This document shows, in pieces, positions 1 to 57,699 of a stretch of 57,699 nt of DNA; the first letter of the stretch is position 1; each line of letters begins with the position of its first letter. Made by a program: the position numbers and the translations under genes. Under the pieces are notes generated by a model, which searched no databases, was not told where the DNA came from, and saw only the letters and a program-made list of their open reading frames with translations. Source of the DNA: Armatimonadota bacterium (GTDB taxonomy: Bacteria > Armatimonadota > Fimbriimonadia > Fimbriimonadales > Fimbriimonadaceae); assembly GCA_027451905.1 (NCBI GenBank), contig DAIDHV010000005.1:1-57699 (forward strand), read 5' to 3'.

Positions 1-1602
1 TGACGCTCGTCGTTAGGTAGTTCTCAATGTAGCTGATCGTCGTTGGCGACATATTGTGGCCCTGACCGCAGACCAATACCATGTCAGTAGCGGCGGGGTT
101 GCCATTAGCGCGGTCAGTATTCTGCCACTGCCTGAAGAGATTGGCTATTTGCTCAATATAAGAGTTCTCAGCACCTTGCCAGCCTCCGAAGTTGTTAACT
201 AGGGCAAGGATTGTTGGTTTGGCGTAGGCGTAGGAAATATCGAGCGGTGGCCCATTATTTTCCGACTGCCCGCTTCCATTAGGCTCAAAATAGGCGGGTT
301 GGGCTTCAAAGGTACCGTTGCTGTTGATGGGATTTCCATTGCCATCCTTGAGATCCCAAGCAAAGGTAATCATGTTGGGAATGCCAGGATCGATGCCCTG
401 GGGGCGATACCAGGTTAAATTGCGCATATTGGCAGGGGTGCCTTGCCCAATATCAGTGGAAAGGGCAATTTGGACTTCATCGGTTCCGGTCGGATAAAAC
501 ATCTTAAAGGTCGGCCAGCGGCCGGTGGTCCCATCTGCCAAAATATCGCTCTGGTAAATTGGCATTAGGTACGCGTCGCTAACGTTAATAGGCTGCGAGA
601 TTTGAGGGACGGGCCCGGAATCATTGATCAGTTGTAATGACCCATAGGGGTAGACCTCGGAGGGATCGTAGCTAACGTAGGTACCAGCGGTCTGCCCGCT
701 GGGGTTATTGGGATCGCCGCCGAAGGCGCCGTCAGCTGCATTGCTAATCACGTTCTCGCCGGTTGCGGGACCGGTCATCGTGTTCCCAAAATTAAGCTCT
801 TGTACCAGCTGAGTTCCCGTCGAGGCGGGGATGTCCCATTCCGTGCTTAGTTGAGGATACCCAGATGGCATCGTTCCAAAGCTCAAATAGGATCCTGTGG
901 TTGGGGAAGTTGCATTAGCTGATTCGGGGCTCGTCGCGAGAGTAATGGTGTCATCAACGAGTTCCTGGCTATAAATGTACTGAGAGCCGGGGCTTACAGG
1001 ATCAACATACACGTCGCCGGGCACTAGAATTGTTGTAGGGTTCGAGCCGTCGGGAAGGGACCTTATCAGCAAGTGAGTAATGGCTTGCGAAGGCACCCCC
1101 TCCGGCAGTTGCGCCCACCTAATGATATTGCCCCCGTATGCGGCTGAAACGGTGGGAGCAGCTAAGTTGAAATTGTATCCAGAGGGCACTACCGTCAGAT
1201 CGTCAGCGGTTGCATAGCCGTCTGGGGTTTCTGCCCTTATTTGCCCAAATAAAACTTGGCTGGCACCAGTTGAATTTATGCCAATCTTGAATTGCGCCAC
1301 CGATTGCCCTGCGGGAACCGTTACTGATGATGGGACAATGATTTCTGGCGATGAGCTACTGATTGCGATGACTTCGTTCGTTACAGGAGACCCCCACAGA
1401 AATAAAGGACATTCGTCCCCGGAGTTTCCCACCACTGCATCCGATTTTAAGGTCATAGATTTAATAGAGGGCTGGGTTTGGGCGATTGCTTTGAGAGGCA
1501 TCAATGCACCGGCAGCAAAGGTAATCAGGGCTAGGCAAAAACGAGCAACTCTAGCTCTGAGTTGAGTTGAGTTGAGTTGAGTTGAGGCGAATGGATATTC
1601 AT
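1..1602 (-). CDS. Secreted protein of unknown function, 3' end outside the window, out of frame at a TCAAC repeat
   Basis: A reading frame runs open on the minus strand from about 1585 to the window edge, more than 500 codons without a stop. The ATG at 1602 has a GAGG Shine-Dalgarno at 1610-1613 and an AT-rich -10-like stretch further upstream. Reading from it, five TCAAC repeats follow and the frame then stops after 23 codons. If one repeat is removed, the same ATG joins the long frame and gives a good signal peptide: an RARVAR basic part, a CLALITFAAGALM hydrophobic core and an AIA/Q cleavage site. No ATG, GTG or TTG opens the long frame upstream of the hydrophobic core. The mature part is Ser/Thr/Gly/Asn-rich like an exported surface protein. 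I recognise no catalytic domain. The most likely reading is a phase-variable gene caught in the OFF state. Confidence 0.75.
1561..1585. repeat. Pentanucleotide tract (GTTGA)x5, i.e. TCAAC x5 on the coding strand
   Basis: Five perfect tandem copies lie between the start codon (1602) and the signal-peptide core of the secreted-protein gene. Copy numbers 4, 7 and 10 keep the ATG in frame with the long ORF. The present five copies, and also three or six, end in an early TAG. The layout matches the CTCTT repeats in the signal-peptide region of Neisseria opa genes. Confidence 0.85.
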
Positions 1603-1840
1603 GGCAAGACCTCGATTAAAGACAATATACGACATTTTTGCTAGGTTTCAACCGCTTTTTCGAGAAAAGTTAGAAATTTAACAATTGAGCACGGAGCATT
1701 GCTTTAAGGGCAGCTCGTACCCGCTTGGAGGAATCGCATGGTTTATTTGGTTGCGTGGTCCCGAGAAAGGCAACCCTGTGCCCACATCAAGGAATCTTCT
1801 GCTCCAGTCAAAGCCCTGCTCTATTCCATATAAGCGAAAA

Positions 1841-2644
1841 CTACCCAGAAAGCTCTCGAGATCGGTCTCTTGCCCGCGTCAGGCCATGTTGAAAAACCTC
1901 ACCCAGTCTGCCAGCCTCAAAAACTTCAACCGCTGCTGCGGTGGTGCCGCCTCGAGACGTGACCATAGCCCTGAGCTCGTTGGCGGAATGTTCACTTTTT
2001 GACCACAGCTCAATCGAACCACGCAGAGTCTTTTCCACCAAAAGCTTGGACTCTTCTTTACTAAACCCAAGGGCAGCAGCCGATTTTAAGAACTGTTCGA
2101 TCAAGTAAAACACGTAGCCGGGACCCGATCCCGAAACAGCGGTGGCGCTATTCAGTAAGTCCTCATTAAAAACTTGCAAAGAATCTCCGCAGGCATTCAA
2201 TAGGATTTCTGCGTCGCTTCTCCGATCATCGGGTAAATCTGGCGAAGTGATGTACACCGTCATCCCGATCCCAATCTGAAAAGGCAAATTAGGCATAGAT
2301 CGCACTAAGTAAGGAGGGCTGCCAAGCTCATTCGATAGCCGCTCTAGGGTGACGCCAGCCATAAACGACAGGATGACCTGATCGTGCTGGATCCAGGTAT
2401 GAAGAGCCTGAGCCGCCGAATGAAAGTCTTGCGGTTTCACCGCCAGCACGATAATGCTGCAATTGCGGATCAGCTCGTTTGGTGCTTCCGTCACCAGGCA
2501 GCCAGTGGCCCTTTGGATCAGCTCTCGCTTTTCCGCCTCGCGCTCGGCAATGACCAAGCTGCCAGGATTAATGACCTTTTTAGAGATAATGGATTGGGCA
2601 AAGGCAAAGCCCATATTTCCGCCGCCAATAAGTGCTACTTTCAT
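1841..2644 (-). CDS. proC: Pyrroline-5-carboxylate reductase
   Basis: It catalyses the last step of proline synthesis, the NAD(P)H reduction of 1-pyrroline-5-carboxylate, in the cytoplasm. At 267 residues it has the usual family length. An N-terminal Rossmann motif GGGNMG lies near residue 8. The C-terminal dimerisation domain has the characteristic AVSGSGPGYVF (about residue 167) and VTSRGGTTAAAVEVF (about residue 228) stretches. The start ATG at 2644 begins directly with the MKVALIGGG nucleotide-binding strand, so no other start is needed. It is divergent from the sedolisin gene. The 192-base gap between them holds an inverted repeat. I see no sign of decay. Confidence 0.93.
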   Translation of the reverse strand: MKVALIGGGNMGFAFAQSIISKKVINPGSLVIAEREAEKRELIQRATGCLVTEAPNELIRNCSIIVLAVKPQDFHSAAQALHTWIQHDQVILSFMAGVTLERLSNELGSPPYLVRSMPNLPFQIGIGMTVYITSPDLPDDRRSDAEILLNACGDSLQVFNEDLLNSATAVSGSGPGYVFYLIEQFLKSAAALGFSKEESKLLVEKTLRGSIELWSKSEHSANELRAMVTSRGGTTAAAVEVFEAGRLGEVFQHGLTRARDRSRELSG

Positions 2645-2701
2645 GGTTCGAACTTCTTATTGTAGGGCAACCGTCAACTGTTTGGCACGGAATAAAATTT
2701 G

Positions 2702-2723
2702 AACCTAGTATATCTGCTAGGTT
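2702..2723. promoter_or_regulatory. Inverted repeat between divergent proC and the protease gene
   Basis: AACCTAG and CTAGGTT form perfect 7-bp arms around an 8-base spacer, midway between two divergent genes. It could be an operator or a leader hairpin of the protease mRNA. There is no further support. Confidence 0.3.
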
Positions 2724-2836
2724 TCTATTAAAAACTGCTTCTAAGCGCAAAGGTGCGTGTACAATTTATCTTAATTGGCACACTCCAACAGGTGGTTATT
2801 CGTGTCCAGTTTAATAAAAAAGTTGAAGCACCCGTT

Positions 2837-4966
2837 ATGAAAATAGACAAGTCCCTCTTATCCGTTGCCCTCATGGTTGTTGGTTGCACCATGGCAATGG
2901 CTTCACCAAGTTCGGCGCCGGTTCCGGTTGCAGGCATGGTCGTTCCAACTGCTGCCAAGGCCGCTGTTCTAAACACGACCAACACTTCGCAGCAAATCGA
3001 AATCTCTGTTGCCTTAAAGCCAACCAGTGAGGCGGCATTTCAGGCTTACGTTGATGAGCAGAGCGATCCAACTTCGCCCCTCTACAAGCACTGGCTAACG
3101 CCGGAAGAAGTTGGGCAGAAATTTGGAGCCTCTCCCAAGGAAGTGCTCGGGGTCGTCAAATTCTTGCAGTCCAACGGCATCCAGGTCACCCTTGTTGCCA
3201 AGAATAACCTTGTTGTGACTGGCCTTTGCACGGTGGCTCAGGCGGAAAAGGCTTTTGGGACCTCAATTGTTAACTATGCGGGTGTCGATGGTCAAGGCAA
3301 GCCCATCACGTTCTATGCCAACACTAAGCCGATCATGATGCCAAGCGCTATTGCGGGTCAGGTCCTTGTGGTTGGAGGTCTTACCAACTACTTTAGGCCA
3401 ATCACAAAAACAACATTAACCCCCGCCAACGCGAGGGGGCTTTATGGCACCGCTCCAAGCTATGCTTCTGGATTTAAGGGCCAGGGAATGTCGGTAGGAT
3501 ATGCCAACTGGGATGGTTATAAGACCTCCAACGCGTTAAAGTTTATTAGCATTTTTAGCCTTCCAACCCCAGCGGCAGGGGCCGGATCGAACATCAACAT
3601 AGTTGAAATCACTTCTGGCAACAACAATAACAACACGAACGGTGCAGGCGAAGGTGATTTGGACTTGCAAATGGAGCTAGAAGTGGCACCATTAGCCAAT
3701 GTTTACATCTATGATGATGTCAATTACCAACCCCTTAACACGTACACGAGAATGGCAAATGACAACATTTGCAACACGCTTTCTGAAAGTTATGGATGGC
3801 AAGACTTCGGAACATCTTACGACACAGCGGTCCACAATGAGCACCTAACCATGAACGGTCAGGGCCAAACTTACATGTGCGCCAGCGGAGACAATGAGAC
3901 CAACGATATACAGTCGTATCCATGGCCCGATGTTGATCCTAATATAACGGTAGTTGGAGGAACCCAAGCGACGGTTGATAGCAACAATCAAAGGACGTCA
4001 GAACTGGGATGGGGCGTGCACATCGTGAATGGGCAGCCTGACGGCGAGGGCAGTGGTGGCGGCTGGTATGCAAGTTCTTTTGCATCCCCCAATATCAACG
4101 TGCTGCCAACTTGGCAGCATGGTACTGGAATTCCTACCAATCAAAGTTTTCGTCTTTTCCCCGACGTTGCCCTTCAAGCTTACGACACTGGCAACTGTGC
4201 TTTTAATGTCGTGTACAATAACCAGCTAACCTGTTTTGCTGGGACAAGCTGCGCATCCCCGTGGTTTACAGGAGCCCTTGCCACCATGGAGCAGAGGTTG
4301 ATAGCCAATGGCCAGTCAGGCCGCTTGGGGAATATCAACCCCATGATCTATGGCCAACAGGGTCGATCAGACGTTTGGTACGACGTAACCCAAGGTCCGA
4401 CCGACGGAACCCTGCCCAACGGGCAGACCAACGTTCCAACCGTAGGGTGGGACTTCGTCACCGGATGGGGTGCGCCTAACTTTGATGGCTGGTACAACGC
4501 CATTGCAACCAAGATTGTGGATGCAAGCGGTTACACCCTAAGCACAGGACATCTGATTGCTGGCAACCTCGCCTCGCTATCCACCGTTGATACAAACTAC
4601 ATGCAGCTTCAACCAGGCCCCACCTTGTCTTCCAAGACCCCTCCAATTGAGTTGGTGCTGAATTCCACTTCACCGGTGGCAAGTGCCTCAAACTTAGAGT
4701 TTGATGTCACCGCCCATGGGTACGTGCACACGGTTCAAACCATCGAATTGTATAACTACTCAACTGGAAAGTATGATCTGGTGAGCACCGTGAACGTGAT
4801 AACAAGTGACCAATTGGTGAAAGTGACGGCAGCCAACGCCGATCAATATATTCAATCAGGAACCAACAACATTCAGGCTCGCATTTCTTACTATGCTTCC
4901 GGACCAACGCTTGGATTTCCTTGGAATGAATATGTAAACCAAGCGATCTGGAAGATCACTCCTTAA
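2837..4966 (+). CDS. Secreted sedolisin-family (S53) serine-carboxyl protease with pro-domain
   Basis: The product is a 709-residue secreted peptidase. An N-terminal signal peptide (MKIDKSLLSVALMVVG...) is followed by a pro-kumamolisin activation domain, roughly residues 45-190, including YKHWLTPEEVGQKFG. The S53 catalytic domain comes next. Visible catalytic residues are Glu272 and Asp276 (GEGDLD), the oxyanion Asp352 (ASGD) and the nucleophile Ser471 in GTSCASP. The segment DVWYDVTQG...GWDFVTGWG fits the C-terminal calcium site of the family. About 110 further residues follow as a beta-rich tail. I chose the ATG at 2837 over the in-frame 2753 because it opens the signal peptide. Sedolisins usually work at acid pH on extracellular protein; that is family knowledge, not seen here. 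Confidence 0.92.
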   Translation: MKIDKSLLSVALMVVGCTMAMASPSSAPVPVAGMVVPTAAKAAVLNTTNTSQQIEISVALKPTSEAAFQAYVDEQSDPTSPLYKHWLTPEEVGQKFGASPKEVLGVVKFLQSNGIQVTLVAKNNLVVTGLCTVAQAEKAFGTSIVNYAGVDGQGKPITFYANTKPIMMPSAIAGQVLVVGGLTNYFRPITKTTLTPANARGLYGTAPSYASGFKGQGMSVGYANWDGYKTSNALKFISIFSLPTPAAGAGSNINIVEITSGNNNNNTNGAGEGDLDLQMELEVAPLANVYIYDDVNYQPLNTYTRMANDNICNTLSESYGWQDFGTSYDTAVHNEHLTMNGQGQTYMCASGDNETNDIQSYPWPDVDPNITVVGGTQATVDSNNQRTSELGWGVHIVNGQPDGEGSGGGWYASSFASPNINVLPTWQHGTGIPTNQSFRLFPDVALQAYDTGNCAFNVVYNNQLTCFAGTSCASPWFTGALATMEQRLIANGQSGRLGNINPMIYGQQGRSDVWYDVTQGPTDGTLPNGQTNVPTVGWDFVTGWGAPNFDGWYNAIATKIVDASGYTLSTGHLIAGNLASLSTVDTNYMQLQPGPTLSSKTPPIELVLNSTSPVASASNLEFDVTAHGYVHTVQTIELYNYSTGKYDLVSTVNVITSDQLVKVTAANADQYIQSGTNNIQARISYYASGPTLGFPWNEYVNQAIWKITP

Positions 4967-4990
4967 TCGACAAGGAGAACTCTTGTGAAA

Positions 4991-5030
4991 GAACCCAGCC
5001 CATTGCCAATTTTGGCAATGGGCTGGGTTC
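4991..5030. terminator. Long perfect hairpin after the protease gene
   Basis: An 18-bp perfect stem (20 bp with the flanking AA/TT) closes a 4-base ATTT loop, 25 bases after the protease stop. Only a short T run follows, so it may act as a transcript-end stabiliser as well as a terminator. Confidence 0.75.
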
Positions 5031-5069
5031 TTAGTGGACGATCCTTTAACCAGGGTCGCCGATTTCTAC

Positions 5070-5075
5070 TAAACT
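5070..5075 (+). promoter_or_regulatory. Putative -10 element (TAAACT) six bases before the glycosidase ATG
   Basis: TAAACT at 5070-5075 is separated from the ATG at 5082 by six bases, which puts the expected transcript start on the ATG itself. TTTAAC at 5045-5050 is a weak -35 candidate with a 19-base spacer. No Shine-Dalgarno is visible. Confidence 0.4.
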
Positions 5076-5081
5076 ATCAGC

Positions 5082-7364
5082 ATGGAACATTTGGCGCTTG
5101 GCATTGCCATCACCGGGTTGGCAATGCTCAGTCCTTGCGCTCTGGCACAAAGTTCATCATCAATGCAAAGCCAAGGCAAAGTGGCACTGCCCGCTTCTGA
5201 AATACTTTCTCGTATTCACCAGTATGACGTCAATTGGGATTCTCCAAGCCAAGATTCCACCGGCTCGATGCCGATTGGCAATGGTCAGCTTGCCGCCAAT
5301 GTGTGGGTTGATGAAGCAGGGATCCTCCATCTTCTGCTTGCCAGAACCGATTCTTGGAGCGAAATCAGTCGCCTTCTTAAAATCGGAGAAGTCACGATCA
5401 AACTCACGCCAAACCCGTTTCAAAACCACTTTCACCAATCCTTGCGGCTGACCAATGGCACGATCGAAATCGGGGGAAATCAAACTCTCTTAACTATTGC
5501 CCTTGATCCAAACCAGCCTGTGCTCACGATCTTTGGATCAAGTCAGACCCCAGTATCCGCTCAGGTCACCCTCCGCTCTTGGCGCACAACCCGCCGAGAG
5601 ATCAAAGGCGAAGAAGCTAACTCGGCGTGGACAATGATGAATGGCCCGGTTAAGCTCTATGAATCCGCCGACCATTCGGTGACCAGCAAAACCCAAGCTA
5701 CCATTTATCACCGCAATGAAGAATCGTGTGTGGATTTCACGCTTGGGTTTCAGGGATTGTCCCCTTACAAGAACCTGATAGGAGACCCCCTCCTTCATCG
5801 AACCTTCGGCGCCGCCGTGGAAGGCGCTGGACTTGTGGCGAAGAGGCAACTGACAAACGCAGTAGGGGCAGAGTTGGAATCGAAAAAGCCAACCAAGTCC
5901 ATAGCCATCAAGATTGCATCCGAATGTGGCATTTTCAACACCTCCAATGCGTTCTTAGGTCATCTGAACCAGCAGGTTCGCCGGTCGGCCTCTCCCCAGA
6001 AGATTAAGGCAGAATCGGCGGCTTGGTGGCATCGATTTTGGGACCGCAGCTATGTGTTCGTCACTCCCCGCCACGGGGCTAGTGACCAAACGAAGTCGCA
6101 TTGCTTCCACGTGACCCAAAGCTATATTTTGCAAAGGTTTATGATGGCTTGCGCGGGTAGGGGTGCCTATCCCTTCAAATTCAACGGATCCTTGTTTACA
6201 GTGGCGCCCCACTGGTTTGGCTTAGACTTCAACCCCGATTGGCGCCGATGGGGTGATGGTTATTGGTGGCAAAATACAAGGCTGCCGTATTGGGCGATGG
6301 TTGCCAATGGTGATTTCGACGAAATGGAGCCGCTCTTTCATCTTTATGAGTCCATTTTGCCTTTAAGCATCGCTCGAACCAAGCTCTACTATAAGGCCAA
6401 GGGCACCTACTTTCCGGAAACAGTGAGCTTTTTTGGAACCTATGCCAACAGCGATTATGGCTGGAACCGCAAGCCGGGCCAGGCTCCCGGAGACTTCGAC
6501 GCCGAATGGTGGAAATACGCTTGGAATCAAGGTTTGGAGCTGGTGCAGATGATGCTAGATCGGTACAATGCCGATCCAAACCAAGAATTTTTGACCAAGG
6601 AACTTCTGCCAATGGCAAGGCAAGTGATCGAGTTCTTTGATTCTTACTTCCCAAGAGACGCTAGCGGGCACCTCAAGCTGACCCCAGATCAAGTTGTAGA
6701 GACCTACCGAAACGGAGTGACCAACGATACGCCTTGCATTGCGGGGCTTCATGCCGTACTTCCTCGGCTACTGGCCCTCCGCCACCTTTCCAAGACAGAT
6801 AAAAAACTATTTTCCGATTTGTATAAGATATTGCCTCCAGTTGCCATTAAAAATGGGCAGATTATGCCAGCTGAGACTTTTGATCCCCAACGCTTTAATG
6901 TGGAAAATGCAGAATTTTACGCCATTTGGCCATTTCGCCTCTTTGGCATTGCCTGCGGGACTGGTGCCATTGCTGCCAAAACCTTTCACGAGCGGGAGAT
7001 TAAAGACAATCAAGGCTGGCAATATGATGGCCAAACCGCGGCCCTTGCCGGATTAGAAGAAGAGGCAAAAAAGCTGTTGATTGAGAAGGTTGGAAACAGC
7101 AATCCTCACTTCAGATTTCCTGCCATGTGGGGTCCAAACTATGATTGGCTGCCTGATCAAACCCAGGGTGGAAACATCATGCTGACCTTACAATCCATGC
7201 TTCTTCAGGTGAACAACAACGGTGATGTTAGCCTTGTTGGGTTAGGCTGGCCCAAAGATTGGGATTTTCAGTTTAAGCTTTACTCGATTTCGGGGGATAT
7301 TGTTGCCGCTAAATGTCAGGACGGTTCGGTGACCACGCGGCCACTTCCGCCACCCGGTTCTTAG
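5082..7364 (+). CDS. Secreted glycoside hydrolase, DUF5703/GH95-like
   Basis: This is a 760-residue exported enzyme. The signal peptide ends at about residue 23 (LSPCALAQ). An N-terminal beta domain has the DUF5703-type pattern SMPIGNGQLAANVWVD, LLLARTDSWSE and LLKIGEVTIKLTP. The second half looks like an (alpha/alpha)6 barrel of the GH95 type: DGYWWQNTRLPYWAM near residue 390, then long helical stretches with paired Trp and Glu/Asp. The C-terminus (LGWPKDWDFQFKL) matches the closing beta domain of that family. GH95 enzymes remove fucose or galactose side chains from plant polysaccharides; the exact substrate here is unknown. A perfect hairpin separates it from the protease, so it is probably transcribed alone, perhaps from a leaderless promoter. 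Confidence 0.8.
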   Translation: MEHLALGIAITGLAMLSPCALAQSSSSMQSQGKVALPASEILSRIHQYDVNWDSPSQDSTGSMPIGNGQLAANVWVDEAGILHLLLARTDSWSEISRLLKIGEVTIKLTPNPFQNHFHQSLRLTNGTIEIGGNQTLLTIALDPNQPVLTIFGSSQTPVSAQVTLRSWRTTRREIKGEEANSAWTMMNGPVKLYESADHSVTSKTQATIYHRNEESCVDFTLGFQGLSPYKNLIGDPLLHRTFGAAVEGAGLVAKRQLTNAVGAELESKKPTKSIAIKIASECGIFNTSNAFLGHLNQQVRRSASPQKIKAESAAWWHRFWDRSYVFVTPRHGASDQTKSHCFHVTQSYILQRFMMACAGRGAYPFKFNGSLFTVAPHWFGLDFNPDWRRWGDGYWWQNTRLPYWAMVANGDFDEMEPLFHLYESILPLSIARTKLYYKAKGTYFPETVSFFGTYANSDYGWNRKPGQAPGDFDAEWWKYAWNQGLELVQMMLDRYNADPNQEFLTKELLPMARQVIEFFDSYFPRDASGHLKLTPDQVVETYRNGVTNDTPCIAGLHAVLPRLLALRHLSKTDKKLFSDLYKILPPVAIKNGQIMPAETFDPQRFNVENAEFYAIWPFRLFGIACGTGAIAAKTFHEREIKDNQGWQYDGQTAALAGLEEEAKKLLIEKVGNSNPHFRFPAMWGPNYDWLPDQTQGGNIMLTLQSMLLQVNNNGDVSLVGLGWPKDWDFQFKLYSISGDIVAAKCQDGSVTTRPLPPPGS

Positions 7365-7502
7365 CTGCAGGCGGGCTTGCAATGAGTTTCACAAGCTCAG
7401 CGCCAAGCAGGGGGAGAGCCCTCAATTCAGGCTGCAAAAAAGTTGAGCATGAGCCGGGAACCGGCTGGGTCAAATTTACAGTCTTAGGTACAGGCACTTT
7501 GG

Positions 7503-7508
7503 TATAAT
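7503..7508 (+). promoter_or_regulatory. -10 box of tRNA-Leu(GAG)
   Basis: A perfect TATAAT lies 11 bases before the mature 5' end of the tRNA. The best -35 candidate, TTTACA at 7475-7480, has a spacer (22) that is too long, so only the -10 is supported. Confidence 0.6.
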
Positions 7509-7519
7509 TGAGTGTTCAG

Positions 7520-7605
7520 GCGCGGGTGGTGAAATTGGTAGACACGCTACCTTGAGGTGGTAGTGCTCACAAGGCGTGAAGGTTCGAGTCCTTTCCCGCG
7601 CACCA
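7520..7605 (+). tRNA. tRNA-Leu(GAG)
   Basis: This is a class II tRNA. Acceptor strand GCGCGGG pairs with CCCGCGC. The anticodon loop TTGAGGT is closed by CTACC/GGTAG and gives anticodon GAG, which reads CUC/CUU. A long variable arm, a GGTTCGAGTCC T-arm and an encoded 3' CCA are present. Its 3' half is the target of the duplication found at 8962-9005. Confidence 0.96.
7557..7600 (+). repeat. Left copy of a 44-bp tRNA-Leu 3' direct repeat (attL-like)
   Basis: This part of the tRNA gene runs from the anticodon arm through the variable arm and T-arm to the acceptor. It is repeated identically at 8962-9005, 1,405 bases downstream. Tyrosine integrases classically use tRNA 3' halves of this kind as attachment cores. 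Confidence 0.75.
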
Positions 7606-7772
7606 AAACTGATTCCAGACTGATTTTGAAACCTGGGCGGCGTTGTTATTGTGCCCTTCGATTGAAGCTATAGATCGGTACACAAAGTCATTTTGAAGTG
7701 AAACCCAGGTTACGGGAGCGTTCCGTATTACGACGATCAGCCCACTGTTTATACTATTGTTTAGGATCGGAG

Positions 7773-8960
7773 ATGGCACATAGAATTAATAAATTGGTTA
7801 CTGCGGCGTCAGCCTTGGGCTTCGCTGTCAGTCCCCACGTCGCATATGCAGTTGGACCCATTAGGATCAAACGCATAGCTCGCCCCTACAACTTGCCGCT
7901 TGGCAAAAGAGGGTAGCGAGTTCAAGCCGCGCTTCGTGCCGCCTTCTTAAATGTCAACACTGGCCTAGTTTTGTCCTACTGCACCTACCGACAATATCCC
8001 GCATTCACAGTAAGAAACCTAAAACTTTTGCGGCCTCAAACAAACAAGCCTTTGACAAGACTGGGTTTGGTGCAATTGTCCGATAGTTTTGGCAAGGCTC
8101 TCTTAAAGCTTCCTGGGTCTTACGCGCTTGTGAGCAGGCCCTCAACGGGGGTGGCTCGCGCCGCCCTCTCTGGGGAGCAGTCACTCCTGTCCTTTGGCAG
8201 CGTTGGAAACGGGAAGGGGTATCTTTGTGCAAGTCAATTTTCTGATCTAACGCGAGAACTGCTGGCAAGTAGTTACGCAGAATGCTTGAAGGGTGTCTCA
8301 GGCGATTTATATTCAGGGGGATCTCATACGTATCTCGCCCCTTCAATCGGGCTTAAGATACGCTATCAATCAGACGGCGAAAATGTTACAGATTGGGTGG
8401 GGGTGGGCTCGCGTTTGCCTCAGGCAAATTTCAATGATGGACCCGGCAACTCCCTCTCTGAGGATCCCAACGGGGTTGTCGACTTTGGCAGCAAGGGGCG
8501 ATACGAAGCTCTTCAGGATCTGATTGCAGATGTTAATGAATGCTGTGGGTACGACCTTTGCTACGGGGCGGATGACGCCCAACGAATGATCTTTATCAAA
8601 GGTTGCTTTACGAAGGCCGATCTCCTTAAGGCCCTCAGTGAGGCAATTGCAAGCTACCCAATCGTTGAGCCGTATCGCGGTCAGAGCCAATCACTGCACC
8701 AGCTTTTGGTTAGATTGGCAAAAAGTTGCGGTAACGGAACTTTGAGGGACTTGTACCTTGCCGTCCTTTCGGGGCAGACCGCTCAAACAACCCTCGGATT
8801 TCTGCAGAACCAGGGGTACATGACCTCGACAGACGTCCCCCCAACAACCTCAGTCGAAGTGGAAGGAGTCGAACTCGGCTTCACTTTAGGAACTGGCAAC
8901 TTCCGTATAGATGGAACAACCGGTATGCCGACGGGCCAAAATCTGGTAGTTTCCCCTTGA
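7773..8960 (+). pseudogene. Secreted protein of unknown family, interrupted by an in-frame amber codon
   Basis: A promoter (TTACGA at 7728-7733, TATACT at 7750-7755) and an AGGATCGGAG ribosome site lead to the ATG at 7773. It encodes a signal peptide ending at about residue 26 (SPHVAYA). After 47 codons a TAG (7914-7916) interrupts the frame. The same frame then continues open to TGA at 8958-8960. The residues just after the TAG (VQAALRAAF...) align with VEATLKGLF in the intact paralogue at 9789-10958, so one protein was encoded across the stop. Further shared blocks are FIKGCFTKADLLKAL against FIKGRFTTSELLNGL, and LYLAVLSGQT against IALATLNGQT. Restart at TTG 7971 would give 329 residues without export signal. 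The function is unknown. The gene lies inside the tRNA-flanked segment. Confidence 0.7.
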
Positions 8961-8961
8961 T

Positions 8962-9005
8962 GTGGTAGTGCTCACAAGGCGTGAAGGTTCGAGTCCTTTC
9001 CCGCG
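8962..9005 (+). repeat. Right copy of the 44-bp tRNA-Leu 3' direct repeat (attR-like)
   Basis: It is identical to 7557-7600 over 44 bases. Flanking similarity extends to CCTTGA on the left (one mismatch) and to ACCAA on the right (one missing C). It is only a tRNA fragment with no 5' half and cannot fold as a tRNA. The stop codon of the interrupted gene lies immediately to its left. Confidence 0.85.
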
Positions 9006-9009
9006 ACCA

Positions 9010-9349
9010 AGTATTCTGTACTTTTATATTTAAGTCAAGTTGAAGTTCGGGCTGATTTCAGATCTGAAGCCAATAGGGCTAAATTAATGCTGATTACGAG
9101 AACAAGTAGAGTCCTTTAGGTTGCTTAAGAGAGCTCTGCCGCATCTAATTTGACATCGAATCCAATAGTGCACCGGCTTTCCAGTCTCTTCAAATTATGC
9201 TTTTCGTAATTCCCGCCCCTCAAATATCCTGGCTTTAAGTTTTCGGCTCCTCAATAGCTCCCACGCACGTGCCAACAAGCCCAAAAGTGAAAATGGCGGG
9301 ACCTTGCACTTGACAAAAGTATATCTGGGGGGGGGGGTAGTCTCGCCAT
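9010..9349. other. Gene-free stretch right of the tRNA duplication
   Basis: There is no coding frame, RNA gene or strong hairpin until the promoter of the next gene at 9310. Composition is AT-richer than the neighbouring genes, as expected for island DNA. Confidence 0.5.
9310..9343 (+). promoter_or_regulatory. Promoter with an 11-G tract between -35 and -10
   Basis: A consensus -35 TTGACA (9310-9315) and a -10-like TAGTCT (9338-9343) are separated by 22 bases. Eleven of these are a pure G run (9327-9337). The -10 is six bases before the ATG at 9350, the same geometry as other putative leaderless genes in this window. With about six Gs the spacer would be the optimal 17. Slippage in the tract could therefore tune expression, as known for Neisseria porA and opc. 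The G run might instead act as a crude ribosome site. Confidence 0.5.
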
Positions 9350-9763
9350 ATGAAGAACTTTTTAACAGTTTTTGCACTCTCTTGTTGTATGGCGCCTGCC
9401 TATTCTTTTGGACAATCCGCACCTCAAGCACCAGCTTTTTCCCAGTGGGTCACTGTTTCACAGCCCAATTCCAGTGGTGGCATAGACGGAGATCATCGGC
9501 AGGGTTTCACCTTTGAAGAAGCGCCGACATCGGGCGGATGGCTGGTATCACCAATCGAAATGGTTACCGACGACAATAGCAGAAGCCACTCCTACACCGT
9601 GGGCCCATTTCCCGCAGGCGTCAAGTCGATTTCTTTCTTCCTGTGCAATTCCACGTACTCGATCGATTGGCTTAACAATGTCATTCTGAAATCCACCCCA
9701 CCTTCCTTGGAAGTGCCTTATAACGAAGACCAGTACCAACACCTCAACATGTCAATTCCGTAG
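9350..9763 (+). CDS. Small secreted protein of unknown function
   Basis: The product has 137 residues, with a clear signal peptide (MKNFLTVFALSCCMAPAYSFGQ, cleavage near residue 21). A soluble part rich in Ser, Pro and aromatic residues follows, including a pair of cysteines near the signal end and a single Cys in FFLCNSTYS. I recognise no domain. It sits in the island between the tRNA-Leu duplication and the intact paralogue at 9789, 25 bases upstream of that gene, so the two may be cotranscribed. Expression may depend on the G tract in its promoter. Confidence 0.65.
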   Translation: MKNFLTVFALSCCMAPAYSFGQSAPQAPAFSQWVTVSQPNSSGGIDGDHRQGFTFEEAPTSGGWLVSPIEMVTDDNSRSHSYTVGPFPAGVKSISFFLCNSTYSIDWLNNVILKSTPPSLEVPYNEDQYQHLNMSIP

Positions 9764-9788
9764 ACCGACAAACGGGTAGGAACAAAAA

Positions 9789-10958
9789 GTGATTGCATTG
9801 TATTTCCTGTGCGCAACCTATCGCCACCGTGTAGCTCCACAAATAATGAATTTATTTGTAGAAGCACCGCTCAATAGGGAGCAAAAATCTGTTGAAGCGA
9901 CTTTGAAGGGCCTGTTCAAAGACGTTCCTTCTAGCCTAGTCCTTCGGATCGGAACGAAGGAATCAATTCCCGATTTAGGTTGGGCAAGCAAGGTTACCTC
10001 TACAGTGAGAAAGCATGGGACAGAGGCTGATCTTTATAGAGAGGCAAACTCACTCGGAAGGACCTTGGTGCGGGTTACGTCGGGCAAGCAGAAACAAACT
10101 CTTAGCCCGGCAGTGGTATTTGCCATGTGCACTTACCCCTCTGCAAATGACCTGACGAACACGCTATTCAAAGAGGAGCCATTCCAGGAATTGGCAGAGA
10201 AAACAATCCGCAAATCCGGGGCAAGTTTCTGTTCCTTTTCCCAGTTTTCAAGCGGAGACCGAGAGGAACTTATGGGGCTTCTCAGTTCAGCCCAAACCGG
10301 TTGCTACTCCGACGTCTTGCGAGGCGGCAATAACGTTTATGTTGCTCCCTGCCTTGAATTTCACGAAACTTACAGTGAAAATGGTGAGGCGGTATCTAAC
10401 TGGGTTTCCCTGCCGTCGGTTCGGCTTCCTCTCCCCAAAAGCACTGAAAACCAAATGGCGCCACTAGGAGCCAATCATCTTGGCTCTTTATATTTCGGAG
10501 ACAAGGGATACTATACTTCCATCAAGGCGGTGATATCATTTGTTGAAAAATCAAAGGGAGTCCACGTTCTTTGGGACCATTCTAGGAAGAATACTATGGT
10601 TTTTATTAAGGGTAGGTTTACCACTAGCGAACTGCTCAACGGCCTCTACCTAGCACTAAAAGTACCCAAATTTCGAGTAAGCCAATCTTTGTACTCCGTA
10701 GAGGCTTTTAAACGAAAATGGATGACCAAATATATTCTCAATTTGCCAAATTCGAAGCTAAAGGACATTGCCCTTGCTACGCTCAATGGCCAAACATCAA
10801 TTGTAACAAACGCGGTACTGAACAATTATAATCTATCGGCTGCCCCTCAAGACGATGCTAGTATGCCGGTAAGAATTGACACCATTTCAGTAGGTTTTGA
10901 GGTTGGCAATGGGGCAGTTTATAATAACTTGGATAACACCTTAACGTACAGTAACTAA
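9789..10958 (+). CDS. Protein of unknown family, intact paralogue of the interrupted gene at 7773
   Basis: The product has 389 residues from a GTG start at 9789, preceded by a weak AGGA. The N-terminus (MIALYFLCATYRHRV) is short and only partly hydrophobic, so the true start or export signal is uncertain. It shares collinear blocks with the cassette gene: CSFSQFS near residue 145, the YSENGEAVSNWVSLPSVRLP stretch, GDKGYYTSI, MVFIKGRFTTSELLNG, LATLNGQT and a C-terminal ISVGFEVGNG. The pattern of small beta-rich blocks suggests a repeated or surface role, but no function can be named. It follows the small secreted protein and may be its operon partner. Base composition is more AT-rich than that of the core genes. 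Confidence 0.7.
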   Translation: MIALYFLCATYRHRVAPQIMNLFVEAPLNREQKSVEATLKGLFKDVPSSLVLRIGTKESIPDLGWASKVTSTVRKHGTEADLYREANSLGRTLVRVTSGKQKQTLSPAVVFAMCTYPSANDLTNTLFKEEPFQELAEKTIRKSGASFCSFSQFSSGDREELMGLLSSAQTGCYSDVLRGGNNVYVAPCLEFHETYSENGEAVSNWVSLPSVRLPLPKSTENQMAPLGANHLGSLYFGDKGYYTSIKAVISFVEKSKGVHVLWDHSRKNTMVFIKGRFTTSELLNGLYLALKVPKFRVSQSLYSVEAFKRKWMTKYILNLPNSKLKDIALATLNGQTSIVTNAVLNNYNLSAAPQDDASMPVRIDTISVGFEVGNGAVYNNLDNTLTYSN

Positions 10959-11004
10959 GTTGCTGGCGGTCGTAAGGTATTCGCTAAGTGACAATGCTGC
11001 GGTA

Positions 11005-11769
11005 TTAGGAATCTGCTCTTTTCCTGCACAGAAACAGGGCTTCGATTTCATCGGGATTGAGCGGTCTCTGACCCCATTCTCCGGCGGTGCCGCCGTACAA
11101 ATGCTCAACCTTAAAACCATTGTGGTGAAGCATGGCCGCAATTTCAGAAGGAATGTAAAGTCGCTCCTTGTAGGTCATTTCGGTTGGACCCTCTGGCAAT
11201 TGCCAAGTGTCGGTTCCATGAGAAACCATCGTCAAAGGATCAAAGGTCCTTGACGCAATTGTTTCGGAGGTTAGGTTGCGAATCATCCGTAGGCCATTCA
11301 GAGCCGTGAGCAAAAAGGGACTATTGGGAAGAAGGCTTGCGCTGATGTTGGCAAGAATTGCCATATCATGGGTAAGGGGATCTTCTTGTTTTCCAATGAT
11401 GTTAAATGCACCCTCGCAAACGCAAAACGCGGCATCCACCGGGTTCTGAAGCCGGAATCGGGTTGCGTCCGCATGCACCCATTTGACTTCGACCCCTTCC
11501 TTTTTGGCCAGTTTGTAGGCTTCCTTTAGCATTCCCGAGGAAACGTCAAGGCCAGTAACCACAAATCCCCGCTTTGCCAGTTCCACGGAATGGCGTCCGC
11601 ACCCGCATCCTACATCTAAAATAGCGGCCCCTGGCTTTAATCCCATCGCTTCAACCATAAAGTCCACTTCTTTAATGGTGCCCTTTGTAAAGTCGCTTTC
11701 TAAGTAGAAAGGGGCGTGGGCATCATAGAAGGCTTCCCATTCGTTATGAGGAGCTGCGCGTTGGATCAT
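11005..11769 (-). CDS. SAM-dependent methyltransferase, class I
   Basis: The product has 254 residues. A Rossmann-type methyltransferase core begins at about residue 50: motif I is ILDVGCGCGRHSVELAKRG, the acidic end of strand 2 is VTGLDVSSGML, and VKWVHADATRF is the motif II region. The N-terminal part (EWEAFYDAHAPFYLESDFTKGT) resembles the substrate lid of the methyltransferase-11/25 groups. The substrate cannot be told from sequence. It is convergent with the island genes, ending 47 bases from the 10958 stop. Upstream of its start lies a long gene-free stretch with several hairpins. Confidence 0.85.
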   Translation of the reverse strand: MIQRAAPHNEWEAFYDAHAPFYLESDFTKGTIKEVDFMVEAMGLKPGAAILDVGCGCGRHSVELAKRGFVVTGLDVSSGMLKEAYKLAKKEGVEVKWVHADATRFRLQNPVDAAFCVCEGAFNIIGKQEDPLTHDMAILANISASLLPNSPFLLTALNGLRMIRNLTSETIASRTFDPLTMVSHGTDTWQLPEGPTEMTYKERLYIPSEIAAMLHHNGFKVEHLYGGTAGEWGQRPLNPDEIEALFLCRKRADS

Positions 11770-11891
11770 GACTCAAGAGTACTGCAACCCTTGCTATCCT
11801 GATCGGCTACCGTCAGCTTTGAATGCCTTGGGCTCTACATCTGGCAATTGACCGCAAAGCAGTCGGGCCTGGGCTCCAAACTACGGGGATG

Positions 11892-12044
11892 TTGAACAAT
11901 TGCCGATCCATGACAATTGTTCAAGTGAACCGTCTGATTTTCGCTGAAATCAGACAGTTATCGGCGATGTTCAGGTTCAAATACCTTCACATCCCGTTCC
12001 GGCTCCTGCGGGGTCGGTGGGTTTTGAGTTCCTCAACACCCACC
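11892..12044. other. Run of three hairpins in a gene-free stretch (possible structured RNA)
   Basis: The 365-base gap 11770-12134 has no convincing coding frame. It holds three inverted repeats in a row. The first is TTGAACAATTG/CAATTGTTCAA (11892-11902 and 11914-11924). The second is GTCTGATTT/AAATCAGAC (11932-11940 and 11947-11955). The third is GGTGGGT-TTGAG/CTCAA-ACCCACC (12016-12044) with one mismatch. Such spacing suggests a folded RNA or a multi-part terminator/leader between two minus-strand genes. It matches no class I can name. Confidence 0.35.
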
Positions 12045-12134
12045 AAGTTCCATTGATCAAATTGCCTTGGTGCACACCTTTCTTGTTTTTGGTCTAGGCG
12101 ATTTGGTTTTCATGGGTATTTGGGCAAAGAGTTC

Positions 12135-14258
12135 TCAGGAGCGGGAAAACTTTAGCGCCCAAGATACCACCTCATTGTTTGGGGCTTTGTAATCAAGACG
12201 GATAAGCCCTTGGTCTTCTTTGGGTTGTAATTTCATTCCATTCATCTCAGCCTCATGAAGTATAAACCCAGCGGGAACATGGAACCACATGGAATAGGGA
12301 AAGTCCTTAACAAGTTTAGTCTTTCCACTCAAGGTGTCTTGTTTCCAAGCCATCGCAGAGATGTCAACCGCGCCTTGAGAAATGTGTCGGTTTGTGGATA
12401 CCAGTTGAGGACGATCAACCAGTCGCCGTATGGCATAGCAGGATACTTGATTCGGTTCTAGGATTGGCACCTTAAAACGGTTCTTGAAGGTTCCTAAAAA
12501 GTGATGATTCCAGCCTTCAAAAACAAGGTATTTGTATCGCGAGTCAAGCCCAAGGTCAGAGAAAGAAATAGAAGTTGGGGGCAAGGGGTGGGATTCCCAA
12601 TTCATCTCAGTTAAAACCATCCAACTCTCGTAAGACTCATTGATGTCCAGTGCCCACCACGGGCAGACCTTTCCAAACTGGTCTGCATCAAGGGGGCCAG
12701 GGTTGGATCCACCATCCGTGTTGAATTTGTTGGCAATCAAGTTATTGGTTTTTGATGGATCAAAGTCAAAGAGTTGCCCGGGCTGAGTAAAGAGGATGGG
12801 TGAGACCCTGCGTGCCGCATCCAAGGCTAGTGCTTGTTCATAGACGTTTGGATGGTCACTGAGTAGCAGCTGGGCACCAGCCACCGACGCAAGTGTTGCC
12901 CGAATCCTTTCTTGCCCTTTTTGGTACGTTTTTGTTTGTGAATTGTACGGCTCTAAGTCGCAATGATCGGGGTCATTCCGCCACACAACGTTGTTCCAAC
13001 TTGTGTACTGCTGAAGAGTTGCTGGCCCGTAGCCATCGGTACCAAGGCGGCAGCCATTGGCGTACCCTACCACATCCGGTAGAACCCCCCAGCAAGAAAG
13101 GATATAGGTTTTTTCACCTAGGTTTTCTCTGGCGATCTTCATGTAAAGCCGAAGCAAATGCCCTGGGGTTTGCCCATTTTGGTGCAAGTAGTCCCTTGAT
13201 GGGTACATAGAGTCATAAAGAAAATGACGAAGGGTGTCGATTTTTACATACTTCCAGCCCTGTTTGTGAAGGGCTTGGTAGTGAGGCTGAATGATCTTTG
13301 CAACCGCTTCACGGTTCGAGGGGTTCAGGGCGTAATCAATCCACGGCCCCTTGTGAGGGTGGCCCGGTGAATCCTGGATGAACCAATCTGGGTGCAGTTT
13401 AAGAGTGTTGGGATCATTAAAGTGAACGTTCACCCATAATCCAGGAGTGAGACCGAGGCCAGAGATCGATTGAGAAAGTGCAGAAAGTCCGCTTGGAAAC
13501 TTGCTGTTTGTATGGAGCCAGTCCTGAAGAGTTCCGCCTAGCCCGCTTTCGTATCCATCATCGATTTGGATAATGTGGTACCCATAATCCTTTAACTTTT
13601 CAGAAAATATCTTGCTGACCTTATGAACATCTTTTTCCGTTATTGAATCTCGGTAGGCCCACCAACTGCACCATCCGGTGATACTATTCCTCCAAGGTTT
13701 GTACGCCCATGGTGCAAAGTACCGAATGTTTTTATGTCTACGGTAGACGGCGGGCATAAACACGATTTGGACTTTGCCGTACCCAAACGTGGAAAAATGC
13801 CAATTTGTGCCCTTTAAAGGTGTGATTTTTGTTTGGCTTGGGTCTCCCTTGAGCAACCAGTCACGGTAGCGGTCATAAACGCCATTGTTGAGAAGATTAG
13901 ACGACCGCCCCACTTCATTTCGTATGAACTGAAAGCGGTTTGGAATTCGTTCAGTTTGCATGGCAATGGATTCACCTGAGGCACATACGGAGCCGAGCAA
14001 ATATATTGGCTCATCGTGAGTTCCCTCAAAAGTCATTGTTTGGGTGAGACAGCGATTCGATCCGTGTGCGATTCGGTTGACAAGGGTGAGAGGTTGGTGA
14101 TTTGAACTAAAAACCCGACCCTTGAATATGGTAATCCCTGCGTACTTGATGAAAAAACTCCCATTTTTGCTTACAGAGATCGTCGCAGGGTGATTGGGGG
14201 CAAAAGAGTAATGGGGTCGAGAACCATCAAGTTGGGGTGGGGTTGGAACCATACTCAT
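12135..14258 (-). CDS. GH36/GH27-clan glycosidase (alpha-galactosidase or raffinose-synthase type)
   Basis: The product has 707 residues. An N-terminal beta domain is followed by a TIM barrel starting near GWCSWWAY (about residue 195). HIIQIDDGYE is the typical strand-2 motif. The expected nucleophile is Asp341 in KYVKIDT and the acid/base is Asp408 in RLGTDGYGP. A beta C-terminal domain closes the protein. No signal peptide is visible, so it probably acts inside the cell on imported oligosaccharide. Clan-D enzymes hydrolyse or transfer alpha-galactosyl groups; the substrate here is not decidable. The start ATG at 14258 is the first in frame. An alternative start lies two codons on (MVPTPP). 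Confidence 0.85.
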   Translation of the reverse strand: MSMVPTPPQLDGSRPHYSFAPNHPATISVSKNGSFFIKYAGITIFKGRVFSSNHQPLTLVNRIAHGSNRCLTQTMTFEGTHDEPIYLLGSVCASGESIAMQTERIPNRFQFIRNEVGRSSNLLNNGVYDRYRDWLLKGDPSQTKITPLKGTNWHFSTFGYGKVQIVFMPAVYRRHKNIRYFAPWAYKPWRNSITGWCSWWAYRDSITEKDVHKVSKIFSEKLKDYGYHIIQIDDGYESGLGGTLQDWLHTNSKFPSGLSALSQSISGLGLTPGLWVNVHFNDPNTLKLHPDWFIQDSPGHPHKGPWIDYALNPSNREAVAKIIQPHYQALHKQGWKYVKIDTLRHFLYDSMYPSRDYLHQNGQTPGHLLRLYMKIARENLGEKTYILSCWGVLPDVVGYANGCRLGTDGYGPATLQQYTSWNNVVWRNDPDHCDLEPYNSQTKTYQKGQERIRATLASVAGAQLLLSDHPNVYEQALALDAARRVSPILFTQPGQLFDFDPSKTNNLIANKFNTDGGSNPGPLDADQFGKVCPWWALDINESYESWMVLTEMNWESHPLPPTSISFSDLGLDSRYKYLVFEGWNHHFLGTFKNRFKVPILEPNQVSCYAIRRLVDRPQLVSTNRHISQGAVDISAMAWKQDTLSGKTKLVKDFPYSMWFHVPAGFILHEAEMNGMKLQPKEDQGLIRLDYKAPNNEVVSWALKFSRS

Positions 14259-14298
14259 TACAAGTTACCGAATTCGAGAGTAAGCAACCACATCCGGT

Positions 14299-14552
14299 TT
14301 AAGTAGAAAGCCCGCCTTGCAACTCTTGCAGGTGGGCAGCCTCTACATTTCTGGGCGCTGCTGCTATCGGGTTGGGGTTGAGATGAGCCTTGCCTGCTCT
14401 AGTACGCGGGGGTGCTTGGAGGCTGCAGGACCTGGCATCGTTAGCAACTGAGACATCTGGTTCACAGGTTTTGGACCGGATGCCAAGGCCGCTAGAATTG
14501 CCCGACAAGTAGGCTCGGCAAGGGCATTGAAAACTCAACCGAGCTGGTCCAT
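14299..14552 (-). pseudogene. Decayed ArsR-family transcriptional regulator
   Basis: An AGGAG site precedes the ATG at 14552, which reads MDQLG, then TGA, then VFNALAEPTCRAILAAL, a near-standard ArsR N-terminus. It continues through the winged-helix core with PAASKHPRVLEQARLIST in place of the usual PAVSKHLRVLEEAGLI. A TAG follows, and the remaining family-like tail (VEAAHLQELQGGL) appears only after a shift of frame. Two stops and a frameshift mean it is not functional. Intact members usually control a neighbouring enzyme or SRPBCC protein; none remains here. Confidence 0.75.
14310..14337 (-). terminator. Hairpin followed by TTTCT on the minus strand
   Basis: GCCCGCC/GGTGGGC plus TGCAA/TTGCA form a 12-bp stem with one bulge and a CTC loop. 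On the minus strand it is followed by a T-rich stretch. It would end transcripts from the ArsR relic before the GH36 gene. Confidence 0.45.
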
Positions 14553-14658
14553 CGAATAGAACTCCTAGGTTATAGAACCAATGAGTCTTATAATCCACAC
14601 TTTTCAAAGTTTAAATTTTCTTGGAAAGCTTTTTGATTTTTTCTCATTACTCTTTGCT

Positions 14659-15171
14659 ATGAAAGCAATCACTGCATTCTCCTTGGCCGCCCTTTGTGCG
14701 GCAGCTTCGGCTCAAACAAACCTGTACTACAGGGCACCCCAGTTTTCTCCTGGCCACTGGTTCAATACGTCAAAGCCAATTCAGCTTGCCAAAGAAAAAG
14801 GAAAGGTTGTGGTTCTTTTCTTTTGGACTTTTGAATGCATCAACTGCAAGCACACTTTGCCGGCGATTCAAGGAATCGAGCGTTATTTTCGAGGGCATGA
14901 GGTGCAAGTGTTGGGTATCCATTCACCGGAGACCTCCTATGAGGTCCCAGCGTCTCATCTTGCTAAGGCAATCAGGCATGATCACATTGACTTTCCAGTG
15001 CTGCAAGACAACAACAGCCGGAATTGGAACCGGTACCATCAGCAGTTTTGGCCAACAGTGTACGTGATAGACAAGAACGGATTTGTGAGGGGAAGATGGG
15101 TTGGAGAGCTTAACTACGGGGGAGTCAAAGGTGAGGCGCAAGTTGAAAAGCTCATTCAATCACTGCTTTAG
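14659..15171 (+). CDS. Exported thioredoxin-like protein
   Basis: The product has 170 residues. A signal peptide (MKAITAFSLAALCAAASAQ) is followed by a thioredoxin fold: strand VVVLFFWTFECINC with a C-x-x-C active site (CINC), the helix HTLPAIQGIE, the cis-Pro region FWPTVYVIDKNG and a final beta-hairpin. It resembles TlpA/DipZ-type periplasmic thiol-disulphide proteins that reduce or isomerise disulphides outside the cytoplasm. I chose ATG 14659 rather than the in-frame 14581 because it opens the signal peptide. TACTCT five bases upstream might be a -10 of a near-leaderless transcript. The gene is convergent with a PEP-CTERM gene, with a shared terminator between them. Confidence 0.85.
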   Translation: MKAITAFSLAALCAAASAQTNLYYRAPQFSPGHWFNTSKPIQLAKEKGKVVVLFFWTFECINCKHTLPAIQGIERYFRGHEVQVLGIHSPETSYEVPASHLAKAIRHDHIDFPVLQDNNSRNWNRYHQQFWPTVYVIDKNGFVRGRWVGELNYGGVKGEAQVEKLIQSLL

Positions 15172-15197
15172 TACAACAGGTAGGTCCCCATTCAGAA

Positions 15198-15231
15198 AAA
15201 ATCCGGCTGCAATGAATTGCAGCCGGATTTT
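15198..15231. terminator. Bidirectional intrinsic terminator
   Basis: A perfect 16-bp stem with a 2-base GA loop is flanked by A runs on the left and T runs on the right. It therefore serves both the thioredoxin gene (+) and the PEP-CTERM gene (-). Confidence 0.88.
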
Positions 15232-15252
15232 GGGCTTTTTGCTATCCTTGGC

Positions 15253-15918
15253 TTAGCTGAGTTTGCGTCTTCGAATGAGGGCAATCATACCAATGGCCAG
15301 AGCGCCGATGCTGGCTGGCTCGGGAACTGCATTGATCTGAAGACCATCCATAGCCGGAGCAAAGTTATCGGTAAAGACAATGGACTTAACCGGATCGGTA
15401 AAGGTCCAACCGCTCCAAGTCATGACATTTGTTGCCTGATATATATCGGTTGACCCGAACGGGTTCTCCAAGTTACCGTTTGCGTCAAAAAAGTTCAGGT
15501 AAAAGTGGCTGTTGGTGGAATCTTCTGCAAAATAACCGCCAAAGGCTGTGACAGCGTTATTGAATGTTAAAGTTATATCGGCCGGACGCCACGCAGTATT
15601 GCTGGAAAAGTTTTGGGACCCAAGTGCGTTAACGCCATCGGCAACATTTTGCAACCCACCATTGTTAGCGAAGCCCCAATTAGCTCCGTTTGCAGGGCTG
15701 ACAATATAAAGTTGATTTGATCCCGTTGGATTGCTTGAGAAAGTTCCTTCGCCGTTAAAGACAGACAAAGTATCATAAATGCCCCCGCTACCATAATTGG
15801 GAAACTCCTCAAAGCCTTCTGAGTAGTTACCGGTAAAGGGGCCGGTTGGATTGATTTGGGCAAGGGCCAAAATCGGAGAAGCCACAAGGGCAACCGCTAT
15901 AAGTGATTTCAAATTCAT
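15253..15918 (-). CDS. PEP-CTERM sorting-signal protein
   Basis: The product has 221 residues. A signal peptide (MNLKSLIAVALVASPILALAQ) is followed by a Ser/Gly/Asn-rich beta domain with acidic and aromatic patches. A C-terminal PEP-CTERM signal closes it: VPEPASIG, a hydrophobic helix (ALAIGMIALI) and a basic RRRKLS end. Such proteins are processed by an exosortase and usually sent to the cell surface or matrix. The start is ATG 15918, with AGAGGA just upstream, rather than the longer 15972. The binding or structural role is unknown. Confidence 0.88.
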   Translation of the reverse strand: MNLKSLIAVALVASPILALAQINPTGPFTGNYSEGFEEFPNYGSGGIYDTLSVFNGEGTFSSNPTGSNQLYIVSPANGANWGFANNGGLQNVADGVNALGSQNFSSNTAWRPADITLTFNNAVTAFGGYFAEDSTNSHFYLNFFDANGNLENPFGSTDIYQATNVMTWSGWTFTDPVKSIVFTDNFAPAMDGLQINAVPEPASIGALAIGMIALIRRRKLS

Positions 15919-16059
15919 AATTCCTCTCAAGTCAAGCCCAAACACCTGTGCTTTCCACTTCAATTGTAGCATCAGAGATCCCTAATTTCTGGCAGTTTTT
16001 GTAAAAACCAGTATTTTTGCTCGTCCAATTATGGCTAATTAAGAATTTTTTGTCCCTTC

Positions 16060-17862
16060 TTAACCAGCGGGAAGCTGAATCGGCAAAATCCGAATCCTTC
16101 GATTGGGGTCTTGCCCAACCGCTTCCGTTGCCACTTTCAAGGCTTCTGCCGCCTTATGCTGAAGCTTTCTGATGGGACCAGGCTGGGGCAATAGCTCAAG
16201 CGCCTTGCCGGTTTGCAGGACCTGCTTAACCCCCGAAGCTACTTCTTCCAGAGCAGGATCGGCTGAATCAAGGCTGGTGGAATTGCCTTGCTTATGCAGC
16301 AGCTCATCAAGGGCGTCCGAGATTTGGCTGTAGGTGTTGCTCTTTACAACCGCGGTCGGCAGCGCGCGGCCAATTAACTCTTTAGCCTTTTTGGGCTTTT
16401 GCTGAAATGTACTTCTAAAAATGATCACCGCATCGGAATGGGCTAAATCGAGGGCAACCACTGCATTGAGCCTCCGGTCTCGAATCGCTTTATCCAACCG
16501 AGTGCGGTTAATGCCATACGGAAAAATGCGCATCGGCTTTTCCGCTGCCTCTTGCCGCTCAGTGCTTTTTAGCTTGAACTCCCCTTTTGGGGCTGGATAG
16601 ATTGGATTTTGGAGGACTTTTTTTTTGATCGAGGCAAGTTGTCTTGCGCTGCGCAACTCATCCTTTTTCTCGATTTCATCAAGGTCAGGGTGAGAACCAT
16701 CGTAGCCGCCGGGAAGATCAAACGAGAACGGCTCTTGAGATTGCACGATTTCGATGCCATCTCCGGTGCGGACCCTCACTTCGGGCCTTGGGGGCACGCC
16801 GCGAAGAATCATATCTACTGTTCGCTGGACATCTTTGTGCACAGCCAAGCGGTCATAATCCAGCAGTTCAATAACAACGTCAAATGTGGGAGGCGCTTTG
16901 CGCTCTAAAACTGTCTTTTGGGTGCCTCGACGGGCGGCCTCTGCGTCAGAAAGGGTTACGGCTTGGATGCCACCAACCAAATCGCATAGGGTCGGGTTCA
17001 GCATAAGATTTTCTAGAGTCTGGCCATGAGCGGTTCCAATGAGCTGGACTCCTCGTTCGGCTATGGTTCGGCTGGCGGCAGCTTCTGCCTCGGTTCCGAT
17101 CTCATCAATGACAATAACTTCTGGCATGTGGTTTTCAACCGCTTCGATCATCACTTGGTGCTGTTCGGAAGCCACCCTCACCTGCATTCTTCTTGCGGAA
17201 CCGATACCAGGGTGAGGAACATCACCATCGCCGGCGATTTCATTGCTGGTGTCAACAATCACAACCCTCTTGCCAACTTCATCGGCAAGAACCCGCGCAA
17301 TTTCTCTTAGCTTCGTGGTCTTTCCCACCCCCGGTTTGCCAAGAAGCAAAATGGATTGGCCAGACCGAACAATCGCATCAATCATGTCGATTGTGCCTTC
17401 TAAAGCCCGGCCAACTCGGCAAGTTAATCCAATGACCTTTCCGTGGCGATTGCGGATCGCAGAGACGCGGTGAAGGGTTCGCTCGATTCCTGCCCGGTTG
17501 TCACTTCCGAACTCACCGATGCTCTTGGTGACGTACTCAATATCATGCTCGGATATTAAAATGTCTGGCATCCTTTCGACATGATCCAAGAACCGAGCCT
17601 CGGCTGGACGGCCGTAATCTAAAACCACTTCCAGCAGCTTTTCAACGCCATTGCTGTTGAGAAGCCTTTCTCGAACCACGGCTGGCAAAACATCAAGTAA
17701 AAGCTTGAGATCTTGAAACGGACTGCTTGCTAAACCATCAATCGCAAACAGGTTGACGCCGTCCTGGGGCAAAGACATAGGCTTAATCTGGAGCGGCTTC
17801 TCTGCACGCTCTCTCTTTTCTATGGACGACTTTTTCACGGTGATTGCACTAGAGGCAGACAA
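16060..17862 (-). CDS. Ycf45/SpoIIIAA-type P-loop ATPase
   Basis: The product has 600 cytoplasmic residues. The ATPase core has Walker A GKPGVGKT at residues 175-182 and Walker B VIVIDEIG at about 248-255, with [11 protein letters not shown] and [11 protein letters not shown] further motifs of the SpoIIIAA/Ycf45 family. A charged linker with a run of nine A bases on the coding strand (16618-16626, SIKKKV) separates it from a C-terminal region (about 440-600) that in cyanobacterial relatives carries nucleic-acid-binding domains; I cannot see an R3H signature. The function of the family is poorly known, with nucleic-acid handling suspected. It starts 43 bases downstream of hemH and could be the last gene of the haem operon. 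Confidence 0.82.
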
Positions 17863-17905
17863 GATTTAACAAAATGTTGATGGTTTTGTTTGATATCGGC
17901 CCTAT

Positions 17906-18841
17906 TTAAGAAAGGGTCTGGGTTGCTAAAAGTTCCGAAGCGCATAGGTCTGCGAGGCCATCCATAACGGAAGGATCAGCATTGATCACACTTGCCAAAC
18001 GGAAATCCAAACCCAGTTCCTTACATTTATCTTTGGTTTCTATTCCCAAATCATACAGAACTTCAAGGTGATCGCTCACAAATCCAACCGTGCAAGAGAC
18101 CATCGTGGTGTACTGGTTCTTATTTTCCTCAATCACTTCTAGGATGTCGGGGCCAAGCCACGGCTCACCCGTTTGGCTTGCGCTCTGAAAAGCAAATTTC
18201 CAGTTGGGAATCTTAAGCTCTTCAGCAACAAGTTGGCTGGTTTCGTGGAGCTCGGCAACGTAAGGATCGCCTTCTGCCATGATTCGAACCGGTAAAGAAT
18301 GGGCAGAAAAGAGAACAAGGGTTTTGCTGAGATCTAAACCTTCGATCTGGGTTTTCAGCCGCCGAGACAGAGCATGAATATAGGCCGGTAAGTTGCCCCA
18401 CCTTTGCACGAGTTTTAGGTCCATCGTGGGTCGAAAGTTATCTCGAGCCTCAAACGCATATTGAGAATAGGCAGCTACGCTGTAACTGGAATAGTGAGGC
18501 GCCAACACAATTCCAACTGCCCGATCAATGCCATCGTTTGCCATTTCTTCCACCGCCTCTGCCACAAACGGGTGAGCATGCTTGGCTCCGATATAAAGCT
18601 TTGCTTCAATGCCACGCCTTTTTAATCCTTCTAAAATCAGGTCAGCTTGGTCTTGAGAAATTTTTGCCAAGGGCGATGGCCCTCCAATGGCCCTGTATCG
18701 TGACACAAGATCATCCAGCAATTCAGGGGTTGGTGGCCGACCGCGGCGGATGTGAGTGTAGTAGGGCAGCACCTCTTCTAAAGAAGCAGGAGTGCCGTAA
18801 TGCATAACAAGAAGGCCGATTTTTGAGGAATCCTGGCTCAT
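17906..18841 (-). CDS. hemH: Ferrochelatase (coproporphyrin ferrochelatase role expected)
   Basis: The product has 311 residues and inserts Fe2+ into the porphyrin ring. Family marks are KIGLLVMHYGTPASLEEVLPYY at the start, GGPSPL, the KHAHPF metal-side His, APHYSSYSV and SAHSLP. It shares an ATGA overlap with the hemY stop, so ATG 18841 is preferred over an upstream in-frame start at 18889 inside hemY. Because hemQ is in the same operon and no hemN or hemF is present, the substrate is probably coproporphyrin III (CpfC activity). No iron-sulphur cysteines are seen at the C-terminus. Confidence 0.93.
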   Translation of the reverse strand: MSQDSSKIGLLVMHYGTPASLEEVLPYYTHIRRGRPPTPELLDDLVSRYRAIGGPSPLAKISQDQADLILEGLKRRGIEAKLYIGAKHAHPFVAEAVEEMANDGIDRAVGIVLAPHYSSYSVAAYSQYAFEARDNFRPTMDLKLVQRWGNLPAYIHALSRRLKTQIEGLDLSKTLVLFSAHSLPVRIMAEGDPYVAELHETSQLVAEELKIPNWKFAFQSASQTGEPWLGPDILEVIEENKNQYTTMVSCTVGFVSDHLEVLYDLGIETKDKCKELGLDFRLASVINADPSVMDGLADLCASELLATQTLS

Positions 18842-20214
18842 TTTAAGTCCAACATTGTATACGCCGCTTCCTTGCCTTGTCGTAAGCAATCAGGAACCCC
18901 AATCCCTCCATAACTTGTTCCGGCTAAGAAAATCTTAGGGCGTGAGCGCAGATCATTTCGTAGGGAATCGAGGAGGTCAAGGTGACCAACTTTATACTGA
19001 GGCAGGGCTTGGTTCCAACGAGTTACCAAAAGAGGATTCATGGGCCCGCTGACGGTTATGATCTGACGGATCGCGTCGGACGCCAGCCGCGCCAGATGCT
19101 CATCATCGGCTTGGTTCATCTGTTCTTCATCGATTGCCAAAAAGGCGCGCATCAAGACCTGCCCCGCAGGGGCACGATGGCTCCATTTTTCACTGCTCCA
19201 AGTGGCTCCCGATAGAGCGCCTTGCTCGTGTTTTGGAATCAAAAAGCCAGTCAGATTCATCTCGCTGAGGATGTGTTTTCGGTTCACGGAAAAAGTCACA
19301 ATTGCTGAAGATTTATGGCGGATTTGCTCCAAAAGATATCGAAACTCTGGTAACAACCAGACGGCCGCATTGGCAGGCACCGCAACAAGAACGCGGTCAT
19401 ATTCTTGCTCTAAATCGCTAAGCGCATTTGCATCGGAAATCGGGCTATTGAGCCTAACCTTGGTGTGCTTGAATTGGGCAGCTATGCCTTCCACTAAAGT
19501 TCCCATCCCTCCGCTAAAGGTAAGAAAGCTTGAATGAGGCGGAGATTGCACTGGAAGACTGGGGTCAACCACAACCGCGCTCCCGCTAATTCCCTTAGGG
19601 TGGCTTGCTTTCGTCTCTTGCATTCCCGCGGTTAAGGAACCGTAGCTGCGCTCGAGCCGAAAGTATCCTGGGTAGAGGGCCCTCATGCTTAAACTGCCCC
19701 CGTCTCCTCCGTGGGTGCCAGCCAGGAGGGGTTCGGCGGCTAATCGGTAAAACTCGGGTCCAAACCGGCGGGTAAAGAAGGATTCTATAGATTCGTCATC
19801 CTCTTGCCCGGGCATTTGATCGGCCTCGGCTAAGGCTCTCGCTTTGCCCTCCGGTGATAGGAACGTGGCATCGTTGATCGCGTTTGGAGTGAGGTGGGTG
19901 AAGGTCACCAATCCACCAGGAACGCGGTGAAGCTTGCCAGATGTAAAGAGTCCAAACTCTTTTGTTTTTGGTGCCACCAGTTCTGATTCTAAGCCGATTT
20001 CATGAATGAGGCTCAAGGCACCCTCTTTACGGGTAAAAAAGCAATCTGGCCCTTCTTCAACCAAAAATTCTTTGATGTGATTTGTATAGACTTTGCCGCC
20101 TAACCTACGCGAAGATTCAAAAATGGTGATATCGTCTTCCCCTAATTTTTCGAGGGTATAGGCGGCGCTAAGCCCAGTAATTCCGGCTCCGACAATCGCA
20201 ATTTTAGCGGGCAT
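18838..20214 (-). CDS. hemY: FAD-dependent (copro)porphyrinogen oxidase
   Basis: The product has 458 residues. An N-terminal FAD-binding motif AIVGAGITGLSAAYTLE and the FESSRRLGGKV stretch are followed by the PPOX core (VEEGPDCFFTRK). The C-terminal FAD site is FLAGTSYGGIGVPDCLRQG. ATG 20214 is favoured by GGAGG five bases upstream; it overlaps the hemE end by 11 bases. In operons with hemQ, this enzyme oxidises coproporphyrinogen III to coproporphyrin III (CgoX), before iron insertion. The last codons overlap the hemH start. Nothing is unusual in length or motifs. Confidence 0.92.
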   Translation of the reverse strand: MPAKIAIVGAGITGLSAAYTLEKLGEDDITIFESSRRLGGKVYTNHIKEFLVEEGPDCFFTRKEGALSLIHEIGLESELVAPKTKEFGLFTSGKLHRVPGGLVTFTHLTPNAINDATFLSPEGKARALAEADQMPGQEDDESIESFFTRRFGPEFYRLAAEPLLAGTHGGDGGSLSMRALYPGYFRLERSYGSLTAGMQETKASHPKGISGSAVVVDPSLPVQSPPHSSFLTFSGGMGTLVEGIAAQFKHTKVRLNSPISDANALSDLEQEYDRVLVAVPANAAVWLLPEFRYLLEQIRHKSSAIVTFSVNRKHILSEMNLTGFLIPKHEQGALSGATWSSEKWSHRAPAGQVLMRAFLAIDEEQMNQADDEHLARLASDAIRQIITVSGPMNPLLVTRWNQALPQYKVGHLDLLDSLRNDLRSRPKIFLAGTSYGGIGVPDCLRQGKEAAYTMLDLK

Positions 20215-21232
20215 GGCTGCCTCCATTGCAGACAACATCCACAAGGGCTTCAACATTCTCAAGAGGCGTCATTGGCAAAATCCCGTGCCCCAAATTAAAG
20301 ATATGGCCATGAAGATGCCTGCCTTCTTCTATAATTCGCACCGCTTCCGTTCTTATAGCCTTTGGACTTCCATAGAGCGCGGTAGGATCCAAATTTCCTT
20401 GCAAAACTTTGCCAGGGATCATCTGGCCAGCGGCAGTCAGGCTAACTCGGTAATCAATTCCAATCACATCCCCGCCGGCTTGGGCAATCAAAGGCAGCAA
20501 CAGAGGATTACCGGTTCCAAAGTGAATAACGGGAGCAGGCAAGCCTTTTAGCTGGTGAAAGATTTTTTGCATCGAAGGCAAGATGTAAACTTCATACTGC
20601 TGTGGCGAAAGGCTGCCAACCCAGGAATCAAAAATCTGAACCGCATCCACCCCTGCCTCAATCTGAGCCCGCAGATATTCGATCACGACGTCCGAAAGCA
20701 GTTCCATTAACTGGCCCCATAAGTCTGGTTCCGATAGCATCAGCGATTTTGTATAGGCAAGGTCTCGCGAGGGTCCGCCTTCAATGAGGTAGCTTGCCAA
20801 TGTAAAGGGTGCCCCCGTAAAACCGATGAGGGGTACAAGAAGCTGCTTTTTTAGCTCTTTGATCGATTCAATCACAAACCGCATCTCTTCTTGGGTTTGA
20901 AATCTTTTGAGAGCCTTAATTTGTGCTTCTGATCGAACTGGCCGCTCCAAAACGGGGCCTTTGCCCTCGACAATATCAAAAGGAGCGCCCATCGGGATGA
21001 AGGGCAAGGTGAGGTCCGAAAATAAAATGGCGGCGTCAAATCCAAACCGCCGAATGGGCTGCAAGGTTGCTTCCACCGCGATCTCGGGATTTGTGACCGC
21101 CTGAAGCATGGTTCTGCCTTCCCTTAGCTTTCGATACTCGGGCAGATATCGGCCAGCTTGCCTCATCAGCCATATCGGAGGCCGTTCTGTTTTGCAGCCC
21201 CGCACGGCGCGAAGAAAGAGGCTGTCCTTCAA
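20204..21232 (-). CDS. hemE: Uroporphyrinogen decarboxylase
   Basis: The product has 342 residues and removes four carboxyl groups from uroporphyrinogen III to give coproporphyrinogen III. The signatures are PPIWLMRQAGRYLPEYR near residue 20, FSDLTLPFIPMG with the catalytic Asp near residue 73, GFTGAPFTLASYLIEGG, and GFGTGNPLL-like HFGTGNPLLLPL. The start overlaps the hemL stop by four bases (21229-21232), so the two are translationally coupled. Length is standard for the family. Confidence 0.95.
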   Translation of the reverse strand: MKDSLFLRAVRGCKTERPPIWLMRQAGRYLPEYRKLREGRTMLQAVTNPEIAVEATLQPIRRFGFDAAILFSDLTLPFIPMGAPFDIVEGKGPVLERPVRSEAQIKALKRFQTQEEMRFVIESIKELKKQLLVPLIGFTGAPFTLASYLIEGGPSRDLAYTKSLMLSEPDLWGQLMELLSDVVIEYLRAQIEAGVDAVQIFDSWVGSLSPQQYEVYILPSMQKIFHQLKGLPAPVIHFGTGNPLLLPLIAQAGGDVIGIDYRVSLTAAGQMIPGKVLQGNLDPTALYGSPKAIRTEAVRIIEEGRHLHGHIFNLGHGILPMTPLENVEALVDVVCNGGSHAR

Positions 21233-22524
21233 TTTTGAGCCTCTTCAAGGCTTTCTTCAAAGGCAACAATCGTCCTTTCAATATCGTCTTCGGAATGGGA
21301 ACAGTTAAGAAACCAGGCTTCTAGCGCGCTGGGAGGCAGATACACGCCCTTGGCAAGCAAGTTATGAAATACAGATGCAAAAAGGGCCTTGTCCGATTGC
21401 TGAGCAGAAGAAAAATCCGTCACTGGGTTGGGGTTAAAAAAGACAGAAATCATGGAGCCGGACCGTTGCACTTGTGCCCTTCGATTGTGCTTAAGAAGGG
21501 CATTTTGCAGGCCAGATTGCAGCCTCGCGCCCCGGTTTTCTAGTTGGACATATTGGGTTTGGGTCAGGTGAGATAGGGCCGCATAGCCAGCGGCCATGGC
21601 AAGCGGATTGCCAGACAGAGTTCCCGCCTGATACACCGGTCCAACCGGAGCCACCAATTCCATGAGCTCCTTTTTGCCGCCATAGGCTCCCACCGGCAAG
21701 CCACCACCGATGATTTTTCCCATCGTGACAAGATCACCGATGATATTGTGAACCTGTGAGGCGCCTCCAATGGATACTCGGAACCCAGTCATCACTTCGT
21801 CCATGATCAAAATGGCTCCATACTGTGATGTGATTTCGCGCAAGAACGGCAAAAATCCCTGATCAGGAAGTACCACACCCATATTCCCTGCCACTGGCTC
21901 GACGATGAGGGCGGCAATATCTTTGCCATGGTGGTTAAAAATCTCCTCGATCGCTGCCGAGTTGTTAAAGGGAGCCGTGATTGTGGATTGGATGGATTCG
22001 GTGGGGACCCCTGCGCTGTCGGGCACATCCAAGGTTGCGACCCCGCTTCCACTTTTGCTGAGCAATGCATCAACCGCGCCGTGATAGCAGCCTTCGAACT
22101 TGACAATTTTGGTTCTGCCAGTTGCGGCTCTTGCCAATCGAAGAGCGGCAAGTGAGGCTTCCGTACCAGAATTGACAAACCTCACCATTTCAACCCCTGG
22201 CATCCTCTTAACCACCTCGGTTGCCAATTTTAATTCCCCTTCATGTGAGGCTCCAAAGCTAGTGCCACCTTGTGCCGCCTCACTAATCGCCAGATTGATG
22301 GCATCATCAGCGTGGCCCAAAATCACCGCACCCCAAGATGAAACGTAATCAATGTATTCATTGCCGTCAACGTCAAAGAGATGAGATCCCTTGGCGCGAG
22401 AAATGAACAAGGGCGTGCCGCCAACCGCACGAAAGGCGCGAACTGGGCTATTCACCCCACCCGGCATAAGTTGGCTAGCCGCTTCATAAAGCCGCTGCGA
22501 CCCCTCAGTTTGCAAATGGCTCAT
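21229..22524 (-). CDS. hemL: Glutamate-1-semialdehyde 2,1-aminomutase
   Basis: The product has 431 residues. This PLP enzyme makes 5-aminolevulinate from glutamate-1-semialdehyde, the second step of the C5 route. It shows PGGVNSPVRAFRAVGG at the start, FVNSGTEASLAALRLARA for phosphate binding, LIMDEVMTGFR, and the PLP lysine in TMGKIIGGGLPVGAYGG. It overlaps hemQ by four bases upstream and hemE by four downstream. Its presence with hemA shows that the C5 pathway, not ALA synthase, is used. Confidence 0.96.
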   Translation of the reverse strand: MSHLQTEGSQRLYEAASQLMPGGVNSPVRAFRAVGGTPLFISRAKGSHLFDVDGNEYIDYVSSWGAVILGHADDAINLAISEAAQGGTSFGASHEGELKLATEVVKRMPGVEMVRFVNSGTEASLAALRLARAATGRTKIVKFEGCYHGAVDALLSKSGSGVATLDVPDSAGVPTESIQSTITAPFNNSAAIEEIFNHHGKDIAALIVEPVAGNMGVVLPDQGFLPFLREITSQYGAILIMDEVMTGFRVSIGGASQVHNIIGDLVTMGKIIGGGLPVGAYGGKKELMELVAPVGPVYQAGTLSGNPLAMAAGYAALSHLTQTQYVQLENRGARLQSGLQNALLKHNRRAQVQRSGSMISVFFNPNPVTDFSSAQQSDKALFASVFHNLLAKGVYLPPSALEAWFLNCSHSEDDIERTIVAFEESLEEAQN

Positions 22525-23192
22525 TCTGAAAACTGACTTGCCGTGCGGTAAATGCCGGTTATGATCGGGGTGTCTAAAGAGGTGTGGCGGCGGGCCTCGG
22601 TCTGCCGCAGCATGTTTACCAGTTCAGAAAACTTGGCAAGGTCTTCGGTTTCGTAACTCACCACAAATTCTTGATCTTGCAGTCCAAAAGAGTACAAAAG
22701 AAGCTGCTTAATTTCTGGATATTGCTTCCCAAGCTTGATATGTTCATTCATTTGGCCCTGTCTGGCATCCATGCTCATCAGATACCACTCCTTGGTTTTC
22801 GAGAATGGATAAACCACCAGATATTTAGTGCGGCCGCCTTCGAAAGGATCGATATCTTGTTCGGACTTGCCCCGCGCATAGGTTGAAACCCGCGTCATTC
22901 CCCACAATGTCTGGGTTGGAACTGCAAATCTGCGCCAATGAACCGAGGCATTCTGAAAGGCGCTAAAACTTTTGTCAACCGCGTCCAGTTCATCAGCACC
23001 CCAAGCTGACCAAATCATAAAGTCAGAATCGGAGCGGGTCGGGAAGACATCGTAAAAGTGGGTTGCCTCTGCCGCTTTAGAAGCTTCGCTGGCGATCAGA
23101 GATTTAATTTCTTGCTGGTCTTTCACCGAAGAATTCCAGAAGTTTTGATTGAATTGATAGGTTGTATAGAGGATTAAGTTTCTTTCAGCCAT
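22521..23192 (-). CDS. hemQ: Coprohaem decarboxylase (HemQ/ChdC)
   Basis: The product has 223 residues of the chlorite-dismutase fold. It converts Fe-coproporphyrin III to haem b using peroxide. The key stretch KYLVVYPFSKTKEWY contains the radical Tyr (Tyr128) and the conserved Lys-Trp pair. The proximal haem ligand is His151 in MNEHIKLGKQYP, followed by LLLYSFGLQDQEFVVSYET. The chlorite-specific distal Arg is not evident; the matching loop is TQTLWGM, as in HemQ enzymes. It lies between hemB and hemL, overlapping both, and defines this as the coproporphyrin-dependent pathway. Confidence 0.93.
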   Translation of the reverse strand: MAERNLILYTTYQFNQNFWNSSVKDQQEIKSLIASEASKAAEATHFYDVFPTRSDSDFMIWSAWGADELDAVDKSFSAFQNASVHWRRFAVPTQTLWGMTRVSTYARGKSEQDIDPFEGGRTKYLVVYPFSKTKEWYLMSMDARQGQMNEHIKLGKQYPEIKQLLLYSFGLQDQEFVVSYETEDLAKFSELVNMLRQTEARRHTSLDTPIITGIYRTASQFSE

Positions 23193-24142
23193 TTTGATGC
23201 CTCAATTGCATGATATGTGATGATGAGATCGGCTCCCGATCTGGCAAATGCATACAGGGTTTCTAGGGTCACACTTTTCTCGTCTAGCCAGCCGTTTTGG
23301 GCAGCGGACTTGATCATTGCATACTCCCCACTAACGTTATAAACCGCAACTGGCAAATCAGTAATCGCCCTTGTCTGCGCCACGATATCTAAATACGGCA
23401 GTCCTGGCTTAACCATCACAATATCGGCCCCTTCCTCGATGTCGGCTTGAACTTCTAAAATTGCGTGGCGGCCATTGGCAAAATCATGCTGGTAGCTTTT
23501 TCGATCTCCAAAACTTGGAGCGCTGCCAGCCGCATCACGAAATGGACCATAAAATCCGGACGCAAATTTAGCCGAGTAGCCCATGACAGCGGTGTCAACT
23601 AGCCCAGATTCATCAAGCCCGCGACGGATGGCGCCAACTTGATAATCCATCATAGAACTAGGGGCAACAATATCGGCCCCTGCCTGGGCATAGCACACCC
23701 CGGTCTTGGTCAAAAGTTCTAAAGTGCGGTCATTGTCTACTTCTTGCCCCCCGATCACTCCACAATGACCATGGTCTGTGTACTCGCAAAGGCACACATC
23801 TGCAACCAGAACAAGATGCTTGGCTTGATGGCGAAGGGACTGTAAAGACTTGGCAACGATTCCTTTTGGATCGTAAGCACCAGAACCGATTTTGTCTTTA
23901 TGAAGAGGGATTCCAAACAACAAAAGCCCCCCAACCCCTGCATGGAGCGCCTGATCCAATGGCTGGTTGATTTCTGCCAGGGGCCAGCGGAATTGCCCTG
24001 GCATCGAAGGGATTGGTTCCGGATTCGAAGCCGTCTCGCTCACAAACAGGGGGTACACGAACATCGAAGGATCTATCCGTGTTTCTTGGAACAGTCTGCG
24101 CAGGGCAGGCGTTTTGCGTAAGCGACGCAATCTATCTGGCAT
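23174..24142 (-). CDS. hemB: Porphobilinogen synthase (delta-aminolevulinate dehydratase)
   Basis: The product has 322 residues and condenses two 5-aminolevulinates to porphobilinogen. It has a zinc-type cysteine cluster DVCLCEYTDHGHCG near residue 115. The two Schiff-base lysines are expected in GYSAKFASGFYGPFRDA and MVKPGLPYLD. The N-terminal MPDRLRRLRKTPALRRLFQET is typical. It overlaps hemD by 11 bases upstream and hemQ by 19 bases downstream. Confidence 0.96.
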   Translation of the reverse strand: MPDRLRRLRKTPALRRLFQETRIDPSMFVYPLFVSETASNPEPIPSMPGQFRWPLAEINQPLDQALHAGVGGLLLFGIPLHKDKIGSGAYDPKGIVAKSLQSLRHQAKHLVLVADVCLCEYTDHGHCGVIGGQEVDNDRTLELLTKTGVCYAQAGADIVAPSSMMDYQVGAIRRGLDESGLVDTAVMGYSAKFASGFYGPFRDAAGSAPSFGDRKSYQHDFANGRHAILEVQADIEEGADIVMVKPGLPYLDIVAQTRAITDLPVAVYNVSGEYAMIKSAAQNGWLDEKSVTLETLYAFARSGADLIITYHAIEASKWLKET

Positions 24143-24917
24143 CTTGCCTCTCTTTAAGCTCCGTTATGGCGTTGACAATCCCACCAAGGGTGTGGGGTAT
24201 CGCAATACTGGCCGGCTGTAACCCGTATTGTCGCACAGTTTGCGCGGTCTTGGGCCCGATGCAGACGATTTTGCAATCATCTAACCACCCCCACCTGCCT
24301 TGAATCTTCAATTGATGAAGAAGAAGCTCAGCCGAGTGAGAACTGGTGAATGCAATCACGTCAGGGACGTCTTCAGGAAGCGTGACTCGAGGGATATCCA
24401 CATTGTTGTAACACACACAATTGGTAACAATCGCCCCTTTCTCGATAAGCGCATTGGGTAAATCCTCGGGGGCTAGATTCCCTCTCAGAAGCAAAATTCT
24501 GTAGCCTTGCCTAGAGGAAACAAGATCGGCAACATGAACGCCTGCTGCTTCCGGTGGAATTTCACATGGGATGGCAAACGCCTTTCGGCAAGCCTCTGCT
24601 GTAGAGGGCCCGACCGCAAGAGTCCGCTGGGGGTGAAAATCTTGCGGGCTTTTCCCGAGGGTAATCAGTCTTGATTCCACCGCTCTCACTCCTTGGATGC
24701 TTGTGAAAACAACGCAATCAAACTTTTGAACTTGGCTGAGAACCTCATCTAGCTGACTACAGTCAGAAACCGGTTCTATTGCAGTTGATATGACGGCAGA
24801 AACCTTTGCCCCTAGGCTTGTCAGCTTCGCCGCGATCGTTGCCTCTTCTCCACAGGGCCGGTTAACCCAAATGTGGAGTCCCGTTAAGATGTTCACTTCT
24901 CTATCTGCCATCACCAC
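24132..24917 (-). CDS. hemD: Uroporphyrinogen-III synthase
   Basis: The product has 261 residues and closes hydroxymethylbilane with inversion of ring D. This is a poorly conserved family, identified here by two alternating domains: LHIWVNRPCGEE..., FTSIQGVRAV near residue 72, LAVGPSTAEAC, and LLLRGNLAPEDLPNAL. The second half has DVIAFTSSHSAELLL and VCIGPKTAQTVRQYG. The operon position between hemC and hemB supports the call. The start could be GTG 24917, six bases after AGGTGG, or ATG 24911. The 49-base gap to hemC is the widest inside the operon. Confidence 0.88.
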   Translation of the reverse strand: MVMADREVNILTGLHIWVNRPCGEEATIAAKLTSLGAKVSAVISTAIEPVSDCSQLDEVLSQVQKFDCVVFTSIQGVRAVESRLITLGKSPQDFHPQRTLAVGPSTAEACRKAFAIPCEIPPEAAGVHVADLVSSRQGYRILLLRGNLAPEDLPNALIEKGAIVTNCVCYNNVDIPRVTLPEDVPDVIAFTSSHSAELLLHQLKIQGRWGWLDDCKIVCIGPKTAQTVRQYGLQPASIAIPHTLGGIVNAITELKERQDAR

Positions 24918-24966
24918 AATTCACCACCTAAAACTTGACAAGAGTCTTTTAAACAAATCAAGCAAA

Positions 24967-25899
24967 TCATGAGAGTGGAACTGACTCCCGAATAAGGTCT
25001 AATGCGCCCCTAGAAAGAGCCTCTTCTGCAGCCTGAAAACCGATCCCTGCCGCTTCCTGAACGGTGCCCTTCAAGGTCACTTCAATGCGTCGGTCACCGT
25101 TTGGAGAAGTCACTCGGGTGAAGAGATGAACTTGACCATTGTCAACTGTGGCAATAGCTCCGATCGGTAAAGAGCACCCCGCACCAAACCTTCCCAAAAA
25201 GGTTCTTTCTGCAAAAGCAGCAGCCGCGCTGTTGCGGTCGGTCAAGGCAAAACAAAGCTCGGCAATATCCTGAGCGTCAGAGCGGGATTCCAAGACTAGA
25301 ATGCCTTGCCCTGGGCAAGGCACCATGTCTCGTGCCGCCAAGGGGTGCACAGTCAGGTTGGAGTTTTCGGTTAGTTCACTTAAGCCACCCATCCGGTCAA
25401 GCCCTGCAAGGGCAAGAATGATGGCATCGTAGTGACCTTCGGTGAGCTTTCTGAGGCGGGTATCAATATTGCCAATCAGAGGCATGGGTCTTGCCGATGG
25501 CTTCAGGGCAAGCAACTGGGCCGATCGCCTCAGGCTGCCGGTTCCAATCTTTGCTCCTGAATCGAGCCCAGACAGATCGGGCCCCGTGGAAATCAATGCA
25601 TCGAGTGGGTTGTCTCGGCTTAAGTAGGCAGCAATTCCTAGCCCTGAAACGGGGGATGTTGGCAAATCCTTGAGGCAATGAAGCCCAATATCAACTCTTC
25701 CATCCAATAGTGCCAACTGAATTTCATGAACAAAGGCCCCCAATTGATCCCGATTTCCTTGATCTCCCGAGGTTTTCACGGTGACGACTTCCACTTGGAT
25801 ATCGGAACGCATTGATTCAATAAGCTGGGAGACAGAATGTGCTTGCCGCAGAGCTAGGCGGCTGCCTCTGGTGCCTAGCCGAATTTTGTAACCAGCTAT
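24967..25899 (-). CDS. hemC: Hydroxymethylbilane synthase (porphobilinogen deaminase), with a non-standard start
   Basis: It builds hydroxymethylbilane from four porphobilinogens. The frame encodes the essential N-terminus KIRLGTRGSRLALRQA, but upstream of ATG 25812 there is no ATG, GTG or TTG before a TGA at about 25917. Starting at ATG 25812 would lose 29 residues including the conserved GTRGS substrate loop. ATA 25899, overlapping the hemA stop, gives 310 residues, the standard length. It also puts the dipyrromethane cysteine at residue 242 (GAGCSLP), the E. coli number. ATT 25884 is the other candidate. Other marks are VTVKTSGD, DIGLHCLKDLPT, GTGSLRRSAQLL and GNIDTRLRKL. Confidence 0.88.
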   Translation of the reverse strand: MAGYKIRLGTRGSRLALRQAHSVSQLIESMRSDIQVEVVTVKTSGDQGNRDQLGAFVHEIQLALLDGRVDIGLHCLKDLPTSPVSGLGIAAYLSRDNPLDALISTGPDLSGLDSGAKIGTGSLRRSAQLLALKPSARPMPLIGNIDTRLRKLTEGHYDAIILALAGLDRMGGLSELTENSNLTVHPLAARDMVPCPGQGILVLESRSDAQDIAELCFALTDRNSAAAAFAERTFLGRFGAGCSLPIGAIATVDNGQVHLFTRVTSPNGDRRIEVTLKGTVQEAAGIGFQAAEEALSRGALDLIRESVPLS

Positions 25900-27353
25900 G
25901 ACTGCCCGTCCAGCTCAAAGAGCCTAGCCACAAGCTGCTGGCCTTCTTGCGTGTGAAACTGGGTTTTAAGTTGGCGGAGTGGGGCTTCAATCATGCCAAT
26001 CATAAACCGCTTTGCAAACTCATCCAGTACCTTGGCAGTGGCTTCATCAACTTCACCCAAGTTGTTATAAAGCCAGCTTAAGTTCTTGTTTTTAATCTGA
26101 TCGCTTTTGGCAAGGAGGGCTTCAACCGCTGCTGCCGCTCTTCTTTTGGCAATGCCCTCTTTAAACCGATCCACTTCTTCTTCGATGAGGTCAGCGGCAA
26201 GAGAAAAAACGGTCTGAGAGGTTTTAATCTCTTCGCGGTTCTTTTCGATGAGTTCATCCAACGTAATCAGCTGCTCGGCATAGCCCGTCGCATCAAAGTT
26301 GGAGGGTAGGCCAAGATCAATCACGAGGTCTAGATTCTTAGCCTCATCAGGCAGCAAGATTGGCAACCGATTAGACGCCGCCCCAAAGACTACTTTTGCT
26401 TCTTGTGCCCTGGCCTGAAATTGGGCAAGGTGATCGGCTTGGTAACCGTGTCTTTCTGCTAAAAGCTGAGCTCTTTCGAAGTTTCTGCCAAAGACGGTTA
26501 CATTTTGGAACCTGAGTCGGCGGAGTGCCTTGAGAATCCCTTCTGCTAAATGGCCAGAACCCAAAACCAGCACCGGCGCGGCGGCAGATTCTAGTGGCAT
26601 GGCTTGCAGCACTCTCATGGAGCAGGTAATGATGGAGGTTGCCCCCACCGCAAGGCCAGATTTGCTGCGGACCCTTCGAGAAGTCTCTAATGCCCGTTGA
26701 AAGGTGAACCCTACATCGGATCCGGCAAGGTTCATTCGCTGTGAAGATTTCAGGGCATCTCGAATCTGAGCGATGATCTCGGTTTCTCCGATCAGGGCCG
26801 ATTCAAGCCCGGTGGCAATTCGGAACAAGTGGCGGGCAGCCTCTTGACCAGTAAGTAAAAACAGGTGCCCCTGCAACAGGGCGGAATCCATGCCAATTTC
26901 CTGTGCCCAAACCGAAATGACTTCACTCAGAAACGTTGTGTTTGTGTAAATTTCGGTGCGGTTGCAGGTGGAAAGGATGATGCATTCATCAACCCCCTCG
27001 GCAGACAGTTGAGTTTGTAGCGAGTGGATCTGCCCTTTGTCCAAAGATATCTGCCCGCGCACGGACAGGGATGCGTCCACATGGGATACTCCAACCACTG
27101 CCAATTCAGGCTGCAACAGTGAAAAGTCGATATCCATGGCCGAGGTTCGGCGGGGACCAACCTCTCTTAAGAGGAGGGGATGAGGGGCCACGAGGGCATA
27201 GTTTGAATCTTTTTTCGAGTCTTTTTGAGCGGTGCTGGATTGCGAAGAAGCCTTGGTGCTGCCATGGGAAACTGGGTGATGAGCCGAATAGACTTCTGGC
27301 GAATGGCCATAAGTTTCTGGCTCTGAGAACAGTTCCACCATACTTCTATACAT
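25896..27353 (-). CDS. hemA: Glutamyl-tRNA reductase
   Basis: It reduces Glu-tRNA(Glu) to glutamate-1-semialdehyde, the committed step of C5 haem synthesis. The catalytic Cys is in ILSTCNRTEIY (residue 130 from this start). The NADPH domain has VLVLGSGHLAEGILKALR. ESALIGETEIIAQIRDAL is the usual inter-domain motif, and a C-terminal dimerisation helix ends the protein. Typical family members begin near MDIDFSLLQPELAVVGVSH, that is at ATG 27137. The frame is open a further 70 codons upstream through a Ser/Lys-rich linker, so I give ATG 27353 with doubt. A TTG at 27425 is unlikely. It is the first haem gene of the operon, 150 bases after the LON-N gene. Confidence 0.9.
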   Translation of the reverse strand: MYRSMVELFSEPETYGHSPEVYSAHHPVSHGSTKASSQSSTAQKDSKKDSNYALVAPHPLLLREVGPRRTSAMDIDFSLLQPELAVVGVSHVDASLSVRGQISLDKGQIHSLQTQLSAEGVDECIILSTCNRTEIYTNTTFLSEVISVWAQEIGMDSALLQGHLFLLTGQEAARHLFRIATGLESALIGETEIIAQIRDALKSSQRMNLAGSDVGFTFQRALETSRRVRSKSGLAVGATSIITCSMRVLQAMPLESAAAPVLVLGSGHLAEGILKALRRLRFQNVTVFGRNFERAQLLAERHGYQADHLAQFQARAQEAKVVFGAASNRLPILLPDEAKNLDLVIDLGLPSNFDATGYAEQLITLDELIEKNREEIKTSQTVFSLAADLIEEEVDRFKEGIAKRRAAAAVEALLAKSDQIKNKNLSWLYNNLGEVDEATAKVLDEFAKRFMIGMIEAPLRQLKTQFHTQEGQQLVARLFELDGQS

Positions 27354-27387
27354 TTTTGCTGATTTGTCCGATCCAAAACATACGCTT

Positions 27388-27448
27388 TTTGATGAATTTA
27401 GCTTGAAAATGTGGATAGTTGCCAAGAAAGAGCGGCAAATTCATCAAA
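27388..27448. promoter_or_regulatory. Long-spaced 12-bp inverted repeat upstream of hemA
   Basis: TTTGATGAATTT (27388-27399) and AAATTCATCAAA (27437-27448) are perfect inverted copies 37 bases apart, just upstream of the likely hemA starts. A weak -35 (TTGACC on the minus strand) lies a little further up. They could be two operator half-sites or a leader stem controlling the haem operon. Confidence 0.45.
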
Positions 27449-27504
27449 TATGTAAAAAAGTTCGGGTCAATATGGCCTGCCAACAGATGGATCTGGCAAA
27501 CGTA

Positions 27505-28173
27505 TTAATTGAGGCTGATCCACTCTTGAAACTCTTGAGCGACGATCCGTTGCAGCCCTTGCCGATTGAGATTGATGTTTTGGGTTTGCAAGAACGGGAT
27601 CATCGAGCGAAACCGTTCCGAGGTATTCGTCATCTCAAGCAGAGATTGCTTGGCAAGATTATCAAGAGGCAGCAAATTGGCAATCGTAAAGCTAAGAACA
27701 AAGGGATCCGTTGGGAATACCACCTGGATCTGAAAATCCTGCCTTGCAAAAAGACGTTTCATTAGCTCTTCAAATTCAGTGCGGGCGGTATCAAAAAGGG
27801 CATCGGCCGCCATTTGATCTTCGGCAGCCGCTTCAACCACTGGCTCGACGCTTCCCATCATTGTCGATTCGGAATGGAGCATTTCTCGAATTCTGATGCG
27901 CCGATCACCTAAGATTTGAATGTCCATCCTGCCGTTTTCATAGTGATCTACCGATTCAATCTGGACGGCAGTGCCCACCAAGTACGGTTCAATATCACTT
28001 CCATCTGCGTTATGAGTGCGGATCAGCACGATTGCAATGGGCTTTTCAAACCGAACGCACTCATCAATCACCGGCCGAAGCATGGGATCAGAAATGTGGA
28101 TGCGGTTGTGAGAAAACGGGAAGACAACCATGTCTAATGGCAAGATTGGCATTTTCTCCAGATGCTGGCTCAT
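27505..28173 (-). CDS. LON substrate-binding (LON-N) domain protein
   Basis: The product has 222 residues containing only the N-terminal domain of Lon protease: MPILPLDMVVFPFSHNRIHISDPMLRPVIDEC, GTAVQIESVDHYENGRMDIQILGDRRIRI and a helical C-terminal half with LPLDNLAKQSLLEMTNTSERF. There is no ATPase or protease part. Stand-alone LON-N proteins are widespread; their role is unproven, with peptide or ligand binding suspected. It lies directly upstream of hemA on the same strand. A TATACT at 28186-28191 (minus strand) 12 bases before the ATG suggests a promoter with a very short leader, which could drive the haem operon as well. Confidence 0.87.
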   Translation of the reverse strand: MSQHLEKMPILPLDMVVFPFSHNRIHISDPMLRPVIDECVRFEKPIAIVLIRTHNADGSDIEPYLVGTAVQIESVDHYENGRMDIQILGDRRIRIREMLHSESTMMGSVEPVVEAAAEDQMAADALFDTARTEFEELMKRLFARQDFQIQVVFPTDPFVLSFTIANLLPLDNLAKQSLLEMTNTSERFRSMIPFLQTQNINLNRQGLQRIVAQEFQEWISLN

Positions 28174-28269
28174 TCAGTTGGATTCAGTATAGTCCGCCAG
28201 ATAGGGTTGTGCGCAAGTCTTTATAAGGCTCTAATAGGAATGGAGAATTGGGAACAACCTTGTCTCTGT

Positions 28270-28287
28270 GGTTAAGAATCGGTTAAG
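28270..28287. promoter_or_regulatory. 11-bp-period direct repeat GGTTAAG upstream of the sensor kinase
   Basis: GGTTAAG occurs at 28270-28276 and 28281-28287, exactly one helical turn apart. OmpR/PhoB/PhoP-family response regulators bind tandem 6-7-base half-sites with this 11-base period. It lies about 130 bases before the kinase start. Confidence 0.4.
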
Positions 28288-28354
28288 TTTTTGGCAATCG
28301 AACATTTCCTGAGTTCGATCAGTCTTCCCTAGAAAGCAATATTGGGGTCTGGAC

Positions 28355-28383
28355 GGGTAGATTCAATGAGGGAATCTCTACCC
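28355..28383 (+). other. Hairpin in the leader of the sensor-kinase gene
   Basis: GGGTAGA/TCTACCC form a 7-bp stem, with a possible TTC/GAA extension, 35 bases before the ATG at 28419. No T run follows, so it is not a simple terminator. Confidence 0.3.
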
Positions 28384-28418
28384 GGATTCCTTGCATTTAT
28401 CCATTAATCATCGCCGTT

Positions 28419-30155
28419 ATGAATCAGTTTGATAGCCACGAACCTGATCCTGAAGACCTTCAAAAAAAGATTGAACGGTTAGAAGCCCAGGTTAAAAAAT
28501 TGCTTGAAGAGCAACATCGAGCCAAGGCAGGTCCTGCCACTCCTCCTAATGCCCAAGAGGCTACGTCTTCCATGCCTATGCAGGCAGAAGGCCAGCTTAT
28601 TACTGAGGCCGACGCAACCCTTAGACGGTTGGTTCAGCGCATCGCCATGATCCTGCAAGCCGAAAAAGTGGCGATTATGTTTTACGATCGCGAGCGCGGC
28701 GAACTTATTGGAATTCGGCCCGCCTTTGGAATCGAAGAAGAAAGGCTAACTCACTTCCGCGTTCGTGCCGCACATGGCATTTCTGGTGAGGTTTTTGGAT
28801 CGGGCGTGCCTGCTGTCTACCACGATGTGCTTGCCGACCCTCGCACTCAAGAAGATCCGTTTTCTTTGCTCAATGTCACCAACGGAATTACCGTTCCTTT
28901 GATCCTAGAGAAGCGAGATGAAGAGAACCGAGTTGTCGATCGCAACACAATCGGCGTTCTCCACGCCTTTAACAAGCGCCATGGTGAGAACTTTGATGAT
29001 GAAGACATGCGCCTCTTGGAAAGGCTCGCCAAGAATGTCAGTTCGATCATCGCAAATCTCCAGCTGTACCGAGAGGTGGTTGAAGAGCGAGAAGAACTTC
29101 TTCAAACCTTTGAATCCATTACTTTTGGTCTGATCTTGGTTTCTACAGAGGGCAGAATCAGCCAAATCAACAGCTCGGCTCGGCAGCTTTTGCATCTTCG
29201 ATCTGACCCAGTTGGAAAGAACTATAAGGACCATTTGCGCAATGATCAGCTGATCGCGTTCTTTGACAACCTCCTTCTTGGCCACGAAACCGCCAAACTT
29301 GAGCTTAACATCGAAATTGGTGGCGCCCAAAGAATTTTAGAGGTGCAAGGAACTGTGGTGAGGAACGAAGAAGGCAAGCAGCTGGGAGCGGTTGCCATTG
29401 TTAACGACGTCACCGACATCCGCAATGTCGACAAAATGAAGTCTAGCTTTGTGGCAATGGCTTCTCATGAATTAAGGACGCCGCTCACCGCAATTAAGGG
29501 CTTTGTGCGCACCTTATTAGATGGCGAAGATTACTTTACGGCTAGTGATCGCCATGAATTCCATTCCATCATTGATCAAGAATGTGACCGGTTGAGGCGC
29601 CTGATCGACGACCTGCTGAATACAGCAAGGATCGAAGCTGGAGAATCGTTAAAGCCCAACTACACAAGCTTTGCTCTAAAGCCGATCTTGGAAAAGGCCC
29701 TGATGATTCAAAACCAAGCCACCGATGGAAGGCATCAGCTGAGCCTTGAAATTGAAAATGACCTGCCCGAAGACTTTATTGGTGATCAAGACAAGCTCGA
29801 GCAGGTGCTCACCAACCTCCTTAACAATGCGATCAAGTACTCACCAGGTGGGGGAAAGATCACGATCCATGCTAAAAATGAGGGCGAAGATACACTGATC
29901 GGTGTTCAGGATGAAGGATTAGGCATTCCTAAAGACCACCTCACGAAAGTCTTCGAGAAGTTCCACCGCGTTAATAACGAGGATAACCGAAAGATTTACG
30001 GAACCGGTCTTGGGCTTTACCTGGTGCAAAACCTTGTTGAGCGGGTGCATATGGGCAAGATTTGGGCAGAATCAGAAGTTGGGGTTGGCTCAACATTCTG
30101 GATTCGACTTCCAAATAACCTAGACATTGAAAAAGCCAAGACGATGAACGACTGA
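28419..30155 (+). CDS. Soluble sensor histidine kinase (coiled coil, GAF, PAS, HisKA, HATPase)
   Basis: The product has 578 residues with no membrane segment, so it is a cytoplasmic sensor. It opens with a short coiled coil (EDLQKKIERLEAQVKKLLEE). A GAF domain follows, about residues 66-210 (LAEKVAIMFYDRE, FNKRHGENFDDEDMRLLERLAKN). A PAS-like domain covers about 225-335. The HisKA box SHELRTPLTAIKGF carries the phospho-acceptor His350. The ATP-binding domain has NLLNNAIKYSPGGGK (N box), GVQDEGLGIP (G1) and GTGLGLYLV (G2). The architecture resembles PhoR/WalK-type kinases lacking the sensor membrane part. No response regulator is adjacent, so its partner lies elsewhere. Confidence 0.93.
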   Translation: MNQFDSHEPDPEDLQKKIERLEAQVKKLLEEQHRAKAGPATPPNAQEATSSMPMQAEGQLITEADATLRRLVQRIAMILQAEKVAIMFYDRERGELIGIRPAFGIEEERLTHFRVRAAHGISGEVFGSGVPAVYHDVLADPRTQEDPFSLLNVTNGITVPLILEKRDEENRVVDRNTIGVLHAFNKRHGENFDDEDMRLLERLAKNVSSIIANLQLYREVVEEREELLQTFESITFGLILVSTEGRISQINSSARQLLHLRSDPVGKNYKDHLRNDQLIAFFDNLLLGHETAKLELNIEIGGAQRILEVQGTVVRNEEGKQLGAVAIVNDVTDIRNVDKMKSSFVAMASHELRTPLTAIKGFVRTLLDGEDYFTASDRHEFHSIIDQECDRLRRLIDDLLNTARIEAGESLKPNYTSFALKPILEKALMIQNQATDGRHQLSLEIENDLPEDFIGDQDKLEQVLTNLLNNAIKYSPGGGKITIHAKNEGEDTLIGVQDEGLGIPKDHLTKVFEKFHRVNNEDNRKIYGTGLGLYLVQNLVERVHMGKIWAESEVGVGSTFWIRLPNNLDIEKAKTMND

Positions 30156-30170
30156 CGAAAAGTCGCTCAC

Positions 30171-30195
30171 GGGCCAGGGTAGCTAACTCTGGCCC
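30171..30195 (+). terminator. Hairpin after the kinase gene
   Basis: GGGCCAG/CTGGCCC form a 7-bp GC-rich stem with an 11-base loop, 15 bases after the stop. There is no T run, so termination is uncertain. Confidence 0.35.
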
Positions 30196-30314
30196 AATTC
30201 CATATCATCCTCGGCGGCTCTGATCGCGGGCGGCATGAACCCAAAATGGCAAGTGTCTTGATTCCATGGGATCGCCTAAGCCGATCGCAGATAGCAAAGG
30301 ATCTCGGAAAACAC

Positions 30315-30320
30315 TAAACT
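30315..30320 (+). promoter_or_regulatory. Putative -10 element (TAAACT) before the LacI-family gene
   Basis: TAAACT is 11 bases upstream of ATG 30332, implying a leader of about 4 bases. No clear -35 is seen. Confidence 0.3.
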
Positions 30321-30331
30321 CTATTGGACAG

Positions 30332-31378
30332 ATGTCCGATCATCCCCAAAGAAGGAAGAACCGAGCGACCTTAAAACAGGTTGCCGATCGGGCTGGAGTC
30401 TCAGCAACAACCGCATCCCTGGTTCTCAACGGAAAGGCCGCACACCGGCGGATATCGGCAGAAACTCATATCAAAGTACAAGCTGCTGCCCAAGAGTTAA
30501 ACTATGCTCCCAATTTGTTGGTGCGTTCTCTACGCAAAGGCAGAACTCATATCATCTCTTTTTACAATGGGTTTCGAGAAAGAGAAGCCAGTGATCTTTA
30601 TATCGAAAAGCTGGGTTCTGCGATCGAGGTTTTTGGTGGTAAGGCAGGATACGATATTTTGGTTCATTGCAACTATGATCGTAGCCCTCAGGAAACCTAC
30701 CAGTTTCTTAACGGCGGACTTGCCGATGGTGTTTTGTTGTTTTGTCCTCATCCCAATGATCCTATGCTGCCTTTGCTACGTAAAAGCAGCCTGCCCGTAG
30801 TTTTGATTGGGGCTAGGGACCCCCAAAAAATGTTTTCATCGGTTGCCGACAATGTGGAATCGGGGATGAAAATGGCAACCGACGCGATTGTTTTGGCAGG
30901 ACATACTGCAATCGGTGCGTTTACGTCTTCTTTACCTCGCAGGACCGATCCCGAGCGAAGGGTGAGTTTGCTTCAAAGGTATCTAAAAGAGCGAGGACTT
31001 GATTTGCTACCAAACGGAGTTTTGGATTCAAGCAAAGGCATTGAAAAAGGGTTTGACGCCTTGATGAATTTGCCTCAACCTCCTACTGTGATTTTTTGTT
31101 GGCATGACTTTGTGGCTTATGAGGTCCTTAAATTGTGCGAAGCGCGGGGGATTCGGGTGCCTGACGAGCTGAGCTTAGTTGGCTATGACGGGTTGATTTG
31201 GCCCGATCGCACATCTCATATCGTGACTTCAATCCTTGTAGATTTAGACTTTCTTGCCGAGAAGTCGGTAGAGTTTTTGGATGGAGCCATTCGGTCTAGC
31301 CATGCTCCATATCAAGAGTTAGAGCCGGGAGCACAGTTCCTTCGGGGCACCACCCTCTTCAACTTTTACCGCAAGTAG
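30332..31378 (+). CDS. LacI-family transcriptional regulator
   Basis: The product has 348 residues. The N-terminal helix-turn-helix is ATLKQVADRAGVSATTASLVLNG, followed by the hinge helix region LNYAPNLLVRSLRKGRT. A periplasmic-binding-protein-like sensor domain (about 60-345) includes VLIGARDP, TVIFCWHDFVAYEVLKLCEARGIRVPDELSLVGYDG and a C-terminal RGTT. It should repress sugar-use genes in response to a small carbohydrate. No sugar operon is adjacent, so the target is unknown; the glycosidases of this window are candidates. An in-frame ATG at 30266 would add 22 residues. I favour 30332 because the helix-turn-helix then starts at the usual distance. Confidence 0.9.
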   Translation: MSDHPQRRKNRATLKQVADRAGVSATTASLVLNGKAAHRRISAETHIKVQAAAQELNYAPNLLVRSLRKGRTHIISFYNGFREREASDLYIEKLGSAIEVFGGKAGYDILVHCNYDRSPQETYQFLNGGLADGVLLFCPHPNDPMLPLLRKSSLPVVLIGARDPQKMFSSVADNVESGMKMATDAIVLAGHTAIGAFTSSLPRRTDPERRVSLLQRYLKERGLDLLPNGVLDSSKGIEKGFDALMNLPQPPTVIFCWHDFVAYEVLKLCEARGIRVPDELSLVGYDGLIWPDRTSHIVTSILVDLDFLAEKSVEFLDGAIRSSHAPYQELEPGAQFLRGTTLFNFYRK

Positions 31379-31780
31379 GGGTGATTTTTGTCTGCGCCTC
31401 GTTCTTCCCCTTGTTTTGGCCGGTAAGGGCCTTGGTCTCCGCTAGAGAGCCCTGCAAAACAAAAGGCGGATCCAGAATGCCGCATGTCACAAGTGGTTTT
31501 GATTGTCAACTATTGGTTTGAGGGTCTTGAATTTTTCAAACCCTTCTGGGGTGATACATCCCAATTTGGCGGGTTTGATGAGGCAACTGTTGGCGGACAG
31601 TTCAGGTTCAAAAAAGGCCTAGCTACTTTTGCATATTCCTTATCAAACAGCTTGTTTGCTTCCTTCAATGTTAAATTTATGAGAATTTTTCTATTTTGAA
31701 TAACAAATCGGTTTTATTTTCTAAAAGTTGTGTTATAGTAGTTTTCACAGGTTTGCAAAGAAGCAATTCATGCTACAAAG
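31379..31780. other. Gene-free, AT-rich stretch before the RHS fragments
   Basis: No convincing coding frame is seen. A TATAGT at 31734-31739 is a possible -10 for the first RHS fragment, about 47 bases upstream of its TTG. The abrupt rise in AT content fits the edge of an inserted segment. Confidence 0.4.
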
Positions 31781-32578
31781 TTGCAAAGAGTTGAGAAGGT
31801 AGATAGTTTCGGTAGCCATGTTTATCGGCGGGATGGAGTTGGAGTCACTGATCCTTTGCTGAATGATGCCACTGCTGAATACACCCCTGGGATCTCTCGC
31901 ACTGCTTCCTCTGGGACTGAATTTTATGGCTCTGATAGAATGGGATCAAACGTGATGCAAACCGATTCATCTGAGAATGTGAGTTCTACATCCCAGTTTG
32001 ATGCTTTTGGGAACCTAGTCTCCTCAATCTGATCACCACAAGGACCGTTGGGATTCAATGGTCAATACGGCTACCAATCCGATTCAGATTCAGGATTCCA
32101 GCTACTAGGTCATCGGTACTATGATCCTTCCACCGGCCGCTTTCTCACAAGGGACCCAATCAAAGCAGGGAACAACTGGTACGACTTTTGCACAAATAAT
32201 CCAACTTACTGGGATGACCCTTTTGGCGAACTCCAAGCTTGGCAGGTCATGATGTTTATGCAACCAGGAAACCTGTTTGGTCACTACTGCTCAGTAAATG
32301 TTCCGATACCGCTGGGCCAGCAAACACCTGGACTCTCGAAGCCTGCTCCAGAAATTCCTGAAAGGCCAGAACTGGGAGACGGGTACGGCAAAGAAAAGGA
32401 ATCTCAAGAGCACGCCCAAGAGACTCAAGAGTATCTTAATGAAAAGGCGGAGGCTCCAATAGCTGAGTCCGCGGATGCGGCAGCCGATGTAACTGCTGGT
32501 ACCGGACTAGAAGCGGCAGGTGCAGCCGCCGGTGGCGAGGAGGTCATAGAAGTCGTCGTCATCATAATTATTCTATGA
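31781..32578 (+). pseudogene. Orphan RHS-repeat core fragment with variable tail, split by an in-frame TGA
   Basis: The reading frame encodes the end of an RHS core: DSSENVSSTSQFDAFGN, then GPLGFNGQYGYQ, LLGHRYYDPSTGRFLTRDP and NWYDFCTNNPTYWDDPFGE, the hypervariable junction. A TGA at 32030-32032 replaces the GGA found in the second copy at 33476-34021. The rest of the frame stays open to 32578. The tail after the junction is about 120 residues, Glu/Ala-rich, ending in the hydrophobic VIEVVVIIIIL. I recognise no toxin fold. The large N-terminal part of an RHS protein is absent, so this is a displaced tip rather than a full toxin. Its last bases overlap the start of the next gene (ATGA). Confidence 0.75.
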
Positions 32579-33483
32579 GCAACTCCCAGCAAATTGACCG
32601 TAAGAAGTTTGATGCTAACTTGATGGAGCTTGGGATCGAGCTCGCGGAAATGCCACTAAATGAACCAAATGGCGAATCCGTTCACGGTTCTAACGAAGGC
32701 ATCTCCCTGCTTGAGTTAGCTTGGAGGGGAGAATATGAACGCGTATTTGCACTCATAAAGGAAACGGATGATCAAAACCTATGCAGGGCGTCGACTTTAA
32801 TGGCTCTGGTTATAGCAATAGAAAAGTGCAACTGGAACGCCTTTAATCGTAGAGTGAACTCAGTGCCATGGCTTACAATTGAGAGATTTAATTTGATGGG
32901 ACGGTTTATTGGGTTTCCTTCCTTCAATTACTCAGGTACTGCGATCGGGGACTGCACGCCAATCCACTTTTTCAAGAAATTCTGTTCTAAAGACCTACCC
33001 TTCCCAGGCATGGAAAAGTATTGGGGGAATCCCTATGCAATGGTTGATGCAAGAAGGTTAATTGCAAGCCAACTCGTTGCCTATGAGGTCGATATTGACC
33101 TAGGGGTCCATTTGGCTAAAGCGAACCTGGATCTCTTTCCTGGAAGTAGTGCTGATCTTTCAACATACATATCAGCCTTAGTGAAGCAAGGAAGGTATAA
33201 GGAGGCGGTCAATCTTATTCTGGACTTCAGAAAAAAGTACCCAGCAAGAAAGTGGCCGGCAGCAGATTATACGCTCCGTTTCGAGATGAGTGAGGCACTC
33301 GTTTCTCAGGGCAGAAAGGGCAAAGCCAGACTTCCACGACTCCCACTTTTGCGAATACTCATTCCCAATGTCGGCATTTATGATTACTACAAAATATGTA
33401 ATTTAGTGAATGTTATCAAAATGCCATTTTCCATTGATGTTTCCATGCTGATGCTGGACAATAGCTGGATGCTTCTTGAGTAG
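32575..33483 (+). CDS. 302-residue protein coupled to the RHS tail, candidate immunity protein
   Basis: The product has 302 residues, starting at ATG 32575, which overlaps the stop of the RHS tail, so translation is coupled. It is mostly helical by eye and soluble. Helix-pair-like stretches (SLLELAWRGEYERVFALIKE; LVKQGRYKEAVNLILDFRKKYP) recall TPR-type repeats. It has no signal peptide. Position directly after an RHS tail is the standard place of the immunity gene in RHS toxin modules, so that role is inferred from context only. The C-terminal end overlaps the next RHS fragment by eight bases. Composition is AT-rich against the core genes. Confidence 0.55.
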   Translation: MSNSQQIDRKKFDANLMELGIELAEMPLNEPNGESVHGSNEGISLLELAWRGEYERVFALIKETDDQNLCRASTLMALVIAIEKCNWNAFNRRVNSVPWLTIERFNLMGRFIGFPSFNYSGTAIGDCTPIHFFKKFCSKDLPFPGMEKYWGNPYAMVDARRLIASQLVAYEVDIDLGVHLAKANLDLFPGSSADLSTYISALVKQGRYKEAVNLILDFRKKYPARKWPAADYTLRFEMSEALVSQGRKGKARLPRLPLLRILIPNVGIYDYYKICNLVNVIKMPFSIDVSMLMLDNSWMLLE

Positions 33484-34021
33484 AGTGAAGAAGCAAGAGA
33501 GAACTAGCATCACTAACCCAGCCGGGGTTGGGGTGCCGGAGCTTCTCTTGAACGATGGCACTGCCGAATACACCCTCGGGATTTCCAGAACTGCCGGCGC
33601 GTCCACCTTATTTTATGGTTCTGATAGAATGGGATCCAATGTGATGCAAACGGATTCTTCTGAGAATGTGAGTTCTACATCCCAGTTTGATGCTTTTGGG
33701 AATCTGATATCCTCAACTGGATCGCCGCAAGGTCCGCTTGGATTCAATGGTCAGTACGGGTACCAAACTGACCAAGATTCGGGTTTCCAACTGCTTGGAC
33801 ATCGGTACTACGACCCTTCCACCGGCCGCTTCCTCACCCGAGACCCCGCCAAAGATGGTCAAAACTGGTACGACTACTGCACCAACAATCCACTTTACTG
33901 GCTTGGCGTCCTTGGCCAATGGTTCGAGGTTTTCCCCAAGGAGCCCGGAGGCTTTCCACCTGGCTGGTGGCAAGGCGGATACGGACGTTACTTTCCTCCA
34001 GGAGAGGATGAAACTGGCTAG
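33476..34021 (+). CDS. Second orphan RHS core fragment with a different short tail
   Basis: The product has 181 residues from TTG 33476. The core part is collinear without gaps with the first fragment: 33550-33901 matches 31861-32212 at a constant offset of 1,689 bases, roughly four-fifths identical. It keeps HRYYDPSTGRFLTRDP and NWYDYCTNNPLYW. After that point the expected DPxG junction has become LGVLG. The tail is only about 35 residues, Gly/Pro/Trp-rich (PGGFPPGWWQGGYGRY), with no toxin domain. It is probably another displaced tip that lost its toxin. No N-terminal export or delivery region is present. It is likely non-functional by itself. Confidence 0.65.
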   Translation: MSRVKKQERTSITNPAGVGVPELLLNDGTAEYTLGISRTAGASTLFYGSDRMGSNVMQTDSSENVSSTSQFDAFGNLISSTGSPQGPLGFNGQYGYQTDQDSGFQLLGHRYYDPSTGRFLTRDPAKDGQNWYDYCTNNPLYWLGVLGQWFEVFPKEPGGFPPGWWQGGYGRYFPPGEDETG

Positions 34022-34083
34022 TCCCCGAAATATGATCAATTGTCAATGTTCGTCAAGACCTCCAGCCAAGGACGAGCAAAATT

Positions 34084-34140
34084 CTTTGCGGCTTTGCGTG
34101 ATGAAAGTTCACGCCAAGAACGCCAAGTCGCCAAGGGAAT
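34084..34140. repeat. Dispersed ACGCCAAG-type intergenic repeat, copy 1
   Basis: This short stretch contains TTTGCGGCTTTGCGTGATG and then CACGCCAAGAACGCCAAG. It recurs in two more places (49603-49690 and 49786-49834) in intergenic DNA. The GCCAAG and TTTGCG parts are partly complementary in style, allowing weak hairpins. It is not coding. Confidence 0.6.
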
Positions 34141-34252
34141 AGCCAACGCGCCCGCCCCAGGCACTTGTGGCGCTTCCCCATCTTAAAGTTAGGTTAGGAT
34201 TCTTATTTTTATGATTTGCCCTACCCGCACCTGGCGAACTCAACAGCTCAGA

Positions 34253-36085
34253 TTAAACAAGCACCTCGCTACGGCGCTCAGCGACGCGACGCTCACTGTG
34301 GTCTAAAATCTTCTTGCGGAACCGAAGCTGTTTTGGAGTGACTTCCAGCAGTTCATCGTCCCGAAGCCAGCTTAAGGCTTGCTCCAACGAAAACTCACGG
34401 TAGGAGTCAAGTGGCACCGTACTTTCTGATGTTGCACTTCTGATATTGGTGGCTGCTTTTTGCTTGGTTGCATTAACGAGCATATCTTCATCTCGACTGC
34501 AAGCTCCAACGATCATCCCCGCATAAAGCTCGGTTCCAACTTCGTAAAATAAGGTTCCCCGCTCTTGGATATCCTCATACGCGTACCGAGTGAGCTTGCC
34601 AGAATCTTTAACAATTAAGGAACCCTGAGTACGTGAGGTCATCTCGCCTTTGTATGGCAAATATCCATCAAAGAGGGATGCCATTAAGCCTAACCCTCGA
34701 GTCATGGTAAGGTAATTTGACCGAAAGCCAATGAGCCCTCGAGTGGGTATCGAGTAAACCAGCAGGGTCATTCCCGCATCGGTTTTGCCCATTTCCACAA
34801 GCTCTCCTTTGCGGCGACTCAGATCTTCCATCACGGTGCCAACCGCTTCCTCAGGAAGCTCAAGGGTCACATTTTCGAATGGCTCAAGCACTTCGCCGGT
34901 TTCTGATCGCTTGTAAATCACCTGGGGTCGAGAAATCTGAAGCTCATAGCCTTCTCTTCTCATCGTTTCGATGAGGACCGCTAATTGAAGTTCACCCCTT
35001 GCTTGGACCTTCACCGTATCGGCAGAAGCCTCAGGATCAATCTTAATAGATACGCTAACAACTTCCTCTTTTTCAACCCGCTCTCTAATCTTATGGATTG
35101 TCAAAAACTTTCCTCCATCCTTGCCAGCTAGTGGTGAATTGTTGGCATAAAGGTTCATCGAGAGGGTGCTGGGTTCCACCTTAATCGCAGGCAGAGGAAC
35201 GGCAGTGTCGGGAGTGGTGATGGTATCGGATATCAAGACGTGGTCTTGCCCCGACATCATTACAATCTCACCTGCTGATGCCGATTCCACCTCCGTCATC
35301 TTGATTCCTTCGTAAACCCACAATTTAGTGACATTAAAAGAGCTGTTTAATTTATCGCCATCGCGAGTTTGGGTTAATCGGTCTCCAACTTTGATAGTGC
35401 CTTGCAGGATCTTGCCACCAAACATTCTTCCCAGATAGTCGGAGTAATCAAGATTGTTGACTTGCAGCAAAAATGGACTGGCTGCATCGCTCGGGGGTGG
35501 TGGAACCGCGTTAACGATCATTTCGAACAGCTCGCGCATGTCGGTTTCGCCTCCATCAGGAGAAACCCTTGCAAATCCGCCGTGGCCGGATGTAAAGAGG
35601 TGGGGGAAAAACAGGTCATCTTCGCTGGCGCCAAGATCAATGAAAAGGTCAATCGTTTTATCGTAAGCCTGAAGCGGGCGGGCATGTTCGCGGTCAATTT
35701 TATTGATGCAAACAATGGGTCTTAGCCCGTTTTCAAAAGCCTTTTTCAGCACAAACCGAGTTTGGGGCATGGGCCCTTCTTGGGCGTCGACAATAAGCAA
35801 AACGCCGTCCACCATGCTCAGCACTCGCTCAACTTCGCCGCCAAAATCGGCGTGACCAGGGGTATCAACGATGTTGATTTTAGTGTTTTTGTATCTAACG
35901 CTGGCGACTTTGGATAGGATTGTAATTCCTTTTTCCCGTTCTAAGTCATTAGAATCCATGACTCTTTCTGCCATGTGCTGGTTTTCACGGAAGGTCCCTG
36001 CCTGCTTAAAAATGGCATCGACAAGCGTAGTTTTGCCGTGGTCGACGTGGGCAATGATGCCCACATTGCGGATGGACTGAGACAT
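34253..36085 (-). CDS. typA: Ribosome-associated translational GTPase TypA/BipA
   Basis: The product has 610 residues. The GTPase domain has G1 [15 protein letters not shown], switch [24 protein letters not shown] and G4 INKID. EF-G-like domains II and III/V follow, then the TypA-specific C-terminal domain with [18 protein letters not shown] and [16 protein letters not shown]. It acts on the 50S/70S ribosome during stress, cold growth and subunit assembly. ATG 36085 opens with [16 protein letters not shown]; the longer 36139 start is rejected. A TATAAT at 36096-36101 is only ten bases upstream, so the leader is very short. Confidence 0.96.
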
Positions 36086-36095
36086 GGAAACAAAA

Positions 36096-36125
36096 ATTAT
36101 ACCCGCCGAGTGTCTGCCAATACAA
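36096..36125 (-). promoter_or_regulatory. Promoter of typA with near-zero leader
   Basis: On the minus strand, TTGTAT (36125-36120), an 18-base spacer, then a consensus TATAAT (36101-36096) lie ten bases before the ATG. Transcription should begin about three bases before the start codon. Confidence 0.6.
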
Positions 36126-36222
36126 ATTTTATTTATCAAACCTTAACAAAACGAAAATTTTACCGCGAACTCAAGTAGTCTTTTGGGGTCTGGTGGGGCC
36201 TTTATAGGAGGCATCCTGCGCC

Positions 36223-37044
36223 TTAAAGGGATGATCCAAAGGCATAATCGATCGCACGTTTTGCGGAACCAAGTGCCTGCTGAACATCTGCAAAGGTGGG
36301 GATTGCGCCTTCTAAGGAAATAAGTCCCTTGTAGCCGAGCTGATGGAGCCTTGTGAGAAAGCTTAAGGCAAAAGGGCAGGAATCAACCGCCATTGTCCGG
36401 GCAACATCGGCAAAATGAACATGGTGGGGGCAAGAAGGGACTTCGTAGGCCAGCCAGTGGTCAAAGCACTTTGTTGCGTCTGGCGGATAAGGATGGTCTC
36501 CTCCTTGCTGGGCCCTTTTGAAGGCGCTGGCAATGTGATAAACGTCGGCAGTCACGCCGGCAGGAGTGCCAGATAACCCCTCAAACAGGGGGCCGAGATA
36601 ATTAAAAACGTTCGTTTCTTCCACCCTCAAAGACTCTGGAGCTAACTTAATTCCCCAATGCAAGGCGTAGTTCTGAAGTTCCAGCACGGCTTTGAGAAAG
36701 CGCTTTTCCCCGACTAGGTGCTCATCATTTTGGGATGACCGCCTTTGGTTTCCGCTGCCAACAACCATGGTTTTGACTCCGATCTGGTTTGCGGCATCGA
36801 TAACCTGTTTGCCAATTGCAATCGCAGCTCCATAGTCGGCGGCAAGGTTAACACTTCCCGGAAAGAACAAATTGGTCGATTGGCACCTCAAGCCAGGGGG
36901 AAGCACTGGAGATTCATGGAGCAGACCCGAGGCTGGCAATTCGATCCAAGCTAGGCCCGCGTTCGCAAATTCTAGTGTCCTTTCGGCTGGCCCACAAATT
37001 GCAATTTCCACACTGCAATTGTGCCTCAAACTCTGCCTCTTCAC
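36223..37044 (-). CDS. Sugar-phosphate isomerase/epimerase (xylose-isomerase-like TIM barrel)
   Basis: The product has 273 residues from GTG 37044, with GGAG 11 bases upstream. It is a TIM barrel of the AP-endonuclease-2/sugar-isomerase fold. Metal-ligand positions of the family are visible: Glu in KLAPESLRVEETN, Asp in GVTADVYHIA, His in HVHFADVART and Glu in LISLEGAIP. It should isomerise or epimerise a sugar or sugar-like compound; the substrate is unknown. It stands alone, downstream of nothing related, and reads towards typA with 137 bases between. Confidence 0.82.
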   Translation of the reverse strand: MKRQSLRHNCSVEIAICGPAERTLEFANAGLAWIELPASGLLHESPVLPPGLRCQSTNLFFPGSVNLAADYGAAIAIGKQVIDAANQIGVKTMVVGSGNQRRSSQNDEHLVGEKRFLKAVLELQNYALHWGIKLAPESLRVEETNVFNYLGPLFEGLSGTPAGVTADVYHIASAFKRAQQGGDHPYPPDATKCFDHWLAYEVPSCPHHVHFADVARTMAVDSCPFALSFLTRLHQLGYKGLISLEGAIPTFADVQQALGSAKRAIDYAFGSSL

Positions 37045-37229
37045 CAGTCAAGGAACTCCAGTCGAAGTAAGGCAAGCCCCAAGAGCTTTAGATTTATAGA
37101 CAAGGTTTGGAGATCCGCGACTTTGATCGGTTGATCTAAAATGAATCTTTAAGAACACCTTACTTAAAAAACCTCAAAATTTTAGTGATAAACCTCAAAA
37201 GTACTTATTCACTGCTTGACTGATGGGTT

Positions 37230-37235
37230 TATAAT
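37230..37235 (+). promoter_or_regulatory. Consensus -10 (TATAAT) six bases before the 37242 ATG
   Basis: TATAAT, then six bases, then ATG. The expected transcript start falls on the start codon, so the mRNA should be leaderless. There is no Shine-Dalgarno. The nearby TTGACT (37216-37221) is only eight bases away and is not a usable -35. Confidence 0.55.
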
Positions 37236-37241
37236 AGAGAT

Positions 37242-37751
37242 ATGGCAAAGCTGGGACAAAAGAACTCGACTGAGGGTGAGGGCAGCGGCTCTGGGCTGAG
37301 TCCAGATTCCAAAGAACTGATCATGAGGCTGGCCTCTGAAGAAATGGCCAAAGAAGAGTCTGAACTCCGATCTATTGCCGAAGCGATGGGTAAAAGCGTA
37401 GAGCAGGTTGCCTTAGAAAAGGAGAAGATGGAGATCGAGGCACGGCTAAACCGCATTGAGGCTGCCTTAGAAAAAGTGGTTTCTAACCCACCAAAGGCAA
37501 GCCGGGGCAACTTTGGGGACCTTTTGGAATTTCTCAAGAACCCTGGTACGGGGATCGAAAATCTATTCCAGTGCATCGGTGCCGCTATTATCTTGCTTGT
37601 CATCGGTTCCGTGATTGCGTGGGGAATTCATATCAATCGATCTTCGCGAGCTGTGTTGCCGCAGCCAGAGATCGGGTCAGGGGCAACACCGCCATACACC
37701 GGTGCCCAAACTGGCACGACCGGAACTCCACTCCCTACCACGGGACAATAG
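37242..37751 (+). CDS. Single-pass membrane protein with coiled coil, unknown function
   Basis: The product has 169 residues. A Gly/Ser-rich start is followed by a helical, heavily charged stretch (about 28-80) with heptad-like spacing (EQVALEKEKMEIEARLNRIEAALEKV), probably a coiled coil. A single transmembrane helix lies at about 109-127 (IGAAIILLVIGSVIAWGI). The tail is Pro/Thr/Gly-rich. No enzyme motif is present. The layout puts the coiled coil inside and the short tail outside, by the positive-inside rule only weakly. It is followed 88 bases later by a GH5 gene with its own promoter. Confidence 0.65.
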   Translation: MAKLGQKNSTEGEGSGSGLSPDSKELIMRLASEEMAKEESELRSIAEAMGKSVEQVALEKEKMEIEARLNRIEAALEKVVSNPPKASRGNFGDLLEFLKNPGTGIENLFQCIGAAIILLVIGSVIAWGIHINRSSRAVLPQPEIGSGATPPYTGAQTGTTGTPLPTTGQ

Positions 37752-37826
37752 AGTAGCAGTCCGGTTTTTGAAATCACACCGTAAACGGGTATCTGATAAA
37801 ACGTAACATTACAACGAAAATGATGC

Positions 37827-37832
37827 TAAAGT
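37827..37832 (+). promoter_or_regulatory. Putative -10 element (TAAAGT) seven bases before the GH5 ATG
   Basis: TAAAGT at 37827-37832, with seven bases to ATG 37840, is the leaderless geometry seen elsewhere in the window. The -35 is not clear. Confidence 0.4.
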
Positions 37833-37839
37833 ATCAGGT

Positions 37840-38976
37840 ATGGATCGGACCCGCCTCTACACGTTTCCTTTGATCTTAGCCGCCGCATCCATTCTTGCGG
37901 CTCCTTCTGCCTCGTTTGCAAAATCCGTCGGAGGGGTGCCCAGTCAGCTTTGGAGCCATTTTAAGAGGGGCGCCAATATCACGCGTTGGTTCAACTACAC
38001 GGGTCAGTCCAACCCAATTGACCACTTTAAAACCTACATGCTGCCCCAAGATTTCCGCATCTTCAAGGAACTGGGACTTGGGTTCATTCGGCTGTGCGTT
38101 GGCCCAACCGAAATCTACCGCAATGGAGATTTTGATCACCAAAACATGCCTTACATTGATGCCGGTGTTGCCAAACTTATCCGAAATGGACAAGCCGTTA
38201 TTTGGGATCTGCACGACAATAGCACAATGGGGCTTAGCAAAAGTGCCATCGCAAGGCAAGGGTTTGTCTCCTTTTGGAAGGCAATTGCCGAACACTACCG
38301 CGGTGACTACGAAAAAGCACTGGTTTTTGAGCTAAAAAACGAGCCAGTTTTTTCCAAGAACCCACAAACTTGGTATCGGCTTCAAGAAAGAACGGTTAAG
38401 GCGATACGCAAAATTGATCCCGAGCGGACAATCATGGTCACATGCACCTCCTGGAGCAGCATCGATCAACTGCCAAACTTCACTCCTCTGCCTCAGAAAA
38501 ATCTCATTTACACGGTCCATTGTTACGATCCGTTTTTCTTTACCCACCAAGGTGCCACGTGGGTTGGCAATCCTCCATCAGGCTTGCAGCATATGCCGTT
38601 TCCAAGCTCAGAAAAGGCGGCAAAGTCTATTTTAAGCATCAATGAACCTCAAAATCAAAACACGATTCTGTGGTATGGCAAGCAACATTTTAACGACCAG
38701 TATTTGCTAAGCCGAATGGAATTGGCGATGACGTATGCAAAGGCTCATCATGTTCCCATGGTGTTGGGTGAATTTGGGTCCAACCCTCCTAAAGCTCTTC
38801 CTGCCGACAGGGCAAGATGGTTTCGGGGCATGAGGAAGGCTTTTGATGAAACGGGGATTCCGTGGTGTGTGTGGGGCTATGATGACGGAATGGGATTAGG
38901 CCGAACGGTGGATGCAACCGGGAAGGTGGTCATTGAAAAGCTAGTCGAGAAGAACCTATACCATCGCAGCTTTTAG
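37840..38976 (+). CDS. Secreted GH5-family glycoside hydrolase
   Basis: The product has 378 residues. The signal peptide ends at about residue 27 (APSASFA). A GH5 TIM barrel follows, with KRGANITRWFNYTG, LGLGFIRLCVGP and VIWDLHDNS. The acid/base Glu168 is in VFELKNEP and the nucleophile Glu311 in MVLGEFG. Tyr in YTVHCYDPFFFTHQG and Trp in CVWGYDDGMGLG line the active site. GH5 enzymes cut beta-1,4 or beta-1,3 glucans and mannans; the subfamily and substrate are not decidable here. It has no carbohydrate-binding module and a simple C-terminus. Confidence 0.9.
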   Translation: MDRTRLYTFPLILAAASILAAPSASFAKSVGGVPSQLWSHFKRGANITRWFNYTGQSNPIDHFKTYMLPQDFRIFKELGLGFIRLCVGPTEIYRNGDFDHQNMPYIDAGVAKLIRNGQAVIWDLHDNSTMGLSKSAIARQGFVSFWKAIAEHYRGDYEKALVFELKNEPVFSKNPQTWYRLQERTVKAIRKIDPERTIMVTCTSWSSIDQLPNFTPLPQKNLIYTVHCYDPFFFTHQGATWVGNPPSGLQHMPFPSSEKAAKSILSINEPQNQNTILWYGKQHFNDQYLLSRMELAMTYAKAHHVPMVLGEFGSNPPKALPADRARWFRGMRKAFDETGIPWCVWGYDDGMGLGRTVDATGKVVIEKLVEKNLYHRSF

Positions 38977-39072
38977 CCTCCTTAGCAAACCGCCGTTTGG
39001 CTGTCGCTGGGCTTGAGCTTCAGACGGTTGGGCGGGATAAAAGAGTTGCTGTTCCTTGAACTTGACCACCGC

Positions 39073-39981
39073 TCATAGCAGTTCGGCAGCTTTCAGGTTA
39101 CGCGCTTTAGAAACATCCCGCAGAGGTGAATCTCCAAATTGCTTTTTGTAATCACGGCTAAAGTGGGAGGGGTCATCGTATCCAACTCGGTATCCCGCAG
39201 AAGCCGCATCTAGGTTCTCGGCAAGCATCAGCTGACGGGCCTGCTGCAACCGAATCAGCTTCTGAAATTGCAAAGGGCTAACATCCATGACGCTCTTAAA
39301 ATGGTGATGAAAGCTAGAGGGGCTCATCCCAAGTTCTAAAGCCAGTCCTTCGATGTTAATAGGCTTTTCATAGTCGTTTCTAAGCTTTTCTACCGCTTTG
39401 GAAATTTGGGTCCATTGATTTTTCATCGTTGGCAGATGGCGCAATCTAGCCCCTTGTTCACTTGTCAAAAGGCGATAGACAACTTCCTTCTTGATGAGGT
39501 GGAGTAGGAAAGGAGCGTCGCTTTGATGGTCCAAAACCCTCATCATTCTGAGGATGACTTCAAACAGAAACGGCTCTAACCGGCTGACAAACGCGGCTTT
39601 TGCTTGGAACTGGCTTGACGGGACCGAAGCTACCGCTTCGGCGAACACGGTGGAAATGAGCGAGGGCTCAAGATCTAATCGAATGGACAGGTAGGGCCGA
39701 TCCGTGGAGGCTCTTGTCACTTGACCCGATATCGGCATTTCAACGCTGGCAACCAAATAGTGGTCAGGATCGTATCGATACACCGCTTTTCCGATCGTGA
39801 TCTCTTTTTCTCCTTGGGCAACCACACAAAGGGAGGGCTTGAAAACTGAGGTTACACGAGGAGTCGGGGTGGTAGAACGTGCCAATCTCAGGCCTGGCAA
39901 AACCTCTTGGGATCCTTCAAAGCCAGTGTGCTTGGAAAGAAGGGCAATGAGCTCAGTTCTTCCATCACCGTCGAGTGCCAT
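39073..39981 (-). CDS. AraC-family transcriptional regulator
   Basis: The product has 302 residues. The N-terminal AraC_N-type cupin sensor (about 10-170) includes SVFKPSLCVVAQGEKEITIGKAVYRYDP. The C-terminal double helix-turn-helix (about 200-300) includes INIEGLALELGMSPSSFHHHFKSV and AGYRVGYDDPSHFSRDYKKQFGDSP. It is divergent from the aldo/keto reductase-cupin pair, the usual arrangement for an activator of that operon. Candidate binding sites with a repeated GCTAAGAA half-site lie in the 270-base gap. The inducer is unknown. Confidence 0.9.
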   Translation of the reverse strand: MALDGDGRTELIALLSKHTGFEGSQEVLPGLRLARSTTPTPRVTSVFKPSLCVVAQGEKEITIGKAVYRYDPDHYLVASVEMPISGQVTRASTDRPYLSIRLDLEPSLISTVFAEAVASVPSSQFQAKAAFVSRLEPFLFEVILRMMRVLDHQSDAPFLLHLIKKEVVYRLLTSEQGARLRHLPTMKNQWTQISKAVEKLRNDYEKPINIEGLALELGMSPSSFHHHFKSVMDVSPLQFQKLIRLQQARQLMLAENLDAASAGYRVGYDDPSHFSRDYKKQFGDSPLRDVSKARNLKAAELL

Positions 39982-40079
39982 GTTCCTATCTTTGCTTATT
40001 TAGCAAGCGGTTGGCAAGGGTCTTTGGCTCAATGGCAAAAGAATGTGGGATTTGCCAAGAATAGTGGAGTTTTGTTTTA

Positions 40080-40107
40080 TTGACAACCCCCGTCATCAAC
40101 GTAGACT
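40080..40107 (+). promoter_or_regulatory. Promoter of the aldo/keto reductase operon
   Basis: A perfect TTGACA (40080-40085), a 16-base spacer and TAGACT (40102-40107) are present. Transcription should start near 40114, giving a leader of about 138 bases that contains the inverted repeat below. Confidence 0.55.
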
Positions 40108-40165
40108 ACTGATAGCGAACTGGATTTGGTTGGAGTTTTATTCAAAGCAAAATAGAAAAGGGTTG

Positions 40166-40216
40166 GCTAAGAAAGCATCATTTCTTAGCAACAGACTCTT
40201 GTCTTCTTGCTAAGAA
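40166..40216. promoter_or_regulatory. GCTAAGAAA inverted repeat plus a third half-site
   Basis: GCTAAGAAA (40166-40174) and TTTCTTAGC (40181-40189) are perfect 9-bp arms with a 6-base spacer. The half-site GCTAAGAA recurs at 40209-40216. They lie downstream of the promoter, so they may be a repressor operator, an AraC-type site or an mRNA hairpin. Confidence 0.45.
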
Positions 40217-40230
40217 TTAGAATCCCATAG

Positions 40231-41244
<1,014 letters not shown>

Positions 41245-41253
41245 GGCGAGCCT

Positions 41254-41649
41254 ATGCAAATTAGCAAAAATGGAACGAGGCCCTCCAATAGGGGGCCTCA
41301 AGATTGGTTTACCGGCACGGTGAGAATCGACCCCCTGTTTTCGGCTCCTGATCCGGCAAGAGCAGTGGGCGGTTTGGTGACCTTTGAACCCGGAGCACGT
41401 ACCAATTGGCATACTCATCCTCTTGGACAGACCCTTGTCATCGTGTCTGGGTTGGGCTGGGTGCAATGTGAAGGTGGACCCAAAGAAGTGATCCAACCTG
41501 GCGACGTTGTTTGGTTCCAGCCCAATGAAAAGCATTGGCATGGAGCGTCGGATAGCGTGGCAATGAGCCACATTGCCATCCAAGAGCAGCAAAATGGTAT
41601 TGCGGTGGAATGGATGGAGCCTGTTTCGGATGCAGATTACAGCCGATGA
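41254..41649 (+). CDS. Cupin-domain protein
   Basis: The product has 131 residues of a single cupin barrel. Metal-binding histidines are [11 protein letters not shown] (motif 1) and KHWHGAS (motif 2), with [16 protein letters not shown] typical of the (R)-mandelonitrile-lyase/carboxymuconolactone-associated cupins. It probably binds a divalent metal. It forms a two-gene operon with the aldo/keto reductase, a common pairing in aldehyde or quinone stress operons. The precise reaction is not known. Confidence 0.88.
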
Positions 41650-41814
41650 GTTGAAAACCTCTAAAAAGGAACAAGTCCATTGAATTTGGGTAACTGAGGC
41701 CTAACATCCATTGGCCAAAGAGGCAGTCAGCCCTGCACCCGCTAAGCCGATTGTAGACAGCGAAGTGGACCCGATGCCACCAACTTACCACTCCAAAGTT
41801 AGCATCGGACTAGA

Positions 41815-44295
41815 ATGGTACTGGTGACGAGGATCAAGTGGGGTTCGAATTTTCTGAGGGCGGCGGTTTTGCGGCGGCCCTGTTTGGCACTTGCCTTCAT
41901 CCTTATCTCTAGCCTAGCTTCAGGTCAGCAAAAAACCATCACCATACGCATGATGGGAGGAAGCGCGTACGGGTTGCCTCCAAAAGAGGCAACGACGCCT
42001 CGATCCATTGCCCGCCGGGCTGTCTTTGAAGAGTTCCACCGAGAAAACCCAAACATTCGGGTTGTTAACGCGGGTGGGCTGCAGTTGGCAGGGAACGACG
42101 CAGAAAGTGCGTTCTTGATGTCAATGGCAGGGGATACGGCTCCCGACGTTTTTTACGTCAACTTCCGCGAGTACTACAAGTTTATCGACGAGGGATTTTG
42201 TCGACCGCTCGATGACCTTATCGCCAAGTCTCCGGACATTCTCAATCACGTCAACCCTATCATCCTCAAGGTTCTCAAAAGCTATGACGGCCACGTCTAT
42301 GCGATGCCGTGGTTTCAGGTTGCCCAAGCGCTTTACTACCGTAAAGACTTCTTTCGAGAAGCGGGTTTAGACCCGGGGAAGCCGCCAAAGACCTGGGCAG
42401 AGTTTTACAAAGATGCCCAAGCCCTAAGCATGATTAAGCCTGGCCTGTATGCCTTTGCCTTTTACAACGATCCTGGGGATGCCGCCTATTGGTGGATCAA
42501 TTTTTTGTGGCAGGCAGGCGGCGAGGCAGTCATCCCTGCCAAGAACGGGGTTTGGAAGGCAGATATTGCAACTCCGGCGGGGGTAAAAGCCCTTGACTTC
42601 TATCGCTTGCTTGTCAAGCACACTTGGATCGGGCCCGATGGCAAGCGCTATGGTCCGGTTGCTACAATCAGCGGTGACGTGAACCAGCTTGAACAAGATG
42701 ACAAGCTTGCGATGTGGTTTGAATATACCAACGACCTATCCCTTTCCGAATCTTCGGTTGACCCTTCAAAACTAGGTATAGCCGCCATGCCAGCGGGTCC
42801 TGCTGGTCGTCAAAACGAAATCAACGCGGGGATGTGGGCAATCAATGCCACCATCAAAGACCCTGCCAAAATCGCGGCTTGCTGGAAGTTTATCAAGTTC
42901 TTTGCGGGGCAAAAGGCAACCGAAATCACAACCAGAAAGTTTGTTGAAATGGGAATGGGCAATCTGGTCAATCCGGTTGACCTCAAGAAGTATGGATATT
43001 CCAACTTGCTTGGCGAAGTGGATCCCAGTTATGTCAAGGCGAATGAGACCTTATTTAAGGATGGTCACCCCGAGCCCTATGGTCGCAATTGCGAGCAGGT
43101 GTATTCAGTTATGGGTGATGCCCTTGATCGAGCCCGATTAGAAAACACACCGGCAATGACGATCTTGAAGCAGGTTCAGAACGAAATGAACCAAAAGCTC
43201 TTGGGATACACACCGGAGGCCCAGTTAAAGAAAGAGCAAGAGTGTGCGGCTGGAATTTGCGTTTTCTTGGTGATTCTTGCGGTAGGGTCGAGTTATTTTG
43301 GTTGGAAGTGGGCGAGGAGCCATCAAACCGAAACCGTGGAACGGCTTCCGGCAGGGGTCAGCCGCAGGTGGGTGCGCTTGTTTGTGGGGTCTTGTGTTTT
43401 TCCGGCCGCTCTGCTCATTTTTGTTTGGTCTTACTTACCCCTTGGTCGGGGCCTTGTGATTGCTTTTCAAAGCTATCACATCGTTAAAGGAAGCCATTGG
43501 GTTGGCCTCGACAACTTTATCCAGGTCTTTACCCGCCCAAGTTTTGCTCAGGCTCTTGGCAACACTCTTTTGTATGTTTTGCTGACAATAGGGATTGGCT
43601 TCTTTTTGCCAATGCTCTTAGCCCTTGCCCTCGATGAGATCCCAGTGGGAAGAACGTTTTTTCGAGTTCTTTACTATTTGCCGGCGATGACGTCTTCGAT
43701 GGTCATTGCGCTGCTTTGGCGCGAGATCTACGATAAAAGCTCCCATGGTTTGCTCAATCAAATTCTGCTCCCGATCATTCATATCATCAATGTGCCGCTT
43801 GGATGGATCCACGTGGCACCGGTAGCAAAAACCCACGATTGGCTGGGTGATCCGCGATTAGCACTTTTTAGCGTGGTTCTTCCTGGAATTTGGGCGGCGG
43901 CGGGTCCAGGCTCCATTTTGTATTTGGCAGCCCTAAAAAATGTTCCCCAAGAAAGATATGAAGCTGCCGACATTGATGGGGCAAACTGGCGTCAAAAGAT
44001 TTTCAAAATCACGATGCCAGCCCTAAGGCCTCTCATTTTGATCAATTTGCTGGGTGTGTTTATTGGCAGTTTTAAGGCGTTTGATAACATCTTTGTGATG
44101 ACAGGAGGCGGTCCGCTGGGGCACACCAACACGCTTGGCCTGGAAATTTGGAAAAGCGCCTTCATGTACTTGGAATTCGGCTATGCTACCGCAGCCGCGT
44201 GGGTCATGGGGTCTATTTTAGTGGGCTTCACCCTTATCCAAGTCCGATCGCTCCTTAAAATGCGGTTTACCTCTTCGGGAGCAGCCGTCAACTAG
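41815..44295 (+). CDS. Fused sugar ABC transporter: solute-binding protein plus permease
   Basis: The product has 826 residues. A signal anchor or signal peptide (CLALAFILISSLASGQ) is followed by a MalE-like binding domain, about 40-450 (GDTAPDVFYVNFREYYKFIDEG, AMPWFQVAQALYYRKDFFREAGLD). A membrane helix lies near residue 480. The MalF-like permease (about 510-820) has five to six helices and the EAA loop YEAADIDGANWRQKIFKITMPALRP, which docks the ATPase. Normally these are two proteins. No second permease (MalG type) or ATPase is nearby, so they must come from elsewhere. The stop codon overlaps that of the FAD oxidoreductase on the other strand. Confidence 0.9.
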   Translation: MVLVTRIKWGSNFLRAAVLRRPCLALAFILISSLASGQQKTITIRMMGGSAYGLPPKEATTPRSIARRAVFEEFHRENPNIRVVNAGGLQLAGNDAESAFLMSMAGDTAPDVFYVNFREYYKFIDEGFCRPLDDLIAKSPDILNHVNPIILKVLKSYDGHVYAMPWFQVAQALYYRKDFFREAGLDPGKPPKTWAEFYKDAQALSMIKPGLYAFAFYNDPGDAAYWWINFLWQAGGEAVIPAKNGVWKADIATPAGVKALDFYRLLVKHTWIGPDGKRYGPVATISGDVNQLEQDDKLAMWFEYTNDLSLSESSVDPSKLGIAAMPAGPAGRQNEINAGMWAINATIKDPAKIAACWKFIKFFAGQKATEITTRKFVEMGMGNLVNPVDLKKYGYSNLLGEVDPSYVKANETLFKDGHPEPYGRNCEQVYSVMGDALDRARLENTPAMTILKQVQNEMNQKLLGYTPEAQLKKEQECAAGICVFLVILAVGSSYFGWKWARSHQTETVERLPAGVSRRWVRLFVGSCVFPAALLIFVWSYLPLGRGLVIAFQSYHIVKGSHWVGLDNFIQVFTRPSFAQALGNTLLYVLLTIGIGFFLPMLLALALDEIPVGRTFFRVLYYLPAMTSSMVIALLWREIYDKSSHGLLNQILLPIIHIINVPLGWIHVAPVAKTHDWLGDPRLALFSVVLPGIWAAAGPGSILYLAALKNVPQERYEAADIDGANWRQKIFKITMPALRPLILINLLGVFIGSFKAFDNIFVMTGGGPLGHTNTLGLEIWKSAFMYLEFGYATAAAWVMGSILVGFTLIQVRSLLKMRFTSSGAAVN

Positions 44296-45881
44296 CCGGT
44301 TGAAGAAAGATCAGCGGGCCATTCTGTTTCCACCCCCTGCTGGTGAAGAAGCTCGCAGAATTCGTCAAAGACCGAATCAGATTGAAGAACCTCATGAGGT
44401 TGGCAGCTCTTAAGGCAACAAAAGGCGGCCAAAAGCCCTGCCGATTCTCCGATATTCCACTCAGTAGGGTGCAGGCGATAACAGCCGTTGGTAATGTGAG
44501 TTGTTCCGATATTTTTTGCGGCAGCAATGAGATTTTTCATACGCACCGGTAATAAGGCACCAAGCGGAATTTGGTAAGGAAGCGCGCCCAGATCAATAGT
44601 CGGGCCCAAATCTGTGCAGGGATGAAGATCCATCCGATAAAGTCCAACTCCGACCGGCTTTGGCATGGGGCGCGCGCGGTCTTGGCTTGGATTCGCCTCC
44701 ACCGAAACCATCGGCTCGGTAATTGTAAACAAGGAGCGGATGCGCCTTGACTCCCTGATGTAAGGAGCTTGGGCAAGACCATCTTCGGTACCAGCAAGTT
44801 CGGGGCATAAATAGAGACCCGGGTAACCAGTTCCACCGTCGTGACGAGGAGCGTCTGTTTGCAGCCAGTAAAGTAAATTCAATGTCTGAGATTTGGCTTC
44901 ATCAAGGGTAAGGGCTTTTTCGAATTCAGCTACTCCGATGATGGGTTTTAAGTAGTAGTCATTTTGCGGCCAGTTGACCACGGTAGCGGGATGGGGCACT
45001 GGAGACGAATCAAAGATCTTAGGGTCTCGGATTTGCCGGTAGCTAAATAAATTAGCCCAGTCATCTTCCGTCTTTCCAAAAAGAGGCAAGACGCGTTTGG
45101 CGCCGGTGATGGGATTGATGATCTCAAAGTCAAATAATTTTGTTGGCCAGTTGGCAGGCTGCAGGTCCTTCCATCGGGAGTAGTCAGCGGGGCGGTCAAT
45201 AGTGCGATGGCTTCCTTCATCATGGGCGAGGATCGCGCACCAGGTGATTCCTTGCATTCGCGCGGGGTGCGCTTCACCAACTTCAGCATGTTCCTCGCCA
45301 GTTTCCGATTGGGCTTCGGCACCGGTGACGGATTCCACTTGGGCTAGTTCAAGTATGTCACCAAGTTCAGTAGCGTCAAGCACAAATTTTGCCTCTACCA
45401 ACACAATGTTTTGAGTCTCCTTGTGCCGAAAAGTGACGCTGCATAGAAAATCGCCGTGGGTTTCGGCCGCGATCGGAATGGTGCGCTTGAGAATCTTCAA
45501 TCGGCCGCATGACATGTACGGCTGAAGCATTGTCAAAAGGGCAATCCAGCCAATTCTTGGCTCAAAACAGATGCGGCTGACCCAGCCAGAACCGGGATTT
45601 AGGGTGGGGTTTGATTTGGCGGCATCGGTGAGAGGCAATTCAGATTGATATAGGCGGCGGATGCGGTTGCGAAAGTCACGGTAACGCTTAGTTGCACCAA
45701 ACTGTTCGATCCATCGGTGCTCATCGGGAGGAACGAGCTGGCTGGTGAGCTGGCCACCGATCCAATCATATTCCTCGGATAAGACAACCGAAAGACCCAT
45801 TGAGCATGCCGACAAAGCTGCCGCGACACCACCGCAGCCGCCTCCAACAATCAGAATATCGCACTTCAGGTCTTGGCTCAC
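44292..45881 (-). CDS. FAD-dependent oxidoreductase
   Basis: The product has 529 residues. An N-terminal dinucleotide site LIVGGGCGGVAAALSACSMG and SEEYDWIGGQLTSQLV follow the FAD-dependent dehydrogenase pattern of PF12831-like proteins. VLDATELGDILEL is the second FAD contact. The C-terminal part has HITNGCYRLHPTEWNIGESAGLLAAFC. Relatives often act on sugar or xanthan-like substrates; the substrate is unknown. It is convergent with the ABC fusion, sharing the CTAG stop palindrome, and divergent from the ABC cassette 98 bases away. Confidence 0.85.
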   Translation of the reverse strand: MSQDLKCDILIVGGGCGGVAAALSACSMGLSVVLSEEYDWIGGQLTSQLVPPDEHRWIEQFGATKRYRDFRNRIRRLYQSELPLTDAAKSNPTLNPGSGWVSRICFEPRIGWIALLTMLQPYMSCGRLKILKRTIPIAAETHGDFLCSVTFRHKETQNIVLVEAKFVLDATELGDILELAQVESVTGAEAQSETGEEHAEVGEAHPARMQGITWCAILAHDEGSHRTIDRPADYSRWKDLQPANWPTKLFDFEIINPITGAKRVLPLFGKTEDDWANLFSYRQIRDPKIFDSSPVPHPATVVNWPQNDYYLKPIIGVAEFEKALTLDEAKSQTLNLLYWLQTDAPRHDGGTGYPGLYLCPELAGTEDGLAQAPYIRESRRIRSLFTITEPMVSVEANPSQDRARPMPKPVGVGLYRMDLHPCTDLGPTIDLGALPYQIPLGALLPVRMKNLIAAAKNIGTTHITNGCYRLHPTEWNIGESAGLLAAFCCLKSCQPHEVLQSDSVFDEFCELLHQQGVETEWPADLSSTG

Positions 45882-45979
45882 TAGGAAAATCTACCCAAAA
45901 ACTATTCATCGTGAATTGTATTGGAGAATCCATGCGTCTAGATTCAATATGATCTTAGCCGGAGGGGTGGCTTATCTCA

Positions 45980-46945
45980 TTGTCAGTTGCTTCATTTAAC
46001 AGCTTGGTTGTGCAGTATGGGTCGTTTGTTGCCCTCAATAGCCTTTCGGTGGAGGTTCCAGAAGGATGTACAGGACTGCTTGGACCCAATGGAGCCGGCA
46101 AAACCACTTTGCTGAAAACAATTCTTGGATTTGTGAGTCCAGTCAATGGATCGGGTTCTGTGCTAGGGCATGATATTGTTGCTGAAGGCAAGCTCATCCG
46201 GCAAAAAATTGGTTTGATGCCAGAGCAAGATTGTCACATTCCGGGAATGTCGGCGGTGATGTTTGTGGCATATGCTGGCGAACTTGCAGGCATGCCTAAG
46301 GCTCAGGCTCTGCGCCGTGCTCATGAAGTGCTGGAATACTGCGGTCTTGGAGAAGCCCGATACCGCAACGTCGAAACCTACTCAACTGGCATGAAGCAAC
46401 GGGTTAAATTTGCTCAGGCCCTTGTCCACGGCCCGCAACTGCTTCTTTTGGACGAACCAACCAATGGCTTAGACCCAAGAGGTCGAGATGAAATGTTGGA
46501 TTTAATTCGATCCGTGAGCCACGGGAAAGGGCTGAATGTCATATTGAGCTCCCATCTATTGCCAGATATCGAGCGCACTTGTGATCAGGTCATGGTGCTG
46601 ATGAAAGGGAAGTTGCGGGCCCAGGGCCTCATCAAAGACCTCAAAAAAATTGCCAACACGCCCATTGACGTCGAACTCAAAGAGACAAACGATGCCTTTT
46701 TGCCTGCCCTTGTGCGGGCTGGCGCAGAAGTGCTGACCGTCAAAGCGCCTCAATTTAGGATTCAAACCAAAGGAACGATCGGTGAAGGTATCAAACTGGT
46801 TGCTGCCTGCGCCAAGGAAGCCGGAGTTCAGATTCGAGGGATCGAAGAAGCCCAAAGGTCTCTGGAAGAAATCTTTTTGGAAGCGGTATCGGATGGAAAA
46901 CCGCCAACTGCCATTCAGGCACCGCCCGTGCTCATTGAAAATTAA
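45980..46945 (+). CDS. ABC transporter ATP-binding protein (first of two)
   Basis: The product has 321 residues from TTG 45980, with GGAGG about 15 bases upstream; no ATG or GTG gives a full N-terminus. It has Walker A GPNGAGKTT, the signature variant YSTGMKQRVKFAQALVHGP, and Walker B LLLLDEPTNGLD, followed by the H-loop LSSHLLPD. A C-terminal extension of about 90 residues is typical of drug and antibiotic export ATPases. It pairs with the ABC-2 permease immediately downstream (5-base gap). The substrate is unknown. Confidence 0.92.
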   Translation: MSVASFNSLVVQYGSFVALNSLSVEVPEGCTGLLGPNGAGKTTLLKTILGFVSPVNGSGSVLGHDIVAEGKLIRQKIGLMPEQDCHIPGMSAVMFVAYAGELAGMPKAQALRRAHEVLEYCGLGEARYRNVETYSTGMKQRVKFAQALVHGPQLLLLDEPTNGLDPRGRDEMLDLIRSVSHGKGLNVILSSHLLPDIERTCDQVMVLMKGKLRAQGLIKDLKKIANTPIDVELKETNDAFLPALVRAGAEVLTVKAPQFRIQTKGTIGEGIKLVAACAKEAGVQIRGIEEAQRSLEEIFLEAVSDGKPPTAIQAPPVLIEN

Positions 46946-46950
46946 CAACA

Positions 46951-47919
46951 ATGGAAACACCCACTCAAGCCGCTTCCCCCATTGCAGACCTAACCTATCG
47001 AAATTACGATGGACCGCTTATGGCACCGGTCACCAGATGGTGGCCGATCGCAAAGATGACCATGGCTCTCTCCCTAAAAAAGAAGTGGTACTGGATTTTG
47101 GGCGTCCTTGGAGCCTTTTATTATCTGATCATCATGGTCATTTTGTACTTTGCGACCGCTACTTCTCAAACGTCGGGAGGAGGCTTTGATCCATTGCAAA
47201 GGTTGCTGGCAGGTTCTCCGTGGCATGATCAATTTCTTTATGGATTCTCGTATGCTCAGCTTTTGCTGATGATTATTGCCCTGACAATTGGCGCATCCAC
47301 CATTTCTAACGACAACATGGCGAATGCCCTTTTGATTTACTTAAGCCGACCATTGACAAAAAGTGACTATCTTATTGGCAAGTGGCTGGGAATTTTCATG
47401 CCGATCGCTGCTATTTGCTTTGCTCCTGCTTTCATCTGTTACGTGTATTTGGGAATGGGGTTTGCCAAGTACGGATTCTTTTCTCAGGATCATCTGCTCA
47501 TTTTTAAACTCCTGCTGCTTGCTTGCGTTACTGGTGCAATGCACGCTAGCTTGTGCGTGGGGATTTCTAGCCTCTTTAAGCAACCCAGGTTTGCAAGCGG
47601 AACTTACGCTGTTGTTTATTTTCTTTCCATGTTCTTTACGGAACTTGTCAAAGGGCTGTATCAATCGGATCCAACTCAGCGAAGCGAACTTCTTCGCAAT
47701 CTTTTTTACACGTCCATCGATGGTGCGCAAATTGGATTGGCAAAAATTATTATCGGAACCGATGGAGGTTCGCCTTTCTTTGAGCCCCGATTCTCGGGTC
47801 AGCAAGGCGTGCCTCGCCCTGATCTATGGTGGATTTCAATTCTGTACTTTGGGCTATGCCTAGCCGGGATCATTACCGCTTGGTTTCGAATTAAGCCAAT
47901 TGAGGTTGTAGGTTCATGA
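46951..47919 (+). CDS. ABC-2-type permease (first of two)
   Basis: The product has 322 residues with six predicted membrane segments: ILGVLGAFYYLIIMVILYF, LLLMIIALTIGASTI, IFMPIAAICFAPAFICYVYL, the LLLACVTGAMHASLCVGI and YAVVYFLSMFFTELV stretches, and ISILYFGLCLAGIITAWF. The SRPLTKSDYLIGKWLG loop is the usual ABC-2 cytoplasmic motif. It is the partner of the upstream ATPase. The stop overlaps the ATG of the second ATPase by four bases. Confidence 0.88.
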   Translation: METPTQAASPIADLTYRNYDGPLMAPVTRWWPIAKMTMALSLKKKWYWILGVLGAFYYLIIMVILYFATATSQTSGGGFDPLQRLLAGSPWHDQFLYGFSYAQLLLMIIALTIGASTISNDNMANALLIYLSRPLTKSDYLIGKWLGIFMPIAAICFAPAFICYVYLGMGFAKYGFFSQDHLLIFKLLLLACVTGAMHASLCVGISSLFKQPRFASGTYAVVYFLSMFFTELVKGLYQSDPTQRSELLRNLFYTSIDGAQIGLAKIIIGTDGGSPFFEPRFSGQQGVPRPDLWWISILYFGLCLAGIITAWFRIKPIEVVGS

Positions 47920-48833
47920 TCGAGTTCATTAACGCTTCTCGTTGGTATGGGCAAGTCATTGGTCTGAATGACATAAGTTGCAAGATAAAACCAGGTTTGA
48001 CGGCTCTCCTAGGACAAAATGGTGCGGGGAAAAGTACTTTACTTCGGCTTGCAACCGGTCAGCTTCGCCCCACAACTGGTCAAGTTTTGATGTTTGGAGA
48101 AGCTCCATTTGCCAATCAAAATGTCCTGAAAAGAATTGGATATTGCCCAGAAATTGACAATTTTTACGAAAATAACTCGGCGAGAGAGTTCGTCCAGTTT
48201 TTAGCAGAAATCTCTGGATTGGGGCGGCAAAAGGCTAAAGAAAGAACCACTGAAGTGTTGCATAGCGTCGGGATCATTGGCTACGAAGACAAAAAAATCG
48301 CTGGTTATTCTAAAGGCATGAGGCAACGCGTGAAGCTAGCGCAAGCTATGATCTTGGATCCTGATGTCATCTTGCTAGATGAGCCCCTCAATGGGTTGGA
48401 TCCCGTCAGCCGCCGAGAGTACATTGATCTCCTGCATAACCTTGCTTTGGGTGGCAAAACCATTGTTGTGAGCAGCCATATTTTGTATGAAGTGGAGTCT
48501 ATGACTAAGTCCATTGTGCTTCTTCACCGAGGTCGACTGTTAGCAGAAGGTGACCTGAGGGTGATTCGAGGCCTGATCGACAAATATCCCCATCGCGTAA
48601 GAATTGTAGCGGGAAAGCCAAGAGAACTCGCGGCAAAGCTCGTATCCATGTCTAATGTCATTTCGGTGAGCATTGATAAAGTGCTTTCTACGATCAATTT
48701 AGAAGTCAAAGAGCCTGATCAATTCTATGATCTTCTTGGGAGACTAACCTTAGAAGGTGAGTTCGATATCCATGGATACAGCTCGCCTGACAACAATTTG
48801 GAATCGGTATTTGAATACCTGGTGGGTGCTTAA
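47916..48833 (+). CDS. ABC transporter ATP-binding protein (second)
   Basis: The product has 305 residues. Walker A is GQNGAGKST, the signature YSKGMRQRVKLAQAM, Walker B VILLDEPLNGLD and the switch histidine VVSSHILYE. It starts inside the stop of the preceding permease (ATGA), showing translational coupling. It is a distant paralogue of the 45980 ATPase. The two ATPases and two permeases probably form one export complex rather than two separate transporters. Confidence 0.92.
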   Translation: MIEFINASRWYGQVIGLNDISCKIKPGLTALLGQNGAGKSTLLRLATGQLRPTTGQVLMFGEAPFANQNVLKRIGYCPEIDNFYENNSAREFVQFLAEISGLGRQKAKERTTEVLHSVGIIGYEDKKIAGYSKGMRQRVKLAQAMILDPDVILLDEPLNGLDPVSRREYIDLLHNLALGGKTIVVSSHILYEVESMTKSIVLLHRGRLLAEGDLRVIRGLIDKYPHRVRIVAGKPRELAAKLVSMSNVISVSIDKVLSTINLEVKEPDQFYDLLGRLTLEGEFDIHGYSSPDNNLESVFEYLVGA

Positions 48834-48834
48834 A

Positions 48835-49599
48835 ATGCTGTTTGCGGTATACCGGCAATCTCTAAAAGAATTCACACGGTTCATGAAATTCAGCCCTTGG
48901 ATTATATTAGCCGTCTTAGGTGCTTTGCTTGCTGTTTTCTTTAGAAGTGTAAGCGCAGCCACAAATGCTTCTGATCAGTTCACAGTTATTGTTATTTTTT
49001 ATACTTTTCGGATAGGCACTTTAGCGGCGGCAATATTAGCAACAAATATTTTAAATGCCGAAGTTGAGCAAAAGACCATTGTGTATTTATTGACTCGGCC
49101 GATTCCTCGTTGGACCCTTCTGTTAGGGAGATATCTTGCATGTTTTACCGCTGTTTCCATAGTTAGCGTTGTTGCCGTGATCAGTACCGGCTTGGGTGTT
49201 TTTGGCACGGGTGCGTTTCACCATCACGTTGTGTGGCTAGATTGCTTGGCGGCAATATTTGGATCACTTGCCTATTGTGGATTCTTTTTATTGATGTCGG
49301 TGCTGAGTAATCGATCTCTGATCATCAATTTGTTGGTGGCATTTGGCTGGGAAATCACGGTGCCAAGCTTGCCGGGTACAGCCTATTTGTTCTCGATTCT
49401 AACTTATATGTTGGGCATTCACCTTGGCAATAAAAATACAAATCTGAGCTTGGCCGCGTTTAGCAATTTGGTGACCAACCACAACTTTTCTATTGTTACT
49501 TGCCTTGCTGTATTGGCGGGGGTCGCTGCGGTTTGCGCAGGTATCGCAACCGTGGTGTTTTCAGTTTCTGAGTTCATTCCTAAAGAGCAAGCGGCGTAG
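48835..49599 (+). CDS. ABC-2-type permease (second)
   Basis: The product has 254 residues from ATG 48835, one base after the TAA of the ATPase gene; the longer frame from 48757 is rejected because it lies inside that gene. It has six membrane segments (IILAVLGALLAVFF, IGTLAAAILATNIL, YLACFTAVSIVSVVAVIS, DCLAAIFGSLAYCGFFLLMSVL, LINLLVAFGWEIT and TCLAVLAGVAAVCAGIATVVF). The YLLTRPIPRWTLLLGRYL loop matches that of the first permease. It closes the four-gene ABC cassette. Confidence 0.87.
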   Translation: MLFAVYRQSLKEFTRFMKFSPWIILAVLGALLAVFFRSVSAATNASDQFTVIVIFYTFRIGTLAAAILATNILNAEVEQKTIVYLLTRPIPRWTLLLGRYLACFTAVSIVSVVAVISTGLGVFGTGAFHHHVVWLDCLAAIFGSLAYCGFFLLMSVLSNRSLIINLLVAFGWEITVPSLPGTAYLFSILTYMLGIHLGNKNTNLSLAAFSNLVTNHNFSIVTCLAVLAGVAAVCAGIATVVFSVSEFIPKEQAA

Positions 49600-49602
49600 A
49601 AC

Positions 49603-49690
49603 CTTTGCGCCTCTGCGGCTTTGCGTGATGGATTTTCACGCCAAGACGTGCGATGGTATTTGACGCCAAGACGCGAAGTCGCTAAGGAAG
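49603..49690. repeat. Dispersed ACGCCAAG-type intergenic repeat, copy 2
   Basis: It contains CTTTGCGTGATGG, TTTTCACGCCAAGACG and later ACGCCAAGACGCGAAGTCG, then CTAAGGAAG. It is a longer version of copy 1. It lies in a 365-base gene-free gap (49600-49964). Confidence 0.65.
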
Positions 49691-49785
49691 CAGATAAGGC
49701 CGAGAATGGGTCCATTTCGGCGAGTTGCCGATCAAAGACGGGATTAAACGGGCTGTAAACAAACAGTGAAGATATTCCTTGCAGC

Positions 49786-49834
49786 TCTTTGTGCGATGGT
49801 TTTTCACGCCAAGACGCCAAGACGCTAAGGAAGT
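49786..49834. repeat. Dispersed ACGCCAAG-type intergenic repeat, copy 3
   Basis: TTTGTGCGATGG, TTTTTCACGCCAAGACG and CCAAGACGCTAAGGAAG are present; this is the most regular copy, with three GCCAAG/GCTAAG units in nine-base steps. The rest of the gap to 49964 holds no other feature. Confidence 0.65.
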
Positions 49835-49964
49835 AGGTATGACCGAAAAGAGGTTTGCAACCAACCTTGCCGATACCGCCATTGCAAATACCCATTCGCT
49901 CTAAATTCCATTTTAAACCATTTTCTGAAGTGCAATCTATTCAAGCAAGGACTAACAAGGAGTC

Positions 49965-51455
49965 TCATCCGCCAGCACCGGGGGATTTGCCAGATCCATT
50001 GGAACCACTACCACTTGCCCCTGTGCCCGTTTTGCCCTTATCACTTTGCTGAATTTTGGAAGATTTATCCACCGATCCAGCCTGATCAGAGGCTTTGTTC
50101 AGGTCTTTATCATCCATATAATACTTGCCAGACATGACTCCGGTTGCGTAGAGACCGCTATTTTCAACCGTGCTAGTTTCCAGCCAGTCGGTTGTAAAAT
50201 CATCACCAAGCGAGTCTTTCACCCGCACATTTTGCAGATTAGTTGGGCCCGCCAAGCGCAAGGTTTTTGTTTCTCCATTGTAAAACGCGGTTACGCTCCA
50301 TATTCGGCGCCACATCCCACCGGTCAGCTCTTGTTGGGCCTGGGGGTGACCGGTAATGACCGCCTTTCTGAATCCCTTTTTATAGTAATAAACAATTTTA
50401 TCGGCAAAAACAGTGGATGGATATTCTCGCAACGTTTTATCGGATCTCAGGTCGTCGGCAAGGGATTTGTTGGTTGGGGTCATCACCATGGGGACGGGAG
50501 GATGATCTTTATCGACCTGTTCCGGGGTTAGCGGCTGAAAATGGGGAACAGGGTCTTGCTCATTCAAAACCTCGGCGTCTTTTGGTTTAAAGTACATGAC
50601 AACGCGTCCGGTAAGAACGGCTCGATCTTCTCGATGATAAATCACCGCCTTATCACAAACTAGGTCCACCTTGGCGCTGTAGTATCTCACGGGGCCCTGG
50701 CAGGTTAAAACATCGGTTTGCACATCTTGCTCAATTGAAGGGGCTTCGACGATGATTCGGCCATCGGTTGCCCGCGCTTCTAAAAAGGCTCTAACCTGGT
50801 GATTGTTCTTGATGAGCCCGCGGCTTTGGGCAGCGGTGATATCCCACCGATGAGGTTTGTCGGAAGAATCTACGGTTTCCTGCGCTACCTGGGCTGCCTT
50901 GGATTGAGGAATTCCAACCCAATGGATGGGACCGGTTTTGAGGATTTTTGAAGTCAAGGAGTAGGTGACCATGGAGGCAGTAAGGCTGCCACCCTGCAGG
51001 TTGCCCGTCACTTGGCTTGGAATGGAAAGGAACTGGTTGCCCTCGTTGTACTCAAACCCGCGTGAGGTCAAGTCAAAATCCGCGTTCTTTAGGCGACAAA
51101 GACCGGTTGCAACTACTTCGCCTTGTTCCAAATTGTAGGTCCCTGACTGGGCATCATAGGCAAATGAGTTTTTGCCATAGCGGATAACTCCGTGGGTGAT
51201 GAATTCAGCTTGCATAACGGCAAGGTCTCTTCGGATCCGGATGGCTGCAATCTGGGCTCTTGTTGTCAGGGTTTTGCCTTGCCAAACACTCAGCTCGGCT
51301 TGGTTTAGGCTAATGGGGTAGCCAAGCGGGTTTGGTTGACCGGTGCTAAAACCAGTAAAAGGGTTGTAGTGAGCAAGTTTAGAGAAGTACCAACCGCACA
51401 AGGCAAGCCCAAGAAGAGCTGCGATGGTCAAGATTGATCTGGCTCGAAGCAACAT
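49965..51455 (-). CDS. LptA/OstA-like periplasmic protein, LPS export
   Basis: The product has 496 residues. An N-terminal membrane anchor or signal (SILTIAALLGLALCGWYF) is followed by beta-jellyroll OstA repeats: TTRAQIAAIRI, NLEQGEVVATGLCRLKNADFDLTSRGFEY and, about residue 250, LTCQGPVRYYSAKVDLVCDKAVIYHREDRAVLTGRVVMYFKPKD. The C-terminal tail is low-complexity Gly/Ser/Lys. OstA-domain proteins (LptA/LptC) carry lipopolysaccharide across the periplasm. At nearly 500 residues it is far longer than LptA. ATG 51455 is preferred to TTG 51467. It implies an LPS-bearing outer membrane. Confidence 0.75.
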   Translation of the reverse strand: MLLRARSILTIAALLGLALCGWYFSKLAHYNPFTGFSTGQPNPLGYPISLNQAELSVWQGKTLTTRAQIAAIRIRRDLAVMQAEFITHGVIRYGKNSFAYDAQSGTYNLEQGEVVATGLCRLKNADFDLTSRGFEYNEGNQFLSIPSQVTGNLQGGSLTASMVTYSLTSKILKTGPIHWVGIPQSKAAQVAQETVDSSDKPHRWDITAAQSRGLIKNNHQVRAFLEARATDGRIIVEAPSIEQDVQTDVLTCQGPVRYYSAKVDLVCDKAVIYHREDRAVLTGRVVMYFKPKDAEVLNEQDPVPHFQPLTPEQVDKDHPPVPMVMTPTNKSLADDLRSDKTLREYPSTVFADKIVYYYKKGFRKAVITGHPQAQQELTGGMWRRIWSVTAFYNGETKTLRLAGPTNLQNVRVKDSLGDDFTTDWLETSTVENSGLYATGVMSGKYYMDDKDLNKASDQAGSVDKSSKIQQSDKGKTGTGASGSGSNGSGKSPGAGG

Positions 51456-51623
51456 GAACCTATTCAATATGACGCTTTTTCGGCATTTTCGTCACGCCAC
51501 TTCGAAAGGTGGAAGCAGCTCAGTTTTCCAACGTAGGTCGGATAGAGCCAAAAGAGGCATACCATCCCGCTCCTTTCGAACTATCCCGCAAAATCAATGG
51601 CTGTTTGCAATCAGGTCGTAAGC

Positions 51624-51707
51624 TGGTACCGGGGATGGGATTCGAACCCACACAGGTTTCCCTAATGGTGTTTGAGACCACCGCGTCTACCGTTCCGCCA
51701 CCCCGGC
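51624..51707 (-). tRNA. tRNA-Leu(CAA)
   Basis: This is a class II tRNA on the minus strand. Acceptor strand GCCGGGG pairs with CCCCGGT. The anticodon loop CTCAAAC gives anticodon CAA, reading UUG. A long variable arm, a GGTTCGAATCC T-arm and an encoded CCA end are present. It is complete and unlike the GAG isoacceptor at 7520. Confidence 0.95.
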
Positions 51708-51712
51708 GTAGA

Positions 51713-51740
51713 TTGAACAGTTTACTTCGGTCGGTAAACT
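51713..51740. promoter_or_regulatory. Divergent promoter in a palindrome between tRNA-Leu(CAA) and serA
   Basis: AGTTTAC (51719-51725) and GTAAACT (51734-51740) are inverted 7-bp arms. Read in each direction, each arm gives a TAAACT -10: 11 bases before the tRNA 5' end on the minus strand and nine bases before the serA ATG on the plus strand. TTGAAC (51713-51718) is a -35 for serA with a 16-base spacer. Confidence 0.5.
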
Positions 51741-51749
51741 TTATGCGAT

Positions 51750-52958
51750 ATGAAGGTACTCATTGCCGATAAATTCGAGTCGTCGGGGTTGAACGGCTTA
51801 AAAGGGTTGGGCCTCGAAGTTGACTTCAACCCAGACCTTTCCGCAGACACCCTCCTTGAGTATCTCAAGAGCTCCGACGCCGAAATCCTTGTTGTCCGCT
51901 CTACAAAGGTGACCGCCCCAATGATTGATACTTCCCACTTAGGGTTGATTATCCGGGCTGGGGCCGGATTTGATACGATAGATGTTGCCCGCGCAAGTGA
52001 GCGAGGCGTCCGGGTTGCCAACTGCCCAGGCAAAAACTCCCAGGCGGTTGCAGAACTGGCATTTGGACTCTTGCTGGCGTGTGACCGAAAAATCGCCGAC
52101 AACACAGTTGATCTGAGGAACGGGGTTTGGAATAAGGCAAAATACTCCAAAGCAAAGGGGCTTTATGGACGCACCCTGGGCCTAGCCGGTCTTGGAAAAA
52201 TCAGCCAGGAGATGGTTCCAAGGGCCAAGGCTTTTGGCATGAATGTGGTCGCTTATTCCCGGTTTATGAGGCCAGAAATTGCGGCTGCACTTGGAATCGG
52301 TCGAGCTACTACACTTACCGAGTTAGCGGAAAGCTCAGATTTTGTGAGCGTTCACTTTAGCCTGACTCCAGAAACAAAAGGATCGATCAATAAGCAGTTT
52401 TTTAGCGCGATGAAAGATGGAAGCATCTTCATCAACACCTCACGTGGCGATGTTGTAAATCAGCAAGATCTGCTGTGGGCGCTAGAAAATAAGGGGATCT
52501 ATGCGGGGTTAGATGTGTTTGAAGGTGAACCGTCTGGTGGCACCGGCACTTACGATGGAGCCCTCAAGGGACACCCCCAGATTACGGTTACCCACCACAT
52601 TGGGGCCAGCACAGAGCAGGCGCAAGAGGCGGTTGCAGAAGAAACGGTGAGGATTGCCAAGGAGTATCTGCTTTACGGAAATGTTCCCAATGCGGTTAAT
52701 GTTCAAAAGGGAGAGCATGCCACCCACCTCATCATCATTCGCCACGCAGACCGCGTTGGCGTTCTTGCCCACGTCTTAGAGGTTTTACGGGACGAAGGCA
52801 TCAACGTTCAAGAAATGGAAAATGTGATCCTCGGCGGGGCCAAAGCGGCCATCGCTCAGGTTGCAGTGGATAAGTGTCCTACCAAAGAAGCGATCCATAA
52901 GGTGAAAGCAAACCCTAACGTATTCGATGCGTCGGTTATGGAACTACCAAAGCTCTAA
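51750..52958 (+). CDS. serA: D-3-phosphoglycerate dehydrogenase
   Basis: The product has 402 residues and makes 3-phosphohydroxypyruvate, the first step of serine synthesis. Substrate-domain start MKVLIADKFESSG; RAGAGFDTIDV; Rossmann motif GLAGLGKISQEM; catalytic Arg in NTSRGDVV, Glu in GLDVFEGEP and His in HHIGAST. A C-terminal ACT domain (about 325-400, HLIIIRHADRVGVLAHVLEVLRDEGINVQEMEN) suggests feedback by serine. It is somewhat shorter than the long SerA type. It is followed 12 bases later by the ABC-F gene, probably cotranscribed. Confidence 0.93.
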   Translation: MKVLIADKFESSGLNGLKGLGLEVDFNPDLSADTLLEYLKSSDAEILVVRSTKVTAPMIDTSHLGLIIRAGAGFDTIDVARASERGVRVANCPGKNSQAVAELAFGLLLACDRKIADNTVDLRNGVWNKAKYSKAKGLYGRTLGLAGLGKISQEMVPRAKAFGMNVVAYSRFMRPEIAAALGIGRATTLTELAESSDFVSVHFSLTPETKGSINKQFFSAMKDGSIFINTSRGDVVNQQDLLWALENKGIYAGLDVFEGEPSGGTGTYDGALKGHPQITVTHHIGASTEQAQEAVAEETVRIAKEYLLYGNVPNAVNVQKGEHATHLIIIRHADRVGVLAHVLEVLRDEGINVQEMENVILGGAKAAIAQVAVDKCPTKEAIHKVKANPNVFDASVMELPKL

Positions 52959-52970
52959 CGGCTCAATAAG

Positions 52971-54938
52971 ATGCTGGTTTCCCTTTCCGACGTTTCGATT
53001 GCCTTTCAGGGTGAACCTATTCTGGAAAAGGTCAGCTTTAAAATTGAACGCAAAGAAAGGGTTGCTTTAGTTGGCAGGAATGGCACCGGCAAAACCACAA
53101 TTCTCAAGTTGATTCTTGGTGAGTTGCGTCCAGACCAAGGCTCGGTTTCGGTTGCGGCTGGCGCAAAAATCGGATATCTGCGGCAAATGACCCCCGTCAA
53201 TGAATCCCACTCGGTGATCGAGGAAGTGCTGGGGGCACGAGCCTCTCACCTAGAGATGAAACAGAGGATTGACCGGCTAGAACTGGCTGCGGTCCGAAGT
53301 CAGCTTGATTCCGAAGAGGCCGAAGAACTTGCCCTTCTTCACCAGCGTTATCTGGAAGCAGAGGGGTACCTTGCCGAACAGCAGATTGAGTTTGTCCTGA
53401 AGCGAATGGGTTTTGCCGAATCTGAATTTCAGCGGCCGGTTGCTCAGTTAAGCGGAGGCGAACGCACACGTCTTGCCCTGGCAAGACTGCTTTTGGAAGA
53501 GCCGGATCTTTTGATTTTGGATGAACCCACCAACCACCTAGATTTGTCGGCCCTAGAGTTTCTAGAATCGTGGCTGCTGACCTTTAAAGGATCGGTGCTG
53601 ACGGTAAGTCATGATCGGAAGTTCTTAGATGCCATTGCCGAGCGGGTTATTAGCCTGGAAAATTTAACCGTCACTGCCTATCCTGGCCCCTTTGCCAAGT
53701 TTCTCCAGTTGCGCCAAGAGGCCCGAGATCGGCAGGCCATCCTCGCGAAAAAGCAGGAGCAAGAAATTGCCAAACTCGATGAATACGTGCGTCGGTTCAT
53801 GAATAGCCAGCGGACAAGCCAAGCTCGGGGACGGCTCAAAATGATGAATCGGCTTATTGCTTCCAAGGTAGAGGGCCCGTCAATGGAGCGGGGCATTAAG
53901 GGAGGGCTCAAGGCGTCTCATCGCTCTGGCCAGATTGTTGTTGAAACTCAAAAGCTGACTATCGGCTACCCAAACCTCATTTTGGGTCAAAACCTTACTT
54001 GGACTGTGCAAAACGGAGAACGGTGGGGAATCATCGGAGAAAATGGCTCCGGTAAATCAACCTTAATCAAGACCATTCTTGGCAAGCAACCGGCTTTGCA
54101 AGGCACCGCCAGAATCGGAGCCAATGTTCAGTGTGGGTACTTTAGCCAAGATGCGGTTGAGTTTGATGAGGATCAGTCTCCCTTAGATCTCCTAGTGTGG
54201 GAAAATGACCTCAGCCCAGCAGAGGCAAGAAATGTGCTGGGACGATTTCTTATTACAGGGGATGACGTTTATCGGCCGATCAAAACCCTAAGCGGAGGAG
54301 AGCGAAATAAGCTCAGCCTTGCTCAACTTACGGTGATCAGCCCCAATCTTTTGATCCTAGATGAGCCTACAAACCACCTTGACATGGACAGCCGAGATGC
54401 CCTTGCCGATATCTTACGAGACTATGATGGCACCCTCCTGGTTATAAGTCATGATCGGTGGCTATTAGAGCAAGTTTGTGATCGAACTATGGAGATAACC
54501 TCTCAAGGCATCGTGACTTTTCCGGGAGGATTCACCGACTATTGGCGGAAGCGTCATATGGCGGCTATTCCAACAAAAGACCGTGGTACCCATGTCAAAG
54601 AACCCGCTGGATCATCTTCGAAGGCTGGAAAGGGGCCAAAGAATTCACCTTCTGAAACCCAAGAATTACCGCTTTCTCCACGGGAAGTCAGCAAGGAGAT
54701 TGCAAGGATGGAGCGGGAGCTAGTTTTAGCGGAAGAGAATGTGACCCAATTAGAATCGGACCTTGCCCTGATTGAGTCTAAGCTAGAGTCCGCGGGGCCC
54801 ACCGACGATGTGCTTTCCCTTTCCATCGAACATGGAAGGGTTTCAGAACAAATAGAAGGGGCCCTTGCGGTTTGGCAGGAAGTTGCATCGAATCTTGAGG
54901 AACTGCAGGCAAGGCAAGGGGCGACGGCGCTGAAATGA
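52971..54938 (+). CDS. ABC-F family ATPase
   Basis: The product has 655 residues with two ABC domains and no membrane part. First domain: Walker A GRNGTGKTT, signature LSGGERTRLALARLLLEEPDLLILDEPTNHLD. Linker (about 245-310) with a charged arm helix. Second domain: GENGSGKST, LSGGERNKLSLAQL and LLILDEPTNHLDMDS. A C-terminal coiled coil (about 560-650, SKEIARMERELVLAEENVTQLESDLALIESKLES) fits Uup/EttA-like members. These proteins act on the ribosome at E-site or exit-tunnel positions. It is in a run with serA and recN. Confidence 0.93.
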   Translation: MLVSLSDVSIAFQGEPILEKVSFKIERKERVALVGRNGTGKTTILKLILGELRPDQGSVSVAAGAKIGYLRQMTPVNESHSVIEEVLGARASHLEMKQRIDRLELAAVRSQLDSEEAEELALLHQRYLEAEGYLAEQQIEFVLKRMGFAESEFQRPVAQLSGGERTRLALARLLLEEPDLLILDEPTNHLDLSALEFLESWLLTFKGSVLTVSHDRKFLDAIAERVISLENLTVTAYPGPFAKFLQLRQEARDRQAILAKKQEQEIAKLDEYVRRFMNSQRTSQARGRLKMMNRLIASKVEGPSMERGIKGGLKASHRSGQIVVETQKLTIGYPNLILGQNLTWTVQNGERWGIIGENGSGKSTLIKTILGKQPALQGTARIGANVQCGYFSQDAVEFDEDQSPLDLLVWENDLSPAEARNVLGRFLITGDDVYRPIKTLSGGERNKLSLAQLTVISPNLLILDEPTNHLDMDSRDALADILRDYDGTLLVISHDRWLLEQVCDRTMEITSQGIVTFPGGFTDYWRKRHMAAIPTKDRGTHVKEPAGSSSKAGKGPKNSPSETQELPLSPREVSKEIARMERELVLAEENVTQLESDLALIESKLESAGPTDDVLSLSIEHGRVSEQIEGALAVWQEVASNLEELQARQGATALK

Positions 54939-54945
54939 AAGAGAC

Positions 54946-56592
54946 ATGATTCGTACACTTTCTGTTGAAAATCTTGCGATTATCGAATCAGTCAAGATTG
55001 AATTGGGGGAAGGGTTTACGGTTTTTTCGGGGGAAACAGGAGCCGGAAAGTCGTTGCTTGTCGATGCAATGCAACTTGCCTTGGGGGGTAGAGCAGATTC
55101 CCTCCAAGTGAGAACCGGCAATGAGCGCGCGGTTATTCAAATGGTGATCCACTCTTCGGACGAGGAAAGTGGCAACCCACCTCAGCAAATCGAAAGGGAG
55201 ATTTACCGAGAGGGAAGATCGGTGGCAAAGGTTGATGGCAAGGTTATGCCGGTAGCTTCACTGCGAGAAATCGGCAAATCTTTGGTCGATCTTCATGGCC
55301 AGCATGACCATCAGCAGTTGCTCAATCAAGAAACTCACGGAGAAACCCTCGATGCATGGTTAGGTGAGGCAGCGCTGAGCCTGAAACTAGATTTGGGTGA
55401 AAAATGGGATCAATACACGATTCAGGCTAGAAGGCTGGATTCATTAAGAAAAGGGCGCAGAGAATGGGAACGTCAGGTCGATAGCCTCCGCTATCAAATT
55501 GAAGAAATAGAAGAGATTTGTCCCGCGGTTGGCGAATTCGAGCAGCTTGAAATTCAGATTTCCAAGCTCAAAAATGCAGAAGGTTTGGCTCGTGCCGTTT
55601 CCGACGCTTTGGCTCTATTGGCAGACAACGAGGAAAACGCCACGGATATGGCAGCATCGGCGGCAAAGAGTCTTGGCTCGGCTCTCAAAATGGATGGATC
55701 GTTGGCGGGACTGGCAGACACGCTGAACGACTCCGTGATCTTGATGCAAGATGCGGCTCATGATTTGCGGGCCTATTTGGACGGGATTGATGCAAGCCCT
55801 CAGCTGCTAGACGAGTGTCAGGCAAGGTTAGACGGTTTGATCAAACTGCGGCGAAAGTACGGCGAAGATGAGCACGAGGTCTTGACTCATCTTGCAAGGT
55901 GCCAGCAAGAACTGCAAGAGCTCACCGAGTTTTCAGGAGATGAAGAATCACTCTCTGCCGATGTGGATGCCAAAGAAGAAATTGCCTTGGAGGCTGCCAG
56001 AAAACTATCCGATTTGCGGCGAAGTTCGGCGTCTCGATTTGAAGACGCGGTTCTCAAAAGTTTGCGAGAATTGGTTATGGAAAATGCTGCCTTTGAGGTT
56101 GTCCAGGTTCCAAGTGAACTCAGCCGCAATGGGATTGACCGCATTGAGTTCTACTTTAGTGCCAATGCGGGCGAGCCGGCCAAGCCTCTTGCAAAAATCG
56201 CGAGCGGCGGTGAAATGAGCCGCGTCATGTTAGCCCTCAAGACCGCTTTGGCAGGTCGGGCAGGGGTTCCAACCCTAGTTTTTGATGAGGTTGATGCGGG
56301 ACTAAGCGGCCAAGCCGCGGCGGCAATGGCGAGGCTGTTGCGCCAGCTTGGCAACCATTACCAAGTGCTTGTTATCTCCCACCTGCCGCAAATTTGCGCT
56401 CAGGCGGGTTCTCATTTTAAGATTGAGAAGGTAGTCAGGGGTGGTCGAACCGTGACGGTGGTTAAAGAAGTCGTAGGTTCGGCTCGCGAAGAGGAAATCG
56501 CGAGGCTGGTGGCAGGCGAAGAAATAACAACGGCAAGCCTTGCTCATGCTCGAGAACTTTTGGGGACCTCATCCAAACCGCAGTCGGCTTGA
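54946..56592 (+). CDS. recN: DNA repair ATPase RecN
   Basis: The product has 548 residues of the SMC-like family. N-terminal Walker A GETGAGKSLLVDAMQLALGGRAD is followed by LVDLHGQHDHQQLLNQ. Central coiled coils cover about 155-360. The C-terminal half has KIASGGEMSRVMLALK (signature) and TLVFDEVDAGLSGQAAAAM (Walker B), with HLPQICAQAGSHF after. RecN joins broken DNA ends in double-strand-break repair. The start lies seven bases after the ABC-F stop, so it is probably the third gene of the serA operon. Confidence 0.95.
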   Translation: MIRTLSVENLAIIESVKIELGEGFTVFSGETGAGKSLLVDAMQLALGGRADSLQVRTGNERAVIQMVIHSSDEESGNPPQQIEREIYREGRSVAKVDGKVMPVASLREIGKSLVDLHGQHDHQQLLNQETHGETLDAWLGEAALSLKLDLGEKWDQYTIQARRLDSLRKGRREWERQVDSLRYQIEEIEEICPAVGEFEQLEIQISKLKNAEGLARAVSDALALLADNEENATDMAASAAKSLGSALKMDGSLAGLADTLNDSVILMQDAAHDLRAYLDGIDASPQLLDECQARLDGLIKLRRKYGEDEHEVLTHLARCQQELQELTEFSGDEESLSADVDAKEEIALEAARKLSDLRRSSASRFEDAVLKSLRELVMENAAFEVVQVPSELSRNGIDRIEFYFSANAGEPAKPLAKIASGGEMSRVMLALKTALAGRAGVPTLVFDEVDAGLSGQAAAAMARLLRQLGNHYQVLVISHLPQICAQAGSHFKIEKVVRGGRTVTVVKEVVGSAREEEIARLVAGEEITTASLAHARELLGTSSKPQSA

Positions 56593-56841
56593 GTCGACGG
56601 ACTCTCAATAGATGGATTTATGAGACTTCTCGTTGAAGGTAAAAGCAATCAGGACTATGAGACTTACCGGCCCTCAAAAGTTTGACAAATAGGTTAACCC
56701 CGCAAATATACTAGTTTTCGTTATGTTAAGCCTCTTGGGGTTTTCAATTAACAATCTTTGAATTACAATGAAGTAAACTTAGCAATTCAAGTTTTTTAAT
56801 TCAATGCCTAAGGGCATCACTCCAAATTGGACATCTTTGAT

Positions 56842-57576
56842 ATGAAATACACCCAGCATCTTGCAATCTCTGCAATCGGAACATTAGTATTGGCTTCTTC
56901 GAGTTTGGCTCAACAGAGTCAAGTGGACCTGTCGGGAATTTTCTCCAGTGACATGCAAACTTGGACCGGCGGATCCAATTACCAGTACGGCAATTCAACT
57001 TTGAATGTCAATGGGATTAATTTTAATATCGGCCTCTATAATGGGCAGGCAAACACGACTGGTGTCGCCACATCGGGAACACCCGATAACGTGATGTCGG
57101 TGAGCACGTCAATTCTGGTAGGAAATACAACCACCGCTCTTTACACCCTTGCCAACAGCGCCTGGGGCACCGCCGGCAATTTTGATGGATCGGTTGAGGT
57201 CTATGGGCAAAATGGAGAAACCTACACTTACAACTACACGGAAGGCTTCAATATCCGAGATCATTACAACGGTAGCTATACAAATACGCTAAGCGATGCA
57301 AGCGTAATTTCAACCTACTTCAACAACAAGCAAAGTTCAAGCAACTCCAACTTTGGGCCGGATCGATGGGATATGCAAACCATCGTTCTGCCAGTTTCTT
57401 TCCAAGGCGATATTATCACCAAGATTCAGTTTATCAACTCGTCCAGCATTGGTAATCCTCAAGGAGAGCCGGCTTGGGTCGCGGCAACCGTGGCAGCCGT
57501 GCCCGAGCCAATGGATATGCTTTCCTTGGCAGTGCCAATGGGTCTGTTTTTGATTCGGAAGCGCAAAACTCGGTAG
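56842..57576 (+). CDS. PEP-CTERM sorting-signal protein
   Basis: The product has 244 residues. A signal peptide (MKYTQHLAISAIGTLVLASSSLAQ) is followed by an Asn/Ser/Thr/Gly/Tyr-rich beta domain with many short turns. The C-terminal PEP-CTERM signal has VPEPMDML, a hydrophobic stretch (SLAVPMGLFLI) and the basic end RKRKTR. It is expected on the cell surface after exosortase processing. ATG 56842 opens the signal peptide; the TTG at 56827 is less likely. The 249 bases upstream of this ATG are AT-rich and hold its promoter region. No related gene is adjacent. Confidence 0.85.
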   Translation: MKYTQHLAISAIGTLVLASSSLAQQSQVDLSGIFSSDMQTWTGGSNYQYGNSTLNVNGINFNIGLYNGQANTTGVATSGTPDNVMSVSTSILVGNTTTALYTLANSAWGTAGNFDGSVEVYGQNGETYTYNYTEGFNIRDHYNGSYTNTLSDASVISTYFNNKQSSSNSNFGPDRWDMQTIVLPVSFQGDIITKIQFINSSSIGNPQGEPAWVAATVAAVPEPMDMLSLAVPMGLFLIRKRKTR

Positions 57577-57699
57577 TTGGATTAACAACCGCCCCTTGTT
57601 TTTGGCTCCTACGGGGTCATTGCTCTCCATCCCCGTGCCTTCCTCATAACGCTTCGCGATGAAAGGAAGGGAGCCTAAAATTCCCCTCCTTTCCACCTT

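Follow-up and report, generated by a model that had tools for sequence, protein, structure and literature searches.

A TCAAC repeat between the start codon and signal peptide of a secreted-protein gene as a probable contingency locus, now OFF, in an Armatimonadota bacterium

Five exact copies of TCAAC separate the start codon from the signal peptide of a secreted-protein gene at one end of the window (by which we mean the whole stretch of 57,699 nucleotides that was analysed). We interpret this locus as a simple-sequence-repeat contingency locus that undergoes phase variation by slipped-strand mispairing and is at present OFF, and we give this reading a probability of about 0.78; the change in copy number is inferred, with no reads to document it. 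Under the proposed mechanism, mispairing during replication would add or remove TCAAC units. Cells with four or seven units, a minority, would translate and export the protein, and the rest would make only a short peptide. As relatives of the gene and unrelated secreted-protein genes have tracts at the same site, the locus would belong to a set of randomly switched exported proteins, and the gene is most likely one of several such genes in a little-studied bacterial group.

The start region of the gene is made up of the following elements, all on the minus strand.

1624 to 1651, minus strand: promoter-like element, TTGAAA, 16 nt, TATATT (consensus scan, 10/12 matches)
1610 to 1613, minus strand: GAGG, putative ribosome-binding site 7 nt 5' of the ATG (sequence)
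1600 to 1602, minus strand: ATG start codon of the window gene (sequence)
1561 to 1585, minus strand: five exact copies of TCAAC (TRF and copy-number translation series)
1531 to 1533, minus strand: TAG reached by the ATG frame after 23 codons at the present five copies, OFF (copy-number translation)
1481 to 1558, minus strand: signal peptide RARVARFCLALITFAAGALMPLKAIA/Q in the long frame (sequence; by eye and by analogy with homologues)

The promoter-like site at 1651-1624 lies directly 5' of the GAGG and ATG, and shuffled versions of the region contain a mean of 0.3 such sites. Partial copies flank the five complete ones, and TRF reports a period of 5, 5.8 copies and a 100% match over 1558-1586. 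Period-5 runs of this kind are expected by chance about 8e-9 times in the whole 2.87 Mb genome of the window (G000), where this locus is the sole place with at least three TCAAC copies. The unit is five bases long, so each copy gained or lost shifts the reading frame, and since it is read as S-T-Q-L-N in all three frames, the tract is never itself the source of a stop. With the present five copies the ATG frame gives MNIHSPQLNSTQLNSELELLVFA and then stops, after 23 codons. In a computed series of one to eight copies the frame was open at 1, 4 and 7 and stopped at 2, 3, 5, 6 and 8; in other words, ON corresponds to a copy number congruent to 1 modulo 3, and the present five to OFF. In these respects the locus fits the definition of a contingency locus: a perfect tandem repeat within the 5' coding region, with a unit that is not a multiple of three, whose copy number alone (by computation) toggles between the long frame and an early stop.

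In the long frame the next ATG, GTG or TTG comes only near the end of the signal peptide, as a TTG (1504) with an ATG behind it, so the export signal cannot be made from an alternative start. These results bear out a preliminary description of this DNA, which had placed the five copies between a well-placed ATG (GAGG at 1613-1610) and a signal peptide, had derived a stop after 23 codons from five copies and a junction with the signal peptide from four, and had found no other start that opens the long frame. Between window positions 1546 and 1564, on the minus strand, the last TCAAC unit is able to pair with a nearby downstream GAGTTG, which is followed by CTCGTTTTTG. This weak terminator-like hairpin, of which 0.4 are expected by chance, could end transcripts in the untranslated OFF state.

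Behind the repeat lies a long frame, whose parts were assigned as follows.

2 to 1558, minus strand: long coding frame of a secreted protein, at least 516 codons, ended by the contig edge (alignment, profile matches, codon usage)
about 1471 to 1196, minus strand: Ig-like domain (alignment with homologues; borders approximate)
about 1192 to 905, minus strand: Fn3-like domain (alignment and profile matches to Fn3 structures; borders approximate)
about 517 to 290, minus strand: FlgD-Ig-like domain (alignment and profile matches to FlgD structures; borders approximate)
about 223 to 2, minus strand: start of the C-terminal domain (alignment with homologues; borders approximate)

With a signal peptide in the joined frame and Ig, Fn3 and FlgD-Ig domains, the gene meets our criterion for a surface or secreted product. 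The predicted product is an extracellular multidomain protein, in which Ig-like, Fn3 and FlgD-Ig domains are followed, in the full-length homologues, by a C-terminal domain. Alignment of those homologues revealed conserved GHG and D-x-C motifs, which in the window gene would lie beyond the contig end. The motifs resemble those of clan CD (caspase/gingipain-like) cysteine peptidases, a likeness of sequence only, and no Pfam or PDB match to this C-terminal region of the homologues was found. A structure prediction for the window protein alone was uninformative (mean pLDDT 33).

The principal rival explanation is a simple pseudogene: slippage would have added one unit to the repeat of a gene that is now dead and drifting. 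The present frame is indeed broken, scans of species genomes found no close orthologue for comparison, and the 3' part of the gene is missing, because the window and contig C5 share their first base and the gene runs off that end; a search for the missing part elsewhere in the G000 genome gave weak matches at most. Against this, the frame runs to the contig end without a stop in 516 codons, in keeping with the more than 500 expected from the preliminary description, and its codon usage is gene-like: it scores 0.123 per codon, 31 long ORFs of the window score 0.157, and the other two frames of the region score below zero. The frame decay that had been named beforehand as the sign of a pseudogene is absent over these 516 codons.

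Homologues of the gene bear on the same question. A search with the window gene across 61 genomes returned mostly single Ig-like domains. One match (L005), in a one-contig genome of another genus of the same family (G010), aligns over both the Ig and Fn3 domains and has its parts in the same order. Its start region consists of ATGATCGCTCTGTTCGCTGCCGTTCTGATGTTGGCG, C13 and AGCGTATCTTGAG in succession, which puts the C13 inside the signal peptide; the 649-codon frame behind it is out of register with the ATG, and 11 or 14 C would be needed to restore it. Three further homologues came from a search with L005 as the query. The first (L023, in G064) has C16 at the first bases of its contig and, immediately behind it, a signal peptide and a frame open for 833 codons. 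The second (L024, in G062) has GGAGG, a TTG start and an intact signal peptide without a tract, and the third, in G066, is a 1717-aa frame, also without one. Fn3 and FlgD-type Ig domains are common to the homologues, all of which are distant (about 25% identity). Two homologues, then, have a putatively hypermutable tract of another kind (C13, C16) where the window gene has TCAAC, and this recurrence of slippery tracts at one place also argues against a simple pseudogene. Tract-free homologues exist too, at least one of which (G062), with its clear start, reads as clearly intact; it supplies the intact relative whose absence would have counted against phase variation. One observation concerns G010 itself, where C31 followed by poly-A stands at one end of the assembly and C13/C18 near the other (L083, C1:2652225; L072, C1:365-414). 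These end tracts are probably a sequencing or library artefact, and homopolymer lengths in G010 should therefore be taken with caution.

Pattern searches of the whole G000 genome found just eight G/C tracts of at least nine bases, and in six of the eight cases the tract stands at the 5' end of a gene for a secreted protein. Three of these genes are OFF and one is ON. The six tracts, and the product of the gene behind the one inside the window, are as follows.

C2:417576: G9 in the signal peptide of the first of two paralogues, ATGAAGAATATTCTGATT then G9, out of frame
C2:420273: G9 in the signal peptide of the second paralogue, ATGAAGAATATTCTGATT then G9, out of frame
C1:447152: C10, preceded by an ATG with a ribosome-binding site and followed by the signal peptide of a 1238-aa reading frame, out of frame
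C6:8863: C11 immediately downstream of a signal peptide, in frame (ON)
C2:225659: G10 ending 13 nt 5' of the ATG of a small secreted-protein gene
9327 to 9337 of the window, plus strand: G11, 12 nt 5' of the ATG of another secreted-protein gene, a candidate second switch
9350 to 9763 of the window, plus strand: 137-aa protein with a signal peptide, downstream of the G11 (no Pfam match)

Under our strict signal-peptide rule 4/8 tracts qualify, against 2.3% expected (p = 2e-5). The two adjacent paralogues on C2 have diverged to 44% identity and both keep long open frames behind an out-of-frame G9, as dead genes would not. On this evidence we consider it unlikely that the window gene is merely a pseudogene.

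Two arrangements in G000 deserve mention in their own right. The C2 paralogues belong to two tandem two-gene units (C2:417558-422867; L181 9559-14868), each consisting of a secreted protein with a G9 tract and a secreted partner of 308-317 aa, of which a further copy lies at C5:188476 (L182 477-1430); the first ~57 nt of the two G9 genes are nearly identical and their bodies just 40-44% alike. In the window, the G11 stands behind a TTGACA and could act as a second switch through promoter spacing or ribosome binding. The gene that follows it is flanked by two ORFs on the plus strand, 7971-8960 and 9789-10958, which appear to be paralogues of each other; the one tested (9789-10955) had no Pfam match.

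A less probable alternative is an error of assembly or consensus, with a true copy number of 4 and a gene that is constantly on. Assemblies are prone to errors in repeats, and the contig end is only 1.6 kb away; however, short reads easily span a 25-base repeat with a five-base unit, a miscount by a whole unit is unlikely, and the repeat would remain a hypermutable element even so. We regard this alternative as quite improbable.

Beyond G000, the contingency-locus reading was set against a sample of 108 distinct G/C tracts of at least ten bases from the window's genome and related genomes, with the same strict rule. The rule is home-made and the tract lengths hinge on assembly quality; a looser version had a background of 13% and was not relied on. 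Tracts fell inside signal peptides in 7/108 cases against 66/6480 random positions (6.7x, p = 2e-4), with one of the seven genes (L121) doubtful, and just 5' of the ATGs of secreted-protein genes in 6/108 against 1.3% of random positions (4.6x, p = 0.003). A second secreted family, unrelated to the window gene, is represented by five mutually homologous genes from genera g11 and g26, with tracts of G12 (L075 and L138), G11 (L143), C11 (L148) and G13 (L150) in their signal peptides. Only one pair of orthologous tracts between species occurs in the sample (L132/L161, both G10). Across the 85 family genomes, at least three TCAAC copies occur elsewhere only in G001, where six copies lie near the 5' end of an ORF, out of frame; whether this ORF (265 aa) is a real secreted-protein gene is uncertain.

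The phase could be read in 13 genes: 2 are ON and 11 OFF, and both possible shifts occur among the latter. This fits random phases, as so few ON genes have a probability of about 0.14 by our own arithmetic. It is least likely of all that the proteins are expressed despite the broken frame, whether through slippage of the ribosome or of transcription or through a restart after the 23-codon ORF without the signal peptide. In favour of this, the poly-G and poly-C of the relatives could plausibly serve as slip sites, and a TTG-ATG pair lies about 27 nt past the OFF-state stop. Against it, the TCAAC repeat has no homopolymer run for slippage, different genes would require shifts in different directions, and a restart would leave a protein that is plainly extracellular without its signal peptide. 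A constant frameshift, or a homopolymer count that is constantly too low, was likewise rejected across the sample, because no single shift suits all the genes and two are in frame.

Tract counts were also rejected as evidence, because base composition alone predicts a few G10 tracts in each genome. Their number is near this prediction, and support for selection is restricted to the position of the tracts and the excess of longer ones. Several contigs have a long poly-G/C at their very start or no more than a few bases in (G064:C22, G068:C73, G068:C104, G075:C132, G017:C3, G022:C229, G023:C126 and G004:C5), as if assembly breaks there, whether through heterogeneous length or through sequencing difficulty. 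Separately, two loci 42 kb apart on C15 of G025 (L138 and L139) have one G12 signal-peptide cassette, 98% identical over 112 nt, on different bodies; L139 has AAG in place of ATG, resembling a silent copy.

Missing mismatch repair was tried as a cause of the long tracts and rejected, MutS being present in G000 and in 83/85 family genomes. Five copies is short for a contingency repeat. Loops of five bases largely escape MutS repair, so that a short pentanucleotide could act as a switch in a cell that has MutS. Further points count against the contingency locus: the homologues are all distant, homopolymer lengths can be miscounted in assemblies, and neither read data nor a second strain demonstrates a change in copy number. 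The evidence on such variation is indirect, in that homologous genes differ in the kind, length and phase of their tracts.

Taken together, phase variation caught in the OFF state, as the preliminary description proposed, remains the best reading in view of the frame that is intact as far as the contig end, the C13 and C16 of the homologues and the same design in other secreted-protein genes. What the assemblies contain resembles a repertoire of contingency loci built on simple repeats and directed at signal peptides, with the switching itself not shown. We lean, by a little more than an even chance, towards a wider suggestion of a phase-variable secretome across the family, in which it is the export signals that are switched: unrelated secreted proteins would have repeatedly gained tracts (poly-G, poly-C, TCAAC) in or beside their signal peptides, and switchable cassettes would be shared across different bodies (G000, G025).

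Most known cases of phase variation by simple repeats come from host-adapted bacteria, which are exposed to immune systems. If our reading is true, this repertoire belongs to a probably free-living, hardly studied lineage, which raises the question of what selects random switching of exported proteins there, with phage, predators and the cost of secretion as possibilities. It would also mean that a tract plus a signal peptide is a simple signature, countable directly in metagenome reads, and that many such genes would carry truncated, start-less or pseudogene annotation. Among the papers searched, none combined "phase variation" with Armatimonadetes or Armatimonadota; the mechanism is of the known opa type, and the lineage and repertoire appear unreported.

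Campylobacter tracts are mostly in genes for surface-modifying enzymes and the genus is not known to have MutS repair, whereas the G000 tracts are in signal peptides and MutS is present. Like the Campylobacter phasome, in which long G/C tracts put several genes per genome in or out of frame (PMC6321876), G000 has multiple G/C-tract genes with the frame broken or restored. In the survey of Orsi et al. 2010, tracts near the 5' ends of genes give an early stop on slipping, reversibly in inlA, and poly(A)/(T) of 3-7 bases is overrepresented and poly(G)/(C) is not (PMC2831843); the tracts described here, by contrast, are poly(G)/(C) of at least nine bases and a pentanucleotide.

The parallel with the opa genes of Neisseria, already drawn in the preliminary description, is apt. 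In opa, the copy number of a CTCTT pentanucleotide in the leader-peptide region sets the frame, at several loci per genome (PMC3960869). The window locus differs in its repeat unit, in the position of the repeat ahead of the hydrophobic core of the signal peptide, in homologues that use homopolymers in place of the pentanucleotide, and in that switching is not yet observed. Its product is a multidomain Ig/Fn3/FlgD-Ig protein rather than an outer-membrane barrel, and no Pfam match of the window protein to any such barrel was found, so homology to Opa is not supported. What the two systems have in common is a pentanucleotide at the 5' coding end, in or next to the signal peptide, several loci per genome, and an exported product.
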